From: Solwaraspora sp. WMMD792
GTDB taxonomy: Bacteria; Actinomycetota; Actinomycetes; Mycobacteriales; Micromonosporaceae
NCBI RefSeq assembly: GCF_029626105.1
Contig: NZ_JARUBH010000009.1
Span: 4,898,001 to 4,962,000, forward strand
Direction of reading: 5' to 3'
Length of the DNA stretch: 64,000 nucleotides
The notes under the pieces are model-generated. The model worked only from the letters and a program-made list of their open reading frames with translations. It had not been told where the DNA came from and ran no database searches. The stretch's first letter is position 1. Every line of letters begins with the position of its first letter. Position numbers and translations under genes: made by a program. Positions 1 to 64,000 of this stretch are shown piece after piece.

Positions 1-1452
1 CTGCCAGTCCTGTTCCAGGACCAGCCGGCGGACGTCGTCCAGCCCTTCGTAGCGGACCACCGGCCGGCCGCCGGCCGCCGCGTGCTCCGCGAGTCCCTCG
101 ATCAGCCACCAGGCGGCCCGCTCCCGGTTCCCGCCGTCCGGCAGGGACGCGGCGTGGGTCAACTCGTGACGCAGCAGGTCCGGCCGGACCACGTCGCGCA
201 GATTGGTGCCGTTGAGCACGATCTCGTAGTGTCCGCCGCCGACCGCCACCGCGTACCCGGCGGTCCAGTCCGGACGGTTTCCGCCGTACCAGCTGCCCCA
301 TTCGTCGGCACCGGCGTAGAAGACCCGGTACCGGTCCGGAGCGGCACCGGAGACCGCGTACCGGTCCGCGACCGCCGCCGCCTCCTCGGCGTCGCGCAGC
401 AGATCGGGCAGCAGGTCCCGGTACTGCGGAGTGGTCGCCACCAAGGTCCGGTTGCCGGTCGCGACGACCAGTTCACTGACCTCCCAGGGCCGGGGCCCGT
501 CCTGCAGGGTCAGCGACGGCTCGACCGCTACGAGGCGCAGCCGTCCGCCCTCGGTGCTCCAGCGCTGACCGACCACCACTTCGCTGGTCTCGCAGGAGGG
601 CACCACGAAGCAGTGCTGGTAGCTGACCAGCAACCGCCATTCGGTGCCGGTCGGTGACGGGGCGGTCGGTGACGGTGGCGGGCCTGCGGTAACCGTCGCC
701 GTCGCGATCGGCGCGGCGGTGACCGTCGCCGTCGCGATCGGCGCGGCAGTGACCGTCGCGGTCGCCGTCGGTGCGGCGGTGACCGTCGCCGTGGCCGTCG
801 GGGCGGTGGTCGTCGTCGCGGTCGGCGCGGCCGACCCGGTGGCCGCCGGCGTGGGCGTGGCGCTGGCGGTCGGGTCGAACTCGACCGGCAGCGTACTGAC
901 CGACGGGCGCCACGCCGTCACCTGCATCGCGCGCAGGGTCTGGAACTGGCGGGCCAGATCGTCGTGGGCGGCCGAGCCGGGTTCGGCGACCGCGAGGAAC
1001 CCCCGTTCGTCGCCGGCGATCAGCGCGGCGGCCTGCTGGTCGAGCAGGGCGTTGATCTGGGTACGCAGCCAGGCCTGGACAGCGGCCGGCGGATCACCCG
1101 GCACCGGGCTGGCCGGCGGGCCGGTCTGCGGGGTGACGGTCGGCTCGATCACCGGCGGTTCCGGGCTGGGCAACCGGTCGATCAGCGCCACCGCGCCGAC
1201 CACCGGCACGGCGCAGAACAACACCGTCGCGACGATGCCGAGCACCGGCCAGAGCGACCAGCGGCGCTCCGGCGGCGGGGTCACCGGGACCGGCGCAGGA
1301 TCCGGCTGCTCCGGCTGGTCCGTCGGAGACGAATCCGATTCGTCCGATCCATCGGGCTCCGGCCGGTCCGCCGATCCGTCCGGCTCTCGCTGATCCGCCG
1401 ATCCGTCCGGGTCCGGCTGGTCGGTCGGTACGGAGTCCTGCCGGTCGGTCAC
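1..1452 (-). CDS. Membrane-anchored putative zinc metallopeptidase (C-terminus cut by window edge)
   Basis: This gene runs off the left edge, so its C-terminus is missing. The start is GTG at 1452. Seen: an acidic, Asp/Pro/Ser-rich cytoplasmic N-terminus of about 75 residues; one membrane segment (WSLWPVLGIVATVLFCAVPV); a Pro/Thr linker; a (Thr-Ala-Thr-Val) low-complexity repeat; then an extracytoplasmic domain containing HELTH, which matches the HExxH zinc motif, followed by a Glu in WWLIEGLAEH that could be the third ligand of a gluzincin. The layout suggests a surface-tethered peptidase facing the wall. Substrate is unknown. No ORF on the opposite strand has comparable protein character. 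The assignment rests on motif and topology only. Confidence 0.7.
   Translation of the reverse strand, partial: MTDRQDSVPTDQPDPDGSADQREPDGSADRPEPDGSDESDSSPTDQPEQPDPAPVPVTPPPERRWSLWPVLGIVATVLFCAVPVVGAVALIDRLPSPEPPVIEPTVTPQTGPPASPVPGDPPAAVQAWLRTQINALLDQQAAALIAGDERGFLAVAEPGSAAHDDLARQFQTLRAMQVTAWRPSVSTLPVEFDPTASATPTPAATGSAAPTATTTTAPTATATVTAAPTATATVTAAPIATATVTAAPIATATVTAGPPPSPTAPSPTGTEWRLLVSYQHCFVVPSCETSEVVVGQRWSTEGGRLRLVAVEPSLTLQDGPRPWEVSELVVATGNRTLVATTPQYRDLLPDLLRDAEEAAAVADRYAVSGAAPDRYRVFYAGADEWGSWYGGNRPDWTAGYAVAVGGGHYEIVLNGTNLRDVVRPDLLRHELTHAASLPDGGNRERAAWWLIEGLAEHAAAGGRPVVRYEGLDDVRRLVLEQDWQ
691..810. repeat. Tandem 30-bp repeat, four copies, inside the metallopeptidase gene
   Basis: Four consecutive 30-bp units start at 691, 721, 751 and 781, and a degenerate fifth follows. 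Read on the minus strand each unit encodes a ten-residue TATATVTAAP-like block. It is a flexible extracellular linker that can change copy number by slippage. Confidence 0.75.
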
Positions 1453-1523
1453 CCGCCGAATGATACGGGGGCCGGAACCGTCCCGGTCCAGCCCGGGTTG
1501 AGCGGCAACACAGGGTGCCGGCG

Positions 1524-2444
1524 TCAGTCGCGGGAGCGCAGCGCCCGGCCGAGAAACGCCACGTTGGCTGGACGCTCGGCCAGCCGGCGCATCAGGTAGC
1601 CGTACCAGTCGGTGCCGTAGGGCAGGTAGACCCGCATGGTGTAGCCCTCCCCCGCGAGCCGGGCCTGTTCGGCCGGTCGGACCCCGTACAGCATCTGGAA
1701 CTCGAACTCCTCCGGCGCCCGGTCGAACCAGCGGGCCCGGTCCTCGGCGATCGCGATCAGGCGCGGGTCGTGAGTGGCCAGCATCGGGTAGCCAGCGCCG
1801 GAGAACAGGATGTTGAGGCACCGCACGAAGGACTTGTCGACGTCGATCGCCGACTGGTAGGCGACCGATTCCGGCTCCGCATACGCCCCCTTGCACAGTC
1901 GCACCCGGGAACCGGCGGTGGCCAGCTCCCGGCAGTCCGTCTCGGTACGCCGCAGGTACGCCTGCAGCACCGCACCGGTGGACGGATGGTCGGCACGCAG
2001 CGTCTGCAGAATGTCCAGGGTCGAGTCGGTGGTGGTGTGGTCCTCCATGTCGAGGGTGACGGTGCCACCGACGGCGGCCGCCGCCGCGCAGATCGCCTGG
2101 GCGTGCCCGGTCGCCGCCGGCTCGTCGAACCGCTGCCCGAGGGCGGAGAGCTTCACGCTGACATCGGCGCCGGTGGCGAGACCGGCCCGGTCCAGCGCGT
2201 CCAGCAGAGCCAGGTACTCCGCCCGCACCGCGCTGGCCTGCTCGGCGGTGGTGGTGTCCTCACCTAGGTGGTCGATGCTGATCACCAGACCGGTACCGGT
2301 GAGCTCGGCCGCGGCGGTCAACGCCTCGTCGATGGTGGTGCCGCCGACGAATCGGCGTACCACGTCGCGGCTGAACGGGGCGGCGGCGACCAGCCGTTCG
2401 ATCGTGGTCGACCGGGACGCGGCGAGGATGACCGAGCGAAGCAT
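1524..2444 (-). CDS. Proline dehydrogenase
   Basis: A 306-residue single-domain proline dehydrogenase (FAD TIM barrel). It oxidises proline to pyrroline-5-carboxylate as the first step of proline catabolism. Seen: the N-terminal MLRSVILAASRS block, ISIDHLGED, VSVKLSALGQ, LDMEDHTTTD, QAYLRRTETD, RLCKGAYAEP and YLPYGTDWYGYLMRRLAERP. These are the usual family blocks, in order. The length is typical of a stand-alone actinobacterial enzyme rather than the bifunctional PutA. No pyrroline-5-carboxylate dehydrogenase lies next to it in the window. The start is ATG at 2444. Confidence 0.9.
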   Translation of the reverse strand: MLRSVILAASRSTTIERLVAAAPFSRDVVRRFVGGTTIDEALTAAAELTGTGLVISIDHLGEDTTTAEQASAVRAEYLALLDALDRAGLATGADVSVKLSALGQRFDEPAATGHAQAICAAAAAVGGTVTLDMEDHTTTDSTLDILQTLRADHPSTGAVLQAYLRRTETDCRELATAGSRVRLCKGAYAEPESVAYQSAIDVDKSFVRCLNILFSGAGYPMLATHDPRLIAIAEDRARWFDRAPEEFEFQMLYGVRPAEQARLAGEGYTMRVYLPYGTDWYGYLMRRLAERPANVAFLGRALRSRD

Positions 2445-2518
2445 AGGGCGAGCGTATCGCCCTTGACCACGACCGGCCCGGCCAGTGGCCGAGGTCCGGC
2501 GACGCCGGGCGTGCGTCG

Positions 2519-2824
2519 GTGAGCTACAACAGTGCTGTGGACAAGATCTCCCCGCGCCGGCTCCGGTCGACCAGTGTCCAGCTCGGTGCGCTCACCGCGC
2601 TGGCGCTCTCCCTCTCCGGCTGCAACCTGGTCCCGGACGACGACTGCGACGACGACCGGTCGATGGGTGCCGGCTCCGGCGGCGGCACGACGGTGCTGGC
2701 GATGGCCGCCGACGGCGCCGGGGCGTTCGTCGCCCGTACCGCGCCGGGAGCTCCGGCCGACACCACAGCGGCCATGCCCGAGCGGGGCGGATTCGGCACC
2801 CACCTCGCCTCCTGCGGCGGCTGA
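2519..2824 (+). CDS. Small YgiB-like lipoprotein ending in Cys-Gly-Gly
   Basis: A protein of about 101 residues starting GTG at 2519 (a second in-frame GTG lies at 2537). The N-terminal segment ALTALALSLSGC is a signal peptide with a lipobox, so the mature protein is predicted to be a lipid-anchored lipoprotein. The mature part is an acidic stretch, then Gly/Ala-rich sequence, then RGGFG, and the last residues are Ser-Cys-Gly-Gly. It sits two bases before the next gene, a glutathionylspermidine-synthase-type ATP-grasp ligase. From memory, E. coli YgiB is a lipoprotein with the same RGGFG motif encoded next to the YgiC ligase, so this looks like a reduced actinobacterial ygiB/ygiC pair. Function is not established. 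Confidence 0.65.
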   Translation: MSYNSAVDKISPRRLRSTSVQLGALTALALSLSGCNLVPDDDCDDDRSMGAGSGGGTTVLAMAADGAGAFVARTAPGAPADTTAAMPERGGFGTHLASCGG

Positions 2825-2826
2825 GC

Positions 2827-3993
2827 GTGCGGCGCGAAACCTGTCGGCCCCGGCCGGACTGGGACGCGACGGTACGGCAGCAGGGTCTGGTGTACGCCGA
2901 CACCGAACTACCCAACGGCTCGGTGATGTCCTACTGGGACGAGTCCGCCTGCTACGCCTTCGACCTGTCGGAAGTGCTGCGGCTGGAGGAGGCGACCGAG
3001 GAACTGCACCGGATGGCGGTGACGGCGGCCGAGCACGTGGTGACGCACCGGCGGTACGCCGACTTCGGCATTCCGGCGTGGGCCGCCGACGCCGTCGCCC
3101 GGTCGTTGCGCGAGCGGCCACCGAGTCTGTACGGCCGGTTCGATCTCTGGTACGACGGCTCCTGGCCGCCGAAGCTGTTGGAGTACAACGCCGACACCCC
3201 CACCGCCCTGGTCGAAGCCGCGATCGTGCAGTGGTACTGGCTGGAGGACACCCGACCGCAGCTCGACCAGTGGAACAGCCTGCACGAACGGCTGGTGGCG
3301 GGCTGGGCGCAGATCAAGGCCGGGATGTACCACCCGACGCTGCACGTCACCTGGTCGAGCGAGGAGGAGACCGGCGAGGATCTGATGACCGCCGGCTACC
3401 TCGCCGAGACCGCCCGCCAGGCCGGGCTGACCGTCGAGCTGCTGCCGATGCTGGACGTCGGCTGGGACGGCCGGCGCTTCGTCGACGCCGCCGACCAGCC
3501 GATCACCACCTGCTTCAAGCTCTACCCGTGGGAGTGGATGCTGGCCGAGCCGTACGGGCGGTTGGCGCTCGAATTGGGCACCCCGACCACCTGGATAGAG
3601 CCGGCGTGGAAGCTGCTGCTGTCGAACAAGGCCCTGCTGGCGGTGCTCTGGGAGCTGTTTCCGGACCACCCGTACCTGCTGCCGGCGTACCTGGACGGAC
3701 CGCGCGGGATGTCGGAGTACGTCGCCAAGCCGCTGCTCGGCCGGGAAGGCGCGGCGGTACGGATCGTGACCGCTGGCGGTGAGATCGAGAATCCGGGCGA
3801 CTACGGCGCCGAAGGCTGGTGCTACCAGGAGTTCCGGGCGCTGCCGGCGTTCGACGGCAACCATCTGGTGCTGGGCAGCTGGGTGGTGGACGGCGAATCG
3901 GCCGGTGCCGGGTTGCGGGAGAGTTCCGGTTTGATAACCGACGGGTACGCCCGGTTTCTGCCGCACTACGTGGCCGCCCACCGGGCGATCTGA
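2827..3993 (+). CDS. Glutathionylspermidine synthase-like ATP-grasp ligase (YgiC family)
   Basis: About 388 residues, GTG start at 2827. The family forms amide bonds using ATP between a carboxylate and an amine. Seen: DLWYDGSWPPKLLEYNADTP, TCFKLYPWEWML, WKLLLSNKALLAVLWELFP, YVAKPLLGREGAAVRIV and WCYQEFRALPAF. This is the conserved order of the C-terminal synthetase domain. There is no N-terminal amidase domain, so it matches YgiC/YjfC rather than full GspSA. Actinobacteria make mycothiol rather than glutathione, so the true substrate is probably not glutathione. It is co-transcribed with the upstream lipoprotein (2-base gap), which is the obvious candidate partner. The family call is firm; the substrate is unknown. 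Confidence 0.88.
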   Translation: MRRETCRPRPDWDATVRQQGLVYADTELPNGSVMSYWDESACYAFDLSEVLRLEEATEELHRMAVTAAEHVVTHRRYADFGIPAWAADAVARSLRERPPSLYGRFDLWYDGSWPPKLLEYNADTPTALVEAAIVQWYWLEDTRPQLDQWNSLHERLVAGWAQIKAGMYHPTLHVTWSSEEETGEDLMTAGYLAETARQAGLTVELLPMLDVGWDGRRFVDAADQPITTCFKLYPWEWMLAEPYGRLALELGTPTTWIEPAWKLLLSNKALLAVLWELFPDHPYLLPAYLDGPRGMSEYVAKPLLGREGAAVRIVTAGGEIENPGDYGAEGWCYQEFRALPAFDGNHLVLGSWVVDGESAGAGLRESSGLITDGYARFLPHYVAAHRAI

Positions 3994-4011
3994 ATCGTCT
4001 ACGGTTGTCAG

Positions 4012-4563
4012 GTGGACTTCGACGCCTACGCGCGGACCGCAGTTGATCTGGTCAACTCCCCGTTGGCTGACCTCGACGACCTGAGGGCGCTGTTCCACGG
4101 CGACCACGTCTGGATGTGCGACGAGGTCTGTGACCGCGACCTGACGGTGTTCCGGCGGGCCGGTAGACGCCTGCGGGACGTCTTCGAGTACGGCACCACC
4201 GGGCGCGACGCCGACGCGGTCGCCGAGCTCAACTCGCTGCTCGCGGCGTTTCCGGTGCAGCCGCGAATCTCCGGCCACGACTCGAACGACTGGCACATGC
4301 ACGTGACCGGCCGGGGAGCCTCGGTCAGCGCCGAGTATCTGGCCGGGGCGGTGTGGGGGCTGTCGGTCTGGCTGTGCGAGTACGGCAGTGCCCGGTTCGG
4401 CGTCTGCGCTGACGCCCGCTGCGGCAACGTCTACCTGGACACGTCGTCGAACTGCTGCCGGCGGTTCTGCTCGGAGCGCTGCGCCACCCGCTCGCACGTG
4501 GCCGCGCACCGGGCCCGCAAACGCGCCGCGGTCGAGGACAAGCCGCTGCTGCCGGTCAGCTGA
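4012..4563 (+). CDS. CGNR zinc-finger protein (ABATE domain)
   Basis: 183 residues, GTG start at 4012. The N-terminus (YARTAVDLVNSPLADLDDLR) and middle match the ABATE domain. The C-terminus carries a Cys4-type CGNR finger: CADARCGNVYLD, CCRRFCSERCATRSHVAAHR and a basic tail. Family members are predicted DNA-binding stress regulators of actinobacteria; their targets are generally unknown. It follows the ATP-grasp ligase by 18 bases and may be in the same transcript. Confidence 0.85.
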   Translation: MDFDAYARTAVDLVNSPLADLDDLRALFHGDHVWMCDEVCDRDLTVFRRAGRRLRDVFEYGTTGRDADAVAELNSLLAAFPVQPRISGHDSNDWHMHVTGRGASVSAEYLAGAVWGLSVWLCEYGSARFGVCADARCGNVYLDTSSNCCRRFCSERCATRSHVAAHRARKRAAVEDKPLLPVS

Positions 4564-4624
4564 CCGGTCTTCCCCGGCTCCAGTCGGCCAGTTTCCTCCG
4601 GCCCAGCCGGCCAGTCTTTCCGGC

Positions 4625-5464
4625 TCAGCCGGCCGGCTGGTCGGCGGTCGCCGACCGGCCGGGGCTGCCGCCGTCGATGGCGGCCAGGTGCCGGCGGGCG
4701 AACGCCAACGACTCGCGCAGGTCGGCCTCGCGCACCGTACGGCTGCGGGCGCCGCGGGTGGCGACCTCGACCGCCACCGCGCCCCGGAAGCCATTGCCGG
4801 CCAGTGAGCTGAGCAGCTCGCCGCACGGCTGGTTGCCCCGGCCGGGGACCAGATGCTCGTCGCGGCCGAGGCCGCTGCCGTCGCCGAGGTGCACGTGCTC
4901 CAGCCGGTCGCCCATCGCGGCGGCGAGGGCCAGTGCGTCGGCCCGCGACGCGGCGCAGTGCGACAGGTCAAGGGTGTACGCGTCGTAGCCGACCTCGGTC
5001 GGATCCCAGCCCGGCTGGTACGGAACGAACTCGCGGCCGGCCATCCGGACCGGGAACATGTTCTCCACCGCGAACCGCACCTGTGGGTGGGCGTCGCGCA
5101 GGGTACGCAGCCCGTCGGCGAAGGTACGGGCGTAGTCGCGTTGCCAGCTGAACGGTGGATGCACCACGACGGTCGGCGCGCCGAGCGTCTCGGCCAGTAC
5201 GGCCGAGCGGCGCAGTCGTTCCCACGGGTCGGAGCTCCAGACCCGCTGGGTGACCAGCAGGCAGGGGGCATGCACAGCGAGTACCGGCACACCGTAGTGC
5301 GCGGCGAGCCCACGCAGCGCGCCAGCGTCCTGGCTGACCGCATCGGTCCAGACCATCACCTCGATGCCGTCGTAGCCGAGCGCGGCGGCCAGCTCGAAGG
5401 CGGCCGCCGTCGGCTCGGGAAACACCGATGAGCTGGAGAGCAGCACGGGTACCGCGGAGGTCAC
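4625..5464 (-). CDS. Sugar phosphate isomerase/epimerase (AP endonuclease 2-type TIM barrel)
   Basis: 279 residues from GTG at 5464. That start keeps the gene just clear of the Ppx gene upstream (10-base gap); a longer reading would overlap it. TIM-barrel metal-site blocks are visible: YDGIEVMVW, VHAPC, VVVHPPFSWQ, RFAVENMFPV, LDLSHCAASR, HVHLGDGSG and VAVEVATRG. The substrate cannot be told from sequence. It is co-directional with the Ppx/GppA gene, and this pairing is conserved in mycobacteria (Rv0496/Rv0498 region, from memory). Confidence 0.82.
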   Translation of the reverse strand: MTSAVPVLLSSSSVFPEPTAAAFELAAALGYDGIEVMVWTDAVSQDAGALRGLAAHYGVPVLAVHAPCLLVTQRVWSSDPWERLRRSAVLAETLGAPTVVVHPPFSWQRDYARTFADGLRTLRDAHPQVRFAVENMFPVRMAGREFVPYQPGWDPTEVGYDAYTLDLSHCAASRADALALAAAMGDRLEHVHLGDGSGLGRDEHLVPGRGNQPCGELLSSLAGNGFRGAVAVEVATRGARSRTVREADLRESLAFARRHLAAIDGGSPGRSATADQPAG

Positions 5465-5474
5465 GTCGCCCAGC

Positions 5475-6473
5475 CTAGCCCGGTCGGCGCGGACCTGCCG
5501 GACCGGTGACCGCGCCCAGGTCACCGGCAGAGATCAGCTCCAGCTGTGCCATCCGGCGCAGGATCACCCCTTCCCGCAGCGCCCACGGACAGATGTCCAG
5601 CGACTCGATGCCCAACTGCCGCATGACCGACTCGGCCACCACCGCCCCCGCCAGCAACTGATGCCCCCGGCTGGCGCTGACCCCTTCGAGTTCGTGCAAC
5701 TCGGCAGGCGGGATGTGGCGGATGAACCCGGTCACCTGACGCAGCCCGGTACGGGTCAGCCGCCGGGGTGCCCACAGCCCGGCGCTGGACGGCGCGGCCC
5801 CGGTCAGCCGGGCCAGGGTGCGGAACGTCTTGGAGGTGCCGACCGTCCGGTCCCAGCCCTGCGCCTGCAGCAGCGGAACCATCGTCTGCACCTGGGCGTC
5901 GACGTACTCCCGCAGGTCGGCGACGAACTGTGCGGCCGGCGGGCTGACGGTGAACGGGGTGACCCCGAGCCGCTCCCGGGTCAACCGGCCGGCCCCGAGC
6001 GGCAACGACTGGGCCAGGTGCGGCTCCTCGTCGACCCCGGCGGCCAGCTCCAGGGAGCCGCCGCCGATGTCCAGCACCAGCAGCCGGCCGGCGGACCAGC
6101 CGAACCAGCGGCGGACCGCGAGGAAAGTCATCCGGGCCTCGTCGGCGCCGGAGAGCACCTGCAGGTGCACGCCGGTCTCGGCGCGGACCCGGGCCAGCAC
6201 CGCCGCCGAGTTGGTGGCGTCGCGCACCGCCGAGGTGGCGAACGCGATCAGGTCGCTGGTCTGCCAGTGCTCGGCCGCGGCCCGCGCGGCGGCCACCGCC
6301 TCGACCAGGGCGTCCGCCCCGGCCGGGGTGAGCGCGCCGTCCGGTCCGATCTGTTCGGCGAGCCGCAGCAGCGACTTCTCCGAGTGTGCCGGCCACGGGT
6401 GGGCGCCGGGGTGTGCGTCCACCACGAGCAGATGCACGGTGTTGGAACCGACGTCGAGCACACCCAGTCGCAT
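5475..6473 (-). CDS. Ppx/GppA family exopolyphosphatase
   Basis: 332 residues, ATG at 6473. It has the actin-fold phosphatase motifs: [17 protein letters not shown] at the N-terminus, a second block [12 protein letters not shown], and [12 protein letters not shown] near residue 140. Members hydrolyse polyphosphate or pppGpp. The protein is short, as in actinobacterial Ppx1-type enzymes, and lacks the C-terminal HD-like domain. It lies near senX3/regX3/phoU, consistent with a phosphate-metabolism neighbourhood. Confidence 0.9.
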
Positions 6474-6549
6474 GTGATCACCCTAGGCCAACCCGGCGTA
6501 CCGACCCGCTTGCCCGGCCAGCCGCAGGTGGCAGGCGTACGCTGGCCGG

Positions 6550-7389
6550 GTGGCACCCCGTGACGAGCTCCGGATCCTGGTCGAGACCCCGGCCGACCCC
6601 CGCAGTCGGGAGGTCGAGCTGGACTTTCCCCGTGAGTGGATCGAGTTCGTCGACCCGGCCGACGCCGCGCATCTGGTCCGGGCCGACCTGACCTGGTTGC
6701 TGTCCCGCTGGACCTGTGTGTTCGGTGGGTCCTGCCACGGCATCATCGCCGGGCGGGCCGGGGACGGCTGCTGTTCGCACGGTGCCTTCTTCACCGACAG
6801 CGACGACGAGAACCGGGTCAAGGCGGCCGCGAAGCGGCTCACCCCGCAGACCTGGCAGCACTACCGGCGCGGGTTCAAGAACTACACCGAGATGGACACC
6901 GTCGACGGTAAGAATCCGGCGCGGCGGACCGCCACCCGCAGCGCCGACGGGCCGTGCGTGTTCCACAACGACGCCGACTTCCCCGGCGGCGGGGGCTGTG
7001 CGCTGCACGCCCAGGCGCTGCGCGACGGGGTGCATCCGCTGGAGTACAAGCCGGACGTCTGCTGGCAGTTGCCGATCCGCCGGGACCAGGAGTGGACCAA
7101 ACGCCCGGACGGCAGCAAGGTGCTGGTCTCCACGCTGACCGAGTTCGACCGGCGGGGCTGGGGTGCCGGTGGGCACGACCTGGACTGGTGGTGCACCTCG
7201 TCGCCGGAGGCGCACGTCGGGGGCGAGCCGATGTACCGGTCGTACGAGCCGGAGCTGACCGCGCTGGTCGGCAAGGCGGCGTACGCCCGTCTGGCCGAGC
7301 TGTGCGTGGCACGGGCCCGGCGTGGCCTGGTGGCAGCGCACCCGGCCACGCCGCGCCGGCGGACGCCGAACGCCCGCCGGTCGGACTGA
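6550..7389 (+). CDS. Conserved Cys-rich actinobacterial protein (Rv0495c-like)
   Basis: 279 residues, GTG at 6550. It has conserved cysteine clusters ([43 protein letters not shown]) resembling the metal-binding pattern of YkgJ/DUF3109-type proteins. A conserved C-terminal DWWCTSS block follows. It probably binds a metal or Fe-S cluster, but no reaction is assigned. Strand and position, opposite to the Ppx and regX3 genes, match Rv0495c of M. tuberculosis as I recall that locus. The last 20 residues are basic and low-complexity. Confidence 0.75.
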
Positions 7390-7438
7390 CACCGACGCGA
7401 CCGGCGGCCCCGGCACCGGCACCGGCACCAACATTCGG

Positions 7439-8122
7439 TCAGGACTCGAACTTGTAGCCCAGCCCGCGCACGGTGACGATGAAGCGCGGGGCCGACGGCT
7501 CCGGTTCGATCTTGGAACGCAGCCGCTTGACGTGCACATCGAGGGTCTTGGTGTCACCGACGTAGTCGGCACCCCACACCCGGTCGATCAGCTGCCCCCG
7601 GGTGAGCACCCGGCCGGCGTTGCGCAGCAGCAGCTCGAGCAGCTCGAACTCCTTCAGCGGCAGCTGGACCGAGTCACCGTCGACGGTCACCACGTGCCGC
7701 TCGACATCCATCCGGACCGGTCCGGCGGTCAGCGTCGCGGTGGACGGCTCGATCACCTCGGTGCTCTGTCTGCGCAGCACCGCCCGGATCCGGGCGACCA
7801 GTTCCCGAGGCGAGTACGGCTTGGTGACGTAGTCGTCGGCGCCGATCTCCAGGCCCACCACCTTGTCGATCTCGCTGTCTCGGGCAGTCACCATGATGAT
7901 CGGCACCCGGGAGCGTTGCCGCAGTTCACGGCAGACCTCGGTGCCGGACATCTCGGGCAGCATCAGGTCGAGCAGCACGATGTCCGCTCCGGTGCGGTCG
8001 AACTCGGTGAGCGCGTCGGTGCCGGTTGGCGCCACCGACACCTCGAACCCCTCTTTGCGCAGCATGTAGGAGAGCGCGTCGGAGAAGGACTCCTCGTCCT
8101 CCACCACGAGTACCCGGGCCAC
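7439..8122 (-). CDS. regX3: OmpR-family phosphate response regulator RegX3
   Basis: 227 residues. The GTG start at 8122 begins VARVLVVEDEES; longer readings only add low-complexity codons. The receiver domain has acidic residues E8/D9/E10, the phospho-acceptor D52 in IVLLDLMLPEM and a conserved Lys in DDYVTKPYSPREL. The C-terminal winged helix ends with TLDVHVKRLRSKIEP and VRGLGYKFE. RegX3 is phosphorylated by SenX3 under phosphate limitation and activates Pho genes. senX3 lies 34 bases upstream on the same strand, so the two are one transcript. Confidence 0.93.
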   Translation of the reverse strand: MARVLVVEDEESFSDALSYMLRKEGFEVSVAPTGTDALTEFDRTGADIVLLDLMLPEMSGTEVCRELRQRSRVPIIMVTARDSEIDKVVGLEIGADDYVTKPYSPRELVARIRAVLRRQSTEVIEPSTATLTAGPVRMDVERHVVTVDGDSVQLPLKEFELLELLLRNAGRVLTRGQLIDRVWGADYVGDTKTLDVHVKRLRSKIEPEPSAPRFIVTVRGLGYKFES

Positions 8123-8156
8123 TTGTCGTTCCTTCCCTGTGTCCGGCCTGATCCGC

Positions 8157-9479
8157 TCAGACCTGCTCGTGCGCGGCCGGACCGGTGTCGATCTCAACCG
8201 ATTCGGGTAGCGGCAGTGCGGCGTCCGGCGGGCTGGCAGGCAGCCGCAGCGTGAACGTCGACCCTCCACCCAGCGTGCTGGACACCTCGACCCGACCGCC
8301 ATGGTTGGTGACGATGTGCTTGACGATGGCCAGGCCCAGCCCGGTGCCGCCGGTGCTGCGCGAGCGTGCCTGGTCAGCCCGGTAGAACCGCTCGAAGATC
8401 CGGTCGACCTCGTCGGGGGCGATGCCGATGCCCTGGTCCGCGACGGCGATGTCGACGTATTCGTCGGCCCGGGAGGCGGTCACCGTGACCCGGGTGTCCT
8501 CCCCGGAGTAGGCGATCGCGTTCTCCACCAGGTTCGCCACCGCGGTGGCGATCTGGCTGTCGCGACCGTACACGGTCAGCCCGCGCTCGCCCGTCACCGT
8601 CACCTCGATCCGGCGGGCTGCGGCCGGGGTACGGGTCCGGTCCACGACCTCGGCCAGCACCCAGTCGACAGCGATCGGGTCGGGGGCCGGCAGCGGCTCG
8701 GCTCCCTGCAGGCGGGTGAGTTCGAGCAGCTCGTTGACCAGCCGGCCGAGCCGGGTCGACTCGTGCTGAATCCGTTCGGCGAACCGGCGGGCGGCGGCCA
8801 CGTCCTCGGTCGGGTCGGTGACCGCGCTGTCCGGGTCGGTGGCGTCCAGCAACGCCTCGGCGAGCAGCTGCAGGGCGCCGATCGGGGTCTTCAGCTCATG
8901 GCTGACGTTGGCGACGAAGTCCCGGCGGACCCGGGCCACCCGGTGCGACTCGGTGACGTCGGCGGCTTCGACCGCCACGTGGTTGCCGCGCAGGCCGACG
9001 GCCCGCAGATGCACCCCGAGCGGGTCCTGGGTGCCGCCTTCGCGGCCCCGGGGCAGGTCAAGCTCCACTTCGCGACGCACGCCAGTGCGGCGGACCTGCC
9101 CGGCCAGGGTACGGATGATCGGGTGCGCGGTGACGCTGCCCGGCGTCGGCCCGGCCCGGAGCATGCCCATCGCCCGGGCCGCCGGGTTGACCAGCACCGG
9201 CATGTCGGTGTCGTCGAGCACCACCACGCCGACCCGCAACGAGTCCAGGCTCCGGCGGGCCAACGAGTCGATGAGGCTGCGGTCCGGGGCCGGGGGTGCC
9301 GCAGCGGCGTCGTTCGCGACGATCTGCGGCCTCCCGTTGCTGGACGTACGCTGCCCGCCCCGGTGTTCGACCGGGGCGGATGCCAGTTGTCGTGCCCGGG
9401 CTCGCGCCAGGAGCAGACCGGCGACGAGCCCGCCGCCAGTGCCGACGGCCGCACCGCCGGCCAGAACCGCCCAATCCAC
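8157..9479 (-). CDS. senX3: Sensor histidine kinase SenX3
   Basis: 440 residues, ATG at 9479. One N-terminal membrane helix (residues about 3-25), then a PAS-like sensor region. The HisKA box holds the phospho-acceptor His194 in FVANVSHELKTP, and the HATPase domain shows N (NLVENAIAYS), G1 (VADQGIGIAPDE), F (IFERFYRADQARSRSTGGTG) and G2 (GLGLAIVKHIV) boxes. It senses phosphate status with the Pst/PhoU system and phosphorylates RegX3. Its promoter region is shared with the divergent phoU gene. Confidence 0.93.
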   Translation of the reverse strand: MDWAVLAGGAAVGTGGGLVAGLLLARARARQLASAPVEHRGGQRTSSNGRPQIVANDAAAAPPAPDRSLIDSLARRSLDSLRVGVVVLDDTDMPVLVNPAARAMGMLRAGPTPGSVTAHPIIRTLAGQVRRTGVRREVELDLPRGREGGTQDPLGVHLRAVGLRGNHVAVEAADVTESHRVARVRRDFVANVSHELKTPIGALQLLAEALLDATDPDSAVTDPTEDVAAARRFAERIQHESTRLGRLVNELLELTRLQGAEPLPAPDPIAVDWVLAEVVDRTRTPAAARRIEVTVTGERGLTVYGRDSQIATAVANLVENAIAYSGEDTRVTVTASRADEYVDIAVADQGIGIAPDEVDRIFERFYRADQARSRSTGGTGLGLAIVKHIVTNHGGRVEVSSTLGGGSTFTLRLPASPPDAALPLPESVEIDTGPAAHEQV

Positions 9480-9499
9480 GGGGCGATCGTAGGGTCATT

Positions 9500-9593
9500 G
9501 TTAACCTGGTCAGCCACCCGAACAGGACATATCTCACCGCAATCGCCAGATGTTCATACTGCCGCCCCGCTCTGTTCACCCCTGTTCATCTGG
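9500..9593. promoter_or_regulatory. PHO-box-like repeats between senX3 and phoU
   Basis: GTTCA/GTTAA-type heptamers occur at 9500 (GTTAACCTGG), 9552 (GTTCATACTG), 9574 (GTTCACCCCT) and 9584 (GTTCATCTGG). The spacings include 22 (two times 11) and 10 bases. Actinobacterial PHO boxes are direct repeats of GTTCACC at 11-base spacing. The position in the divergent senX3/phoU gap fits autoregulation by RegX3. One spacing is 10, not 11, so the match is imperfect. Confidence 0.55.
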
Positions 9594-9677
9594 GTGCCGG
9601 CAAGCCGCCATACGGTGTGGGCGACACCGGGCGGGACCAGGACCGGAGACCTCCCACCACGACGACGGAAGGCCACC

Positions 9678-10325
9678 ATGCGCGAGGAGTTCCAGGCCGA
9701 GCTGCAGGAAATCAGCGAGCTGCTGGTATCGATGGCGGAAGCCGCTCAGACGGCGCTGCGCCGGGCGACCGGCGCGCTGCTCACCGCCGACCGCGAAGCC
9801 GGCGAGCTGGTACTGGTCAACGATGCCGAGATCGATGCCCTCTACCGCACGGTGGAGGAGCGGGTGAGCGATCTGCTGGCCCGGCAGGCGCCGGTCGCCT
9901 CCGACCTGCGGATGGCGATCACCGCGCTGCACGTGGCCTCCGGGTTGGAGCGGATGGGCGACCTCGCCGACCACGTGGCCAAGACCGCACTGCGGCGACA
10001 CCCGTCACCAGCGGTCCCGGCCGAGCTACGCGGAGTCTTCTCGGAGATGGCCGAGGTCGCCGACCGCATGATCGCCAAGGTGGTCGGGGTGCTGCGTACC
10101 CCGGACGCGGAGACCGCAGCCGAGCTCGACAGCGACGACGACGCGATGGACGAACTGCACCGCAAGCTGTTCCGGGTGCTGCTGGGCAAGGACTGGCCGT
10201 ACGGTGCGGAGACCGCCATCGACGGCGCGCTGCTGGGCCGGTTCTACGAGCGGTACGCCGACCACGCGGTCAACGCCGGCCGGCGGGTCGTCTACCACGT
10301 GACCGGGGTGAACCCGAACGACTGA
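9678..10325 (+). CDS. phoU: Phosphate signalling protein PhoU
   Basis: 215 residues starting ATG at 9678 with GGAAGG just upstream; the open frame extends far upstream without coding character. Two three-helix PhoU repeats are visible, with the metal-site motifs EIDALYRTVEERVSDLLA, GLERMGDLADHVAKTA and YERYADHAVNAGRRVVY. PhoU links the Pst transporter to the sensor kinase and represses it when phosphate is plentiful. It is divergent from senX3, a usual actinobacterial arrangement. No pst genes are in the window. Confidence 0.93.
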   Translation: MREEFQAELQEISELLVSMAEAAQTALRRATGALLTADREAGELVLVNDAEIDALYRTVEERVSDLLARQAPVASDLRMAITALHVASGLERMGDLADHVAKTALRRHPSPAVPAELRGVFSEMAEVADRMIAKVVGVLRTPDAETAAELDSDDDAMDELHRKLFRVLLGKDWPYGAETAIDGALLGRFYERYADHAVNAGRRVVYHVTGVNPND

Positions 10326-10327
10326 CC

Positions 10328-10411
10328 GGCCGGCCGGGGCAGCGGTGGTGCCCGGCCGGCCGTGACCGGGGCCAGGGGTACGGGGCGGACCACGTCCCGT
10401 ACCCCTGGCCC
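10328..10411. terminator. Two tandem hairpins between convergent phoU and gpmA
   Basis: Stem 1 is 11 bp (10328-10338 with 10351-10361). Stem 2 is a perfect 16-bp stem (10369-10384 with 10396-10411, 11-base loop). Lying between two convergent genes, it is likely a bidirectional terminator. Confidence 0.8.
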
Positions 10412-10417
10412 GACGGC

Positions 10418-11167
10418 TCAGCGGCCCTGGTTGGCGACCGCGGCGGCCGCTGCCGCGGCGGCGTCCGGGTCCAGGTAGTCACCGCCGGCGTTGACCGGCC
10501 GCAGCGCGCCGTCCAGGTCGTAGCGCAGCGGGATGCCGGTCGGGATGTTCAGCTTGGCGATCGCCTCGTCGGAGATCCCGTCAAGGTGCTTCACCAACGC
10601 CCGCAGCGAGTTGCCGTGCGCCGCGACCAGCACCTGCTTGCCGGCGAGCAGGTCCGGCACGATCGCGTCGTACCAGTACGGCAGCATCCGCCGCACCACG
10701 TCGGCCAGGCATTCGGTGCGGGGCATCAGCTCGGGCGGCAGCTCCCGGTACCGAGGTTCGCCGACCTGCGACCAGTCGTCGTCGTCGGCGATCGGCGGCG
10801 GCGGGGTGTCGTAGGAGCGGCGCCAGAGCATGAACTGCTCCTCGCCGTACTCGTCCAGGGTCTGCTTTTTGTTCTTGCCCTGTAGCGCGCCGTAGTGCCG
10901 CTCGTTGAGCCGCCACGACCGGCGCACCGGGATCCAGCCCCGGTCCGCGGTGTGCAGCGCCAACTCGCTGGTCCGGATAGCCCGCCGCAGCACGCTGGTG
11001 TGCACCACGTCCGGCAGCAGGTTGTGCTGCGCCAGCAGCTCACCGCCGCGCCGCGCCTCGGCCTCGCCCTTGGCGGTCAGATCCACGTCGACCCAACCGG
11101 TGAAGAGGTTCTTCGCGTTCCACTCGCTCTCGCCGTGCCGGAGCAGCACCAGTGTCCCCACAGTCAT
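10418..11167 (-). CDS. gpmA: 2,3-bisphosphoglycerate-dependent phosphoglycerate mutase
   Basis: 249 residues. The start chosen is ATG at 11167 ([17 protein letters not shown]); an ATG at 11176 is also possible. The catalytic RHGESEWN loop, a second block [12 protein letters not shown] and the C-terminal [18 protein letters not shown] give the two catalytic His of the dPGM family. It interconverts 3- and 2-phosphoglycerate in glycolysis and gluconeogenesis. Position between senX3/regX3 and mshA matches gpm1 (Rv0489). Confidence 0.93.
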
Positions 11168-11336
11168 GTCGTCCATCCTGCCGGACCCGGTGCCCGGAGG
11201 TTCACCGGCCCGGGGCACCGGCCGGCCGGGGTGACGACCGCCACGCGGAAATTCGCATGCTCGGTACGCCGCCCGCCACCTAGCGTGTAAGGCACAGATG
11301 TTGCACTGTTCATTACTGCACGGGGGTAGCTAGCCG

Positions 11337-12872
11337 ATGTCGGGTGCGCGGGGATGGCTACAGCAGACCACCAGCGGCCTGCCCCGGGCCTTCTGGTACC
11401 TGTGGACCGGCAGTCTGATCAACCGGCTCGGCTCGTTCGTCGTGATCTTCCTGGCCATCTACCTGACCGCCGGGCGCGGCCTGTCCGGCTCCCAGGCCGG
11501 TCTGGTGCTCGGCGCCTGGGGCGCCGGCGGAGCCGTCGGCACCCTGCTCGGCGGGACGCTCGCCGACCGCTGGGGGCGCCGCCCGACGCTGCTCACCGCG
11601 CATCTGGGCGCTGCCACCATGCTGATCGTCCTCGGGTTGGCCGACCGGTGGTGGCTGCTCCTGGTGGGCGCCGCACTGCTCGGCCTGTTCAACGAGGGTG
11701 CCCGGCCGGCGTACGGGGCGATGATGATCGACGTGGTCCCGGCCGCCGACCGGCTGCGTGCCTTCTCGCTCAACTATTGGGCCATCAACCTGGGGTACGC
11801 GTTCGCGGCGGTGCTCGCCGGACTCGCCGCGCAGGTCGACTACTTCCTGCTGTTCGCAGTGAACGCGAGCACCACCCTGGCCACCGCCGCGCTGGTCTTC
11901 GTCAAGGTCGGTGAGACCCGGCCGGCGACCCAGGCGGCGGCACCGATCGGCGCGGCCGTGGTCGCGGCCCGACCGGCCGGGTTGCTGGTTGTCGTCACCG
12001 ACCGGGTCTTCCTCGGCTTCGTCGGGCTGAACGTGCTGCTGGCCATGGTGTTCATGCAGCACGGCGCGATGTTGCCGATCGCGATGGCCGACGACGGGCT
12101 GTCCCCCACCACGTTCGGCGTGGTGATGGCGCTCAACGGCGTGCTCATCGTGGTCGGGCAGCTCTTCGTCCCCCGGCTGATCACCGGCCGCAACCGCTCG
12201 CACGTGCTGGCTCTGGCCGCGGTGATCGTCGGGGTCGGCTTCGGCCTGACCGCCGTCGCCGACGTCGCCTGGTTGTACGCGGTGACAGTGCTGATCTGGA
12301 CCGCTGGCGAAATGCTCAACTCGCCGTCGAACGCGACGCTGATCGCCGAGCTGACCCCGGCCGCACTGCGCGGCCGCTACCAGGGTGTCTTCTCGCTGTC
12401 CTGGTCGGTCGCCGCCTTCGCCGCGCCGATCACCGGCGGCTTCGTCTGGCAGTACGCGGGAAACACCGCACTGTGGCTCGGCTGCGCCGCGATCGGCGGG
12501 GTGGTCGCGGTGGGTCAGCTGATCGCCGGACCGGCTCGCGAGCGGCGGGCCGCCGAGCTGCGGACGGGCCCTCCGGCGGAAACGGATAACCGGCGGCGGG
12601 GAGCGACACTCACCCCCGTAAGCGTCGCTCCCCCTCGCCGCCGGTTTCGGGTGGCGCCGTCCCCCAACGGCCCAATGCCACCGGTCCCCCGGCACCCAGC
12701 CCGGTTGTTCGGACCGAACCGGTCCGACGGCCCCCAGCCAATCCCGGGCTCGGCGCGTGACTCAACCGTAGTTCCTGACACTTCCGATGGACAAGGCGAT
12801 TCGGTTGTACGCCCAATCACACCATCCGAGGTGCCGAACGGGGTTTACGCCCGCAACAACACCGACGAGTGA
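11337..12872 (+). CDS. Major facilitator superfamily transporter with an unusual C-terminal tail
   Basis: 511 residues, ATG at 11337 with GGGGGTAG upstream. About twelve membrane helices; the loop 2-3 motif GTLADRWGRRPTLLTAHLG matches the MFS signature. It is a putative drug or small-molecule exporter of unknown substrate. Transmembrane character ends near 12530. The last 110 or so codons are Pro/Arg/Ser-rich, unlike the family, and contain a strong inverted repeat that looks like a terminator. The original stop may have been lost by a frameshift, so the protein tail is suspect. Confidence 0.8.
   Translation: MSGARGWLQQTTSGLPRAFWYLWTGSLINRLGSFVVIFLAIYLTAGRGLSGSQAGLVLGAWGAGGAVGTLLGGTLADRWGRRPTLLTAHLGAATMLIVLGLADRWWLLLVGAALLGLFNEGARPAYGAMMIDVVPAADRLRAFSLNYWAINLGYAFAAVLAGLAAQVDYFLLFAVNASTTLATAALVFVKVGETRPATQAAAPIGAAVVAARPAGLLVVVTDRVFLGFVGLNVLLAMVFMQHGAMLPIAMADDGLSPTTFGVVMALNGVLIVVGQLFVPRLITGRNRSHVLALAAVIVGVGFGLTAVADVAWLYAVTVLIWTAGEMLNSPSNATLIAELTPAALRGRYQGVFSLSWSVAAFAAPITGGFVWQYAGNTALWLGCAAIGGVVAVGQLIAGPARERRAAELRTGPPAETDNRRRGATLTPVSVAPPRRRFRVAPSPNGPMPPVPRHPARLFGPNRSDGPQPIPGSARDSTVVPDTSDGQGDSVVRPITPSEVPNGVYARNNTDE
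12588..12646. repeat. Long inverted repeat inside the MFS reading frame
   Basis: Outer arms AACCGGCGGCG (12588-12598) and CGCCGCCGGTT (12636-12646) pair perfectly. Inner arms GGGAGCGAC (12599-12607) and GTCGCTCCC (12624-12632) also pair, giving 20 bp with one 3-base bulge and a 16-base loop. It has the form of an intrinsic terminator. Confidence 0.75.
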
Positions 12873-12886
12873 TGGCGAATACACGC

Positions 12887-13900
12887 TCAGGCATCTTCGC
12901 GGTCGGGAGATTCGAGCCGGAAGAAATTGCTCGGCGTACCGTCCGTGCGCTGTTCCTGGTAGATGAAGTTCAACCGACGCTGATCAAACGTCCCAAACCA
13001 CTCATCCCAGGAAATTCTTCGTAGATTGCCGCCACCGTAGCCGGGGAAGTCGATCCGCAGCACGCTGGGCCGGCCATCGCGAGGGGCGCTGACGGTCGCC
13101 GGTGTACCGCCCCGGGCGTCGGCCCACTGCCGGATCGTCCGGTGATCGGTGGTGATCAGGCTACGCCCGGCACGTTCGGCGTGCTGCTGCGGATCGTCGA
13201 TACGCTGGGCGTACTTCAGCGAACTGGACGACTTGGCTCCGGACCGGATCTTGGCACCGCCGGACCGTCCGCCGCCGCCCGCACCAGAGGTGTTCCGCCC
13301 CGTCGAACTGGCGCTCTTGCGGGCCGCACTAGTGCTCTTGCGCGCCGAACCGGCGCTCCGCCCCGCCGAACTGGTGCTCTTGCGCGCCGCACTAGCGCTC
13401 TTGCGGGCCGAACCGGCGCTCTTGCGGGCCGAACCGGCGCTCTTGCGGGCCGAACCGGCGCTCTTGCGGGCCGGCGACGATGTGCCGGACCGGGCCGAAC
13501 TGGCGCTCTTGCGGGCCGCACTGGTGCTCTTGCCAGCCGGCGCCGAACGCCGGGAGGTCGGCGAACCGGCCTTCGGCCGGGACGCCTGCTTCGCCCGCGC
13601 CGGAGTACCCCGCCGCATCGCCCGCGCCAACGACTTGATCAGATCGGGCTTGCGCAGGTTGGACGTGCCGGTCACCCCACGCTTGCGCAGTTGGTCTCGC
13701 AGTTCGTCGACGCGAAGGTCGGCGAGGTCGCTCTCCCGGACCGCGCCGCCGGCCCGGCCGATGGTCGCCGAGCTGGACTTGCGGGCCGAGCTGGAACTGC
13801 GAGCCGAGCTGGAGCTGCGGGCCGAGGTGGAGCTACGGCCGGCCTTGGACCGTCCGTTCGACGCAGGGCTGCGGCGCCGGGTGCTGGTCTGTTGAGGCAT
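12887..13900 (-). CDS. Histone-H1-like repetitive protein with Rho-N/SAP-type helix and conserved C-terminal domain
   Basis: 337 residues. ATG at 13900 has GGGAG 10 bases upstream and is preferred over the upstream in-frame start. Order: Ser/Arg/Lys-rich N-terminus; a short Rho-N or SAP-like helix-extended-helix (DLRVDELRDQLRKRGV then LRKPDLIKSLARAM); about 12 heptad-like SARKSAG/SARKSTS repeats (very basic, histone-H1-like); then a conserved C-terminal domain with RTIRQWADARGGTPATV, RIDFPGYGGGNLRRISWDEW and FIYQEQ. That last domain occurs alone in many bacteria and is of unknown function. Probably nucleoid-associated; this is inference. Confidence 0.75.
   Translation of the reverse strand: MPQQTSTRRRSPASNGRSKAGRSSTSARSSSSARSSSSARKSSSATIGRAGGAVRESDLADLRVDELRDQLRKRGVTGTSNLRKPDLIKSLARAMRRGTPARAKQASRPKAGSPTSRRSAPAGKSTSAARKSASSARSGTSSPARKSAGSARKSAGSARKSAGSARKSASAARKSTSSAGRSAGSARKSTSAARKSASSTGRNTSGAGGGGRSGGAKIRSGAKSSSSLKYAQRIDDPQQHAERAGRSLITTDHRTIRQWADARGGTPATVSAPRDGRPSVLRIDFPGYGGGNLRRISWDEWFGTFDQRRLNFIYQEQRTDGTPSNFFRLESPDREDA
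13310..13540. repeat. Degenerate 21-bp tandem repeats coding for SARKSAG blocks
   Basis: Repeats of GCTCTTGCGGGCCGAACCGG and variants occur at 21-base spacing, several nearly identical around 13400-13470. They encode the basic heptads of the minus-strand protein and are not a CRISPR array, since there are no unique spacers. Confidence 0.75.
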
Positions 13901-13986
13901 GGTCTGCTCACTCCCTTTGACAGTGTGCCTGCGGGGGGCAGTGGGCGACGGTTGCGCCACCATGCGAGCAGTACCCTGCTGACTCC

Positions 13987-14502
13987 CTACAAACCTGGAT
14001 CCTCCGGCGTCTTGTCGTCGAAAAGGTGCGTGAAGGCGCGCAGGTTCGCCACCGATTCACCTCTCTTGACCCGCCATTCCCACTCGCGGCGGATCGCCGA
14101 ACCGAAGCCGATCTCCAGCATCGCGTCGAATGACTCGTCGGCATAGGTGAGCACCGAGCCGAGTATCCGGTCCAGTTCGTCTTCGGTGATTCCGGCCAGC
14201 CCGACACGACCGGTAAGGTAGATGTCGCCGACCGCGTCGATCGAAAAGGCGACACCGTACATCCGGGCGTTGCGTTGCAGCAGCCAGGTCCACAACTCAG
14301 TACGCCGTTCATCGGGCTGCCGCATCACGAATGCTTCTATTCGCAGCGCCTGCTCGCCGACGATCAGATTGCACACCGTCTTCAGCTTGTGGGTGCCCGG
14401 CAACGTCACCGCGTACGACAGGTCACCGGTCGGTTCCCAGCTCAGCTCGCGATCGGCGCAGACCGCCTCGATCAGCGCCGCCACCTCGGCTCGTCCGCTC
14501 AT
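13987..14502 (-). CDS. YbjN domain-containing protein
   Basis: 171 residues from ATG at 14502 with AGGAG upstream; an alternative TTG at 14517 overlaps the mshA stop. Seen: YAVTLPGTHKLKTVCNLIVGEQALRIEAFVMR, then RNARMYGVAFSID and GDIYLTGRVGL, the YbjN fold also seen in type III secretion chaperones. It directly follows mshA, as Rv0487 follows mshA in M. tuberculosis. Its function is unknown; a chaperone-like role is inferred from the fold. Confidence 0.85.
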   Translation of the reverse strand: MSGRAEVAALIEAVCADRELSWEPTGDLSYAVTLPGTHKLKTVCNLIVGEQALRIEAFVMRQPDERRTELWTWLLQRNARMYGVAFSIDAVGDIYLTGRVGLAGITEDELDRILGSVLTYADESFDAMLEIGFGSAIRREWEWRVKRGESVANLRAFTHLFDDKTPEDPGL

Positions 14503-14513
14503 GGCGCTCCTGG

Positions 14514-15878
14514 TCAACCCACGCTCGCCGACAGGGCGTCGGCGTCCCGGGACATCCCGGCGGCGGTCGCCGCGCGGTACGCCCGCACCGCCTCACCGTA
14601 AACGTCGAGCAGCCCGGCCGCAGTGCGTGTCCAGGAGAACTGCCGGGCGTGCTCCACCGCGCCCCGACCGAGCCGGTCCCGCAACGCCGGAGCGGCAAGC
14701 AGATCGCCGATCGCCCGGCCCCAGTCGTCCGGGTGGTGCCCGTCGACCAGCATCCCGCTGTGCCCGTCGCGGACCGCGGTGACCAGGCCACCGACTGAGG
14801 CGGCCAGCACCGGCGTGCCGCAGGCCTGAGCCTCCAGGGCGACCAGGCCGAATGATTCGTTGTACGACGGCACCGCGACCAGGTCGGCGGCCCGGAACAG
14901 GGCCGGCAGGTCGGTATGGCCCAGCGGCGGCATGAACCGCACCAGATCCTCGACTCCCAGCGATCTGGCCAGGTCGATCAGGGCACCCGGCTGGTCCAGA
15001 CCGGTGCCGCTCGGGCCGCCGGCGACCACCACCGTGAGATCGGCGACCGCACCCGGATCCCGCCGACGCAGCGCGGCCACCGCGCGCAGCAGCACGTCCG
15101 GCGCCTTCAGCGGCTGGATCCGGCCGGCGAACGCCACCAGATGGCCACGGACCGGCAGGCCGAACCGCCGTCGGGCGGCCGCCCGGGTGGCCTGTTCCCG
15201 GCCGGGCGGGCCGGGCCGGAACCGGTCCAGGTCGACGCCCGGTTCGACCACGGAGACCCGGTCCGCCTCGGCGCCGTACCAGTCGATCAGCTCGCCGGCC
15301 TCGGTCCTGGTGTTCGCCACCAGATGGTCCGCCTCGGTGACCACCTGTTCCTCGCCGATGATCCGGGGGGCCGGCTCCGGCCGGTCACCGGCCGCCAGCC
15401 GGGCGTTCTTGACCTTGGCGAGCGTGTGCGCGGTGTGCACCAGCGGCACCCCCCAGCGCTCCTTCGCCAGCCACCCGACCTGCCCGGAGAGCCAGTAGTG
15501 TGAGTGGATCAGGTCGTAGTAGCCGGGTGCCCGGGCGGCCTCTGCCCGCAGCACCCCGGCGGTGAATGCGCAGAGCTGCGCCGGCAGGTCCTCCTTCGGC
15601 AGCGGCTCCAGCGGGCCGGAGATCACCTGCCGCACCCGTACGCCGGGTGCCATCTCCACCACCGGCGGTACGCCACCCGCCGTCGCCCGGGTGAAGATCT
15701 CGACCTCCACGCCGGCCTCGGCCAGCCGCCGGGACACCTCGACGATGTAGACGTTCATGCCGCCGGCGTCGCCGGTGCCCGGCGAGTCCAGCGGAGAGGT
15801 GTGCACCGACAGTGTCGCGACCCGACGGGGACGCGGCGGCGGGTTGTCACCCGGCCCGGCCTGACCCACCTGCACCAC
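14514..15878 (-). CDS. mshA: D-inositol-3-phosphate glycosyltransferase MshA
   Basis: 454 residues, a GT4 retaining glycosyltransferase that starts mycothiol synthesis by moving GlcNAc from UDP-GlcNAc to inositol-3-phosphate. Diagnostic blocks: [20 protein letters not shown] at the N-terminus, [55 protein letters not shown], and the nucleotide site [20 protein letters not shown]. Near-perfect family match. It is followed by ybjN with the two genes almost touching. Confidence 0.95.
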
Positions 15879-16064
15879 GTCGCTCCCTCCGCTCGCCTGA
15901 TCGCAGCCAACGCCACCAACCAGGACGACCCGTCACATCTTCCCGGTACTGGCAGCGACATGCCGCACTACAGCGGGTGGAGGTGACCCACCTCTCGCCG
16001 ACGGCGACGCCCGAGACCGACCGGCGGCGACCGTCCCGGGCCGCCAAGCGGCGACAATGGCTGG

Positions 16065-16853
16065 ATGACACCGATCGCCATCGTCACCGGAGCGTCCAGC
16101 GGAATCGGCGCGGCAACCGCCCGCCGGCTGGCCGCCGAGGGCTTCCACGTGGTCGCCGCCGCCCGCCGCGGCGACCGGCTCGCCGACCTGGTCGACTCGA
16201 TTCGCGACAACGGCGGGGCCGCCACCGCGGTGACCTGCGACGTCACCGACGACGGATCGGTGGCCGGGTTGGTGCAGGCGGTCAGCGGGTTGGCTCGGCA
16301 GGGTGACCGGTCCGGGCGGGTCACCCTGCTGGTGAACAACGCCGGCGGGGCGCGCGGGCTGGACCCGGTCGAGTCCGCACCGGTGGCCGACTGGCGGTGG
16401 ATGTACGAGGTGAACGTGCTCGGCACGCTGCGGGTCACCCAGGCTCTGCTGCCGGCGCTGACCGCCAGCGGGGCCGGCACCGTCGTGGTGATCGGCTCCA
16501 CCGCCGGGCAGGTCGTCTACGAGGGCGGTGGCGGCTACACCGCCGCCAAGCACGGCCAGACCGCGCTGGCCGAGACGCTCCGACTGGAGCTGTGCGGCCG
16601 GCCGGTCCGGGTGGTCGAGATCGATCCGGGCATGGTGCGTACCGACGAGTTCAGCGTGAACCGGTTTGGCGGGGACACCGCACGGGCCGACGCGGTCTAC
16701 GCCGGGGTGGCCGAGCCGCTGGTCGCCGACGACATCGCGGACTGCGTCGCCTGGTGCGCCACCCGGCCGCAGCACGTCAACGTGGACCGGCTGGTGGTCC
16801 GCCCGTTGGCCCAGGCAGCGCAGCACAAGGTGCACCGGGTGCTGCCCGGGTGA
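16065..16853 (+). CDS. Short-chain dehydrogenase/reductase
   Basis: 262 residues, ATG at 16065. The NAD(P) motif is TGASSGIG (residues 8-15), followed by NNAGGARG and catalytic Ser in VIGSTAGQ with YTAAKHGQ. It is a classical SDR; the substrate is unknown. A homologue sits at the same place and opposite orientation relative to mshA in mycobacteria (Rv0484c, from memory). The methyltransferase gene begins 14 bases downstream. Confidence 0.88.
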   Translation: MTPIAIVTGASSGIGAATARRLAAEGFHVVAAARRGDRLADLVDSIRDNGGAATAVTCDVTDDGSVAGLVQAVSGLARQGDRSGRVTLLVNNAGGARGLDPVESAPVADWRWMYEVNVLGTLRVTQALLPALTASGAGTVVVIGSTAGQVVYEGGGGYTAAKHGQTALAETLRLELCGRPVRVVEIDPGMVRTDEFSVNRFGGDTARADAVYAGVAEPLVADDIADCVAWCATRPQHVNVDRLVVRPLAQAAQHKVHRVLPG

Positions 16854-16867
16854 GCAGGGGGAGTCGA

Positions 16868-17734
16868 ATGGCCCGACCGGTCGGAGCCCGCGCGCCCGAC
16901 GCGGCCCGGCCGGTCGGCGAGGTCACCCGGGGCACTACCGCACCGAACCGCCTCCGCCGGGCCGACCGGTGGATCGCGTACCGCTGCGGGCCGGCACTGA
17001 CGGACGCAGCCCGGCCACCGCTGGTGGTCGACCTCGGTTTCGGCGCCCACCCGGTGACCACCGTCGAGCTGGCCGCCCGGCTGCGGTCGGTGCGACCGGA
17101 CGTGCGGGTGGTCGGCCTGGAGATCGACCCGGACCGGGTCGCGGCGGCGGCTCCGGCCGCCGCGCCGCCACAACTGACCTTCGGCCGGGGTGGATTCGAG
17201 CTGGCCGGGCTCCGGCCGGTGCTGGTCCGCGCGTTCAACGTACTGCGCCAGTACGCCGAACCCGACGTCGCGGCGGCGTGGGCGACGATGCGCGCCGCGC
17301 TCGCTCCCGGAGGTTTGCTGGTCGAGGGGACCTGTGACGAACCGGGCCGGGTCTGCTCCTGGGTGCTGCTCGACGCCACCGGGCCGGTCTCGCTGACCCT
17401 GGCCGGCCGGTTGGCGACGCTGGCCGGCCCGGCCGGCGACGGGCCGGCGGTGCTCGCCGAACGGCTGCCGAAGGCGCTGATCCACCGCAACGTGCCGGGC
17501 GAGCGGGTGCACGCGCTGCTGCGGGCGCTCGACGAGAGCTGGCGGGCGGCGGCCGGCTACGCACCGTACGGGCCACGGCAGCGCTGGCTGCGCACGGTGG
17601 CGGCGGTGCGCGACGGCGGCTGGCCGGTGCTGGACCGACCGGCGCGGTGGCGGCTCGGCGAGTTGACCGTGCCCTGGTCGGCGGTGGCCCCGGCCGACGG
17701 CGCAACGGTCGAATCCGGCCGGCGGGTCGGCTAG
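16868..17734 (+). CDS. Class I SAM-dependent methyltransferase
   Basis: 288 residues from ATG at 16868, preceded by GGGGGAG. Motif I is VVDLGFGAHP and motif II VVGLEIDPDRV; FNVLRQYAEPDVAAAW and LAPGGLLVEGTCDE follow. The substrate is unknown. It converges on murB and overlaps its stop by four bases, so no terminator separates them. Probably translated from the SDR transcript. Confidence 0.82.
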   Translation: MARPVGARAPDAARPVGEVTRGTTAPNRLRRADRWIAYRCGPALTDAARPPLVVDLGFGAHPVTTVELAARLRSVRPDVRVVGLEIDPDRVAAAAPAAAPPQLTFGRGGFELAGLRPVLVRAFNVLRQYAEPDVAAAWATMRAALAPGGLLVEGTCDEPGRVCSWVLLDATGPVSLTLAGRLATLAGPAGDGPAVLAERLPKALIHRNVPGERVHALLRALDESWRAAAGYAPYGPRQRWLRTVAAVRDGGWPVLDRPARWRLGELTVPWSAVAPADGATVESGRRVG

Positions 17735-18852
17735 TCGAACGAGCAGTTGACCAGGACCGGCTCCGGGTGCAGGGTCACGCCGAACCGGTCGCGGACCCCG
17801 TCTCTGATGGTGCCGGCCAGGTCGAGCAGCGCGGCGGTGCTGCCGCCGCCCCGGTGGGTGAGCGCCAGGGTGTGCTTGCTGGAGATGGCGACCGGCGCGT
17901 CGCCGCCCGGGTAGCCCTTGCCGTACCCGGCCTTGTCGATCAGCCAGGCCGCGCTGACCTTGACCGAGTCGCCACCGGCGACCGGCCAGGTCGCCGGCTC
18001 GCCCGTCCCGGCCGCGGCGACCCGGGCGTGGAACCGCCGCGCGGCGGCGGCGTCCAGCACCGGGTTGGTGAAGAACGAGCCCACCGAGCGGGTGTCCGGG
18101 TCGGTGGCGTCGAGCACCATCCCCTTGCCGGCCCGTAGCCGCAGCACCGCGGCACGGGCGTCGGCCAGCGGCACCCGGTCACCGACGGCGACACCGAGGC
18201 TGCGGGCCAACTCGGCGTAGCGCACCGGGGTGGACAGCTCGCTGCGGGCCAGTCGGAAGTCCACCGCCAGCACCAGGTAGCGGTCGTTGCGTTTGAACAG
18301 GCTGTCCCGGTAGGCGAACCGGCAGTCGGCGGCGGACAACGCGTACCGCTCGTCGGTGAGCCGGTCGTGCACGTGCACGGCCTGCACGGTCTCGGCGACC
18401 TCCTGACCGTAGGCGCCGACGTTCTGGATCGGGGTGGCACCGGCCGCCCCGGGGATGCCGGACAGGCACTCCACCCCGGACCAGCCGGCGGCGACGGTGG
18501 CGGCGACCAGGTCGTCCCACGGCTCGCCGGCCTCGACCCGGATGGTGACGGTGGCCGGACCACCAGCCCTCGCCGGTTCCTCGGCGACCACCTGGAACCC
18601 GGTGGAGCGGACCAGGATCACCGTGCCGGGGAAGCCGTCGTCGCCGACCACCACGTTGCTGCCGCCGCTGAGCAGCAGAGTCTGCTCGCCGCGCCGGCCG
18701 GCGTCCCGGACCGCCTCGGTCAACTCGTCGGCGGTGGTCGCGGTGACCAGCCGGTCGGCCGGGCCGCCGAGGGCGAGCGTGGTATAGCGTGCCAACGGCG
18801 CAAGGGCCGTCGGGTCTTCAGCAGATGGCGCGTGGGCACTAACGTCAGGCAC
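17731..18852 (-). CDS. murB: UDP-N-acetylenolpyruvoylglucosamine reductase MurB
   Basis: 373 residues from GTG at 18852 (GAGGGGC upstream); the open frame continues upstream only by chance. FAD domain (YTTLALGGPADRLV, LLSGGSNVVVGDDGF), substrate block ECLSGIPGAAGATPIQNVGA, catalytic Ser in SVGSFFTNPVL and C-terminal AAWLIDKAGYGKGYPGGDA. It reduces enolpyruvyl-UDP-GlcNAc to UDP-MurNAc in peptidoglycan synthesis. The position two genes from mshA matches Rv0482. Confidence 0.94.
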   Translation of the reverse strand: MPDVSAHAPSAEDPTALAPLARYTTLALGGPADRLVTATTADELTEAVRDAGRRGEQTLLLSGGSNVVVGDDGFPGTVILVRSTGFQVVAEEPARAGGPATVTIRVEAGEPWDDLVAATVAAGWSGVECLSGIPGAAGATPIQNVGAYGQEVAETVQAVHVHDRLTDERYALSAADCRFAYRDSLFKRNDRYLVLAVDFRLARSELSTPVRYAELARSLGVAVGDRVPLADARAAVLRLRAGKGMVLDATDPDTRSVGSFFTNPVLDAAAARRFHARVAAAGTGEPATWPVAGGDSVKVSAAWLIDKAGYGKGYPGGDAPVAISSKHTLALTHRGGGSTAALLDLAGTIRDGVRDRFGVTLHPEPVLVNCSFD

Positions 18853-18921
18853 GCCCCTCACCCTAGGCTGGAATCCACCCGCGCCACGCCACTGGCTGTC
18901 GGCTCGACCCGGAGGATCATG

Positions 18922-19683
18922 ATGAGCAGGCTGCACGGCTCCAAGGACTTCTGGCTCGGCGCACTGCGGGCGGACGGTTCGGCGTTCCGGGCGGCGGTCG
19001 CCCAGGCGCCGCTGGACGCGCCGGTGCCGTCCTGCCCGGACTGGACGGTGGTCGACCTGGTGCACCACCTCGGCATCGTGTACATGTGGGTGCGGGAGAC
19101 CGTGTCGCGCGGTGTCGCCGACCCGAGGGAGGAGCGGCCGCCGGCCGCCGCCAAACCCGACGGGGCCGAAGCGGTCGGCTGGTGGCAGCAGGAGTACGAC
19201 GCGCTGGTCACCCTGCTGGACGGGCTCGACCCGGAACTGCCGGCATGGAACTGGGCGCCGCAGGCCAAGAAGGTCGGCTTCTGGGTACGGCGGGTAGCGC
19301 ACGAGACCGCGGTGCACCGCTGGGACGCGCAGACGGCGGTCGTCGGGGTGGAGCCGGTCGAAGCGAAACTGGCGGTGGACGGGATCAGCGAGGTGCTGGA
19401 CACCTGGCTGCCGGCGGGCCGGCGGCGCAACCACCAGCCGGCGTACGGGGTGACGCATCTGGTGGCGACCGACGCCGATCAGGAGTGGTACGTCCGGTTG
19501 CGGGGCGAGGGAATGGCGCTGCTGGACACCGACACGATCCTCGACTCCGATGATCACCACACCCGGACCCTGGCCACCGGCACCGCGAGTGACCTGCTCC
19601 TCGGGCTCTGGGGTCGGGTGCAGTTCGACGTGCTGGACGTCTCCGGCGACGCGGCACTGCTGGACGCGCTGCGGGTCGGCTGA
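18922..19683 (+). CDS. Maleylpyruvate isomerase family mycothiol-dependent enzyme
   Basis: About 253 residues. GGAGG at 18911 favours ATG 18922 (6-base spacing) over the adjacent in-frame ATG 18919. N-terminal DinB-like four-helix domain with SCPDWTVVDLVHHLGIV and metal-site HETAVHRWDAQ; the C-terminal MDMPI domain follows. Family members use mycothiol as a thiol cofactor for isomerisation or detoxification. The substrate is unknown. Divergent from murB with a 69-base gap. Confidence 0.87.
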   Translation: MSRLHGSKDFWLGALRADGSAFRAAVAQAPLDAPVPSCPDWTVVDLVHHLGIVYMWVRETVSRGVADPREERPPAAAKPDGAEAVGWWQQEYDALVTLLDGLDPELPAWNWAPQAKKVGFWVRRVAHETAVHRWDAQTAVVGVEPVEAKLAVDGISEVLDTWLPAGRRRNHQPAYGVTHLVATDADQEWYVRLRGEGMALLDTDTILDSDDHHTRTLATGTASDLLLGLWGRVQFDVLDVSGDAALLDALRVG

Positions 19684-19740
19684 CCACTGCCCGCTCTTTC
19701 GTCCGTCGGGACTGGTGTAGGTAACGCGCCGGCAACGTTC

Positions 19741-19799
19741 TGAGAACGCTCTCTTGACAGGGGAGTGATTGACGTCCCACTCTCGTGAGAGCGCTCTCA
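19741..19799 (+). promoter_or_regulatory. Promoter with two LacI-type operators before the beta-glucoside operon
   Basis: Operator 1 is TGAGAACGCTCTC at 19741 (imperfect palindrome). Operator 2 is the perfect 14-bp palindrome TGAGAGCGCTCTCA at 19786-19799. A TTGACA -35 lies at 19754-19759 between them, and a weak -10 (CACTCT) is near 19778. Operator 2 would cover the transcription start. The form matches CebR-type sites of Streptomyces (TGGGAGCGCTCCCA, from memory). The likely repressor is the LacI gene at 24507. Confidence 0.75.
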
Positions 19800-19908
19800 C
19801 CAGGCCTTGCCGGATCACCCGGCCAGGTCGTCAGGGTCGACAGAGAGCCAGCCAGCAACCACGCAGTTTCCGCACCCCACCATGCCTGGACCTGAGAGGG
19901 GTCAATCC

Positions 19909-21213
19909 ATGGGCGCCAATTCACGCCGTCGGCTGGTCACCGCGACCGCCGCCGCGGTCACCGTACTCGCCGCAGCCACCGGCTGCGGCGGCGACGAAGC
20001 CGCCGACGACGGCACCATCACCCTGACCGTCGACGTCTTCGGCCAGTTCGGCTACGAGGAGCTGTACAAGCAGTACGAGGCCGAGAACCCGGGCATCAAG
20101 ATCGTCGAACGGGGCACCGGCACCAACCTCGACGAGTACTCCCCCAAGCTGACCCAGTGGCTGGCCGCCGGCAAGGGCGCCGGCGACATCGTCGCCATCG
20201 AGGAGGGCCTGCTGATCGAGTACAAGGCCAACCCGCAGAACTTCGTGAACCTGCTTGACCACGGTGCCGCCGAGCTCGAAGGCAACTTCATGCCGTGGAA
20301 GTGGGACCAGGCGCTGACCGCCGACGGCAGCCAGCTGATCGGGCTCGGCACCGACGTCGGCGGCATGGCGATGTGCTACCGCACCGACCTGTTCGAGGCC
20401 GCCGGGCTGCCGACCGACCGCGACGAGGTCTCCGCGCTCTGGCCGACCTGGCAGGACTACATCTCCGTCGGCGAGCAGTTCGTCGAGGCCGACACCGGCG
20501 CGTCGTTCCTGGACGCGGCGACCCAGACGTTCAACACGATCGTGCTGCAGACCGCTGGCGCCGCCGAGGGCTACCACTACTACGACCTCGACGACAACCT
20601 CGTCGTCGACACCAACCCGGCCGTCAAGCAGGCCTGGGACATCACCATGGACATCATCGACTCCGACCTGAGCGGCAAGTACGGCGCCTGGTCCGACGAG
20701 TGGGTGGCCGCGTTCAAGCAGGCCAAGTTCGCCACCATCGCCTGCCCGGCCTGGATGACCGGCGTGATCGAGGGCAACGCCGGCCCGGAGGCGGCCGGCA
20801 AGTGGGACATCGCCAAGGTGCCCGGCGACGGCGGCAACTGGGGCGGGTCGCACCTGGCCGTGCCGGCGCAGAGCGAGCACCAGGAGGAAGCCGTCAAGCT
20901 GGTCAAGTTCCTGACCAGCCCGGAGGGGCACATCGGGGCGTTCAAGGCCAAGGGCCCGCTGCCGTCGTCGCCGCAGGCGCTCGACGACCCGGCGATCCTG
21001 GAGGCGACCAGCGAGTACTTCAACGACGCCCCGATCGGGCAGATCTTCGGTGAGGGCGCCAAGAACCTCAAGCCGGTCTACATGGGACCCAAGAACCAGG
21101 CGGTCCGCACCGAGGTGGAGAACGCCGTCCGTACGGTCGAGCTGGGTCAGCGTACGCCCGACGAGGGCTGGACCGACGCGGTGAACAACGCCAAGACGGC
21201 GGCCGAGAAGTGA
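19909..21213 (+). CDS. ABC transporter sugar-binding lipoprotein (CebE-like)
   Basis: 434 residues from ATG at 19909 with GAGAGGGG upstream. It has a lipoprotein signal peptide ending AAATGCGG. The mature part has the extracellular solute-binding family 1 layout: FGQFGYEELYKQYEAENPGI, WLAAGKGAGDIVAIEEG, then a Trp/Tyr-rich ligand region. It captures a beta-glucoside or short oligosaccharide; cellobiose is inferred from the GH1 gene downstream. First gene of a five-gene operon. Confidence 0.9.
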   Translation: MGANSRRRLVTATAAAVTVLAAATGCGGDEAADDGTITLTVDVFGQFGYEELYKQYEAENPGIKIVERGTGTNLDEYSPKLTQWLAAGKGAGDIVAIEEGLLIEYKANPQNFVNLLDHGAAELEGNFMPWKWDQALTADGSQLIGLGTDVGGMAMCYRTDLFEAAGLPTDRDEVSALWPTWQDYISVGEQFVEADTGASFLDAATQTFNTIVLQTAGAAEGYHYYDLDDNLVVDTNPAVKQAWDITMDIIDSDLSGKYGAWSDEWVAAFKQAKFATIACPAWMTGVIEGNAGPEAAGKWDIAKVPGDGGNWGGSHLAVPAQSEHQEEAVKLVKFLTSPEGHIGAFKAKGPLPSSPQALDDPAILEATSEYFNDAPIGQIFGEGAKNLKPVYMGPKNQAVRTEVENAVRTVELGQRTPDEGWTDAVNNAKTAAEK

Positions 21214-22226
21214 CCGCGGGCCGGGTGGCGCAGGTCGAGCCGGAGCAGCCGGCCGCCGACGCCACCCGGCCGGCCCGGCGACAGCCCGAGCCGCCGCACC
21301 GGCGGCCCCGGCTGTGGCTGGCCCGGCTGGACACCAAAGCCTCCCCGTACCTGTACATCGCGCCGTTCTTCGTGCTGTTCGCGATCTTCGGCGCCTACCC
21401 GCTGGGCTACACGTTCTGGGTGTCGCTGCACGACTGGGACCTGCTCGCCGCCGAGCACCCGTTCGTCGGCTTCGACAACTACAGCCGGCTGCTCGCCGAC
21501 GGCGACTTCTGGAACTCGGTGCTCAACACGTTGGGCATCTTCGTCATCTCCACCGTGCCGCAGCTGCTGCTGGCGCTCTGGCTGGCCCACCTGCTGAACC
21601 GGCAGCTGCGGGCCCGTACGTCGTTCCGGATGAGCATCCTGATCCCGAACATCACCTCGACGGCGGCGGTGGCGATCGTCTTCGGCCAGCTGTTCAGCCG
21701 CGAGTTCGGCATGATCAACTGGGCGCTGGACCTGGTCGGCATCGACGCCATCGACTGGCGCAACACCCGGTTCGGCGCCTGGGTGGCGATCTCGACGATG
21801 GTCGACTGGCGGTGGACCGGCTACAACGCGCTGATCTTCCTGGCCGCGATGCAGTCCATTCCGAAGGACCTGTACGAGTCGGCGTCGATCGACGGCGCCA
21901 GCCCGGTCCGACAGTTCTGGTCGATCACCGTGCCGATGCTGCGGCCGACGATCGTCTTCTGCGTCATCATCTCCACCATCGGCGGGCTGCAGCTGTTCAC
22001 CGAGCCGCTGCTGTTCAACTCCGGCCCCAACCCGATCCGGGGTGGGCCGCTGCGCGAGTCGCAGACGATGACCATGTACATGTTCGAGAACGCGTTCGCG
22101 CCGCACTTCAACTTCGGCTACGGATCGGCGATCGCCTGGATGCTGTTCGCCCTGATCGTCGTCATCTCGCTGATCAACGTGCTGGTGATCCGCCGGCTCG
22201 GCAACAGCACCCGGAAGCAGGGGTGA
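21210..22226 (+). CDS. ABC sugar transporter permease (CebF-like)
   Basis: 338 residues, GTG at 21210 overlapping the binding-protein stop (GTGA). A Pro/Arg-rich cytoplasmic N-terminus is followed by six membrane helices; the EAA loop is ESASIDGASPVRQFWSITVP. MalF-type. No ATPase gene lies in the operon, so a shared ATPase (MsiK type) elsewhere is assumed. Confidence 0.9.
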   Translation: MTAGRVAQVEPEQPAADATRPARRQPEPPHRRPRLWLARLDTKASPYLYIAPFFVLFAIFGAYPLGYTFWVSLHDWDLLAAEHPFVGFDNYSRLLADGDFWNSVLNTLGIFVISTVPQLLLALWLAHLLNRQLRARTSFRMSILIPNITSTAAVAIVFGQLFSREFGMINWALDLVGIDAIDWRNTRFGAWVAISTMVDWRWTGYNALIFLAAMQSIPKDLYESASIDGASPVRQFWSITVPMLRPTIVFCVIISTIGGLQLFTEPLLFNSGPNPIRGGPLRESQTMTMYMFENAFAPHFNFGYGSAIAWMLFALIVVISLINVLVIRRLGNSTRKQG

Positions 22227-23074
22227 GCACCGTGAAAGCCAGTCAGCACCTGTGGAGCGCCAGCAAACTGACGTACGCCACGCTGATCGTCGCCGGGCTG
22301 ATGTCGATCTTCCCGATCTACTGGATGTTCGTGGTCGCCACCCGGTCCAGTGACGCGATGGGGCAGATCCCGCCGCCGCTCACCCCGGGCGGCAACCTGC
22401 CGGGCAACATCGAGCGGCTGTTCAACAACCCCGACGCGTACTTCCTCACCGGCATGATCAACTCGGCGATCGTCGCCGGCACCGTCACCTTCTCGGTGGT
22501 GCTGTTCTCGTCGCTGGCCGGGTTCGCCTTCGCCAAACTGCGGTTCAAGGGCTCCAACGCCCTGCTGCTGGTGATCATCGCGACGATGATGGTGCCGACC
22601 CAGCTCGGCGTCATCCCGCTGTACATGCTGATGAGCCAGCTGGACTGGAACGACCGGCTCGCCGCGGTCATCGTGCCGGCGCTGGTCACCGGCTTCGGGG
22701 TGTTCCTGATGCGCCAGTACGCCAGCCAGGCGGTCAGCACCGAACTGATCGAGGCGGCCCGGGTCGACGGCTGCTCCACGCTACGGATCTACTGGAACGT
22801 GGTGCTGCCGGCGCTGCGCCCCGCCGCCGCCGTGCTCGGCCTGCTCACCTTCATGACCATGTGGAACGACTTCCTCTGGCCGTACGCGGTGCTCAACGAC
22901 CCGGAGAACCCGACCGTGCAGCTGTCGCTGCGGGCGCTGTCGAACGGCTACTACAACGACATGTCGCAGGTCTTCACCGGTACGGCGCTCGCTACGCTGC
23001 CACTACTGATCGTGTTCATCATTTTCGGCCGTCAGATCATCGGCGGCATCATGGAAGGTGCTGTCAAGGCGTGA
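22223..23074 (+). CDS. ABC sugar transporter permease (CebG-like)
   Basis: 283 residues from GTG at 22223, again overlapping by GTGA; a second in-frame GTG lies at 22232. Six membrane helices; the EAA loop is EAARVDGCSTLRIYWNVVLP. MalG-type partner of the preceding permease. Confidence 0.9.
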   Translation: MSTVKASQHLWSASKLTYATLIVAGLMSIFPIYWMFVVATRSSDAMGQIPPPLTPGGNLPGNIERLFNNPDAYFLTGMINSAIVAGTVTFSVVLFSSLAGFAFAKLRFKGSNALLLVIIATMMVPTQLGVIPLYMLMSQLDWNDRLAAVIVPALVTGFGVFLMRQYASQAVSTELIEAARVDGCSTLRIYWNVVLPALRPAAAVLGLLTFMTMWNDFLWPYAVLNDPENPTVQLSLRALSNGYYNDMSQVFTGTALATLPLLIVFIIFGRQIIGGIMEGAVKA

Positions 23075-24453
23075 CGAACTCCAACGAGCCCGTACGATTC
23101 CCCGACTCGTTCATCTGGGGCGCGGCGACCGCGTCGTACCAGATCGAAGGCGCCGCCCGGGAAGCCGGTCGCGGCCCGTCGATCTGGGACACGTTCAGCC
23201 GTACGCCGGGCAAGGTGCACGCCGGGCACACCGGGGACGTCGCCTGCGACCACTACCACCGCTACCGCGACGACGTGGCGCTGATGGCCGAACTGGGGCT
23301 GCACACCTACCGGTTCTCGATCGCCTGGCCGCGCGTACAGCCGGACGGCACCGGCCCGGTCAACCCGTACGGGCTGGACTTCTACGACCGGCTCGTCGAC
23401 GAGCTGCGCGGGCACGGCATCGAGCCGATCATCACGCTCTACCACTGGGACCTGCCGCAGACCCTGGAGGACCGGGGCGGCTGGACCAACCGGGAGACGG
23501 CCGAGGCCTTCGCCGAGTACGCGCGGGCCGTGTACGCCCGGCTCGGCGACCGGGTCCAGACCTGGACCACGCTCAACGAGCCGTGGTGCGCGGCGTACCT
23601 CGGTTACGGCTCCGGGTTGCACGCACCGGGCCGCACCGACCCGGCCGCCACCTTCCAGACCGTGCACCACCTGCTGCTCGGCCACGGGCTGGCCAACCAG
23701 GCGCTGCGCGCCGCCGGCGCGTCCACCGTCGGGATCACGGTCAACCCGACCTCGGCGTTCCCCGCCGACCCGGCCAGCGAAGCCGACGCCAAGGCGGTCG
23801 AGCTGGTCGAGGACCTGCAGAACCGGATCTTCCTCGATCCGATCCTGCGCGGCGGCTACCCGCAGCGCATCCTCGACCACGTCAGCCGGTTCACCAGTCT
23901 GGACCACATCCGCGACGGCGACGAAAAGATCATCGGCGAGCCGATCGACCTGCTCGGTATCAACTACTACTCCCCCACCTACCTGGCGGCGAAGGAGGGC
24001 GCACCCGGTGGCGGCGGGGCGTTCCCCGGCACCGAGGGCATCGAGTTCATCGCCCCGGCACCGCCGCTGACCGACATGGGCTGGCAGATTCAGCCGTCCG
24101 GGCTGACCGCGCTGCTGAGCAAGCTGGGGCGGGACTACCCGGGCGTACCGATGATCATCACCGAAAACGGCGCCGCCTTCCCCGACCAGCTGGACCCCGA
24201 CGGCGAACGGGTCGACGACAGCGACCGGGTCGCCTACCTGGACGGGCATCTGCGGGCCGCGCACGCCGCGATCGCCGCCGGGGTCGACCTGCGCGGTTAC
24301 CTGGTGTGGTCGCTACTGGACAACTTTGAGTGGTCGTACGGCTACGCCAAGCGATTCGGCATCGTGTACGTGGACTACCTGACCCAGCGGCGGGTGCCGA
24401 AGGCCAGCGCACGGTGGTACCAAGAGGTGATCCGCCGCAACGGCATCGGCTGA
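23071..24453 (+). CDS. GH1 beta-glucosidase
   Basis: 460 residues from GTG at 23071, overlapping the permease stop. Full GH1 barrel: N-terminal FIWGAATASYQIEGA, acid/base Glu170 in TTLNEPW, nucleophile Glu365 in MIITENGA, and C-terminal WSLLDNFEWSYGYAKRFGIV. No signal peptide, so it acts in the cytoplasm on imported beta-glucosides such as cellobiose. It corresponds to BglC in the Streptomyces ceb locus. Confidence 0.94.
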   Translation: MTNSNEPVRFPDSFIWGAATASYQIEGAAREAGRGPSIWDTFSRTPGKVHAGHTGDVACDHYHRYRDDVALMAELGLHTYRFSIAWPRVQPDGTGPVNPYGLDFYDRLVDELRGHGIEPIITLYHWDLPQTLEDRGGWTNRETAEAFAEYARAVYARLGDRVQTWTTLNEPWCAAYLGYGSGLHAPGRTDPAATFQTVHHLLLGHGLANQALRAAGASTVGITVNPTSAFPADPASEADAKAVELVEDLQNRIFLDPILRGGYPQRILDHVSRFTSLDHIRDGDEKIIGEPIDLLGINYYSPTYLAAKEGAPGGGGAFPGTEGIEFIAPAPPLTDMGWQIQPSGLTALLSKLGRDYPGVPMIITENGAAFPDQLDPDGERVDDSDRVAYLDGHLRAAHAAIAAGVDLRGYLVWSLLDNFEWSYGYAKRFGIVYVDYLTQRRVPKASARWYQEVIRRNGIG

Positions 24454-24506
24454 GCCGCTGGCGTTTTCCGAGGTGGCGGGAGCTTTTACAGACGGGGAGC
24501 GCAGGC

Positions 24507-25523
24507 GTGAGCATGGCCAGGGAACGTCCGACGCTGGAGGCAGTCGCCCGCCGGGCCGGCGTGTCCCGGGCCACCGTGTCGCGCGTGGTGAACGGCTCCA
24601 CCACCGTTGCCGAACCGATTCAGGACGCGGTCCGGCGGGCGGTCCAGGAGCTGGGGTACGTCCCCAACCTGGCCGCCCGCAGCCTGGTCACCCAGCGCAC
24701 CGACTCGATGGGGCTGATCCTGCCGGAGACCGCCACCCGGGTCTTCTCCGACGACCAGGTCTTCCCCGGCATCATCCACGGCGTCAGCCAGGAGCTGGAG
24801 GCGGCCGACAAGCAGCTGGTGCTGATGATGTCCGGCTCGGTCGGCAGCCACGACCGGGTCGAGCGGTACGCCCTGGGCCGACACGTCGACGGAGTCATGT
24901 TCGCCTCGATCCACGGCGTCGACCCGATGCCCGGCACGCTGGCCCGCAGCGGCCTGCCGGTGGTGTGCAGCGGCCGACCAATGGGCCAGGTCAGCGCCGG
25001 AGTGCCGTACGTTGACGTGGAGAACGAGGCCGGTGCCGAGCGGGCGGTCCGCTACCTGCTCGAGTCCGGCCGGCAGCGGGTGGCGACAATCGCCGGCCCA
25101 CAGGACATGATCGCCGGGGTGGACCGGCTGGCCGGCTACCGTACGGTGATCCGGGAGACCGGTGGGCGGTCGCTGGTCGCCGCCGGCGACTTCACCCGCG
25201 AGTCGGGCGCGGTCGCGATGCGTCAGCTGCTCGAGGACGACCCGGCGTTGGACGCGGTCTTCGTCGCCTCCGACCTGATGGCCCACGGTGCCATCCGTAC
25301 GCTGCGGGAAGCCGGCCGCCGGGTGCCCGACGACGTCGCGATCATCGGCTTCGACGACATCGAGATGGCTGGCTACATGGATCCGGCGCTGACCACCGTC
25401 CGCCAGCCGATCCAGGAGATCGGCCGGACGCTGGCCCGGCTGCTGCTACGGCTGGCCGACGGCGAGCCCGTCGAGCCGGCGGTGGTGCTGCCCACCGAAC
25501 TCGTCCGGCGCGACTCCGCCTGA
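24507..25523 (+). CDS. LacI-family transcriptional repressor of the beta-glucoside operon
   Basis: About 338 residues. GTG at 24507 has GGGGAG 7 bases upstream; ATG at 24513 is the alternative. LacI helix-turn-helix TLEAVARRAGVSRATVSRVV with hinge NLAARSLVTQRT, then a periplasmic-binding-like effector domain (GLILPETATRVF, DGVMFASIHGVD, DAVFVASDLMA, AIIGFDDIEMAGYMDPALTT). Predicted to bind TGAGAGCGCTCTCA at 19786 and release it with the imported sugar. Last gene of the operon; no operator of its own is visible. Confidence 0.92.
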   Translation: MSMARERPTLEAVARRAGVSRATVSRVVNGSTTVAEPIQDAVRRAVQELGYVPNLAARSLVTQRTDSMGLILPETATRVFSDDQVFPGIIHGVSQELEAADKQLVLMMSGSVGSHDRVERYALGRHVDGVMFASIHGVDPMPGTLARSGLPVVCSGRPMGQVSAGVPYVDVENEAGAERAVRYLLESGRQRVATIAGPQDMIAGVDRLAGYRTVIRETGGRSLVAAGDFTRESGAVAMRQLLEDDPALDAVFVASDLMAHGAIRTLREAGRRVPDDVAIIGFDDIEMAGYMDPALTTVRQPIQEIGRTLARLLLRLADGEPVEPAVVLPTELVRRDSA

Positions 25524-25565
25524 GGTCCAACTCCAGGTCCGCACCCGGTACGCACCCGGTCCCGC

Positions 25566-25612
25566 TCTGACCCTGACTCACCCTGCCTGACCCTGACTGA
25601 CCCTGACTGACT
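25566..25612. repeat. Short tandem CTGACCCTGA-type repeat
   Basis: About four to five imperfect copies of a CTGACCCTGA unit lie just after the LacI gene. No function is visible; possibly slippage-derived. Confidence 0.55.
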
Positions 25613-25750
25613 GGGTACGCGCGGTTTGCGAGATCATGCAAATAAATGCAGTCGCCGAAACCACTGGTCAGCCGCAATTCAATTTCGACTTTTCGTAGTT
25701 GTCGCAGGTCGGCACGCCCTTGTCGGCACGAGCCGTATAACGACAAGACA

Positions 25751-25779
25751 TTGCCGATCACGAATGGCGCTGTTACGGT
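25751..25779 (+). promoter_or_regulatory. Candidate promoter of the small secreted protein
   Basis: TTGCCG (25751-25756) and TACGGT (25774-25779) are separated by 17 bases, in an AT-richer stretch 33 bases before the GTG start. The rest of the gap 25524-25811 holds only the short repeat. Confidence 0.45.
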
Positions 25780-25811
25780 GACATCAAATCCGCAACAGGA
25801 AGGGGACATCC

Positions 25812-26138
25812 GTGCGTACTCTCGCAAGAGTCGCCGCCACCGCGGCGATGGTCGTGGGCGCGATGGTTGCCACCGGGACCGCCGCGGTCGCCGCCGATTC
25901 GTCGTCGAACGCCCAGGCCAGCACCACGTCCGCCAGCTCGGCTGCGGTCGGCTACTACTACGGCTATGGCAGCGGAAGCAGCGCGAGCAGCGCCATCTAC
26001 AACGCCAGGTACCAGGCCGAAATCTGGGCACAGATCGACGGCTACAACCCGTTCATCGACTGTTTCGTCGTCAACTCGTACGTGACCCAGATCAGCGACT
26101 ACTACTACACCGCGAACGTCACCCTGCTCTGCTACTGA
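25812..26138 (+). CDS. Small Tyr-rich secreted protein
   Basis: 108 residues, GTG at 25812 with GGAAGGGG upstream. Signal peptide (residues 1 to about 27) ends at AVAA. The mature part is Ser/Ala-rich, then AVGYYYGYGSGSSASSA, then a Tyr/Asn-rich segment with two cysteines (DCF and the penultimate residue, LLCY) that could form one disulphide. Composition is unlike its neighbours and codon choice is less GC-biased. I do not recognise the family. A hairpin terminator follows. Confidence 0.7.
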   Translation: MRTLARVAATAAMVVGAMVATGTAAVAADSSSNAQASTTSASSAAVGYYYGYGSGSSASSAIYNARYQAEIWAQIDGYNPFIDCFVVNSYVTQISDYYYTANVTLLCY

Positions 26139-26166
26139 CCAGCAATACTTGAAGACCGGAACAATT

Positions 26167-26197
26167 GCGCCGGCTCACCTGAAAAGTGGGCCGGCGC
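26167..26197 (+). terminator. Hairpin terminator after the secreted protein
   Basis: GCGCCGGCTCAC (26167-26178) pairs with GTGGGCCGGCGC (26186-26197), with one T-G wobble and a 7-base loop containing AAAA. It sits 28 bases after the stop codon. Confidence 0.75.
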
Positions 26198-26318
26198 ACC
26201 CTTCCCGGCCCCGGACCTCGCGCCGTGCTTCGCGCCCCGGGCTTCCTGCTTGGCGCTTCGGGTCGGCGTGTCGGGCGGGTCGGCAACTTCCGGTTACCTC
26301 AAGGCGCCTCCGACAACC

Positions 26319-26356
26319 TGATGCCACACGTGCATCTTGATGCACCTGTGGCATCA
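26319..26356. repeat. Near-perfect 38-bp palindrome of unknown role
   Basis: TGATGCCACACGTGCATC (26319-26336) pairs with 26339-26356, with one mismatch and a 2-base loop. It lies in the 324-base gene-free gap 26139-26462, 106 bases beyond the TetR stop. The rest of the gap shows only GC-rich noise. It could be a terminator for the minus-strand TetR gene or a protein site. Confidence 0.7.
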
Positions 26357-26462
26357 AACCTCAACCGGCATCCCCGACCCCGAATGCGTGACACTTCGCG
26401 CGCATGTCGACCAGCTCGCCCCTCGGCGACCGCTACGGCGTGCAGCATCCGAGGTTCCGGCC

Positions 26463-27041
26463 TCACGCCGACGGCGTACCGACCAGGTGCCTCATCGCTG
26501 CCAGCGTCTGGTCGATGACGGCGGGGAGGTCGGGGTCGCCGTGCTGGTCGAGCCAGCGGGTCACCGCTATCCGGAACGTGGTCACAGCGATCTCGGCGGC
26601 CAGCCGGGCGGTCAGGTCGTCGATGCCGCGATCGCGGAAGCCCTGCTCCAGAGCCTCCGACAGCAGCGAGAACTTGCGCAGCTCGCGCTCGCGCAGGGCG
26701 GGCTCGGCATCGATCACGGCCCGTCGGCGGAGCAGATAGTCGAGGCTGCGCCCCTCGAAGATCGCGGCCGCTGCAGGCCCCAGGCCCGTGGCGATCAGGT
26801 CCATCGGGCCGAGTGACCGCTGGGCCCCGACCATCAGGCGGGCCACCTGCTCGGGCATCGATTCCTCGCCACCGAACAGCACCTCCCGCTTGTCGGCGAA
26901 ATGCCGGAAGAACGTACGGGTGGTGAGCCCGGCCCGTGCCGTGATCTGCGGCACGGTGGTCTCGGTGAAGCCCTGCTCGAGGAAGAGGTCGAGCGCGGCC
27001 TGCTCGAGCCGTTCCCGCGCTCCCGGCTGCCATCGACCCAT
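26463..27041 (-). CDS. TetR-family transcriptional regulator
   Basis: 192 residues from ATG at 27041 (AGGA upstream); longer readings add only upstream DNA. TetR helix-turn-helix: RLEQAALDLFLEQGFTETTV, ARAGLTTRTFFRHFADKREV. C-terminal ligand domain with no assigned effector. It is divergent from the reductase gene at 27123, with paired operator-like sites between them, so it probably represses both. Confidence 0.9.
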   Translation of the reverse strand: MGRWQPGARERLEQAALDLFLEQGFTETTVPQITARAGLTTRTFFRHFADKREVLFGGEESMPEQVARLMVGAQRSLGPMDLIATGLGPAAAAIFEGRSLDYLLRRRAVIDAEPALRERELRKFSLLSEALEQGFRDRGIDDLTARLAAEIAVTTFRIAVTRWLDQHGDPDLPAVIDQTLAAMRHLVGTPSA

Positions 27042-27059
27042 GCTGCACATCCTAGTGAT

Positions 27060-27103
27060 GACATGACGTGTCGTGCCGTGCAATAGTGATGACACGACGT
27101 GCC
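27060..27103. promoter_or_regulatory. Two TetR operator-like sites in the divergent gap
   Basis: GACATGACGTGTC (27060-27072) and GACACGACGTGCC (27091-27103) are related half-palindromes 31 bases apart, about three helical turns. Each has GACA/CACG opposite TGTC/CGTG symmetry. The spacing puts both on the same face of the helix. Confidence 0.65.
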
Positions 27104-27122
27104 ATGACTGATGGAGGCGAAC

Positions 27123-28172
27123 ATGGCGGGTGAGATCTGGGTGCTCGGCGCGACCGGCCGGGTCGGCCGAGAGGCGGTGCAGCGTCTGCGGCAGGCGGGC
27201 ACCGAGGTGGTGGTGGTTGGCCGCGATCGGGAGCGGCTGATCCGGATGATTCCGGACACCCGGGCGGTGGCCGGCTCACTCGACGAGATCTGCGCTCGGC
27301 TCGCCACCGAGTCGCCGGCCGTCGTGATCAACACGGTGGGCCCGTTCGCGGTCACCGCGCCGCAGGTCGCGCGGGCCTGCCCGGCCGGCACCCACTACGT
27401 CGACGTCGGCAACGAACTGAGCGCGTTCGAGTCGCTGCACACCATGCACGCAGATGCTGCGGCGGCCGGTCGCACGCTGGTCTACGGGGCAGGATTCGGC
27501 GTGCTCGCGACCGAGAGCATCCTGCTGCACCTGCTGGCGGGCGAGGAAAAACCTTCCCGGGTACGCGTCGACGCGCTCGCGTCGGTCGAGGTCGAACCGG
27601 GCGCCCTCGGCGAAGCCCTGGCCGCCACCATCGTGCACGCGGTGCTCGACGGCGGCCGCGAGGTGCGACACGGCCGGTTGGTACGCACCCGGGCCGGCGG
27701 TGCCGCCGAGCGGTTGACCACCCCCGACGGCGACGTGGTCACCACCGCCGCCATGGGCAGCGGCGAACTCTTCGCGGCCTGGCAGGCCAGCGGCGCCCCG
27801 TCGGTGATCGGCGCCTCGGCTCTCGCCCCCGCCACCCCCGCCGCCAGGGCGGCGATGTCGGCGGTCGGTGGCCTGCTGCGGCTGCCTGGCCTGGCCGGCT
27901 TCGCCACCCGGCGGCTCGCCCGCGTCACCACGACCACGGCCAGGGAGCGCCCACGCCGGTCGTCCTGGGGCCGCGCCCGGGTCGAATGGCCGTCCGGCCG
28001 GGTACGCGAGGGCTGGCTGCGCACCGGCGAGGGCATGACGTTCACGGCCGACGCCGTCACCGAGGTGGCCCTCCGCCTGGCCAAGGGCGAGGGCCGTCCC
28101 GGCGCGTACACCCCGGCCAGGCTCTTCGGCCCCGACGTAGCACTGGCCGCCGGCGCCGAGTTCGTCGCCTGA
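27123..28172 (+). CDS. Saccharopine dehydrogenase-like NADP-binding reductase
   Basis: 349 residues; GGAGG at 27113 places the start at ATG 27123. N-terminal Rossmann motif EIWVLGATGRVGREAVQRL, then VVINTVGPFAVTAP and HYVDVGNELSAFESL, the pattern of trans-acting enoyl reductase/saccharopine dehydrogenase-like proteins. The C-terminus WLRTGEGMTFTADAV is typical of the group. The substrate is unknown. Likely induced when the TetR protein is relieved. Confidence 0.85.
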   Translation: MAGEIWVLGATGRVGREAVQRLRQAGTEVVVVGRDRERLIRMIPDTRAVAGSLDEICARLATESPAVVINTVGPFAVTAPQVARACPAGTHYVDVGNELSAFESLHTMHADAAAAGRTLVYGAGFGVLATESILLHLLAGEEKPSRVRVDALASVEVEPGALGEALAATIVHAVLDGGREVRHGRLVRTRAGGAAERLTTPDGDVVTTAAMGSGELFAAWQASGAPSVIGASALAPATPAARAAMSAVGGLLRLPGLAGFATRRLARVTTTTARERPRRSSWGRARVEWPSGRVREGWLRTGEGMTFTADAVTEVALRLAKGEGRPGAYTPARLFGPDVALAAGAEFVA

Positions 28173-28195
28173 CCCGCCCCCTCGGCGACCACGAT

Positions 28196-28212
28196 TGTTC
28201 GAAGATCGAACA
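28196..28212. promoter_or_regulatory. Palindrome at the left flank of the IS element
   Basis: TGTTCGA (28196-28202) and TCGAACA (28206-28212) form a perfect 7-3-7 inverted repeat ending one base before the IS. It may be the former operator of the regulator gene now on the other side of the IS. Confidence 0.5.
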
Positions 28213-28275
28213 GTGAGCCTTTTCCAAGCTGATCTTGCAGGTCAGGGCGGGCGCAGCAAGCCCGGAGAGCGATGA

Positions 28276-28352
28276 GGGCGAGGCTCCAGGTAAGACAGCA
28301 GTCGACCAAGATCCGATGCCCCGACCGGGAGCCTCGCCCGTGCTGTCTTACC
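28276..28352 (+). promoter_or_regulatory. Two mutually exclusive stems over the transposase start (copy 1)
   Basis: Segment A GGGCGAGGCTCC (28276-28287) pairs with A' GGAGCCTCGCCC (28328-28339). Segment B GGTAAGACAGCA (28289-28300) pairs with B' TGCTGTCTTACC (28341-28352). The order A-B-A'-B' means the two 12-bp stems compete. B' overlaps the GTG start codon at 28340. Copy 2 keeps both stems with a compensatory change in B/B'. Confidence 0.7.
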
Positions 28353-29122
28353 CCTCCACGATCCCGCTGTCCAGCCGCACCCTCAACCACCTCACCGACC
28401 TCATCCGAGCCCACCGCAACCAGCATCGATCCCGATGGCGGCGCCTCGACCCCGGCCGCCAGGCACTACTCGCCCTGGCCCACCTACGCAACGGCGACAC
28501 CTACACCCGGCTCGCCGCCGGGTTCGCCGTCGGCGTCGCCACCGCCTGGCGGTACGTGCAGGAAGCGATCGCCCTGCTCGCCGCGGTCGCCGAGGACCTG
28601 ACCACGGCGATGCGCCGCATCCGACACCTGGCGTACACGATCCTCGACGGCACCCTGATCCCGATCGACCGAGTGGCGGACCAGAAGCCGTACTACTCCG
28701 GCAAACACCAGCGCCACGGCGTGAACGTGCAGGTCATCGCCGACGCCGCCGGCCGGCTCGTCTGGGCCTCCCGGACACTGCCGGGCTCGGCGCACGACCT
28801 CACCGCCGCCCGCGTCCACGGCATCACCCACGCGCTGACCAGCGCCCAGGTGATGACTTTCGCCGACAAGGGCTACCAGGGCGCCCGAGGCACCGTCCGC
28901 ACCCCGTTCAAGCGCCACCGCTTCCGACCGAAGCTGTCACGCCGACAGAAGACGATCAACCGGGCGCACGCGAAGATCCGAGCACACGGCGAACGGGCCA
29001 TCGCCACGCTCAAGACCTGGAAGATCCTGACCAAGCTGCGCTGCAGCCCACACCGCGCCACCGCGATCGTGCAGGCCATCCTCGTCCTGCACCACGTCGA
29101 AGCCAACCCCTACACAGGATGA
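28340..29122 (+). CDS. IS5-family transposase (copy 1)
   Basis: 260 residues from GTG 28340, the position equivalent to the ATG of copy 2; longer readings run into the leader structure. N-terminal HTH (GDTYTRLAAGFAVGVATAWR), then a DDE_Tnp_4-type catalytic domain: Asp in ILDGTLIPIDRV, Asp in TFADKGYQGARG, and Glu in GERAIATLKTW. All three acidic residues are present and the frame is intact, so it may be active. Clearly homologous to, but not identical with, the copy at 33809. Confidence 0.9.
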   Translation: MLSYPSTIPLSSRTLNHLTDLIRAHRNQHRSRWRRLDPGRQALLALAHLRNGDTYTRLAAGFAVGVATAWRYVQEAIALLAAVAEDLTTAMRRIRHLAYTILDGTLIPIDRVADQKPYYSGKHQRHGVNVQVIADAAGRLVWASRTLPGSAHDLTAARVHGITHALTSAQVMTFADKGYQGARGTVRTPFKRHRFRPKLSRRQKTINRAHAKIRAHGERAIATLKTWKILTKLRCSPHRATAIVQAILVLHHVEANPYTG

Positions 29123-29132
29123 AAATGGCTCA

Positions 29133-29909
29133 ATGATCGACTTGCAGGAGGCCATCCGCAAGGAGCGGACCGCGCGAGGGCTGTCGCAGGAGCAGCTCGG
29201 CGCGCTGGTCGGGGTGAGTGGGTCGTCGATCGGCAGCTACGAGGCGGGGCGGCTCATCCCGGTGCCGGCGATCGCCAAGGCACTCGACGGCGTCTTTGAG
29301 ACCGGCGACCGGATCCAGCGGCTGGCGGCCCAGGCGCGCGGGCAGTCAATCGCGCCGTTCCTGCGCTCGTGGGCCGAGAACGAGGCGCAGGCGAGCATCC
29401 TGCGCTACTTCGAACTCTCCGTCGTGCCGGGGCTGTTGCAGACCGAGGCGTACGCCCGACAGTTGCTCACCGACGTCGGCCCGGTTGACGACGTCGAGAC
29501 ATCGCTGGCCAACCGACTGGCCCGGCAGGAGATCATCACCCGGGCAGACAATCCGGCGCACTTCGTCGCGGTGCTGGACCGGTCCGTGCTGCACCGACAG
29601 GTCGGCTCGCCGGACGTGATGGTGGAGCAGTTGACCGCGCTCGCCGCCGCCTGTGACCGACCCAACGTTCGGGTGCACGTCGTGCCGGCCACCGCCGGCG
29701 CGTACGCCGGGCTCAACGGTCCGTTCGTGCTGGGCACGGTGCACGACCGGAGGGTGGGCTACCTGGACACCCACTTCGGCGGCGAGCCCATCGACGATCC
29801 GCAACGGGTGCGTCGGCTCGAACAGGTGTGGGAAGATGTCCGCAGCCACGCCCTGCCCATCGCGGAGTCCCGCGAGATGATCGAGAAAGCGGCGCTGACA
29901 TGGAGCTGA
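29133..29909 (+). CDS. XRE helix-turn-helix regulator with DUF5753 domain, 5' end replaced by IS
   Basis: 258 residues in the present reading. XRE HTH at the N-terminus (ARGLSQEQLGALVGVSGSSI GSYEAG split over residues 14-39) and a DUF5753 domain (YFELSVVPGLLQTEAYARQL to the C-terminus). Such proteins pair with small DUF397 proteins in actinomycete regulatory modules. The A of the ATG at 29133 is the first base after the IS, so the native ribosome site, and possibly several N-terminal residues, are gone. Only a distant AGGA in the IS end (29116) remains. Expression is doubtful. Confidence 0.8.
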   Translation: MIDLQEAIRKERTARGLSQEQLGALVGVSGSSIGSYEAGRLIPVPAIAKALDGVFETGDRIQRLAAQARGQSIAPFLRSWAENEAQASILRYFELSVVPGLLQTEAYARQLLTDVGPVDDVETSLANRLARQEIITRADNPAHFVAVLDRSVLHRQVGSPDVMVEQLTALAAACDRPNVRVHVVPATAGAYAGLNGPFVLGTVHDRRVGYLDTHFGGEPIDDPQRVRRLEQVWEDVRSHALPIAESREMIEKAALTWS

Positions 29910-30094
29910 CCGGCACCCCGCGTTTCCGCAAGTCGACCCGGTCCAACGGTGCCGGCGGCGCGTGTGTCGAGGTCGCCGACAACCTGCCCGGCACGGTGCT
30001 GGTACGTGACAGCAAGGACCAGGCCGGCCCGGTGCTCACCTTCGCCCCCGCCGCCTGGTCCACCTTCGTCACCCACCTCCCCACGCACCCCTGA
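29900..30094 (+). CDS. DUF397 domain protein
   Basis: 64 residues, ATG at 29900 overlapping the regulator gene by 10 bases. Typical DUF397: FRKSTRSNGAGGACVEVADN, VLVRDSKD and a C-terminal FAPAAWSTFV. It is the usual partner of DUF5753-type XRE proteins and is thought to modulate them. It is probably translationally coupled to the upstream gene. Confidence 0.9.
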   Translation: MELTGTPRFRKSTRSNGAGGACVEVADNLPGTVLVRDSKDQAGPVLTFAPAAWSTFVTHLPTHP

Positions 30095-30258
30095 GCTCAA
30101 CTCAGGCAGCGCACCCGGACCGCGATCGGCACCCGCTGAGCGCCGCCCGTGTCCCACTCGATGACGGTCAGCTCGGCGCGGTGCCGTTCCATCGAGACCG
30201 CCTCGCCGCCCTCGGTGGCGAGGCAGGTCGGATAGCTCTCGTCCGAGTGCACCGTTCC

Positions 30259-31595
30259 CAGAGCCAAAGCAAAGTCAGTTGGTCATGGTTGCGATGCGTT
30301 GAGCAGGGCCGGGATGAGCATTTTGTCGGCGTGGTGACGTTCCATCACCTGCTTGATCCTGGAGTGTCCAGCGAGCCGGATGAGGGCGATGGTGAGGTTG
30401 CGCAGGGCGGCCATGGCGTGGGCGACGCCGCCGAGCCAGGCGTGGTGGGTGTCCTCGCCGAACAGGACGTCACGGACCCAGTGGACCTTGTTCTCGATCC
30501 ACCAGTGGGTGCGCACGTGTCGGGCGATCTCGGCCCCCGCGCTGGTCAGGCTGGTGATGCCGTGGACGATCTGTTTGCTGATCCGTTGCCCGTCCGGGGC
30601 GTACACGTCACGGCGGAGCCGGAACACCGTGGGGAAGTCGACGCCGGTGGCGGGTGCCGTCCAGATGGTGCGGGTGGCCCGACAGCCGCTGCGGCGTTCG
30701 GTGTCGGTGTGGTCGCTGGTCGCGGCCGTGGCGGCGGGTAGCCGGTCGGTGATCGCGGCCAGCAGCGCGGGCCTGTTGCCCTTCACGGTGAACACGTAGT
30801 CCGCCTCTCGGTTCCGCAGGTAGGTGGCGGTGTCGCCGCTGGGGTGCGCGGCGTCGGCGGTGATCACCGTGCCGGCGACCTCGACGTGATCGAGCAACGC
30901 CCGGATCTGGGTGACCTCGGTGGTGCCGGCCGGGACCAGTACCTGGGCGACGACCACCGCGGTGTCGTGGCGCATCGCGGCGAACAACTGCACGTCGACC
31001 CCGTCCGGTCCGCCCGAGTGGCGGACGGTCTTACCATCCACCGCCAGCCCGCACTGGTCGGCCGGTGGGGCGAGTCGGGTGGCCAGCCAGGCGCTGACGA
31101 GGCGGTCCACCATGGCCGCGTCGACCGCTTCGACCACCCGGCGCAGCGTGTCGCGGCCCGGCGCGACGCGGACCCCGAGCACCGGATGCCGGCGGGCGCC
31201 AGCGGCGGCCAGCAGCGGCTGCGGCAACTCGGCCACCCGGTCGGCGGCCTGCCGGAAGTTACGGGCTCCGCACAGCAACGCCATCGTCAGCACGGTCAAC
31301 ACCGCCGCGAGCCGGTGCCGGACGCCCCGCGCCTTCCGTGGATCGGTGACCTGCCCGAACAGTGTCGCCAGCGCGGTGACCTGCCGGGTGTCCACCTCCC
31401 CGCGATCATCGGTGACGGTGTCGAACGCGGCGTGGGAGACTGACACGAGCGGCCTTTCTTTGCAGACGACGACTGGCGTAGGAACCTTCATCGTCTACTT
31501 GGGAAGGCCGCGCTCGTTCACCACCCTCGGACCAGACCTGCGGACACCCTCCTCACCAGGCAAAACGAAGATCAACTAACTTTGCTTTGGCTCTG
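30259..31595 (-). mobile_element. ISAs1-family insertion sequence with perfect 10-bp target duplication
   Basis: The 1,337-bp element has terminal inverted repeats beginning CAGAGCCAAAGCAAAGT at both ends. It is flanked by the direct repeat GCACCGTTCC at 30249-30258 and 31596-31605. The clean duplication indicates a simple and fairly recent insertion. Confidence 0.92.
30283..31446 (-). CDS. ISAs1-family transposase
   Basis: 387 residues from GTG 31446, which has GAAAGG upstream; an ATG at 31491 would extend it by 15 residues. N-terminal DDE_Tnp_1-associated region (LFGQVTDPRKARGVRHRLAA), then catalytic Asp in LAVDGKTVRHSGG, Asp in ITADAAHPS, and Glu in HWWIENKVHWVRDVLFGED. The frame is intact and all catalytic residues are present. 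Confidence 0.92.
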   Translation of the reverse strand: MSVSHAAFDTVTDDRGEVDTRQVTALATLFGQVTDPRKARGVRHRLAAVLTVLTMALLCGARNFRQAADRVAELPQPLLAAAGARRHPVLGVRVAPGRDTLRRVVEAVDAAMVDRLVSAWLATRLAPPADQCGLAVDGKTVRHSGGPDGVDVQLFAAMRHDTAVVVAQVLVPAGTTEVTQIRALLDHVEVAGTVITADAAHPSGDTATYLRNREADYVFTVKGNRPALLAAITDRLPAATAATSDHTDTERRSGCRATRTIWTAPATGVDFPTVFRLRRDVYAPDGQRISKQIVHGITSLTSAGAEIARHVRTHWWIENKVHWVRDVLFGEDTHHAWLGGVAHAMAALRNLTIALIRLAGHSRIKQVMERHHADKMLIPALLNASQP

Positions 31596-32023
31596 GCACC
31601 GTTCCCTCGGCGTCCTGCCAATTGTCGGTGAGTACGGAGTAGATCTTGTCCCCATCGTCGGGCTCGCGCACGATGCCGTCCGGATCGAACGCGATCAGTC
31701 GTGTCTGCTCGTTCGACCAGACGACGGTGCCGGTCAATACCACCGCAGTGGCCGAATGCCGGTCACGCGCCAACCCGATCTGATAGCTGCCGAGCCCGGC
31801 GGCGACGAGCGCGGCGATAGCCGCGAGCGTGATCGATATCCGTCTCTGCTGAGGCGCTGGTACAACGGTGACGCGTCCTTGAGCGGTGCTCGACATCGTG
31901 GCAGGGTACGTCAGCAACCAGCGGTGAGGGGTACGATGTGGCTTCGGCGGTTCGATTTCTGCTGGTCACGACGGTGTAGATCGTTGTGGTCGCGTTCGCT
32001 TCCGCGATGACGCTGCAGGGGTG

Positions 32024-32195
32024 ATGTCGAGTCACGAGTTCAACCAGGACACGGGATGGGCGAAGGTCGCTGCCCGCACCGGGCCGGTCTTCATCACGGA
32101 TCGAGGACCACCAGCGGCCGACCATCAGCCAAGGGAACATCTTCGCCCTGATCGGGCTGCCCCCGAGCCGTCGACTCCGGTGCGCTTGCCGTTGA
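32024..32195 (+). pseudogene. Decayed Phd/YefM-type antitoxin remnant
   Basis: From ATG 32024 the frame reads SSHEFNQDTGWAKVAA and GPVFITD, the classic N-terminus of Phd/YefM antitoxins. After that the expected RGRPAHVLL block is missing. A different frame resumes with IEDHQRPTISQGNIFALIGL and stops at the TGA at 32195. A small deletion with frameshift near 32098 explains this. No partner toxin follows on the plus strand. Confidence 0.6.
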
Positions 32196-32747
32196 TTAGC
32201 GGAGGTGCCTGCGGATTTCCGCCGTGAACTGCGGTAGGCCGGCGCGTTCGAGCAGTGGCAGGAGTGCGGCGACGGTCGTCGGCTCGCGTCGATACGAGGC
32301 GGCCTGTTGTTCGAGGATCTCGATAGTCAGGCCGGGGTAGAGATCGAGTTGATCGAGAAGGAAGTCGTCGGGGTGGACCGCGAGGATGTCGTACGGCTTC
32401 AACGCAGATTCGGGGAAGTCTCGAAGGTTGAAGGTGACGATGACCTCGGCGTTGGCGCGCACGGCGGCGGCGAGGATGTGACGGTCCTTCGGATCATTCG
32501 ACATACCATCAATGAGTGTCTCGTACCCGGTAACCATTGCGTCCGGGAACGTGCGAACCATGTGACCGATACGTCGGTCAACCCGGCCGACGTCGATGCC
32601 TGCCGCGACCAGATTGCGGTGCAGTTCTGTGTGGATGTCAGTCGACCACAGTGGGCGATACGCCTCGGCCTCGGCGAGTCGGAGAAGGGTGTCGCAGAGG
32701 TAGACCGGGTAGAGCACACAGGTGTCGAGTAGGGCGGGAAAGGCCAC
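32196..32747 (-). CDS. PIN-domain toxin (VapC-like ribonuclease)
   Basis: 183 residues, ATG at 32747. PIN-domain acidic residues: Asp8 in LLDTCVLYP, an Asp/Glu pair in STDIHTELHRNL, and DPKDRHILAAAV with VTFNLRDFP. Such proteins cleave RNA. It lies 12 bases after the HTH gene in the same direction; this HTH-PIN order is the usual antitoxin-toxin layout. The longer C-terminus (residues 130-183) is typical of this sub-family. The frame is intact. Confidence 0.85.
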   Translation of the reverse strand: MAFPALLDTCVLYPVYLCDTLLRLAEAEAYRPLWSTDIHTELHRNLVAAGIDVGRVDRRIGHMVRTFPDAMVTGYETLIDGMSNDPKDRHILAAAVRANAEVIVTFNLRDFPESALKPYDILAVHPDDFLLDQLDLYPGLTIEILEQQAASYRREPTTVAALLPLLERAGLPQFTAEIRRHLR

Positions 32748-32759
32748 GACTGGTCTGCC

Positions 32760-33230
32760 TCACCTGGTCCGCTTGGGCGTCGCGGCCAGATCGTAGAGAC
32801 CGTCTTCCTCAGCTTCGGTGGCCATCTGGTCGAGAGTTTGGCGGCGTTCGCGGCGGGTGCGTTCGCGATAGTCGAGGATGTCGCGAAGCATGACCCGGCG
32901 GTGTCGTCCGCGCATGGTGTAGGAGATCTCGCCGTCGGTCAACAGCCGTACGAGAGTGGGGCGCGAGATGTTGAGCAGGTCGGCAGCTTCCTGCGTGGTG
33001 AGCATGGTGTTGTGTGGCGCGATCGAGACTGCCATCCCCTGTGACAGGGCGGTCACCACGTCCCGTAGTACCCCATACAGCTCATCCGGGATGTTTAGGT
33101 AGGTGCCGTCCGGCCCGATGAGTCTTGCCTGAATGGGCGGAGTCGCGTCGGCCATACCACGGGCGAACCTGGCGAGATCGGAGCCGTCCTCTGGCGGGAG
33201 GACTGTCCGCTCGCGAAGCGCGTTGACCAT
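32760..33230 (-). CDS. Excisionase-type HTH antitoxin of the PIN toxin
   Basis: 156 residues, ATG at 33230. An N-terminal region (LIGPDGTYLNIPDELYGVLR) is followed by a MerR/excisionase-type helix-turn-helix: LTTQEAADLLNISRPTLVRL, GRHRRVMLRDILDYRER. An acidic C-terminal tail (MATEAEEDGLYDL) could bind the toxin. First gene of a two-gene toxin-antitoxin operon, probably autoregulated through the AT-rich DNA at 33231-33275. Confidence 0.82.
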   Translation of the reverse strand: MVNALRERTVLPPEDGSDLARFARGMADATPPIQARLIGPDGTYLNIPDELYGVLRDVVTALSQGMAVSIAPHNTMLTTQEAADLLNISRPTLVRLLTDGEISYTMRGRHRRVMLRDILDYRERTRRERRQTLDQMATEAEEDGLYDLAATPKRTR

Positions 33231-33273
33231 GCATCGAGTCTAACGCTAATCGAAAAATCCGCAACAAGTTGAG

Positions 33274-33525
33274 GTTCGTGTAGTAGGTGAAGGCGGTGAT
33301 CTGGGGTGATTTGTCGAGTCGGACCACGTCGACCCAGTCGGCGGCGAGCACCATCTGCAGGTAGCTGTGCCGGGCCGCCCCGTCGCGTAGCTCGGCCTCG
33401 ACGACGTCAGGTATCACCACGGTGACGTCTGCGAGGAGCGCCTTCAACACGCCGAGCCACTGGCTGCGGGCGAAATAGCTCAACGGACCGGTGTCGAGGA
33501 CGTACGTCTGGCGGTCGGGATTCAC
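33274..33525 (-). pseudogene. Truncated PIN-domain toxin fragment
   Basis: GTG at 33525 opens NPDRQTYVLDTGPLSYFARS and VVIPDVVEAELRDGA, clearly a PIN domain, for about 84 residues. Homology character is lost near 33274, and the frame then runs antisense-like into the next gene to a stop at 33082. The C-terminal catalytic half is missing. The GTG overlaps the stop of the antitoxin remnant upstream (GTGA). Confidence 0.65.
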
Positions 33526-33683
33526 GAGGTGAAGGCCCAGATCTCGGCTTCCTCCGCCGGGCTCGGGCAGGTCGTCGGCGGCGAACGTGCCGAGCAGGAG
33601 GTCGAGCGCCCGTTCGAGGGTGACGATTTCCCGCCGGTACAGCCGCAGGACCGCCTGGCCGCCACCCGCTCGCCGATACTCAC
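33522..33683 (-). pseudogene. Antitoxin remnant truncated by IS copy 2
   Basis: One minus-strand frame reads LYRREIVTLERALDLLLGTF, a helical segment typical of actinobacterial antitoxins paired with such PIN proteins. The end EEAEIWAFTS then stop is in another frame, so a frameshift lies between (around 33555-33570). The N-terminus is cut by the IS at 33684. It overlaps the toxin start by GTGA. Confidence 0.5.
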
Positions 33684-33747
33684 TGAGCCTTTTCCAAGCT
33701 GATCTTGCAGCTCAGGGCGGATGCGGTAGGCCCGCTGATCGATGGGT

Positions 33748-33821
33748 GCGAGGCTCCAGGTAGGACAGCTGTCGACCAAGACTCGAAGCCCCGACCGGGA
33801 GCCTCGCCATGCTGTCCTACC
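33748..33821 (+). promoter_or_regulatory. Two mutually exclusive stems over the transposase start (copy 2)
   Basis: A GCGAGGCTCC (33748-33757) pairs with A' GGAGCCTCGC (33798-33807). B GGTAGGACAGC (33759-33769) pairs with B' GCTGTCCTACC (33811-33821). B' overlaps the last base of the ATG at 33809. Relative to copy 1 an A-to-G in B is matched by T-to-C in B'. Confidence 0.7.
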
Positions 33822-34591
33822 CCGCCACGATCTCGTTGTCCAGCCGCACCCTGAACCACCTGGCCGAACGCATCCGCAGCCACCGTAAGCAGCGCCGATC
33901 GCGGTGGCGGCGCCTCGAACCCGGCCGGCAGGCGCTGCTCGCCCTGGCCCATCTGCGCAACGGCGACACCTACACCCGACTCGCGGCCGGCTTCGAGATC
34001 GGCGTCGCCACCGCCTGGCGCTACGTCCAGGAAGCGATAGCCCTGCTCGCGACGGCCGCCGATGACCTGGCCACCGCCATGGTACGGATCCGCCGACTGG
34101 CGTACGCGATCCTGGACGGCACCCTGATTCCGATCGATCGGGTCGCCGACCAGCGACCCTACTACTCTGGAAAACACAAGCACCACGGCGTGAATGTGCA
34201 GGTCATCGCCGATGCCGCTGGCCGGCTCGTCTGGGCTTCACCGGCGCTGCCCGGTTCGGTTCATGACCTGACCGCAGCCAGGACCTACGGCATTATCGAT
34301 GCGCTGACCAGGGCGGACGTGATGACCTTCGCCGATAAGGGCTACCAAGGAGCCCGCGGCAGCGTGCGCACTCCGTTCAAGCGACGCCGCTTCCGCCCGA
34401 AGCTGTCACGCCGGCAGAAGGCCATCAACCGCGCCCACGCGAAGATCCGCGCCCGCGGTGAACGCGCAATCGCCACCCTCAAGGCCTGGAAGATCCTGGC
34501 CAAGCTGCGCTGCTGTCCACGGCGAGCGACCGCGATCGTGCAGGCCATCCTCGTTCTGCACCACGTCGAGACCGACCGCTACGCAGCATGA
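33809..34591 (+). CDS. IS5-family transposase (copy 2)
   Basis: 260 residues, ATG at 33809, same length as copy 1. Catalytic Asp in AILDGTLIPIDRV, Asp in TFADKGYQGARG and Glu in GERAIATLKAWKIL are present, and the frame is intact. Many conservative differences from copy 1 lie in the N-terminal HTH region (NHLAERIRSHRKQRRSRW). The element truncates an antitoxin gene on its left. The 278 bases on its right, up to the vapB start at 34880, contain no clear gene. Confidence 0.9.
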   Translation: MLSYPATISLSSRTLNHLAERIRSHRKQRRSRWRRLEPGRQALLALAHLRNGDTYTRLAAGFEIGVATAWRYVQEAIALLATAADDLATAMVRIRRLAYAILDGTLIPIDRVADQRPYYSGKHKHHGVNVQVIADAAGRLVWASPALPGSVHDLTAARTYGIIDALTRADVMTFADKGYQGARGSVRTPFKRRRFRPKLSRRQKAINRAHAKIRARGERAIATLKAWKILAKLRCCPRRATAIVQAILVLHHVETDRYAA

Positions 34592-34837
34592 AAAGGGCTC
34601 ATTGCTGACCCGCGTTGCAAACCTGCCTGATCGCCGAGCATCCGGCGGGGCGACTCGCAGCCTGTCGGCGTCCTCGGTGTCCGCGCTGGCGGCTGCGGAG
34701 ACGACCCGGTCCCGCCTTCGACCGAGTTCGCCGGCTCGATCAACATCGACTTCCGGCGCGGCACCTGCATGCTGGCAGCGCCGGCCGACGACGAACGGGG
34801 AATGGTCGTGGGGATCAGCACCGAGGCCGGTAGAGGT

Positions 34838-34873
34838 GTATATACTCGGGAGCATCCAGTATTCACAAGGAGG
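34838..34873 (+). promoter_or_regulatory. vapBC promoter/operator and ribosome site
   Basis: The palindrome GTATATAC (34838-34845) overlaps a -10-like TATACT (34841-34846), and AAGGAGG at 34867-34873 is a strong ribosome site 6 bases before the TTG start. The arrangement suggests autorepression by VapB. Confidence 0.55.
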
Positions 34874-34879
34874 TAGACG

Positions 34880-35098
34880 TTGAAGACGGTGATCGACCTG
34901 GACGAGGAGTTGCTGGACCGCGCCCGTCGTGAACTCGGGACCAGCACCAAGAAGGAGACGATCCACGAGGCGCTGCGTCTGGTCGCCGAACGCGGGGCCC
35001 GACTGGCTGCGATCCAGGAGCTCATGTCCATCGACCGGGACTGGGACGGCATCGTCGATGACGACAAGACGCCCACCAGCGGCCGAGACGCGGCGTGA
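34880..35098 (+). CDS. vapB: VapB-family antitoxin
   Basis: 72 residues, TTG at 34880. N-terminal ribbon-helix-helix (MKTVIDLDEELLDRARRELG, TKKETIHEALRLVAER) binds DNA; the acidic C-terminal tail (DRDWDGIVDDDKTP) would wrap the toxin. It overlaps vapC by four bases (GTGA). Intact type II antitoxin. Confidence 0.9.
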   Translation: MKTVIDLDEELLDRARRELGTSTKKETIHEALRLVAERGARLAAIQELMSIDRDWDGIVDDDKTPTSGRDAA

Positions 35099-35523
35099 AC
35101 ATCGCCCGAGGGCTGTACCTGATCGATACCTCGGCCTGGGCCCGGATGTCCGCACCGGCAGTGAACAAGCGGCTCGTCATGATCCTGCAGGAAGGGGCAG
35201 CAGCGACCTGTCTCCCGCTGGACCTCGAAGACGGTCGCAGCGCTCGCAACTTCCGGGACGCGATGGCAATCCGCGCCCGCCGGGCCGAAATCATGACTGA
35301 TCTGCCGATCAACTCGGCAGTCGCCACTCGGGCCCGGGACATCCAGGTAGCGCTGACCAGACGCGGGTACCACCGGGCGGCCAGCCCGGTCGATCTGATC
35401 GCCGCCGCAGCAGCGGCTGAGCACGGCGCGACAGTCCTGCACTACGACCGTGACTTCGACCTGATCACCGAGGCCGGCGGACCGCGCAGTGAGTGGATCG
35501 CGCCCGCCGGGACACTTCGGTAG
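35095..35523 (+). CDS. vapC: VapC-family PIN toxin
   Basis: 142 residues, GTG at 35095. PIN acidic residues: Asp11 in LYLIDTSAWAR, Glu in CLPLDLEDGR region, Asp in SPVDLIAAAAAAEHGA and Asp pair in LHYDRDFDLI. It is an endoribonuclease, probably acting on tRNA or rRNA. Intact, translationally coupled to vapB. Confidence 0.9.
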   Translation: MNIARGLYLIDTSAWARMSAPAVNKRLVMILQEGAAATCLPLDLEDGRSARNFRDAMAIRARRAEIMTDLPINSAVATRARDIQVALTRRGYHRAASPVDLIAAAAAAEHGATVLHYDRDFDLITEAGGPRSEWIAPAGTLR

Positions 35524-35543
35524 TTACACCGGCTCGCGCCGGG

Positions 35544-36107
35544 TCAGCGGGTCGCGGGGTTGGCGGCGAGCATGGCGCAGAACAGCGCGCCCTGCTCGAT
35601 CGCGTCGTCCAGGGCGACATGCTCATGCTCATGCTCGCCGAACCACTCGCGGGGCATGGTCCGCTTCGACGTCGTCCGGTAGCCGGTGCCCATCAGCGCC
35701 ATGGCGTACGTCTTGATGTCCAGTGCCGAGTGGGAGAACGGGCTCGATCCGGTGAAGCGGATCAGGTACCAGTAGACGAACATGAAGTCGTACGCCGCCG
35801 GGTAGCCGATGAACACCGGCCGCCCCGGCAGCTGGGCCAGCCACTCGGTGTAGCGGGCCATCGCGACCGCCGGCTCCTCCTGGTCGGCCCGGCACGCCGC
35901 CCACGCCTCCGGCTGCGTCTCCCACCACGCCATCGTCTGCGGGGCACCGGTCGCGCCGGGCAGCGTGACCAGGTTGGCGCTGAACGTGCCGACTAGCTCC
36001 TTGCCGGCCGTGTACGCCGCCGAGGCGAAGCTCAACATCGAGTGCGGGCCGGGGATCGGCCCGTCCGCCTCGACGTCCGTGCTGACGTAGATCTCCGCTT
36101 GTGCCAT
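35544..36107 (-). CDS. DEDD-type 3'-5' exonuclease/exoribonuclease
   Basis: 187 residues from ATG at 36107; an upstream in-frame TTG at 36245 is not supported. N-terminal exonuclease motif [19 protein letters not shown] with the D-x-E pair, middle [17 protein letters not shown] with catalytic Asp, and C-terminal [14 protein letters not shown] with H-x4-D. This is the RNase T/exonuclease fold. Role in RNA or DNA turnover is unknown. It is convergent with vapC, with 20 bases between stops. Confidence 0.82.
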
Positions 36108-36184
36108 GCCAGCACCGTACGGCAGCCCTGCTCCGCCGCCGACCGCGACAGTGCATCGCCGCCGCCGGCACCGCGAGTTGAATG

Positions 36185-36219
36185 TCAGATACCTAATGCC
36201 AGCGTCTTGAGGTATCTGA
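36185..36219. repeat. 10-bp inverted repeat upstream of the exonuclease
   Basis: TCAGATACCT (36185-36194) and AGGTATCTGA (36210-36219) are perfect arms around a 15-base spacer. It is AT-richer than its surroundings and not terminator-like; possibly an operator. The rest of 36108-36346 is GC-rich with no gene seen. Confidence 0.5.
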
Positions 36220-36346
36220 GCTTCAGCTCGCGGTGGAGGCGACAAGCAGGAGGCGGGTTGGCAGGCGTGGGCACGGCGCGCGGTGGCGCGGTGGGCGCGA
36301 GGGGCACGGTGGGCGCGGGGTACGTGGACGCGGGCGGAGATGGTGG

Positions 36347-37888
36347 TCAGCTGAGGGCGAAGGTGGCCGAGGCGCGGCCGGCGGCGTCCGGTACGGCTTC
36401 CAGGTAGAGCAGTCCGTCACGGTGGCGGACGTACTGGCCGGGGTAGTTGACCGACTCCAGCGACAGTTTGCCCACGTCGGCCAGCCCGGCGCGGGCCATG
36501 AACGTGGCGTCCTGCCGGAACAGGTTCGACCCGTCGTTGGCCTCCACCCAGATCTGGTGGTTGCGGTGCCGCAGGTAGTAGCCGGGAAAGTTGGTCGACT
36601 CCAGCGAGATGCCGGCCGAGTTGGCCAGCCCGGGGACGACCCGGAACTGCGAGTCGGCCAGGTTGGCGACATTCGCCTCAAGACGGACCCGGTACTCCCA
36701 GTGCCGCAGGTAGCGGCCCGGCTGGTCATGGGCGCTGAGCCGGATCGGGGTGGCGCCGTCCGGCACCGGCACGCCGAAGTTCGGTGTGCCGTCGGCGTTC
36801 CAGTAGATCTTCTGCACCCGGGTACGGCGGTTCGGGTCGTTCAACGGGTCGTAGCCGTTGCCGAGGTAGCGCTCGTAGTTGCGGGAGTGGTAGACGATGA
36901 CGTCGCTGCCGTCCTCGGCGACGGTGAACGAGTTGTGGCCGGGCCCCCACTGGCCGGTCCGGCTGTTGCTGGCCAGCACCGGGTTGGGGCTCTTGGTCCA
37001 CGATGACGCGTTCAGCAGGTTGCTGCCGGCCGACGCGGTGAGCAGTCCGACGGCGTAGTTGGCGTCGGTGGCGCTGGCCGAGTAGGTCATGAAGACCCGT
37101 CCGTTGCGGATGATCACCGCCGGGCCTTCGTTGACCCGGTAGCCGCGGGTCTCCCAGGCGTACGTCGGGGTGCTGATCATGACCGGGGTGCCGGTGTAGG
37201 TCCACGGGTTGACCATCCGGGCCAGGTAGATGTTGGAGTTGTTGCCGGCGTACTCGGCCCAGGCCAGGTAGCGGACTCCGTTGTGGACGAAAGTGGTGGC
37301 GTCCAGCGAGAAGCCGGGGCGCGGGGGCTGGATCTGGCCGCGTTCGATCCACGGTCCGTCGAGCGGGTTGGCGGCGGAGGATTCCAACACGTACGGGCGG
37401 ATGGCCCAGATATCCTCGGCTCGGCCGGCGGCGAAGTGGATGTACCACCTGCCGTCGATGAAGTGCAGCTCCGGTGCCCAGATGTGCGCGCCCATCTCGC
37501 CGGTCGAGTGCTTGCGCCAGATCACCCGCTCGGCTGCGGTGGCCAGGCCCTGCAGGGTGGTGGCCCGGCGCATGACGATGCGGTCGTACTCGGGGACGGT
37601 GGCGACGAAGTAGTAGTAGCCGTCGGTGTGCCGGTGGACGTGCGGGTCGGCCCGCTGTTCGACGATCGGGTTGGTGAACTGGACGGTAGGCGGGACCGCC
37701 GCCGCGATTACGGCCGAGCTGCCCGCGAGAGCAGCCGAGGCCGGGGCAGCCGCGACAGCAGCCGAGGCCGCCGGAGTTGCCGCCGCGACAGCAGCCGGGG
37801 CGGCGGCGACCACGGCGGTGGTGGCCGCAGTCACCAGGGCGGCGGTTGTCGCCGCCAGCCAGTTGACCGTGGATCGCGATCGCCTCAT
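36347..37888 (-). CDS. Secreted GH43 arabinanase/arabinofuranosidase with AbfB domain
   Basis: 513 residues from ATG 37888 (GAAGGG upstream); GTG 37897 is an alternative. Ala-rich signal peptide and linker to residue 70. GH43 five-blade propeller: catalytic base Asp in [16 protein letters not shown], block [11 protein letters not shown], acid Glu in VNEGPAVII, and a His near GPGHNSF. The C-terminal AbfB (CBM42) beta-trefoil has three repeats with [28 protein letters not shown] and [14 protein letters not shown]. It acts outside the cell on arabinose-containing polysaccharide; no sugar operon is adjacent. Confidence 0.92.
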
Positions 37889-37927
37889 GACCGACACCCT
37901 TCGCAGTCATCATCTACGATGCAAACA

Positions 37928-37955
37928 GTGTTAGCGCTCACACAATCCAGGTCAA
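37928..37955 (-). promoter_or_regulatory. GH43 promoter with LacI-type operator
   Basis: On the minus strand TTGACC (37955-37950) and TAACAC (37933-37928) are 16 bases apart. The near-palindrome TGTTAGCGCTCACA (37929-37942) covers the -10 and spacer. It is the same class of site as at 19786, but with TGTTA/TCACA edges, so probably bound by a different LacI protein. Confidence 0.65.
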
Positions 37956-37982
37956 GAGGATGCGTCATCTTCACGAAACAAT

Positions 37983-38020
37983 CCGGCGGGGCGGCGGGAA
38001 TTTTCCCGCCGCCCCGCCGG
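37983..38020 (-). terminator. 18-bp perfect hairpin
   Basis: CCGGCGGGGCGGCGGGAA (37983-38000) pairs fully with 38003-38020, with a 2-base TT loop. It lies 66 bases beyond the stop of the gene at 38087 and upstream of GH43 on the same strand; a likely terminator. Confidence 0.8.
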
Positions 38021-38086
38021 GACACTGTCCAGACTGGCTCCAGCAAGGCCTGCCGCTGGAGACGCGGCCGAGGCCGGCCGCTTCGG

Positions 38087-38305
38087 CTACTCGCCGCCGA
38101 GATTCACCAGCGCCTGCGCGGTCCGGAAGTACGGGTTCCGGCCGAGGTCTCCGACGGTGACGATGCCGAAGGCGTCCTTGAGCAGCTTGGCGTCGCTCTC
38201 GCTGACGCCCTTCAGCGCGGCGACCGGCGCGGCGACGATCTCGGCCAGGGACTTGTCCTGGTAGGCCTTGTCGACCAGCGTAGTCAGGTCAGCGGTGACC
38301 GGCAT
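38087..38305 (-). CDS. Small helix-hairpin-helix-like protein
   Basis: 72 residues from ATG at 38305 with AAGGAG upstream. Sequence LVDKAYQDKSLAEIVAAPVA, ALKGVSESDAKLLKDAFGI and TVGDLGRNPYFRTAQAL resembles a single helix-hairpin-helix unit and could bind nucleic acid or protein. Same direction as spo0M, 121 bases apart. The family's function is unknown. Confidence 0.75.
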   Translation of the reverse strand: MPVTADLTTLVDKAYQDKSLAEIVAAPVAALKGVSESDAKLLKDAFGIVTVGDLGRNPYFRTAQALVNLGGE

Positions 38306-38426
38306 CCTGTCTGTTCTCCTTGTGCTCGATGGGGGTATGACCCGGCCCACGGCGGGCCGGGCCCGTCGACTCCGGCTATCTGCGGTGCTGCGTCCTGGAG
38401 TGCTGTGCCCGAAGCGCGGGCAGCGG

Positions 38427-39419
38427 CTACTCCTCGGCCTCTTCTTCCTCGGACTCTTCCTCGTCGCCGTCGCCGATGACGTCGAAGACCTCCTCGGCGA
38501 CCATGCCGGCGGCGAAACCGGCGAGGGCGCCGCCGGCCGCACCGGCCAGTACGCCGCCCATCCCGGAGCCACCGTCCTCGTGTCCACCGTGGTGCCCGCC
38601 ATGACCGTGACCACCGCCGTAGCCACCGTGACCGCCGAGCAGCGCATGTCGCTGTTCCAGCGACTGCCGCAGCCAGGAGTCCACCAGGGCGATCCAGTCG
38701 ATGCTCTCGGCGGCCGCGTGCTCGACCCGGTAGTGGCCGTACGCGTCATGACCGGGGGTGAACAGCCCGGACTTCTTGTCGAACTCCAGGACCACGGTCA
38801 CCCCGTGCGGGTCGGCGACGAACGTCAGCTCGACCTGGCTGACCCCCGGGTACTGCGGGGCCGACGCGTACTCGATCTCCTGGTAGAACGGCATCGTCTG
38901 GGGCAGGCCGGCCAACTGGCCGTGCTCCAGGTCGGCACCGGTGAACGGCAGCCCGAGCGCGGCGAACGCCTCCAGGATCCGCTCCTGCACCGGCAGCGGA
39001 TAGACGTGCACGTCGTCGAGGTCGCCCGGGTCGATGGCACCGCGGACCCAGATCTTGGTACGCAGGCCCATGGTCATGCCGGGCAGCCGCTGACCGTACA
39101 TGTCGGTGACCGGCGTCTCCCACGGCACGTCGATCTCGAACGGCAGCGACAACTGCTGCCCGGCGGCAAGACGCAGCTCGCCGCAGACCGGCACCCGATG
39201 GAACTCGACCGTACCGTCGTACTCCTCGTCGTCGGTCTCCATCTCGACCCGGGTGACCAGCGCGACGGTGATCTGGTCGATCTCCACCTCGTGGTCGCCG
39301 CCGGTGATGTCGACCTGGCCGGCCAGGGTCAGGCCGGGGCGGGTGCTGGCGTTGGACAGGACGGTGTCGACAGTCGGTCCACCGACTCCGAAGGCTCGGA
39401 GCATCCGTTTGAAGACCAC
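38427..39419 (-). CDS. spo0M: Spo0M (SpoOM) family sporulation-control protein
   Basis: 330 residues, GTG at 39419. Arrestin-like beta-sandwich of the Spo0M family: MVFKRMLRAFGVGGPTVDTV, LAGQVDITGGDHEVEIDQI, LPFEIDVPWETPVT, LEHGQLAGLPQTMPFYQEIE and VVLEFDKKSGLF. A His/Gly-rich linker, a Gly/Ala-rich amphipathic helix and an acidic tail (Glu-rich last 20) follow. Known members affect sporulation timing in Bacillus and Streptomyces. The preceding gap 39420-39658 is AT-richer and probably holds its promoter. Confidence 0.9.
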   Translation of the reverse strand: MVFKRMLRAFGVGGPTVDTVLSNASTRPGLTLAGQVDITGGDHEVEIDQITVALVTRVEMETDDEEYDGTVEFHRVPVCGELRLAAGQQLSLPFEIDVPWETPVTDMYGQRLPGMTMGLRTKIWVRGAIDPGDLDDVHVYPLPVQERILEAFAALGLPFTGADLEHGQLAGLPQTMPFYQEIEYASAPQYPGVSQVELTFVADPHGVTVVLEFDKKSGLFTPGHDAYGHYRVEHAAAESIDWIALVDSWLRQSLEQRHALLGGHGGYGGGHGHGGHHGGHEDGGSGMGGVLAGAAGGALAGFAAGMVAEEVFDVIGDGDEEESEEEEAEE

Positions 39420-39658
39420 GTGGCTATCTCTCCCTGGCGGTACGCTGGCGCGATCCCCGGGCGCACCGATCGTTGCCGCACAACATGATCAGATATGTCT
39501 ATTTTGGAACCGGGGTTGCCGACGATGTTAGCGGGACAGCCTGAGAGGTTGCTGAACAGCAGATATCGAGTACGCAAAGTAATTCCACGAATACATCTCG
39601 CTATTGTTCTCAGTCAACTCGCAGGTTTTCGCAGCCCTCGGCTGATTATGCTGAGATC

Positions 39659-39727
39659 ATGCCCACTACCAGCGACCCTCCTAGTCCCGGCCGCCCCGTC
39701 ACCGTCGAAGGAGTGACCGGGCGGTGA
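39659..39727 (+). CDS. Possible 22-residue leader ORF before the CorC-type gene
   Basis: ATG at 39659 opens a 22-codon frame (MPTTSDPPSPGRPVTVEGVT and two more) whose TGA overlaps the next GTG start. A TATGCT -10-like hexamer at 39647-39652 would start transcription on or next to this ATG. It may be a leaderless, translationally coupled leader; it may also be chance. Confidence 0.3.
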   Translation: MPTTSDPPSPGRPVTVEGVTGR

Positions 39728-41142
39728 CGGAGTGGGCGCTGCTAGGCGTCGCGGTGCTGCTGGTCGCCGCCAACGCCGTGTTCGTCGCCGCCGAGTTCGC
39801 CTTCGTAACGGTCGACCGGGCGACCGTGGAACGGCAGGCCGCCGCCGGTGACCGCCGCTCGGCGGGCCTGCTGCGCGGCCTGCGGACGCTGTCCACCCAG
39901 CTGTCCGGCGCCCAGCTCGGCATAACCGTGACCAGCCTGGTCGTCGGCTTCCTCGCCGAGCCCTCACTGGCCACTCTGCTACGCGGCCCGCTCGGGCTCA
40001 CCGGCCTGCCGGACGGCGCGACCACCGCGCTCTCGCTGACGCTGGCGCTGATCCTGGCCACCGGCTTTCAGATGACCTTCGGCGAGCTGGTGCCGAAGAA
40101 CTGGGCCATCGCCGAACCGCTGCGGGTCGGCCGGGCGGTCGCTGGCGCGCAGCGCGGCTTCACCGCCGCCACCGGCCCGTTGATCCGGTTTCTCAACGGT
40201 ACGGCCAACCGGATCCTGCGGGCGTTCGGCATCGAGCCCACCGAGGAGCTGGCGTCCGCCCGTACGCCTCAGGAGCTGGCGTCGCTGGTCAGCCGGTCCG
40301 GCGAGGAAGGCACCCTGGACGCGGAGACCGCCGAGCTGGTCTCCCGGTCGATCGACTTCGGCGAACGGACCGCCGCCGACGTGATGACCCCCCGACCCCG
40401 GGTACGGTTCGTCACCGCCGACGCACCGGTGGCCGAGGTGCTGCGGCTGGCCGCCGCCACCGGACACGCCCGCTTCCCGGTCACCGGCGCCGGAGTCGAC
40501 GAGGTGCTCGGCGCCGTGCATTTCAAGCATGCCCTCGCCGTACCGACCGGGGAACGCGACACCCGGCCGGTGCGGTCGGTGATGGTCGAGCTGCCCGAGG
40601 TCCCGGAGACCGCCGAGCTGGACCCGCTGCTCGGTACGCTGCGCAGCCGGGGACTGCAGATGGCGGTGGTGGTCGACGAGTACGGCGGCACCGCCGGCAT
40701 CGTCACCCTGGAAGACCTGGTCGAGGAGATCGTCGGGGAGATCGCCGACGAACAGGACCGGCCGACCGGTCGACACCAGCGCGCCGCCGACGGTTCGTGG
40801 CAGCTCTCCGGCCTGCTGCGGCCCGACGAGGCGGCCCGGCTGACCGGGCTCGACCTGCCGGAGGGCCGGATCTCCGACACCCTCGGTGGGGTGATCATCG
40901 AGGAGCTCGGCCGGCTGCCCCGGGTCGGTGACACCGTCACGGTCGTCGCCGACGACCGCGAACACCCGGACCCGGACGGGCTACCCACGTCCGTACCGGT
41001 GGAACTGACCGTGACCCGGGTCGACGGCCGGCGCGCCGACCGGCTGCTGCTGCGCCGCGCCGACGCCACCGCAGCCGCCGGGTCTCCTGACGGACGCCGG
41101 AACGGCCACTCGGCCGGGCACCCGGAGGAGACCGCGTCATGA
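39724..41142 (+). CDS. CNNM/CBS/CorC_HlyC membrane protein (first of pair)
   Basis: 472 residues, GTG at 39724 with GAAGGAG upstream. N-terminal CNNM (DUF21) transmembrane domain with three to four helices (AANAVFVAAEFAFVTVDRA, TSLVVGFLAEPSLATLL, FGELVPKNWAIA), a CBS pair (AADVMTPRPRVRFV, MAVVVDEYGGTAGIVTLEDL) and a C-terminal CorC_HlyC domain. Family members are linked to Mg2+ or other divalent cation export. Overlaps the second copy by four bases. Confidence 0.9.
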   Translation: MTEWALLGVAVLLVAANAVFVAAEFAFVTVDRATVERQAAAGDRRSAGLLRGLRTLSTQLSGAQLGITVTSLVVGFLAEPSLATLLRGPLGLTGLPDGATTALSLTLALILATGFQMTFGELVPKNWAIAEPLRVGRAVAGAQRGFTAATGPLIRFLNGTANRILRAFGIEPTEELASARTPQELASLVSRSGEEGTLDAETAELVSRSIDFGERTAADVMTPRPRVRFVTADAPVAEVLRLAAATGHARFPVTGAGVDEVLGAVHFKHALAVPTGERDTRPVRSVMVELPEVPETAELDPLLGTLRSRGLQMAVVVDEYGGTAGIVTLEDLVEEIVGEIADEQDRPTGRHQRAADGSWQLSGLLRPDEAARLTGLDLPEGRISDTLGGVIIEELGRLPRVGDTVTVVADDREHPDPDGLPTSVPVELTVTRVDGRRADRLLLRRADATAAAGSPDGRRNGHSAGHPEETAS

Positions 41143-42185
41143 GTGACTGGTTGGCGATCCTCGTCGGGGTGCTGCTGCTCGCCGGCAACGCGTTCTTCGT
41201 CGGTGCCGAGTTCGCACTGATCTCGGCCCGCCGGACACAGATCGAGCCACGGGCCGCCGCCGGGTCTCGGCTGGCCCGCGTCACGCTGCGGGCCATGGAG
41301 TCCGTGTCGCTGATGATGGCCGGCGCGCAGCTCGGCATCACCGTCTGTTCGCTCGGCCTGGGTGCCATCGGCGAGCCGGCCGTGGCGCACCTGATGGAGC
41401 CGGCCTTCGCCGCCGCCGGGGTGCCGGACGCGCTGGTGCACCCGATCGCGTTCGCCATCGCCCTGGCGATCGTGGTCTTCCTGCACATGGTGATCGGCGA
41501 GATGGTGCCGAAGAACATCGCCCTCGCCGGTCCGGAGCGGTCCGCGATGGTCCTGGGCCCGGTGCTGTACGGCGTGGTCACCGTGCTGCGGCCACTGATC
41601 TGGCTGCTCAACCAGCTCGCCAACATCGTCCTGCGCCTGCTGCGGGTGCAGCCGAAGGACGAGGTGACCTCCACCTTCACCCGGGAGGAGGTTTCCGGGT
41701 TCATCGCCCAGTCCCGCCGTGAGGGCCTGATCGACGAGCACGAACACCGGCTGCTGACCGGTGCGCTGGCGTTCAGCGACCAGCCGACCGCCCGGGTGGC
41801 GATCCCGCTGGATTCGCTGGTCACGGTGTCCGCCACCAGCACGCCGGTCGAGCTGGAGATGCGCTGCGCCGACACCGGCTACTCCCGCTTCCCGGTCGTC
41901 GACGGCGCCGCACAGGTGACCGGCTACCTACACGTCAAGGACGTGCTCGGGGCCTCGGCGCAGGACCGGGACCGGGCGGTCGACTCCCGGCTGATCCGGC
42001 CGCTGGTCACGGTCCGGGCCACCCAACCGATGCGGGACACCCTGACGGTCATGCAGCAACGGGGCGCCCACCTGGCCCGGGTGGTGGACGCCGACGGCCG
42101 GTTGACCGGCCTGGCCGCGTTGGAGGACGTGATCGAGGAGCTGGTCGGTGAGGTCCGCGACGCCGCACAGGCCGCCAGCCGCTAA
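41139..42185 (+). CDS. CNNM/CBS membrane protein (second of pair)
   Basis: 348 residues, ATG at 41139 in an ATGA overlap. Same layout as its neighbour (AGNAFFVGAEFALISARRTQ, VIGEMVPKNIALAGPERSAM, CBS pair ending GLAALEDVIEELVGEVRDAA) but it lacks the C-terminal CorC_HlyC domain. The tandem pair may form a heteromeric transporter. Its 3' end lies in a short tandem duplication. Confidence 0.9.
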   Translation: MSDWLAILVGVLLLAGNAFFVGAEFALISARRTQIEPRAAAGSRLARVTLRAMESVSLMMAGAQLGITVCSLGLGAIGEPAVAHLMEPAFAAAGVPDALVHPIAFAIALAIVVFLHMVIGEMVPKNIALAGPERSAMVLGPVLYGVVTVLRPLIWLLNQLANIVLRLLRVQPKDEVTSTFTREEVSGFIAQSRREGLIDEHEHRLLTGALAFSDQPTARVAIPLDSLVTVSATSTPVELEMRCADTGYSRFPVVDGAAQVTGYLHVKDVLGASAQDRDRAVDSRLIRPLVTVRATQPMRDTLTVMQQRGAHLARVVDADGRLTGLAALEDVIEELVGEVRDAAQAASR

Positions 42186-42240
42186 ACACCGCACAGGCCG
42201 CCAGCCGCTAAACACCGCGCCGGCCGCCAGCCGCTAGGCG
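42165..42240. repeat. 26-bp tandem duplication over the stop codon
   Basis: Copies of a 26-bp unit beginning GCACAGGCCGCCAGCCGCTA lie at 42165-42190 and 42191-42216, with a third diverged copy from 42217. The first contains the stop codon of the CNNM gene. The second would encode the same tail in another frame. Confidence 0.8.
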
Positions 42241-43010
42241 GGCGGAGCAAGCTGGGGCGGCCCGTCGGTGGGCTGGTTGAGCGACTGGCGGGCGAGCAGC
42301 GTCGCGCCGGCCACGGCCGCCGGCATGACCAGCACCGCGCCGAACGGGATCAGGCAGCAGCAGAAGACCGCCACCCCGAAGCCGAGCGCCTTCGGCCGGT
42401 TGGTGCGCAGCGCCACCCGGCGGTCCGGTAGCCGCAGCCCACGGCGGTAGAACGCGGACCCAACCAGCTCAAGGGCGAGCCGCCAGCCGCCGAACAGGGC
42501 AGCGACCACCGGCACCAGGGTCTGCCCGACGATCGGGATGAACCCGCAGAGGAACAGCGGAATCCCGATGACGATGCCGAACGCGATCAGCCGGGCCGAG
42601 TCGAGCAGGCTGTGCCACAGCGATCGCCACCACGGCACGTCGACCCCGTTCGGCACCCCGCCGTGCTGCTCCTCCACCCATTCGGAAATTTTCTCGTAAA
42701 ACGGATCCCCGATGAACAGGGTCACGGCGGTGAAGGTGAGTACACCGATCAGCCCGCCGAGGGCCAGCAACGCGACGGCGACCGCACCGCGGACCGCGTC
42801 CCGGGTGCCCGCCGACCAGTCGTCGGCGAACGGGGTGAGCCAGCCGGCGACGTCGACCACGACGGCTATCCAGCCGACGAACGCGGCCACGAACAGCACC
42901 CCGGCGATCACCGCCGGGATCAGCCCGAGCAGCACCATCTTCGGGTTGCGGGCGTAGGTGCCGAAGCCCCGCAGGAACAGCCGGACACCGTCGAGGAAGG
43001 CGCGGATCAT
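42234..43010 (-). CDS. EI24/CysZ-type integral membrane protein
   Basis: 258 residues, ATG at 43010. Seen: FLDGVRLFLRGFGTYARNPK, then four to five membrane segments and GFIPIVGQTLVPVVAALFGG, the EI24/CysZ family pattern. CysZ in E. coli is a sulphate channel; actinobacterial relatives are uncharacterised. One base separates it from alaX on the same strand. Confidence 0.87.
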   Translation of the reverse strand: MIRAFLDGVRLFLRGFGTYARNPKMVLLGLIPAVIAGVLFVAAFVGWIAVVVDVAGWLTPFADDWSAGTRDAVRGAVAVALLALGGLIGVLTFTAVTLFIGDPFYEKISEWVEEQHGGVPNGVDVPWWRSLWHSLLDSARLIAFGIVIGIPLFLCGFIPIVGQTLVPVVAALFGGWRLALELVGSAFYRRGLRLPDRRVALRTNRPKALGFGVAVFCCCLIPFGAVLVMPAAVAGATLLARQSLNQPTDGPPQLAPPA

Positions 43011-43011
43011 C

Positions 43012-43749
43012 TCAGCCGGCCAGGCGCAGCCGTACCCGGCGGTTGGCCCGACCTTTGCTCTCCACCTTGACCACCTGGACCTTGCCGATCTGGGCGGTGG
43101 AGGCGACGTGGGTGCCGCCGTCGGCCTGCACGTCCAGGCCGACGATGTCGACGATGCGGATCTCCTGCTCGTCGGCGGGGATCAGATTGGCCTGGGTGCG
43201 GACGATGTCCGGGATGGCCAGCGCCTCGTCCCGGTCGAGGACCCGCACGGCGACCGCCCGGTCGGCGACGACCTCGGCGTTGACCAGGTCTTCCAGCTGA
43301 GCTTTGAAGCCGGGCGGCACCTCGGGCAGGTTGAAGTCCATCCGGGCTTCACCGGGCTCCATGTTGCCGCCGGTCACCAGGGCACCGAAGTCGCGGAACA
43401 CCACGCCGCAGAGCACGTGCAGCCCGGAGTGGGTACGCATCAGCAGGCTGCGGCGGGTGTCCTCGACCGCGCCGGTGACCTGGGCGCCGACCGGCGGCAG
43501 CGGGTCGCCGTCGGCGGGGATCAGGTAGAGGTCGTCGCCCTTGCGAGTGCCGACGATCCGGGTCTGCGCCCCCTGCCAGAGCAGTACGCCGTGATCTGGC
43601 GGCTGGCCGCCGCCTCCCGGGTAGAAGGCGGAGCGGTCCAGCACGATGCCCTGCTCGGCGTCGGCGTGCAGTACGGTGCACTGCCACTCACGCAGGGTCG
43701 GGTCGCGCAGGTCGAGTCGGTCGGTACGGCCGTGACTGGTGACACCCAC
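43012..43749 (-). CDS. Alanyl-tRNA editing protein AlaX
   Basis: 245 residues, GTG at 43749. It removes Ser or Gly from mischarged tRNA-Ala. Seen: SAFYPGGGGQPPDHG, zinc ligands in RTHSGLHVL (H-x3-H) and GLDVQADGGTHVASTAQIG, where an Asp-Gly replaces the Cys of the longer AlaRS motif. The length fits AlaX-M. Operonic with the EI24 gene. Confidence 0.9.
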   Translation of the reverse strand: MGVTSHGRTDRLDLRDPTLREWQCTVLHADAEQGIVLDRSAFYPGGGGQPPDHGVLLWQGAQTRIVGTRKGDDLYLIPADGDPLPPVGAQVTGAVEDTRRSLLMRTHSGLHVLCGVVFRDFGALVTGGNMEPGEARMDFNLPEVPPGFKAQLEDLVNAEVVADRAVAVRVLDRDEALAIPDIVRTQANLIPADEQEIRIVDIVGLDVQADGGTHVASTAQIGKVQVVKVESKGRANRRVRLRLAG

Positions 43750-43795
43750 GGGTGGCAGGTTACCGCCGACCAGGCGGAATCACCCAGTTGGCTGA

Positions 43796-43865
43796 TTTGA
43801 TGAGTGTCAAACTTGACCATCGTCGAAACAGCGGGCATCGTATTGTTGATTCGACGATCATCGAG
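43796..43865. promoter_or_regulatory. Palindromes upstream of the flavoprotein gene
   Basis: TTTGA (43796-43800) and TCAAA (43807-43811) form a 5-6-5 inverted repeat reminiscent of ArsR-type sites. A second near-palindrome, TCGACGATCATCGA, lies around 43851-43864. Either may be an operator; -35 and -10 elements are not clear. Confidence 0.4.
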
Positions 43866-43896
43866 ACTACGAACGCTCGCCAGCACGGAGGGATTC

Positions 43897-45183
43897 ATGA
43901 TCAACGAGGAGCTACCGGCCGTCGTCATCGGGGCCGGACCGGTCGGCCTGGCCGCCGCCGCCCACCTGCACGAGCGCGGTCTGCCCTGGGTCCTGCTGGA
44001 GGCCGGCGGCAGTGCCGGCGCGGCGGTCAGCAAGTGGGGGCACGTCCAGCTCTTCTCCCCCTGGCGTCACAACATCGACACGGCCGCCCGCCGGCTGCTC
44101 GACGCCGCCGGCTGGGCCGCCCCCGATCCCGGCCACCTGCCGACCGGCGCCGAGCTGGTCGGCGACTACCTCGAACCACTGGCCAAGCTGCCCGACCTGG
44201 CCGGTCGGATCCGGTACGGCGCGCGGGTCGTCGCGCTGGGCCGCGCCGGAATCGACCGGGTCCGCACCGACGGCCGGGAGCAGGCACCGTTCGTGGTCCG
44301 GCTCGCCGACGGTACGGAGCTCAGCGCCGGTGCCGTCATCGACGCCTCCGGCACCTGGGGTACGCCGAACGTCCTGGGCGTCAACGGGCTGCCCGCCCAC
44401 GGCGAACCGCAGGCAGCCCACCTGATCAGCACCGCTCTGCCGGATGTGCTCGGTGCCCACCGGGCCGACCACAGCGGCCGGCACACCGTCGTCGTGGGTG
44501 CCGGCCACTCCGCCGCCAACACCCTGCTGGCCCTCGCCGAGCTGGCCGCTCAGGAGCCGGACACCCGGGTCAGCTGGGTCACCCGTGGCGCGACCATCGA
44601 CCGGGCGCTCGGCGGCGGCGACGCCGACGCCCTGCCTGGCCGCGGCAAATTGGGCACCGGACTGCGGTTGCTTGTCGACTCCGGCCGAGTCGAGCTGGTC
44701 AGCGGATTCGGCGTACACACCGTACGGGTCACCGCCAGCGGCCAGGCCGAGCTGGTCGCGACCGACGGCCGGACGCTGGCCGCCGACCGAATCGTCTCGG
44801 CCACCGGTTTCCGCCCCGACCACCGGATCGCCGACGAGCTACGGCTGGACCTGGACCCGGCGCTGGGCTGCACCCGGAGGCTGGCCCCGCTGATCGACCC
44901 GAACGAGCATTCCTGCGGCACCGTCCCGCCACACGGGGTGGACGAGCTCACCCAGCCAGAGCCGGGGTATTACGTGGTCGGCATGAAGAGTTACGGCCGG
45001 GCGCCGACGTTCCTGCTGGCCACCGGCTACGAGCAGGTCCGCTCGGTCACGGCGGCGTTGGCCGGTGACTGGACCGCAGCCCGGGACGTGCAGCTGGATC
45101 TGCCGGAGACCGGCGTCTGCTCGGTGGCGCCCAGCGACCAGTCCACCACGCCGTCCGCTGCCTCCGGCGGCTGCTGCGGTTGA
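43897..45183 (+). CDS. FAD/NAD(P)-binding flavoprotein (arsenic-cluster type)
   Basis: 428 residues from ATG at 43897 (GGAGGG upstream). N-terminal FAD motif VVIGAGPVGLAAAAHLHERG, NADPH motif TVVVGAGHSAANTLLALAEL, and ATG-like SATGFRPDHRIADEL. The C-terminus ends in a Gly/Cys cluster (SGGCCG). Similar flavoproteins occur in actinobacterial arsenic-resistance clusters, but no other ars gene is nearby, so the role is open; a thiol- or metal-related oxidoreductase is inferred. Confidence 0.78.
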   Translation: MINEELPAVVIGAGPVGLAAAAHLHERGLPWVLLEAGGSAGAAVSKWGHVQLFSPWRHNIDTAARRLLDAAGWAAPDPGHLPTGAELVGDYLEPLAKLPDLAGRIRYGARVVALGRAGIDRVRTDGREQAPFVVRLADGTELSAGAVIDASGTWGTPNVLGVNGLPAHGEPQAAHLISTALPDVLGAHRADHSGRHTVVVGAGHSAANTLLALAELAAQEPDTRVSWVTRGATIDRALGGGDADALPGRGKLGTGLRLLVDSGRVELVSGFGVHTVRVTASGQAELVATDGRTLAADRIVSATGFRPDHRIADELRLDLDPALGCTRRLAPLIDPNEHSCGTVPPHGVDELTQPEPGYYVVGMKSYGRAPTFLLATGYEQVRSVTAALAGDWTAARDVQLDLPETGVCSVAPSDQSTTPSAASGGCCG

Positions 45184-45230
45184 CCGTCGTCGACCTGATC
45201 AGCGACCGGAGCCACGGCGCGTGCCGCTGA

Positions 45231-46124
45231 TCAGATCGGCTCGTTGAGAAAGCCGGAGACCCGCTGCCGCAGATCGGTGCGCTGATTCCAGAGCACGCCG
45301 GGGCGGTCGTAGACGTGCAGGGCGGCGCCCGGGATGGCGGCGGCCAGCCGCTCGGCGGTCTCGGCCGGGTGCAGGTCGTCGCCGACGCAGCCGATCACCA
45401 GGACCCGGGCGGTGACCGCGGCGAGCGCGGCCGGGTCGGGCACCGGCACCGCGTCGGCCAGGTCGACCAGTTCGGCGGCGAGTCCGTCGCGCAGCAGCTG
45501 GTCGATCCTGGTACGCAGGTACGCCCACGCGGCCGGGGTGTTGCGTACCGGCACCGGGGTCTCCGCCGCGATCAGCTCGGCCACCCCGGAGACGTCGCTG
45601 TCGTTGACCGCGGTGACCAGCTCGGCGATCCGCTGGCGGGCCGAGGCCGGCCGGGCCGCGTCGAAGGCTGACGGTAGGAAGAACACCGCCCGGTCGAACC
45701 GCTGCGGGCTGTCGGTCAGCAACCGGGCCAACGCCCCGGCACCGAGGCTCATCCCGACCGCCCGGCCGGCACCGGTCAGATCGGCCACGGCCCGCAGGTC
45801 CCGGGCCAGGTCGGGGTAGCCCCATGGGCCGGCCGGCGCGGCGGAGCGGCCATGCCCCCGGAACTGGAAGAACACCTTGCGCCCGGCGACTCCGCTGCCC
45901 AGCGGCCGGGTGGTGGCGATGCCGTGCGCTATGCCGTGCGCGAAGACGGTGGTCGGCTCACCGGACCCGGTGACCAGCCGTTCCAGCTCCACGCCGTGCG
46001 GCGTGGTGATCACCTCGGTCTCCGGCTCGGGCAGCGCGGGTCGGCCGGTACGGGGACCGGACGGGCCGGGCCCGTAGGTCCGCGGCCCGCCGTCCGGCGG
46101 CGGTGGCCAACGGAAATCTCTCAC
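45231..46124 (-). CDS. Alpha/beta-hydrolase
   Basis: 297 residues from GTG 46124, overlapping the DUF2516 stop (GTGA). Pro-rich N-terminus, oxyanion region VFAHGIAHGIATTR, FQFRGHGRSAAP, nucleophile elbow GMSLGAGALARLL with Ser, Asp in VLVIGCVGDDLHPAE; the expected catalytic His near the C-terminus (LHVYDRPGVLWNQR) is not in the usual place. Substrate unknown. Translationally coupled to DUF2516. Confidence 0.82.
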   Translation of the reverse strand: MRDFRWPPPPDGGPRTYGPGPSGPRTGRPALPEPETEVITTPHGVELERLVTGSGEPTTVFAHGIAHGIATTRPLGSGVAGRKVFFQFRGHGRSAAPAGPWGYPDLARDLRAVADLTGAGRAVGMSLGAGALARLLTDSPQRFDRAVFFLPSAFDAARPASARQRIAELVTAVNDSDVSGVAELIAAETPVPVRNTPAAWAYLRTRIDQLLRDGLAAELVDLADAVPVPDPAALAAVTARVLVIGCVGDDLHPAETAERLAAAIPGAALHVYDRPGVLWNQRTDLRQRVSGFLNEPI

Positions 46125-46429
46125 CAGGAGCCTCGGCCGTCGGCGATGTCCCGCAGCCCGACCCGCACGTCGAGCAGGTAGATCAGCCCGGCGGCGATCC
46201 CGATCAGGCCGAACAGGCTGACCTGGAACAGCAGGGTGAGCAGCAGGCAGACGCCGAGGATGGCCAGCCACGCGCCTTTCGGCAGGGTGCCGATCGCCGG
46301 GAACGCCTCGCCCTTCTGGGTGACGCAGTGCACCAGCGCGACAGCCTGCACGACGAGGGCGAACACGAACAGCGCCAGGTCGAGGATGTACCGGACGTCG
46401 GCATAGAACAGCGGCGCGGCAGAGTCCAT
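46121..46429 (-). CDS. DUF2516 membrane protein (Rv0476-like)
   Basis: 102 residues from ATG 46429; a TTG two codons upstream is the alternative. Three hydrophobic segments (ILDLALFVFALVVQAVALVH, WLAILGVCLLLTLLFQVSLF, LIGIAAGLIYLLDVR) match DUF2516. Follows the HbhA-like gene as in mycobacteria. Function unknown. Confidence 0.9.
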   Translation of the reverse strand: MDSAAPLFYADVRYILDLALFVFALVVQAVALVHCVTQKGEAFPAIGTLPKGAWLAILGVCLLLTLLFQVSLFGLIGIAAGLIYLLDVRVGLRDIADGRGSW

Positions 46430-46443
46430 GCCCAAAGCTTATG

Positions 46444-46486
46444 CCGCGGGCCCCGGATGCGTGCCACCTGCATCCGGGGCCCGCGG
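46444..46486 (-). terminator. 17-bp perfect hairpin
   Basis: CCGCGGGCCCCGGATGC (46444-46460) pairs with 46470-46486 around a 9-base loop. It lies 21 bases beyond the HbhA-like stop and just before DUF2516; a likely partial or full terminator. Confidence 0.8.
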
Positions 46487-46506
46487 GTCACCCGGACCCG
46501 CCGGAA

Positions 46507-46968
46507 CTACTCGGCCTTGGCCTGGGTGGGCTTGGCCGACTCGGTCGAGTCGGCTTCCGGTGCTGCGGTGACCTGGGCCGGAGCCTCGGTGGTCTCCATG
46601 TCGGCGTTGACGGTGTCGGCGGCCCGGACCACCCCGGTGCCGACGACCCGCTCGCCGTGCGCCACCAGCGTGCCGTAGATCGCCACGGCCCGCTGCCCGG
46701 CCGACTGGGCACCGGCGAGCACCGCGTCGCGGTTGCGCAGCGCGATCGCCCGCAGGCGCTCCAGGTCGGCACCGGTGTTGGCCCGCTCACGCAGCTCGGC
46801 GGTGCTCTGTGCGGCCTTCTCCCGCAGGCCGACGGTGCCGAGGGTGGCCTTGCCGGTCAGCTGGGTGACGGCCACCGGCAGCTTGCGCAGCTGCTGGTAA
46901 GCCAGGTCGCCGGCGCCGGCGACGGCGTACAGGGGTGCTGGGATCCGCTTGGTCTTCGGCTGGCTCAT
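46507..46968 (-). CDS. HbhA-like helical protein
   Basis: 153 residues, ATG at 46968. N-terminal APLYAVAGAGDLAYQQLRKL then a long Lys/Arg/Glu-rich amphipathic helix and an Ala/Pro/Lys-rich tail, the layout of mycobacterial heparin-binding haemagglutinin (Rv0475). The basic tail is weaker than in HbhA. It overlaps the XRE gene by four bases. A surface or lipid-droplet role is inferred only from homology. Confidence 0.75.
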   Translation of the reverse strand: MSQPKTKRIPAPLYAVAGAGDLAYQQLRKLPVAVTQLTGKATLGTVGLREKAAQSTAELRERANTGADLERLRAIALRNRDAVLAGAQSAGQRAVAIYGTLVAHGERVVGTGVVRAADTVNADMETTEAPAQVTAAPEADSTESAKPTQAKAE

Positions 46969-47549
46969 CGTTGCTCCTCCTCGGCCGCTGCGGCGGCCTG
47001 CTCGGTTTCCCCGGCCCGGGGCGTACGACGCCGGGGGGTGGTCTTCTGCCGGGAGGTGGTCCTGGTCGGCGCGGTGGACGGCGGGTCCTCGGTCGCCGGG
47101 CCAGGTGCGGCCCCGGCCTCGGTGACGGCGACCGACTGCAGGGTCTGCTCCTCAACTTCTTCGGCGGCGGTAGCTGCGTCCGCGTCGGCGTCCGGTCCGG
47201 CGTGCCGGGCGTTCTCCCGGCGGAACGTCTCGTAGATCTGGCTCAGCGACTGCTTCTGCGCCATGGTGAGGTCGGGGTCCGAAGCGATCGCGGCGAGCAC
47301 GCCCTGGCCGTCCTTGTCGTCGAGCAGCCCGGCCCTCAGGTACATCACCGGCGTGGAGACCCGCAGTGCGCTGGCCAACTGCTGGAGCACCTCCGCGCTC
47401 GGCTTGCGCAGGCCGCGCTCCACCTGGCTGAGGTAGGGGTTGCTGACGCCGGCCTGCTCGGCGAGCTGCCGCAGCGAGATGCGGGCGTTGTGCCGCAGGT
47501 CGCGGATGAAGCCCCCGATGTCGCGGGGCAGGTCCTTCGGTGTTGCCAT
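46965..47549 (-). CDS. XRE-family regulator (Rv0474-like)
   Basis: 194 residues from ATG at 47549. N-terminal HTH: IGGFIRDLRHNARISLRQLA, AGVSNPYLSQVERGLRKPS; a second block MYLRAGLLDDKDGQGVLAAI; then a long Ala/Thr/Arg disordered tail. First gene of the XRE-HbhA-DUF2516 operon. The palindromes 42 bases upstream suggest autoregulation. Confidence 0.9.
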   Translation of the reverse strand: MATPKDLPRDIGGFIRDLRHNARISLRQLAEQAGVSNPYLSQVERGLRKPSAEVLQQLASALRVSTPVMYLRAGLLDDKDGQGVLAAIASDPDLTMAQKQSLSQIYETFRRENARHAGPDADADAATAAEEVEEQTLQSVAVTEAGAAPGPATEDPPSTAPTRTTSRQKTTPRRRTPRAGETEQAAAAAEEEQR

Positions 47550-47574
47550 GCCTCGACGGTAACCCGATCTGCTT

Positions 47575-47608
47575 GCAACTGCTAGCGAAACGCTAACGAA
47601 AGTTAGCG
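47575..47608. promoter_or_regulatory. Operator palindromes upstream of the XRE gene
   Basis: CGCTAAC-GAAA-GTTAGCG (47591-47608) is a perfect 7-4-7 palindrome. An overlapping related copy GCTAGCGAAACGCTAAC begins at 47581. Tandem overlapping sites are typical of XRE autoregulation. Confidence 0.7.
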
Positions 47609-47691
47609 GAGTCACCCGGAAGGTTCGGCGGGAGGAGCCGCCGGGAAAGTCGTTGGCGGCCACCCGCCCCGTGTCGCTAGGCTCCCCGCCG

Positions 47692-48501
47692 ATGACGACG
47701 ATCCGGGTTGGCGACGCGACAATCAGCTACGACGACGTCGGCACCGGGCCGCCCGTACTGCTGATCCACGCCGGCATCGCCGACCGCCGGATGTGGCGGG
47801 CGCAGGTCGCCGCGCTTCGTGACCGGCACCGGGTGATCGCCATGGATCTGCGCGGCTACGGCGAGTCCGATCTGCCGGCCACCGCGTTCGCCCACCACGA
47901 CGACGTGATCGGCCTGCTGGACGCGCTCGGCGTCGCCCGCGCCGCGCTGGTCGGCTGTTCGTTCGGCGGCGCGGTCGCCATCGACGCCGCCCTCGCCCAT
48001 CCCAGCCGGGTCACCGCCCTCGCCCTGTTCGGGTCGGCACTGGGCGGCCACGACTGGTCCGACGCCACCGAACAGCTCTGGGACGACCTGGTCGGCGCGG
48101 TGGACCCGGAGGACCTGGACGCGATGGCCGACGCCGAGGTGCGGTTCTGGGTCGTCGGCCCGCATCGGCAGCCCGCCGATGTCGACCCGGAGCTGATCGC
48201 CTTCGCCCGCGAAATGGACCGTCGGGCGCTCGCCGCCGAAGCCGCGCTCGGCGACGTCACCCACCGCGAACTCGATCCACCGGCGGCCCGCCGGCTCGCT
48301 GAGATCGGCGTGCCGGTGCTGGTCGGCGCCGGGGCGCTCGACGTGCCGGACATCCTTGCCCTGGCCGACCTGATCAGCACCGGCATCCCGACCGCCCGGC
48401 GGCTGCCGGACGTGCCCGGCGCGGCCCACCTGCTGCCGTTGGAGTGCCCCGGGCCGGTCGACGCCGCGCTGCGCGAGTTCCTCGCCGACACCGCGCGATA
48501 G
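47692..48501 (+). CDS. Alpha/beta-hydrolase
   Basis: 269 residues, ATG at 47692. VLLIHAGIADRRMWRAQVAA, AMDLRGYGESDLP, nucleophile Ser in ALVGCSFGGAVAIDAAL, an acid near VGAGALDVPDI and catalytic His in VPGAAHLLPLECPG: a complete triad. Fold shared with haloperoxidases and lactonases. Divergent from the XRE gene. Substrate unknown. Confidence 0.88.
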   Translation: MTTIRVGDATISYDDVGTGPPVLLIHAGIADRRMWRAQVAALRDRHRVIAMDLRGYGESDLPATAFAHHDDVIGLLDALGVARAALVGCSFGGAVAIDAALAHPSRVTALALFGSALGGHDWSDATEQLWDDLVGAVDPEDLDAMADAEVRFWVVGPHRQPADVDPELIAFAREMDRRALAAEAALGDVTHRELDPPAARRLAEIGVPVLVGAGALDVPDILALADLISTGIPTARRLPDVPGAAHLLPLECPGPVDAALREFLADTAR

Positions 48502-48564
48502 ACGACCACACCGTGCGATCGACGATCACCGTGCGATAGCCAACTCGTCCGCCGGCCAGCCTCG

Positions 48565-49557
48565 TCAGGACGGCCGGCACAGGGCGCGCAGCGCGCCGAC
48601 CGGCTGGCCGCCACCGAGCACCGGCGGCTCACCGAGTTCGGCCAGAGCCATCGAATCCAGGCCCTCGGCGTCGGTGCCCGTGCCGACGCCGAGCCGGCGC
48701 AGCGCGGCAACCACCGGCGGCACCGTCGCCCGCTGCGCACCGTCGTCGATCTTCACCGCGATCGCCCCGACGCCGGGCACCGCCACCGCCAGCACACCCT
48801 CCGCGCCGACCTTGGCCAGCAGCCCGGGCACCGCCCGCATCAGCCGGGTGTCGGCCCGTCCGGTGCCGGCCACCAGCTCCGGGTACGCCCGCATCGCGTC
48901 CGCCACGGTCCGCTCCACCGACCCGGCGAGGCCGTGTACCAGCCGCAGGAACGCCCGCGCCACCGCGGTCAGCGACAGCGCCAGCACCGGCGCGCCGCAG
49001 CCGTCCACCCCGACGGCGGCGGCCGGCTCACCGGCGTACTCCTCGACGGCGGCCCGGATCCGTTCCTGCAACGGATGCTCCGGATGCCAGTACTCCTCCA
49101 CCGGCCAGCCGGCCGCCCGGCAGGTCAGCAGCATCCCGGCATGCTTGCCGGAGCAGTTCATCTGCAGCCGACTCGGCCCGCCACCGGCGCGCAGCACGTC
49201 GGCCGCGGCGGCCGCGCCGACCGGCAGCTCCGGCGGGCAGCGCAGCGCCGCCTCGGTGAGCCCGGCGGTACGCAGCAGCGCAGCCACCCGGGCCAGGTGG
49301 AAGTCCTCGCCACTGTGGCTGGCACAGACCACCGCCAGATCGGCGGGATCGGCCAGCCGCAGCCCGGCCCACAGCATGCCGATCGCCTGCAACGGCTTGT
49401 TCGCCGACCGGGGAAACACCGGCGACTCCACGTCGCCGAACCGCTCCCGCAGGCCGCCGTCAGCGGCCAGCACCACCAGTGAGCCGTGATGCCGGCTCTC
49501 CACGAAACCGGAGCGGGCCATCTCGACCAGCGGCACCCCGCCGGCGTACCCGGTCAA
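48565..49557 (-). CDS. Type III (Rhizobium-type) asparaginase
   Basis: 330 residues; TTG at 49557 is the outermost start, while GTG at 49536 gives the usual family N-terminus VPLVEMARSGFVES. Blocks SANKPLQAIGMLWAG, VVCASHSGEDFHL, MNCSGKHAGMLLTCR and VGVDGCGAPVLALSL match the COG4448 asparaginase family, unrelated to E. coli AnsB. It hydrolyses asparagine to aspartate and ammonia. 17 bases after ygfZ on the same strand. Confidence 0.88.
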   Translation of the reverse strand: MTGYAGGVPLVEMARSGFVESRHHGSLVVLAADGGLRERFGDVESPVFPRSANKPLQAIGMLWAGLRLADPADLAVVCASHSGEDFHLARVAALLRTAGLTEAALRCPPELPVGAAAAADVLRAGGGPSRLQMNCSGKHAGMLLTCRAAGWPVEEYWHPEHPLQERIRAAVEEYAGEPAAAVGVDGCGAPVLALSLTAVARAFLRLVHGLAGSVERTVADAMRAYPELVAGTGRADTRLMRAVPGLLAKVGAEGVLAVAVPGVGAIAVKIDDGAQRATVPPVVAALRRLGVGTGTDAEGLDSMALAELGEPPVLGGGQPVGALRALCRPS

Positions 49558-49574
49558 CTCTGCGACATCCCGGC

Positions 49575-50666
49575 TCAGGGCTCGATCGCGGCGGTGAACT
49601 CACCGGCACGCAGATCGGCGTCGTCCGGCACGTTGCGTTTCACCACCGCCAGAGCGACCATGCCGAGCTCGTGGTGGCGCAGCGCGGTGCCAACGAAGCC
49701 GACCGTCCGGCCCTCCAGGGTCAGCGGGGTGCCGGCGTCCGGCGGAGTGTCACTGGCCACCCCGTCGAGGTGCAGCAGCACCAGCCGGCGCGGTGGCCGG
49801 CCCAGGTTGTGCACCCGGGCCACCGTCTCCTGCCCCCGGTAGCAGCCCTTGTCGAGGTGGACCGCCGGTCCGAGCAGGCCGACCTCCGCCGGAATCGCCC
49901 GGTGGTCGGTCTCCAGACCGACCCGGGGGGTACGCGAGGCGACCCGCATCGCCTCGTACGCCCAGAGCCCGGCCGGGGCGGCACCGGCCACAGTCGCCTC
50001 GGCCACCAGCTGTGCTGTCGCGGCCCGGGGTACCAGCAGGTCGACGCCGAGTGGCACCCGACGGGCCCAGCCACCCCGGTACGGCCCGTCCGTCGGCAGC
50101 GCGGCCACCGGGTAGAGCACGGTGGGCCGGTCGGGGATCGACCCGGCGGCGAACTTCGACGCGGGCACCGGCAGCAGGTCCGGGTCGGCCAGTCCGGTCA
50201 CGCCCAGCGCCGCCGCCGCGTCGACCGCAGCCGGGCCGACCAGCGACAGCACCGCCCAGTCGGCGGTCACCTCCGCCGGGTCGACCTGGGTGAAGAACCG
50301 CATTTTCAGCAGGTACGCCAGCAGTTCGCCGGCCATCTGCGGCTCGGTGTCCAGCCAGGTGGTCGTGCCGTCCTCGGCGACCATCGCGTGCTGCTCCACG
50401 TGGCCGTGCGGGGAGAGCACCAGCAGCTCGGTGCCCTGACCGGCGCGCAGCGTCGCCAGGTGCTGGGTGGTCAGGGTGTGCAGCCAGCCGATCCGTTCGG
50501 CACCGGGCACCGCCAGCACGCCCCGGTTGCTCCGGTCGACCAGGCCGACCTCGGTGGCGAGCCGACGCTGCTCACGCATCGGGTCGCCGTAGTGGGCGGC
50601 GACCCCGGCGTCGGGGGATCCGGTGGCCACGTCGGCGATGTCCACCGCGCCGGCTACGTCGATCAC
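49575..50666 (-). CDS. ygfZ: YgfZ/GcvT folate-binding protein
   Basis: 363 residues; GGAGG sits just before GTG 50666, so the upstream GTG 50681 is not used. Signature KGCYRGQE (with Cys) and HLATLRAGQGTELLVLSPHG, GPAVHLDKG; GcvT barrel at the C-terminus (FVGTALRHHELGMVALAVVK). YgfZ uses tetrahydrofolate to support Fe-S cluster enzymes such as MiaB. Overlaps the Fur gene by four bases. Confidence 0.92.
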   Translation of the reverse strand: MIDVAGAVDIADVATGSPDAGVAAHYGDPMREQRRLATEVGLVDRSNRGVLAVPGAERIGWLHTLTTQHLATLRAGQGTELLVLSPHGHVEQHAMVAEDGTTTWLDTEPQMAGELLAYLLKMRFFTQVDPAEVTADWAVLSLVGPAAVDAAAALGVTGLADPDLLPVPASKFAAGSIPDRPTVLYPVAALPTDGPYRGGWARRVPLGVDLLVPRAATAQLVAEATVAGAAPAGLWAYEAMRVASRTPRVGLETDHRAIPAEVGLLGPAVHLDKGCYRGQETVARVHNLGRPPRRLVLLHLDGVASDTPPDAGTPLTLEGRTVGFVGTALRHHELGMVALAVVKRNVPDDADLRAGEFTAAIEP

Positions 50667-51094
50667 TGTTTTCCTCCGCACCGCTCGCAGGTGCCGAACA
50701 ACGCCATGTGGCCGATGTCGACTTGGAAGCCGCGCTGTTCGGCGAGCGCGGTGATCAGCGGCTCGGCCAGCGCCGGGTCCATCTCCGAGACCGACTTGCA
50801 GGATCGGCAGACCAGATGGACATGCTGGTCCTCGCCGACCGAGTGGAACGTCGGTGAACCGTGCGACAGGTGGGTGTGGGTGACCAGGCCCAGCTCTTCG
50901 AACAGCTCCAAAGTGCGGTAGATGGTGGTGATGTTGACCCCGGCGGCGACCTCGCGCACCGCGTTGAGCACCTGCTCCGGGGTGGCGTGTCCCAGCTCGT
51001 GCACCGCTTCCAGGATCAGCTGACGCTGCGCGGTCAGCCGTAGCCCGCGCGAGCGCAGCATCTCTGCCAGGGAAGATTCAGCCACCGTCGCCAT
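50663..51094 (-). CDS. Fur-family metalloregulator
   Basis: 143 residues, ATG at 51094. Winged helix LRSRGLRLTAQRQLILEAVH, ATPEQVLNAVREV, NITTIYRTLELFEELGLV; metal site HVHLVCRSCKSVSEM and the C-terminal CERCGG pair for structural Zn. Senses Fe, Zn or Mn; which metal is not clear. Leads an operon with ygfZ and asparaginase, so it may link iron status to Fe-S repair. Confidence 0.92.
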   Translation of the reverse strand: MATVAESSLAEMLRSRGLRLTAQRQLILEAVHELGHATPEQVLNAVREVAAGVNITTIYRTLELFEELGLVTHTHLSHGSPTFHSVGEDQHVHLVCRSCKSVSEMDPALAEPLITALAEQRGFQVDIGHMALFGTCERCGGKQ

Positions 51095-51160
51095 CCTATC
51101 GCCGCCGTCTCCGTGGCCGGCCCGTCTCCGTGGCCGACCCGTCTCCGTAGCCGACCCGGA

Positions 51161-51790
51161 TCAGCCGCCGACCCGGATCAGCCGGGCGGACAGGTGCGGG
51201 GAGAGCGGCTGACCGACGGCGGCCATTTCCTGGGCGTACAGCAGCGCCCCCTCGACGATGCCGAACAGCCGGTGACCGCCGGTGACCTCCTTGGCGGTAC
51301 CGGTACGCACCACGGCGTCGGTGGCCAGCTCGACCTGCACCCCGGTGACCCGGCCCAGGTAGAGCTCCATCACCCCGGTCGGGGTCATCATCGTCGCCTC
51401 CAGCTCACCGGTGGCCCGGCCGTCGGCGTCGGTGACCGCCCGCCACCAGCCGAGTTCGCGACCGGCCGGGCGCACCGGGCGGGACTGCTCGTCGAGCAGC
51501 CAGGCCCGCGACTCGTACTGCAGGAACGGCCGGCCGTCGTGGCTGATCCGGATCTCCTGCGCGTAGTCGAAGTCCTCGATCGTCGGGTAGCCGCCGCGCC
51601 CCCGCCCACGCCACACCCCGATGTAGGGCAGCAGCGCGTTCAACGCCGGGTGCAGCTTCGGGCCGACCCGCAGGTCGTGGCTCTCCTCGAACGGGTACGG
51701 GTCGACCGGCGGGGCGTCCAGCCACGGCGGCCGGACCGGGTTCTCCTCGGTGCTCGGCTGTCCCGCTCCGGACGCGCTGCTCGCGCTCAT
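51161..51790 (-). CDS. Nitrobindin-like heme-binding beta-barrel protein (FABP family)
   Basis: 209 residues, ATG at 51790. The signature GVWRGRGRGGYPTIEDFDY after LHPALNALLPYI, then YESRAWLLDEQ, ELGWWRAV and a long antiparallel barrel, matching Rv0813c/THAP4-type nitrobindin. Binds heme b and may convert peroxynitrite. The N-terminus is a disordered Ser/Pro tail. Confidence 0.9.
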   Translation of the reverse strand: MSASSASGAGQPSTEENPVRPPWLDAPPVDPYPFEESHDLRVGPKLHPALNALLPYIGVWRGRGRGGYPTIEDFDYAQEIRISHDGRPFLQYESRAWLLDEQSRPVRPAGRELGWWRAVTDADGRATGELEATMMTPTGVMELYLGRVTGVQVELATDAVVRTGTAKEVTGGHRLFGIVEGALLYAQEMAAVGQPLSPHLSARLIRVGG

Positions 51791-51805
51791 CGGTCCTCCG
51801 CTTTC

Positions 51806-51910
51806 TCACCAGCGTCCACGGCAGATGCGGACCGCGAGGTAGACCAGGCCACCGGCGAGCGCGCCAAAGCCTGCCACCAGCAGGCTGACGAACCCGATCT
51901 CGGTAACCAT
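51806..51910 (-). CDS. 34-residue single-pass membrane protein
   Basis: ATG at 51910 to TGA at 51806: a hydrophobic helix (IGFVSLLVAGFGALAGGLVY) followed by a basic tail with RICRGRW. It is 15 bases upstream of the nitrobindin gene, same strand, so may share a transcript. It is short, but the composition is that of a true membrane microprotein and its position just before the nitrobindin gene supports it. Confidence 0.65.
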   Translation of the reverse strand: MVTEIGFVSLLVAGFGALAGGLVYLAVRICRGRW

Positions 51911-51935
51911 GACAAGGCCATCCTATGCTGGCCGC

Positions 51936-52301
51936 ATGGCTCGCACTCTCGTCGTAAAGGCGACCGCCGGCTCGGACGAGCCGGAGCGGTGCGCCCAGGC
52001 GTTCACCGTAGCGGGCACCGCCGCCGCGGCCGGCGTCGAGGTCTCCCTCTGGCTGACCGGTGAATCGGCGTGGTTCGGGCTGCCCGGCCGGGCCGCCGAG
52101 TTCGACCTGCCGCATTCGGCGCCGCTGCCCGACCTGCTGGACGCGGTGCTGGCCAGCGGTGGTCGGGTGACGGTCTGTACGCAGTGCGCGGCCCGCCGCG
52201 GGTTCGGCCCGGACGATGTGCTGCCGGGGGTACGGATCGCCGGGGCGGCGGTCTTCGTCGAGGAAATCATGGCCGACGGCGTCCAGGCCCTCGTCTACTG
52301 A
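51936..52301 (+). CDS. DsrE/DsrF-like sulfur-relay protein
   Basis: 121 residues from ATG at 51936. RTLVVKATAGSDEPERCAQA, EVSLWLTGESAWFGLPG, VTVCTQCAARRGF with the CxxC-like pair, and AAVFVEEIMADGVQALVY. DsrE fold proteins move sulfur or bind thiols. Divergent from the microprotein; gap of 25 bases. Confidence 0.87.
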   Translation: MARTLVVKATAGSDEPERCAQAFTVAGTAAAAGVEVSLWLTGESAWFGLPGRAAEFDLPHSAPLPDLLDAVLASGGRVTVCTQCAARRGFGPDDVLPGVRIAGAAVFVEEIMADGVQALVY

Positions 52302-52340
52302 CCGGGCTGGCAGTCGCCGACGGGTCAGCGGGGATCGGGA

Positions 52341-53318
52341 TCAGCAGGTGAAGTCGGTGGCGGCGATCCAGACGTCGTCGCCGTCGAGCCGCACCACGGT
52401 GCCCTTGGTGTCGTATCGGTGGACGAACAGCGGTGGCTGATCGGAGACGACGGTGGCGCGCGGCATGGTGAAGCCGAGCGACGCCCACTCGTCGGACTCC
52501 GCTGTGCTGACCGCGGTCAGCGCGTAGCTGCTGAGCTGTCCGTCGCCGTCGGGACAGGGCAGTTCGACCGACGATGCGGCCTGTACGTCGGCCACCCCGA
52601 AGGCGCCCGCCAGCAACTCGGCGTGGCTGCGCGGGGTCGCGCCGGCGGTGGTGCCCGGCCGGGGGTCGGCGGGTGCGGGCCGGGACCCGTCGGACGCCGG
52701 GCGGCAGCCGGTGCTGATGCGCAGCTGCACCACGCCGGCGCGGATCAGTTCGCCGCGGACCGCGACGAAATCACCGGCGTCGGCACCGAGCCGCGACCGG
52801 CCGGTGGTGGCGTCGTGCCGGGCTATCGCGGCGTAGCTGGCCGGGAGCCGGCGGGCGATCCGGTCGAGCAACGCCGGGCCGGCGTCGGGCGCCGTGTAGG
52901 CGGTGAGCACCCGGGTCAGTTCGGCGCCGGGTCGCATCGGGGTGATCCGGCAGCCCTCGGTGATCTGCTCCTCGGCCAGCACCACCACCCCGGCGTCGCC
53001 GACCGCAGTGGTCAGGTCGATCGCCGCCCGGTCGGCGACCGGCCGGGCCTGCCCGATGTCGCGCTGCTCGCGAACGGTCGGGCTGTCGTCCCGCTGGGAC
53101 TGCACGGCCAGGCCGAACAGCAGCACGATCCAGGCCACTGCGGCGGCCGCCAGCCACCACCGCCACCACCGACGCACCGGGCTCTGGCCAGCGGCGTTCG
53201 GCGGTGTGGTGGCGGCCGGCGGTACGGTGGCGGCCGGCGGTCCCGCCGACGGCGGCGGGACCGCTGCGGCCAGGTGTGCCGGCGGGACGGCCGGGGTCGC
53301 GGGCGGGTCGTCAGTCAC
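52341..53318 (-). CDS. Membrane-anchored protein with Pro/Ala N-terminus
   Basis: 325 residues, start at 53318. About 48 Pro/Ala-rich cytoplasmic residues, one membrane helix (WWLAAAAVAWIVLLFGLAV), then an extracytoplasmic domain of about 250 residues with CRITPMRPGAELTRVL, PASYAAIARHDATTGRSRLG and SSVELPCPDGDGQL. Several cysteines could form disulphides. I do not recognise the family. Confidence 0.7.
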   Translation of the reverse strand: MTDDPPATPAVPPAHLAAAVPPPSAGPPAATVPPAATTPPNAAGQSPVRRWWRWWLAAAAVAWIVLLFGLAVQSQRDDSPTVREQRDIGQARPVADRAAIDLTTAVGDAGVVVLAEEQITEGCRITPMRPGAELTRVLTAYTAPDAGPALLDRIARRLPASYAAIARHDATTGRSRLGADAGDFVAVRGELIRAGVVQLRISTGCRPASDGSRPAPADPRPGTTAGATPRSHAELLAGAFGVADVQAASSVELPCPDGDGQLSSYALTAVSTAESDEWASLGFTMPRATVVSDQPPLFVHRYDTKGTVVRLDGDDVWIAATDFTC

Positions 53319-53395
53319 CCGGCCATCGTGCCAGGCACCGGCCAGGGCAGCCGGCCCGCCCGACAGCCGTCAACAGCCGGCCCGCCCGACAGCGG

Positions 53396-54145
53396 TCAGC
53401 AGCCGACCTCGACGGGCCGGCCGATCCGCTGCTCCGGCAGCTCCCGATCTGGCCCGTCCCAGCCGGGCTCGCTCGGCACCGCATCCTCGTGGACCAACTG
53501 GTCGCGGACCAGCTCGTCGCGAACGGCCACGTCGTCGCGACCGGTCAGCTCCTCACGAACGGCCAGGTCGTCACGAACGGCCACGTCGTCACGGCCAGCG
53601 TCGTCGCTGGCCAGGTCGTCCCGCCGGTAACCGGCCGGGTCCGGTCCCGCCGCCGATGCGCCGAAGTTGTCCGGTGCGCTCGACGCGAGCCGGTAGCCGA
53701 CGCCCCGTACGGTCTGGATCTCCAGGCCGCCGCCGGCGCCGCGCAACTTGCGGCGCAGCCGTTTCACGGCCGAATGCAGGATGGCCGTGTCGCCGAGGTA
53801 GGCCCCGCCCCAGACCGAGCCGAAGAGCCGTTCGTAGGTCCAGACCACCACCGGCGGGGTGGCCAGCCGGGCCAGCAACTCCCGTTCCAGCCGGGTCAGC
53901 GCCAACGGCTCACCCCGCCAGGTGACGAGATGGCCGGGCACGTCGACGACGAGGTCGCCGAGCACGACCGGCGCCGCCGGCTCCGGGTCCTCCGCCGGTA
54001 CGGGCGGGAACAACATCGCCCGTAACTCGGCCAAATCAGTACAGATGACTACCGTGCCGCAGTCGTCGAGCCGTCTTACGACGCGCTCACGGACGGCTAC
54101 GTCAGCGGTGACACACACGACCAGTGGCACCTCACCGTTGACCAC
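53396..54145 (-). CDS. OmpR-type winged-helix regulator with degenerate receiver and repetitive tail
   Basis: 249 residues; GGGGAGGAG immediately before GTG 54145 fixes the start over the longer ATG 54175. The N-terminal 55 residues (PLVVCVTADVAVRERVVRRL) look like a vestigial receiver with no phospho-acceptor Asp. The winged helix RLERELLARLATPPVVVWTY, HSAVKRLRRKLRGA, TVRGVGYRLA is complete. The last 80 residues are repeats of the type DDVAVRDELVRDQL, very charged. No sensor kinase lies nearby. Targets are unknown; the divergent protease gene is a candidate. Confidence 0.8.
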   Translation of the reverse strand: MVNGEVPLVVCVTADVAVRERVVRRLDDCGTVVICTDLAELRAMLFPPVPAEDPEPAAPVVLGDLVVDVPGHLVTWRGEPLALTRLERELLARLATPPVVVWTYERLFGSVWGGAYLGDTAILHSAVKRLRRKLRGAGGGLEIQTVRGVGYRLASSAPDNFGASAAGPDPAGYRRDDLASDDAGRDDVAVRDDLAVREELTGRDDVAVRDELVRDQLVHEDAVPSEPGWDGPDRELPEQRIGRPVEVGC

Positions 54146-54451
54146 CGCGCTCCTCCCCAGGTTGCTGCGTGTCATCAGACAACGCCGTTTAGTCGCCGGA
54201 GTCAACAGCGACAGTCACCGATACCACTTCGGCCCGACGCTCGACCACGTGTTGCCCGGGTACTGCCTGAAAACTGCCCAACAGACCCCATTGATCACCA
54301 ACGTCGCCCACTAAAGCATGACTCGTAGCCGCCGTGCGAAAACTATCCGTAGAGCACTGCCCGCACGCGACTTGGGCGGATATCGGGCTTTCCGGTCCGC
54401 TGATCCCGCGGTCCGGCGAGTACGGGCCGCCTACGAGCATGGGGGGACCGC

Positions 54452-57400
54452 GTGGTCGACCTGCCCCGCCGCCGAATCGGACGACACCATAGTGACCGCA
54501 GCACCGCCCGCCGCCGCGTCCGCGGCGGCCTGGGCCGGCTGCTGCACCGGACGCTCACCGCTGGGCTGATCACCCTGCTCGCGGTGACCGCCCAACCCGC
54601 CGCCGCGACCGCCGCACCCGGTGCCGGCCCGGTCGACGGGTCGGCCACCGCGCCGATCAGCGCCGAACTCGCCGCCGAACTGGACCGGGACGGCACCGTC
54701 GACTTCATGGTCTACCTGCGCGACCGCGCCGACCTGTCCGGCGCGGCCGATGCCGCCAGCGCCGGAATGCCGGCCGGTGACCGTCGCGCCGACGCCCGAG
54801 CCGACGCTGTTTACCACGAGTTGACCAGCACCGCCCAGCGCAGCCAGCAGAGCCTGCGCAAACTGCTCGACGGGCGGAAGGCCGGCTACACCGCGTACTG
54901 GATCGCCAACGCGGTCCGGGTCACCGGCGATCGGGACCTGGCCGACCGGATCGCCGCCCTGCCCGAGGTGCAGCAGCTCGAACCGGTCCGCAGCTACCCG
55001 CTGCTCACCCCGGAACCAGCCGAACCGGTGCCGCCGGTCGGCGACGACGCCGGCACCACGGCCGTCGAGTGGAACATCGACGACGTCCGGGCGCCACAGG
55101 TCTGGTCCGAATTCGGCACCAGCGGCGACGGGATCGTCGTGGCCACCATCGACAGCGGCGTCGAGTTCGACCACCCGGCCCTGGCCGCCAGCTACCGGGG
55201 AGCCGGCACCGGCGGCTACGACCACGACTACAACTGGTTCGACCCGACCGGCATCTGCCCGGCCGGGACCCCCTGTGACAACAACGGTCACGGCACCCAC
55301 GTCACCGGCACCATGACCGGCGACGACGGCGGCGACAACCAGACCGGAGTGGCACCCGGTGCCCGCTGGATCGCCGCCAAGGGCTGCGAGGTGGACACCT
55401 GCTCCGACGCGTCGCTGCTGGCCGCCGGCCAGTGGGTGCTCGCCCCGACCGACACCTCGGGCGCGAACCCCCGGCCGGAACTGCGCGCCGACGTGGTCAA
55501 CAACTCGTGGGGCGGCGGGCAGGACGACCCGTGGTACCGGCAGACCGTCGACGCCTGGATCGCCGCCGGCATCTTCCCGGCCTTCGCCATCGGCAACGAG
55601 GGACCGGGCTGCGGCACCGCCAGCTCCCCCGGCGACTACCCGCAGGCGTACGCAGCCGGCAATTACGACGCCGACCACCGGATCGCCGCCCGGTCCAGCC
55701 GGGGCGCCTCGCTGGTCGACGGATCGGTCAAGCCGAACATCGCCGCGCCCGGCACCGCGGTCCGCTCCAGCGTCCCCGGTGGCGGGTACGCGGCGTACAG
55801 CGGCACCTCGATGGCCTCCCCGCACGTCGCCGCCACCGTCGCGCTGGCCTGGTCGGCGGCGCCGACCCTGCACGGCGACATCGCCGCCACCCGGGCCCTG
55901 CTGGACGGCACCGCGATCGACACCGACGACACCAGCTGCGGCGGGACCGCGGCCAACAACAACAACTTCGGTGAGGGACGGCTCGACGCGTACGCCGCCG
56001 TCGAGGCCGCCCCGCGCGGACCCGCCGGCCGGGTGACCGGCGTGGTCACCGGCGACGGCGACCCGCTGCCCGGCGCCACCGTCTCCACCGGCGACCGCAG
56101 CGTCACCACCGGCACCGACGGCGGCTACTCGCTGACCCTGCCGACCGGCGAGCACACCATCACCGCCAGCGCGTTCGGCTACCAGCCGGACAGCGCCACG
56201 GTCACGGTCGCCGAGGACGGCACCGTCGAGCAGGACTTCGACCTGGCCGCCACCACCCTGGTCACGCTCAGCGGTCGGGTCACCGACGCGGCCGGCCACG
56301 GCTGGCCGCTCTACGCCCGGGTCGAGGTCGACGGGCGACCCGAGACGGCCACCTACACCGATCCGGCATCCGGCCGCTACACGCTGACCGTGCCCGGCGG
56401 CACCGCCGTGACGCTGGTCGCCACGGCGACGCTCGCCGGATACCAGCCGGCCCGGGTGGAGGTGCCGGCCGGGGACACCGACCGCACCGTCCACCTGGCG
56501 GTGCCGGTCACCGCCGAGTGTGTCACCCCCGGGTACGTGGCCAGCTTCGGCGACCCGGTGCTCGCCGAGAGCTTCCCGACCGCCGACACCCCGGACGGCT
56601 GGTCGGTGGTGAACCGTACCGACGGCGGCGGTTGGGAGTTCACCGACATCGGTTCGCGGGGCAACCTGACCGGTGGTGACGGCGGCTTCGCCAACATCGA
56701 CAGTGACGCGCTCGGCGTCGGTGAGGTCCAGGACACCGACCTGGTCACCCCGATGCTGGACCTGTCCGCAGCGGACGCGCCGTACCTGCGGTTCGCCAGC
56801 GACTGGCGGGCGGTGGGGCTCAGCGACAGCGCCGAGATCGGTGTCTCGGTCGACGGCGGCGCCAGCTGGACCAACGTGTGGCGGTACACCACCAGCCGGC
56901 GCGGACCGCGCACCGAGGAGATCCCGCTGACCTCGGTGGCCGGTGCCGACGAGGTGCTGATCCGGTTCCGCTTCCAGGGCAGCTACGCCTGGTGGTGGCA
57001 GGTCGACGACGTCGAGGTGGTCGACCGCAGCTGCACTCCGCTGCCCGGTGGCCTGCTGGTCGGCAACACCACCGACCACAACACCGGGGCCGCGCTGAAC
57101 GGGGTCACGGTGGCCAGCGCCACCGACCCGACGGTACGGGCGGTCTCCGCCGCCACGCCGGACGACCCGGCCCTGCCCGACGGCTTCTACCAGCTCTTCT
57201 CGCCGCTGGTCGGGGAGCAGGAGTTCACCGCGACGCGGGCGCCGTACCAGGTACGCAGCCGGACGGTGACGGTGGTCGCCGACCGGGCCCGCCGGGCCGA
57301 CTTCTCGGTCAAGGCCGGCCGGCTGACGATCAGCCCGACCAGCCCGGTCGTGTCCCACCAGCCGTACGGCAGCACCCGCAAGGCCAAGGTGACGGTGACC

Positions 57401-58993
57401 AACACCGGCAGCGCACCGGCCGAGGTCGAGATGCTGACCGGCGACGGTGGCTTCAGCCTGCTGGGCGGCGACGGTGCCCCGCTGGTCGAACACAAGGTGA
57501 AGGGGATCAGCAAGGCCTGGCAGGGTCCGGCGTACGGTGCCCCGGCCGGCGCCGCGCCGACCCGGATCACCGCCGCCTCGGAGGCGGCCGGAGCTGGGAC
57601 GGCTGCGGCCGCCGATGCCTGGACGCGGGCCCCGGACCACCCGACCGCGGTCTTCGACAACGCGGCCGCCACCCTCGACGGCAAGGTCTACTCGGTCGGC
57701 GGTGGCAGCACCACCGGCACCGAGCGGGACGCCTGGGTCTACGACCCGGTCACCGACGCCTGGAGCGCCCTGCCCGACCTGCCGACGGCCCGCAGCAAGC
57801 CGGTGCTCGCCGCGGCCGGCGGCAAGCTGTACCTGTTCGGCGGGTGGGGTGCCGGTGGGACTCCGGTGGCGAGCGTCGACGTGTTCGACCCGGCGACCGG
57901 GACGTGGGCAACGCTGTCCGGGGTGACCAGCCCCGCACCACGGGCCGCGGCCGGGTCCGCCGTCATCGGCGGCACGATCTACCTGATCGGCGGCTGCATC
58001 GACGGCACCTGCACCGACTCGCGTACGGTGCTGGCGTTCGACACCGGCACCGGCACGTTCCGGTCCCGGGCCGACTATCCGGTCGCCGCGTCCTGGCTGG
58101 CCTGTGGCGGGATCGGTGAGCTGGCGTACTGCGCCGGCGGCGCCGGCACCGTCGAGTACCGGTCGACGTACGCCTACGATCCGGCCACCGACGCCTGGAG
58201 CCCGTTGCCGGACCTGCCGCTCGATCTGTGGGGCGGGCAGTACGCGGCGGCCGGTGGCCTGCTGGTGATCGCCGGCGGGGTGACCGGGGCGTCCACCACG
58301 GTGACGAACCGTACGGTCGGCTTCGACCCGGCCGCCGGTGAGTGGCGGGACCTGCCGAACACCGAGTTCGCCCGGTACCGGGGCGCCGGCGCCTGCGGGG
58401 CCTACAAGGTCGGTGGTTCGCCGAGCTCGTTCGTCGGTTCGGCGCAGGTGGAGGTGCTCGCCGGGCTGGAGCTGTGCGACGCCGCAGCCGACCTGCCGTG
58501 GCTGGTCACCGACCCGGGCAGCTTCACGCTGGCCCCCGGCGCTTCCCGGACGGTCACCGTCACGTTGACGGCGACCGCCGAGGCCGGCGTGGACCAGCCC
58601 GGCCGGTACGCCGCGACCCTCGGGGTGCGGTCCGACACCCCGTACCCGGTGGGCCAGGTGGACGTGCAGATGAACGTCTCGCCGCCGGCGTCCTGGGCAA
58701 AGGTGCAGGGCACGGTCACCGGGGTCAGCTGCGCCGGGGTCGAGGTCGGGGTGGCCGGGGCGACGATCCGGCTCAACTCGCTGACCGATCCGGGCACCGG
58801 CTACACGCTGCGCACCGACGCCGACGGCGGGTACGCGTACTGGCTGCCACGCGGGCAGTACGAGATCATCACCGCCAAGGACGGCTGGGTGCCGCAGGCC
58901 CGGCAGGAACGGTTGCCAGCCGGGATCGTCACCACGGTCGACAGCGTGCTCGAGCCGGTCGATCCCTGCCCGGCCCGCCTCGGCGGGATCTGA
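54452..58993 (+). CDS. Very large secreted subtilisin-family protease with kelch repeats
   Basis: 1,513 residues, GTG at 54452 with a run of G upstream. Signal peptide (residues 30-58), inhibitor-like propeptide (VDFMVYLRDRADLSGA), then an S8 domain with Asp234 in TIDSGVEFDH, His280 in NGHGTHVTG, oxyanion Asn in AIGNEGPGC and Ser453 in SGTSMASPHVAA. After that: two carboxypeptidase-regulatory-like domains (residues 525-690), a beta-sandwich, a bacterial Ig-like segment, about five kelch repeats (SVGGGSTTGTERDAWVYDP onward, residues 1055-1330), and a final CarboxypepD_reg domain. No sortase or wall anchor; freely secreted. The 276-base gap upstream holds its promoter. Confidence 0.93.
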   Translation: MVDLPRRRIGRHHSDRSTARRRVRGGLGRLLHRTLTAGLITLLAVTAQPAAATAAPGAGPVDGSATAPISAELAAELDRDGTVDFMVYLRDRADLSGAADAASAGMPAGDRRADARADAVYHELTSTAQRSQQSLRKLLDGRKAGYTAYWIANAVRVTGDRDLADRIAALPEVQQLEPVRSYPLLTPEPAEPVPPVGDDAGTTAVEWNIDDVRAPQVWSEFGTSGDGIVVATIDSGVEFDHPALAASYRGAGTGGYDHDYNWFDPTGICPAGTPCDNNGHGTHVTGTMTGDDGGDNQTGVAPGARWIAAKGCEVDTCSDASLLAAGQWVLAPTDTSGANPRPELRADVVNNSWGGGQDDPWYRQTVDAWIAAGIFPAFAIGNEGPGCGTASSPGDYPQAYAAGNYDADHRIAARSSRGASLVDGSVKPNIAAPGTAVRSSVPGGGYAAYSGTSMASPHVAATVALAWSAAPTLHGDIAATRALLDGTAIDTDDTSCGGTAANNNNFGEGRLDAYAAVEAAPRGPAGRVTGVVTGDGDPLPGATVSTGDRSVTTGTDGGYSLTLPTGEHTITASAFGYQPDSATVTVAEDGTVEQDFDLAATTLVTLSGRVTDAAGHGWPLYARVEVDGRPETATYTDPASGRYTLTVPGGTAVTLVATATLAGYQPARVEVPAGDTDRTVHLAVPVTAECVTPGYVASFGDPVLAESFPTADTPDGWSVVNRTDGGGWEFTDIGSRGNLTGGDGGFANIDSDALGVGEVQDTDLVTPMLDLSAADAPYLRFASDWRAVGLSDSAEIGVSVDGGASWTNVWRYTTSRRGPRTEEIPLTSVAGADEVLIRFRFQGSYAWWWQVDDVEVVDRSCTPLPGGLLVGNTTDHNTGAALNGVTVASATDPTVRAVSAATPDDPALPDGFYQLFSPLVGEQEFTATRAPYQVRSRTVTVVADRARRADFSVKAGRLTISPTSPVVSHQPYGSTRKAKVTVTNTGSAPAEVEMLTGDGGFSLLGGDGAPLVEHKVKGISKAWQGPAYGAPAGAAPTRITAASEAAGAGTAAAADAWTRAPDHPTAVFDNAAATLDGKVYSVGGGSTTGTERDAWVYDPVTDAWSALPDLPTARSKPVLAAAGGKLYLFGGWGAGGTPVASVDVFDPATGTWATLSGVTSPAPRAAAGSAVIGGTIYLIGGCIDGTCTDSRTVLAFDTGTGTFRSRADYPVAASWLACGGIGELAYCAGGAGTVEYRSTYAYDPATDAWSPLPDLPLDLWGGQYAAAGGLLVIAGGVTGASTTVTNRTVGFDPAAGEWRDLPNTEFARYRGAGACGAYKVGGSPSSFVGSAQVEVLAGLELCDAAADLPWLVTDPGSFTLAPGASRTVTVTLTATAEAGVDQPGRYAATLGVRSDTPYPVGQVDVQMNVSPPASWAKVQGTVTGVSCAGVEVGVAGATIRLNSLTDPGTGYTLRTDADGGYAYWLPRGQYEIITAKDGWVPQARQERLPAGIVTTVDSVLEPVDPCPARLGGI

Positions 58994-59059
58994 CCGGCGC
59001 GGCGGATTTGACCGGCGCGGCCGGTCCGACCGTCGGCGCGTCTGATCGACGGTGAGAAC

Positions 59060-59094
59060 GGGTGCCGGGCCAGCCCAGCTCTGGCCCGGCACCC
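59060..59094. terminator. 14-bp perfect hairpin between convergent genes
   Basis: GGGTGCCGGGCCAG (59060-59073) pairs with 59081-59094 around a 7-base loop, between the protease stop and the LTD-protein stop. Confidence 0.82.
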
Positions 59095-59116
59095 GCCGGC
59101 GGTCAACCCGGAGTCG

Positions 59117-59584
59117 TCACGGGTTGACCGGGCATCGCACCCAGTCCCGGCCCTTCACGTAGGACCAGGAACAGGTGTGTACGGCGTGGCCTTTGCGGTT
59201 TCGCAGGAATGCCTTGTCACCTTCGACGTCCCACACGAAACCGTTGTTGTTCCAGTAGACGGTCCGCGCGGTGTCCTCTCCGGTGCCGGAACGCAGCCAC
59301 AGCCGTCCACCTTTTGCGGGAATGACGACGTCGCCGAACCGGTAGGTCCGGCCGTTCTTGTTGTGCACCGTGTAGCCGCGCAGGTTGATCGCCGTCTTGC
59401 CACGGTTGACCAGTTGCAGCCATTCCCGGTTGGCCAGCGCACCGCTGCCGTCGTCGACGCCGTTCGGGTGGTACTGCACGCTGTGCACCCGCAGGCTGGG
59501 CGCGGCACTCGCAGGTGCGGCGATGGTCATCGAGGTGACCAGCCCGAGCATCGCCGCAGTCAGGACACCGACAGTCTTTCGCAT
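59117..59584 (-). CDS. Secreted lamin-tail-domain protein
   Basis: 155 residues from ATG 59584 (GGGGGA upstream). Signal peptide ends ASAAPS. The lamin-tail fold is visible in NREWLQLVNRGKTAINLRGY, TVHNKNGRTYRFGDVVIPAK and WNNNGFVWDVEGDKAFLRN. Two cysteines close to the C-terminus. LTD proteins often bind surface or extracellular DNA. The gap upstream (59585-59884) is AT-richer near 59630-59720, likely its promoter, and shows no gene. Confidence 0.88.
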   Translation of the reverse strand: MRKTVGVLTAAMLGLVTSMTIAAPASAAPSLRVHSVQYHPNGVDDGSGALANREWLQLVNRGKTAINLRGYTVHNKNGRTYRFGDVVIPAKGGRLWLRSGTGEDTARTVYWNNNGFVWDVEGDKAFLRNRKGHAVHTCSWSYVKGRDWVRCPVNP

Positions 59585-59884
59585 GATTCCCCCATGGGAT
59601 GAGCAATTTTCGCAAAGCGTCGTCGAGGAATCAGAAGAACGATTCGCCGCACGCCCGCTACCGCCACGAAAAATTGTGTACGACAGGCCGACCAATTCAC
59701 TAGAGAGTGACGTCATCAAGTCAGTTCGTCCTGCCGCACCGTCATGTCGGGCGCTGGTGACTTGTCGGCGTGACCACCGGCCGGAGCGACCAGGGTGACG
59801 CCGTCGGTCGGCCGTTTCCGCTGTCCACAGGGCGACAGCGGGGACCGACGACGGGCAATTCGCCGGCAATGTCGGTCACGAAGC

Positions 59885-59929
59885 CGACAGGCCGCCGCCC
59901 CGGAAAAGTTCCGGGGCGGCGGCCTGTCG
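59885..59929 (-). terminator. 21-bp perfect hairpin after the DUF1416 gene
   Basis: CGACAGGCCGCCGCCCCGGA and one more base (59885-59905) pair fully with 59909-59929 around an AAG loop, 22 bases past the DUF1416 stop. Strong intrinsic terminator of the sulfurtransferase operon. Confidence 0.88.
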
Positions 59930-59951
59930 TCGGGTCGGTTCGGGCCGGGCG

Positions 59952-60293
59952 TCAGCTGCCGACGGTCACCGAGACCTCGTTGACTCCCTGGGCGGCGGTC
60001 ACCGGGGTGTCACCGTTGCCGTGCCGGGACAGGGCCCGCAGGGTCCAGCTGCCCGGTGCGGCGAAGAACCGGAACTGGCCGGCCGGCGAGGTCACCACCT
60101 CGGCGGTGAACTCGCCGGTGGAGTCCAGCAGCCGAACGTACGCGCCGGCCACGGCCTCGCCGTCGGCGGACCGCACGGTCCCGGTGATCACGGTCTCCTT
60201 GGCCAGGTCGACGCTGGCCGGAAGCGGTGCCGCCTGGTCCGGGGCGGCGCAGCCCGCCGCGGTCGCGGCGTTCGGTGTGGTCGCAGCGGTCAT
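59952..60293 (-). CDS. DUF1416 protein (SseC-like)
   Basis: 113 residues; GGAAGG to ATG 60293 is 7 bases, so that start is preferred over GTG 60299. GTVRSADGEAVAGAYVRLLD, EFTAEVVTSPAGQFRFFAAP, TLRALSRHGNGD: a CarboxypepD_reg-like beta-sandwich of the SseC/DUF1416 family. It overlaps the sulfurtransferase gene end, as sseC2/cysA2 in mycobacteria. Function unknown. Confidence 0.9.
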   Translation of the reverse strand: MTAATTPNAATAAGCAAPDQAAPLPASVDLAKETVITGTVRSADGEAVAGAYVRLLDSTGEFTAEVVTSPAGQFRFFAAPGSWTLRALSRHGNGDTPVTAAQGVNEVSVTVGS

Positions 60294-60295
60294 CG

Positions 60296-61144
60296 TCACG
60301 CCTTCCCGGGCTCGTCGCCGAGCACCACCGGCACGCCGATCAGCGAGCCGTACTCGGTCCAGGACCCGTCGTAGTTCTTCACGTTGGAGTGCCCGAGCAG
60401 CTCCTTGAGCACGAACCAGGTGTGCGAGGAACGCTCGCCGATCCGGCAGTACGCGATGGTGTCCTTGCCGTCTTCAAGGCCGGCCTCGGCGTACAGGGCG
60501 CGCAGCTCGTCGTCGGACTTGAAGGTGCCGTCCTCGTTGGCGGCCTTGGACCACGGCACGTTGACCGCGGTCGGGATGTGCCCGGCCCGCTGCGCCTGCT
60601 CCTGCGGCAGGTGGGCGGGGGCGAGCAGCCGGCCGGCGAACTCGTCGGGCGAGCGGACGTCGACCAGGTTCTGGGTGCCGATCGCGGCCACCACCTCGTC
60701 GCGGAACGCCCGGATGGAGCTGTCCGGCTCCTGGGCGACGTACTGGGTGGCCGGGCGCGCGACCACCTCGGTGGTCAGCGGGCGGGCGTCGAGCTCCCAC
60801 TTCTTGCGGCCGCCGTCGAGCAGCTTGACGTCGCGGTGGCCGTACAGCTTGAAGTACCAGTACGCGTACGCGGCGAACCAGTTGTTGTTGCCGCCGTAGA
60901 GCACCACGACGTCGTCGTTGCCGATGCCCCGCTCGGACAGCAGCGCCTCGAACTGCGACTTGTTGATGAAGTCGCGGCGTACCGGGTCCTGCAGGTCGGT
61001 CTTCCAGTCAATCTTGACCGCGCCGGCGATGTGCCCGCCGTCGTACGCGGAGGTGTCCTCGTCGACCTCGACGAAGACGACGCCCGGGGCGTCGAGGTTC
61101 TTCTCGGCCCAGTCGGCCGAAACGAGTGCGGTGTCGCGACTCAT
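60296..61144 (-). CDS. Thiosulfate sulfurtransferase (rhodanese, two domains)
   Basis: 282 residues, ATG at 61144. Inactive N-terminal rhodanese domain and an active C-terminal one with Cys in AYCRIGERSSHTW, plus VDVRSPDEFAGRLLAP. It transfers sulfur from thiosulfate to cyanide or a thiol. Its leader region with the Cys-rich peptide suggests control by cysteine supply. Confidence 0.93.
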   Translation of the reverse strand: MSRDTALVSADWAEKNLDAPGVVFVEVDEDTSAYDGGHIAGAVKIDWKTDLQDPVRRDFINKSQFEALLSERGIGNDDVVVLYGGNNNWFAAYAYWYFKLYGHRDVKLLDGGRKKWELDARPLTTEVVARPATQYVAQEPDSSIRAFRDEVVAAIGTQNLVDVRSPDEFAGRLLAPAHLPQEQAQRAGHIPTAVNVPWSKAANEDGTFKSDDELRALYAEAGLEDGKDTIAYCRIGERSSHTWFVLKELLGHSNVKNYDGSWTEYGSLIGVPVVLGDEPGKA

Positions 61145-61367
61145 CAGATCACTCCCTGGTTGGTCTCCCCCTTGCCCGGCGGGCCGCCGGTGCGGAGGAA
61201 GCGGATCGGTGGCGAGTCCACGCCGCAGGTTGTCGCACCTGTGCGGGACCCTGGAGGACGGATCACGGACGTGCGACGGCGCCGCTGCCGGGCGATGGTG
61301 AGAATTCTTCGGCGCTGGTCACCGACCACAGAAGGGGTCGACGACAGCCCGCCAGGTCAGCCCGCCG
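61145..61367 (-). promoter_or_regulatory. Leader/attenuator region of the sulfurtransferase operon
   Basis: 223 bases between the leader-peptide stop and the sulfurtransferase start, with no gene. Translation of the Cys codons in the leader would control folding of this RNA. I did not resolve the competing hairpins by eye. Confidence 0.5.
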
Positions 61368-61445
61368 TCAGAGGACCGGGCGACACAGGCAGGTGGCCAC
61401 ACGGCACAGGTCGACCGCGCGCCGCTTGGTGAGGAACTTCCCCAT
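61368..61445 (-). CDS. Cys-rich leader peptide (Ms5788A-like)
   Basis: 25 codons, ATG 61445 to TGA 61368. It begins MGKFLTKRRAVDLCRV and carries three cysteines in the stretch DLCRVATCLCR, then ends PVL. RRAVDLCRV plus several Cys codons is the pattern of actinobacterial leader peptides that attenuate sulfurtransferase operons when cysteine is low. There is no ribosome site; transcription appears to begin at or next to the ATG, so it is probably leaderless. Confidence 0.8.
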   Translation of the reverse strand: MGKFLTKRRAVDLCRVATCLCRPVL

Positions 61446-61453
61446 GGGGCCGA

Positions 61454-61482
61454 AGCTTACCAGCCTGTTTCCGGACGGTCAC
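61454..61482 (-). promoter_or_regulatory. Promoter of the leaderless leader peptide
   Basis: On the minus strand GTGACC (61482-61477) and TAAGCT (61459-61454) are 17 bases apart. The -10 ends 8 bases before the ATG at 61445, which puts the start of transcription at or next to the A of ATG. Confidence 0.6.
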
Positions 61483-61561
61483 CGATCCGACCACGCAATG
61501 GGACATCCGCGGGTTGAGACCTGCGCCACCCCCGCCGGAGACGGTCAGCCGAGCAGGCTGG

Positions 61562-62374
61562 TCAGCCGAGTGCGCTCAGCGGCACGTCGGTGGCGGTGGC
61601 GGTGACGGCGAGGCCGGCCGGCGTCACCGCCACCTCCTGCAGGTCGAGCTGGAACGGCAGGGCGGGCAGCGGCACCGCGATGGACAACTGCTGGGCGTAG
61701 GCCTCGACGAACCCGCGGGCCGCCTCGTCGCCGGGCAGCCCTTCGGCGGCGAGTTCGTCGAAGCGCAGCAGCACCTCGCCCTGGGCGACCTCCAGGTCCG
61801 CGGTACCGGTCAGGGTGACCTGCTGGCCGAGGATGTCCACCGGGGCGGTGACGCCGAGCCGTCCGTCCTGTTCGGACAACTCCACGCCGGGCTGGTCGAT
61901 CAACTGGACGATACTGTCGTAGGAGACCGTGGCGGTGCCCTGCACGGTCTCCGCGGTGACCTCACCCTGCCCGGTGCGCAGCGTCTCCAACGGCGCCTGT
62001 ACGCCCCGCGCGTCGACGTCGAGGGTGGGCAGCCGCACGCTGTTGCCGTTGACCGCCGCCGACACGTCGCGCAGCACGATCGAGACCGACTGGTAGCGGC
62101 CGGTGGCGACCTGGCTGAGGAACGGGAACCCGCCGATCGACACCTCCGGCTCGGAGGATTCGATGTTCTGCCCGGCCACCTGCTGGCGAATCTGGTCAGC
62201 GACCGCCCGTTCGGCGTAGGCGACGGCGACCCGGTCGGCGACGACCAGGACCAGCGCCAGAACCAGCAGCAGCACCGCGACGACGGCCAGCAGCCGGCGC
62301 GCTCGTCGGCCCGGTTGCCGCCGAGGACGTGACCGGCGGACCGGTTCCTCCTGGTACGCCGGATAGGTCGACAC
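61562..62374 (-). CDS. LmeA/DUF2993 phospholipid-binding protein
   Basis: 270 residues, GTG 62374 with GGAGG upstream. Basic Arg-rich N-terminus, one membrane helix or signal (AVVAVLLLVLALVLVVADRV), then the DUF2993 fold with IGGFPFLSQVATGRYQSVSI, RLPTLDVDARGVQAP and ALPFQLDLQEVAVTPAGL. LmeA takes part in mannan elongation in mycobacteria. Here it is 188 bases behind a multi-pass membrane gene. Confidence 0.88.
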   Translation of the reverse strand: MSTYPAYQEEPVRRSRPRRQPGRRARRLLAVVAVLLLVLALVLVVADRVAVAYAERAVADQIRQQVAGQNIESSEPEVSIGGFPFLSQVATGRYQSVSIVLRDVSAAVNGNSVRLPTLDVDARGVQAPLETLRTGQGEVTAETVQGTATVSYDSIVQLIDQPGVELSEQDGRLGVTAPVDILGQQVTLTGTADLEVAQGEVLLRFDELAAEGLPGDEAARGFVEAYAQQLSIAVPLPALPFQLDLQEVAVTPAGLAVTATATDVPLSALG

Positions 62375-62487
62375 GGTGCCTCCTCGGCTGCGGACGGATG
62401 CGCCGTACCGTATCTACCCAACCTGAATACGGCTCACCCGGGCACCGGCCCGACCGACCCGGCACATCACCTGACCGACCCGGCGCC

Positions 62488-63750
62488 TCAGTTGAAGATC
62501 AGCACACCGAGGGCGTAGGACAGCGGCGCGGCGAGGGCGAACCCGCCGAGCGGTCCCTGCATGTGCCGGGCCACCCACATGGTCGGCGGTTCCCCGGCCA
62601 TCTGCCGGCTGGCCTCGGCGTAGCCGGTGGCCAGATCGACCAGGACCGCCGCGCTCGCCGCGACCAGGCCGACCAGGGCCGCGGTGACCGGGGTGAAGCC
62701 GACCACGTAGATGCCGAGCACCGCGCTGGCCAGCGTGCCGACCATCGCACCGAGCACCACGCCGGTGGCGCCCCGGGGCACCTGCGGGGCAAGCCGCGGC
62801 CGGGCCATCACCGCGTCGGTGAGCCGGGCGGTCATCAGGGCGATGCCGGTGCCCGCCAGCGCCACCACGATGGTCTGGGTACCACCGAGCTGCAGCCGGC
62901 TGAGCACGATCAGGGTGGCGAAGGCGACCACTCCGACGACGATCTGCAACGTGGCGCCGAGCGACTCGGTGACCCTGGTGCGGTCGGCCGGTCGGATCAG
63001 CTGGGCGAGCACCGCGACGACGAAGCCGCCTGCCGCGGCGTACCCGACCGGGGCCAGCGACGCGACGGTCGGCAGCAACGCTCCGATGTCGGCGGCGGCC
63101 GCGGCCAGCAGACTCACCCCGCCGATGACCGGCATTGCCGGCGGCCGGATCGCCAACGTCCAGGAAATCACGAAGAGCAGCTGTACGCCGAAGACGACGA
63201 TGGTGAACGGGGTCCGGGCCAGCCCTGGCCCGGCGGTCTGCCCCCCGAAGATCAGCCCCAGGGCCAGCAGCACGGAGAACCCGGCCACGGTGAGCGAGAT
63301 GGTCCGGCTGACCGGCACCGGCGTGGACCGGCTGCTGACGGTTTCCTGCTCCCCGGTGCGGTCCGGCCGGTCAGCCGGCCGGCGGTCCGCCGCGCCGGAC
63401 GGACCGGCGGCCTCGCCGGCCGCAGCGGCCGCACCACCGGGAGCGGGCGCGTGGCCCGGGGCAGGCGCCGGAGCCCGACCAGGGGCCGGGCCGGGAGCAG
63501 GTGCCCGACCGGGTACCGGCGCGGCCGCCCGACCGGGACCAGGTGTCCGACCGGGAGCGGGCGCCCGACCTGGGGCCGGTGCCCGGCCCGGCACCGGTGG
63601 GCCGGGGTCCGGCGGTCCCGGGACGACGGCGCGACCGGGGCCGCCCCGCATGCCGCCGGGCCGCCCGCCGGGCGGTGGCCCGGTTGGCGACTCCCGGCTA
63701 CCGTCAGGCCACTGTCCGCGTCCGGTCTCGGATGGCGTGGAGGGATGCAC
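62488..63750 (-). CDS. Membrane protein with long Pro-Gly-Arg-rich N-terminus
   Basis: 420 residues from GTG 63750 with CAGGGC upstream. About 150 low-complexity residues (repeats of GRAPAPGRAPAPG), then nine predicted membrane helices (LTVAGFSVLLALGLIFG onward; the last GFALAAPLSYALGVLIF). The disordered part is cytoplasmic or surface-exposed; the family is not recognised. Confidence 0.72.
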   Translation of the reverse strand: MHPSTPSETGRGQWPDGSRESPTGPPPGGRPGGMRGGPGRAVVPGPPDPGPPVPGRAPAPGRAPAPGRTPGPGRAAAPVPGRAPAPGPAPGRAPAPAPGHAPAPGGAAAAAGEAAGPSGAADRRPADRPDRTGEQETVSSRSTPVPVSRTISLTVAGFSVLLALGLIFGGQTAGPGLARTPFTIVVFGVQLLFVISWTLAIRPPAMPVIGGVSLLAAAAADIGALLPTVASLAPVGYAAAGGFVVAVLAQLIRPADRTRVTESLGATLQIVVGVVAFATLIVLSRLQLGGTQTIVVALAGTGIALMTARLTDAVMARPRLAPQVPRGATGVVLGAMVGTLASAVLGIYVVGFTPVTAALVGLVAASAAVLVDLATGYAEASRQMAGEPPTMWVARHMQGPLGGFALAAPLSYALGVLIFN

Positions 63751-63860
63751 GCCCTGATGGTGCCAGACGGGGCGGGTGGCCCGCTGGCGACGGCGCGGGG
63801 CCGTTATGGCCGAACGCACAGATGAACAGCTCACCGCCCCGCTGTTTCCGGCACCTAATC

Positions 63861-63881
63861 GGTTAAGCTCATGGCTTAACC
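63861..63881. promoter_or_regulatory. Perfect 8-bp palindrome near the right edge
   Basis: GGTTAAGC (63861-63868) and GCTTAACC (63874-63881) around 5 bases, in a divergent gap. It could be an operator for the gene entering at the right edge. Confidence 0.5.
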
Positions 63882-63988
63882 ACCCGTCAGCGAAGCCGGG
63901 GTTCGACGCCACTGTCTGCGGTGACGGCCACGTGGCCGGCGTCCGCGGTCACCACGCGCGGCCGGGACAGGCCGCGAGGACGGAGGTG

Positions 63989-64000
63989 ATGTGTGGAAAT
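63989..64000 (+). CDS. Possible start of a gene running off the right edge
   Basis: GGAGG at 63982-63986 precedes candidate starts ATG 63989, GTG 63991 and GTG 63993. Only a few codons are in the window, so frame and product cannot be decided. Confidence 0.25.

Follow-up and report, generated by a model that had tools for sequence, protein, structure and literature searches.

Two copies of an IS5-like element

The window, a 64,000-nucleotide stretch of a Solwaraspora sp. WMMD792 contig, carries two insertion sequence (IS) copies of the same family, each with a single ORF that encodes a transposase.

28215-29131, + strand: IS copy 1, 917 bp, inverted ends GAGCC...GGCTC, one ORF
28340-29122, + strand: transposase of copy 1, GTG start, HTH_Tnp_4 and DDE_Tnp_4 domains
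33685-34600, + strand: IS copy 2, 916 bp, inverted ends GAGCC...GGCTC, one ORF
33809-34591, + strand: transposase of copy 2, ATG start, HTH_Tnp_4 and DDE_Tnp_4 domains

The terminal inverted repeats of copy 1 (TGAGCCTTTTCC... and ...GAAAATGGCTCA) and its single ORF match the layout of the IS5 family. The Pfam models HTH_Tnp_4 and DDE_Tnp_4 both pass for the transposases, and the NCBIfam IS5 model NF033581 was the best match, with scores of 122.6 and 131.7 bits that lie under its cut-off of 140. The genome holds eight long copies of the element, three of them at 100% identity (rounded) to copy 1, itself included, and five at 84%, one of which ends at position 851 of 923; there are two short fragments besides.

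Elements of the ISL2 group of the IS5 family generate a 3-bp target duplication, ANT. In 57 relatives, the flanks showed CA before the element in 40 and TG after it in 39, with one base N next to the element. N was identical on both flanks in 39 of the 57, which reads as C-ANT-G, a 3-bp duplication. The relatives thus appear to insert in CANTG and to duplicate ANT. The window copies have unequal N, with flanks AGT/AAT for copy 1 (28212-28214 and 29132-29134) and ACT/ATT for copy 2 (33682-33684 and 34601-34603), as if their ends had been exchanged or had mutated.

The right end of copy 1 (29131-29135) directly abuts the ATG of a gene for an HTH_31/DUF5753 regulator (29133-29909), and this gene may therefore have been separated from its own promoter by the insertion. 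Copy 2 sits between PIN-domain genes, at 32196-33230 (PIN_3, beside an HTH_17 gene) and 35095-35523 (PIN), which look like toxin-antitoxin modules. Another transposase gene (DDE_Tnp_1_assoc and DDE_Tnp_1; 30283-31491) lies between the two IS copies.

Interleaved stems over the transposase start

The leader of each copy contains the arms of two stems, A and B.

28276-28287, + strand: 5' arm of stem A, copy 1; also the spacer of a proposed promoter
28289-28300, + strand: 5' arm of stem B, copy 1; has a GGT in common with A and a proposed -10, TAAGAC, at 28291-28296
28328-28339, + strand: 3' arm A', copy 1; holds a Shine-Dalgarno-like GGGAG at 28328-28332
28341-28352, + strand: 3' arm B', copy 1; start-codon bases 2-3, codons 2-4 and the first base of codon 5
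28298-28300 with 28317-28319, + strand: putative inner stem of the A fold in the computed structure, enclosing the loop TCGACCAAGAT
33748-33757, + strand: stem A, copy 2; pairs with 33798-33807
33759-33769, + strand: stem B, copy 2; proposed -10, TAGGAC, at 33761-33766
33798-33807, + strand: A', copy 2; overlapped by GGGAG at 33797-33801
33811-33821, + strand: B', copy 2; pairs with stem B of copy 2

In copy 1, A:A' and B:B' each comprise 12 bp with no mismatch, in the order A-B-A'-B' and at the coordinates originally predicted. When this leader was shuffled 3000 times with its dinucleotide composition preserved, any perfect 12-bp stem occurred in 2 shuffles and an interleaved pair in 0. Copy 2 had been described as having the same stems; the interleaved stems are indeed present, but they are shorter, with 10 perfect bp in A:A' (within 17-nt arms, 88%) and 11 in B:B'. 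Any perfect 11-bp stem was found in 12 of 3000 dinucleotide shuffles of the copy 2 leader, a count that covers B only, the 10-bp A being below the cut-off. The compensatory change noted between the copies was confirmed, A28293/T28348 in copy 1 corresponding to G33763/C33817 in copy 2. The stems are not separate in sequence, as the GGT at 28289-28291 can lengthen A by pairing with 28324-28326. The 3' end of B may also have an alternative partner in the inner stem, for which the 9 compensatory events of that stem, not above several poorly paired registers, speak weakly.

The leader in relatives

We collected loci from the best 80 of 188 relatives, plus 40 further regions, and from further searches of the genus (7 genomes), the family (200), the phylum (396) and one genus taken as Streptomyces (199), with no more than 30 loci from each. 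Searching the collected loci with tBLASTn gave 183 distinct leaders with a matching N-terminus. We retained the 154 of these that shared at least 40% identity and showed an A helix close to the start; of the 29 removed, 16 were above 40% and 13 below. Since this filter required the A helix and ignored B:B', pairing figures for A:A' are inflated. Removal of near-duplicates left 115 leaders, 96 with an intact-looking ORF. The 61 leaders at 64% protein identity or more are referred to as the window's clade and the remaining 54 as the other clade. From the intact leaders 56 diverse ones were chosen, and a set of 49 omits the 7 most distant of these.

The A-B-A'-B' order and its position on the start codon persisted, and the region from the left end to A was variable, the left end lying 110 to 153 bases from the start codon in 57 elements. 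The leader was found in relatives from several actinomycete groups. When 148 genomes drawn from the class were scanned with a leader model, 23 had matches at E 0.001, among them the genome of the window; weaker matches in this sample were not all linked to a transposase. In the window's own genome the model gave 8 matches at E 0.001, all at copies of this IS (150 scored of 4174 first-look candidates). Among 29 leader-model matches examined, 16 precede an ORF that matches the transposase at E 2e-9 or better. Fourteen of the 29 formed a held-out set; omitted from it were 4 that the main set already contained, 1 located at a contig end, and 10 that were weak, lacked a start codon or a transposase match, or were an additional match in one locus (L252).

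Start region and coding sequence under the stems

A GGAG stretch begins at -12 to -9 in 96 of the 115 leaders and at -6 in 3, while 16 lack it; 108 of the leaders have GTG, ATG or TTG as start codon. This stretch falls within A', so A:A' would hide the Shine-Dalgarno motif. The last two bases of the start codon and codons 2-4 lie in B', and B:B' is predicted to cover the start codon, as had been proposed, together with these three codons. As in IS10 and IS50, upstream sequence is able to pair with the Shine-Dalgarno motif and with the start codon, to judge from the sequence and its covariation.

At codon 3, inside B', TCT makes up 39 of 57 serine codons, compared with 2.8% of the 1221 serine codons from codon 9 on. 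The codon tracks B: A occurs with TCT in 34 cases and G with TCC in 9, with the remainder divided among A with TCC (8), G with TCT (5) and G with TCG (1).

The loop TCGACCAAGAT (28301-28314) is kept in many Micromonospora-type and presumed Streptomyces-type leaders, and its conservation exceeds what the two stems or the coding sequence account for. This loop may mark where the native mRNA begins, or may serve as a binding site.

Covariation of the two stems

Covariation was tested on a MAFFT alignment built without structure information and on a transposase tree built without the first 6 codons. Across the 115 leaders, compensatory double changes numbered 21 in A (10 pairs) and 13 in B (12 pairs), against only 0-5 and 0-4 in registers displaced by 1 to 6. 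When these columns were matched at random, the observed count was reached in 0 of 20000 trials for A and 5 of 20000 for B. Pair-breaking changes amounted to 63 events in A and 80 in B. When 3403 8-bp registers were ranked by compensatory changes, the first 19 were all A:A' or B:B', some of the A registers among them being shifted by dropped gap columns. An R-scape-style null, applied pair by pair on the tree, found no single pair significant: the best A pair came close with E 0.115 and other A pairs had E >100, and the best four B pairs had E 6.6-37 (ranks 5, 6, 13 and 23 of 4753). The predicted covariation was borne out for each stem as a whole, against random matchings, but not for individual pairs.

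Same-branch co-changes counted regardless of pairing (34 in A, 17 in B) were reached in 0 of 3000 runs of a branch null. For B these were not register-specific, since registers slid by -1, +2 and +3 gave 16, 15 and 17, and 575 of 20000 random matchings reached 17. The value of 7.1 given by the branch null thus understates chance, and for B this test was not relied on.

In a pair count over both stems, 86.7% of cells were paired in the 56 leaders (A 88.0%, B 85.6%), against 40-45% in slid registers, with 128 two-sided cells against 17-30; in the 49-leader set 88.6% were paired, against 40-46%. RNAalifold predicted B:B' alone for the 49 of 56 leaders, with two-sided changes at 5 of its 11 pairs, and for all 56 it predicted A:A' and not B:B'. 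At least 10 of the 12 B pairs form in 94 of the 115 leaders and fewer than 8 in 10. Own B' paired with B better than did the B' of leaders with a different B in 101 of 115. In the held-out leaders (n=14), B formed 9.14 of 11 pairs with its own B' and 8.50 with those of others, own being better in 9. One of these leaders (L266, 1501-1593) has GGTGGAC and GTCCACC, in which the near-constant TA of B and its partner in B' are altered on both sides, a change that turns a conserved Tyr codon into His. Of the one-sided changes in B, 46 produced G.U and 29 produced A.C (p 0.032; outside GGT, p 0.07); in A the corresponding numbers, 31 and 24, did not differ significantly (p 0.21).

The arms could instead be DNA sites, either operators or subterminal transposase sites, with RNA folding incidental: the arms are inverted, a block of sequence close to the left end is strongly conserved, covariation is also shown by inverted sites, and the conserved loop TCGACCAAGAT is left unexplained by the two stems. 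However, A' and B' stay fixed at the start codon while the left end shifts between 110 and 153 bases from it, A' contains the Shine-Dalgarno motif, and B' retains a codon that is rare in these genes. The excess of G.U over A.C in B argues weakly in the same direction, and an interleaved order would be unusual for an operator. We consider the DNA-site explanation unlikely.

Computed folds and opening costs

The original prediction held that the stems compete. When one stem was penalised, the median difference between A fold and B fold in the window's clade (61 leaders) was -0.2 kcal/mol, which supports two alternative folds of similar computed energy. In the other 54 leaders it was -11.0 kcal/mol, with A dominant. 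Of the 115 leaders, 83 had 6 or more A pairs in the unconstrained fold, 31 had 6 or more B pairs, and 0 had both, with a program that permits no pseudoknot. With A penalised, only 81 of 115 arrived at a B fold with 6 or more pairs. Computed on a longer RNA, the energies were -41.4 (A fold) and -45.5 kcal/mol (B fold) for copy 1 and -46.1 and -49.9 kcal/mol for copy 2.

The dominance of A in distant relatives would suit a simpler model in which only A:A' matters, with B conserved as the -10, B' conserved as coding sequence, and the complementarity of the two a by-product. The lack of significance of single B pairs in the strict test and the RNAalifold result on all 56 leaders also fit this model. 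Against it stand the 13 compensatory events in B, with 0-4 in slid registers and 5 of 20000 random matchings reaching that count, the tracking of B by TCT or TCC at codon 3, and the B:B' prediction of RNAalifold on 49 of 56 leaders. We regard B as a by-product of this kind as quite unlikely.

Both stems could also coexist as an H-type pseudoknot, for which A-B-A'-B' is the topology, and both do covary. Each linker, about 1 nt long, would need to bridge 12 bp, though, and A and B share GGT, so that full simultaneous pairing looks sterically implausible; this concerns full and not partial coexistence. We infer that the stems exclude each other and hold the pseudoknot to be decidedly unlikely.

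We computed the cost of opening the start region (-14 to +9) with arms intact or scrambled, as clade medians and for copy 1 (all in kcal/mol).

Window's clade: intact 18.9; A scrambled 19.2; B scrambled 17.8; both scrambled 13.0; RNA starting after B 11.3
Copy 1: intact 18.2; A scrambled 16.2; B scrambled 20.9; both scrambled 11.8; RNA starting after B 13.0
Other clade: intact 22.2; A scrambled 12.4; B scrambled 19.3; both scrambled 10.5; RNA starting after B 9.6

The full leader was costlier to open than the truncated one in 112 of 115 leaders, and the RNA starting after B is still predicted to form a local hairpin at the Shine-Dalgarno motif. These costs suggest that in the window's clade either stem would lock the start region and that only the loss of both would open it, although scrambling A alone does lower the cost somewhat in copy 1 (18.2 to 16.2). 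Outside this clade the lock would be carried by A.

A:A' had been put forward as the state that leaves the start free. The near-equal energies within the window's clade and the conserved loop between B and A' would suit a true on/off switch of this kind, possibly one that responds to a ligand or factor at the loop. This part of the original prediction failed: A' contains the Shine-Dalgarno motif, so A:A' is not an open state, and in the window's clade the start region is costly to open with either single stem. Outside that clade, moreover, A is dominant by about 11 kcal/mol. Such a switch is very improbable, and a redundant lock appears a better fit to the computed costs; the covarying stems, the alternative folds and the likeness to IS10 and IS50 stood. 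A reading of the leader as a transcription terminator was dropped, as scans for terminators found no terminator-like site.

A candidate promoter within the 5' arms

A strict promoter scan found none. We then used a test devised post hoc, after seeing the sequences, of the distance from TTGACA-like hexamers to the TA that opens B. In 60 upstream regions (60%-identity clusters of 153 leaders), this distance peaked at 16-18 nt. In these regions 21 hexamers with spacers of 16-18 matched TTGACA at 4 or more of 6 positions, compared with a mean of 4.4 and a maximum of 10 in 300 shuffles and a maximum of 11 in other three-wide windows. At 5 or more of 6 positions there were 8 hexamers (shuffles: mean 0.39, maximum 3; other windows: maximum 1). 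TCGACA at 17 and CTGACA at 18 were typical forms. Candidate -10 forms include TAAGAC, TAGGAC, TAGACG, TAGAAC and TACAAC, all lacking the T at the sixth position. Pairing with a Tyr codon also preserves the TA, which is therefore not independent evidence of a promoter. In the window copies the -35 at spacer 16 is poor, with 2 of 6 matches in copy 1 and 3 of 6 in copy 2. On the strength of the spacing in relatives, the element's promoter may lie within the 5' arms.

A proposed RNA lock on transposase translation

Taken together, we judge it probable that the leader acts in cis as an RNA lock, which keeps outside messages from being translated into transposase and leaves the element's own mRNA unlocked. 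Messages entering the element from outside would carry both A and B. In such a message either A:A' would hide the Shine-Dalgarno motif, or B:B' would hide the start codon together with codons 2-4. Where the two folds have similar computed energies, as in the window's clade, these alternatives would back each other up. The promoter would have its -35 directly before A, with A as the spacer and TAnnnn at the opening of B as the -10. The element's own mRNA would then start at about 28302-28306, in the conserved loop TCGACCAAGAT and past B, and hence would lack the lock.

A more specific proposal, which we offer tentatively, is that this is an undescribed class of actinomycete IS leader RNA, in which the 5' arms of two mutually exclusive hairpins, one of them with a coding 3' arm, also function as promoter spacer and -10, so that self-made messages start past the lock and foreign ones carry a redundant lock.

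Relation to known systems and significance

Fold-back inhibition of read-through transposase mRNA operates in IS10/Tn10 and IS50/Tn5, and fold-back protection of this type is known for a few elements. The IS10/IS50-like logic originally suggested for the leader is supported: as in those elements, arms present only in outside transcripts would hide the transposase start, and the native promoter would lie inside the element. In contrast to IS10 and IS50, there are two interleaved and seemingly exclusive stems, one with its 3' arm within the coding sequence, the 5' arms would be promoter spacer and -10, and the transposase family differs.

The IS200 leader is described as having a stem-loop that occludes the ribosome binding site and a separate stem-loop that terminates impinging transcripts (PMC3196728). 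Compared with that description, the leader reported here is similar in its predicted stem-loop over the ribosome binding site and in having a further part that would deal with impinging transcription, and differs in having no terminator-like site and in a second covarying stem that uses coding sequence. In ISPpu9, of the IS110/IS492 family, structure in the 5'-UTR of the mRNA is reported to govern transposase expression, with two small RNAs involved (PMC8450116); the 5'-UTR structure is alike in kind, and the IS family and the two small RNAs, as given in that account, set ISPpu9 apart. IS50 with Hfq is presented as another form of transposase control (PMC4265352), and as described in these sources ISPpu9 and IS50/Hfq show its variety. 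A 'Transposase-resistance' RNA motif appears as a table entry (PMC2864571); this candidate cis-regulatory RNA is tied to transposase genes by its name, and the comparison is by name only.

Searching Rfam with the copy 1 region and five relatives gave no family at gathering score, copy 1 having just two microRNA matches, on the opposite strand (E 3.7 and 4.2). A literature search that covered titles, the starts of abstracts and some passages, largely of open-access papers, found no paper on this leader.

Insertion sequences in transcribed regions must avoid making transposase from the messages of other genes. The lock model makes concrete predictions on transcription start, redundancy and covariation. 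If it is true, fold-back protection would extend to an IS family of several actinomycete groups, and the design would be an economical one, with promoter, RNA lock and coding sequence combined in a few dozen bases.
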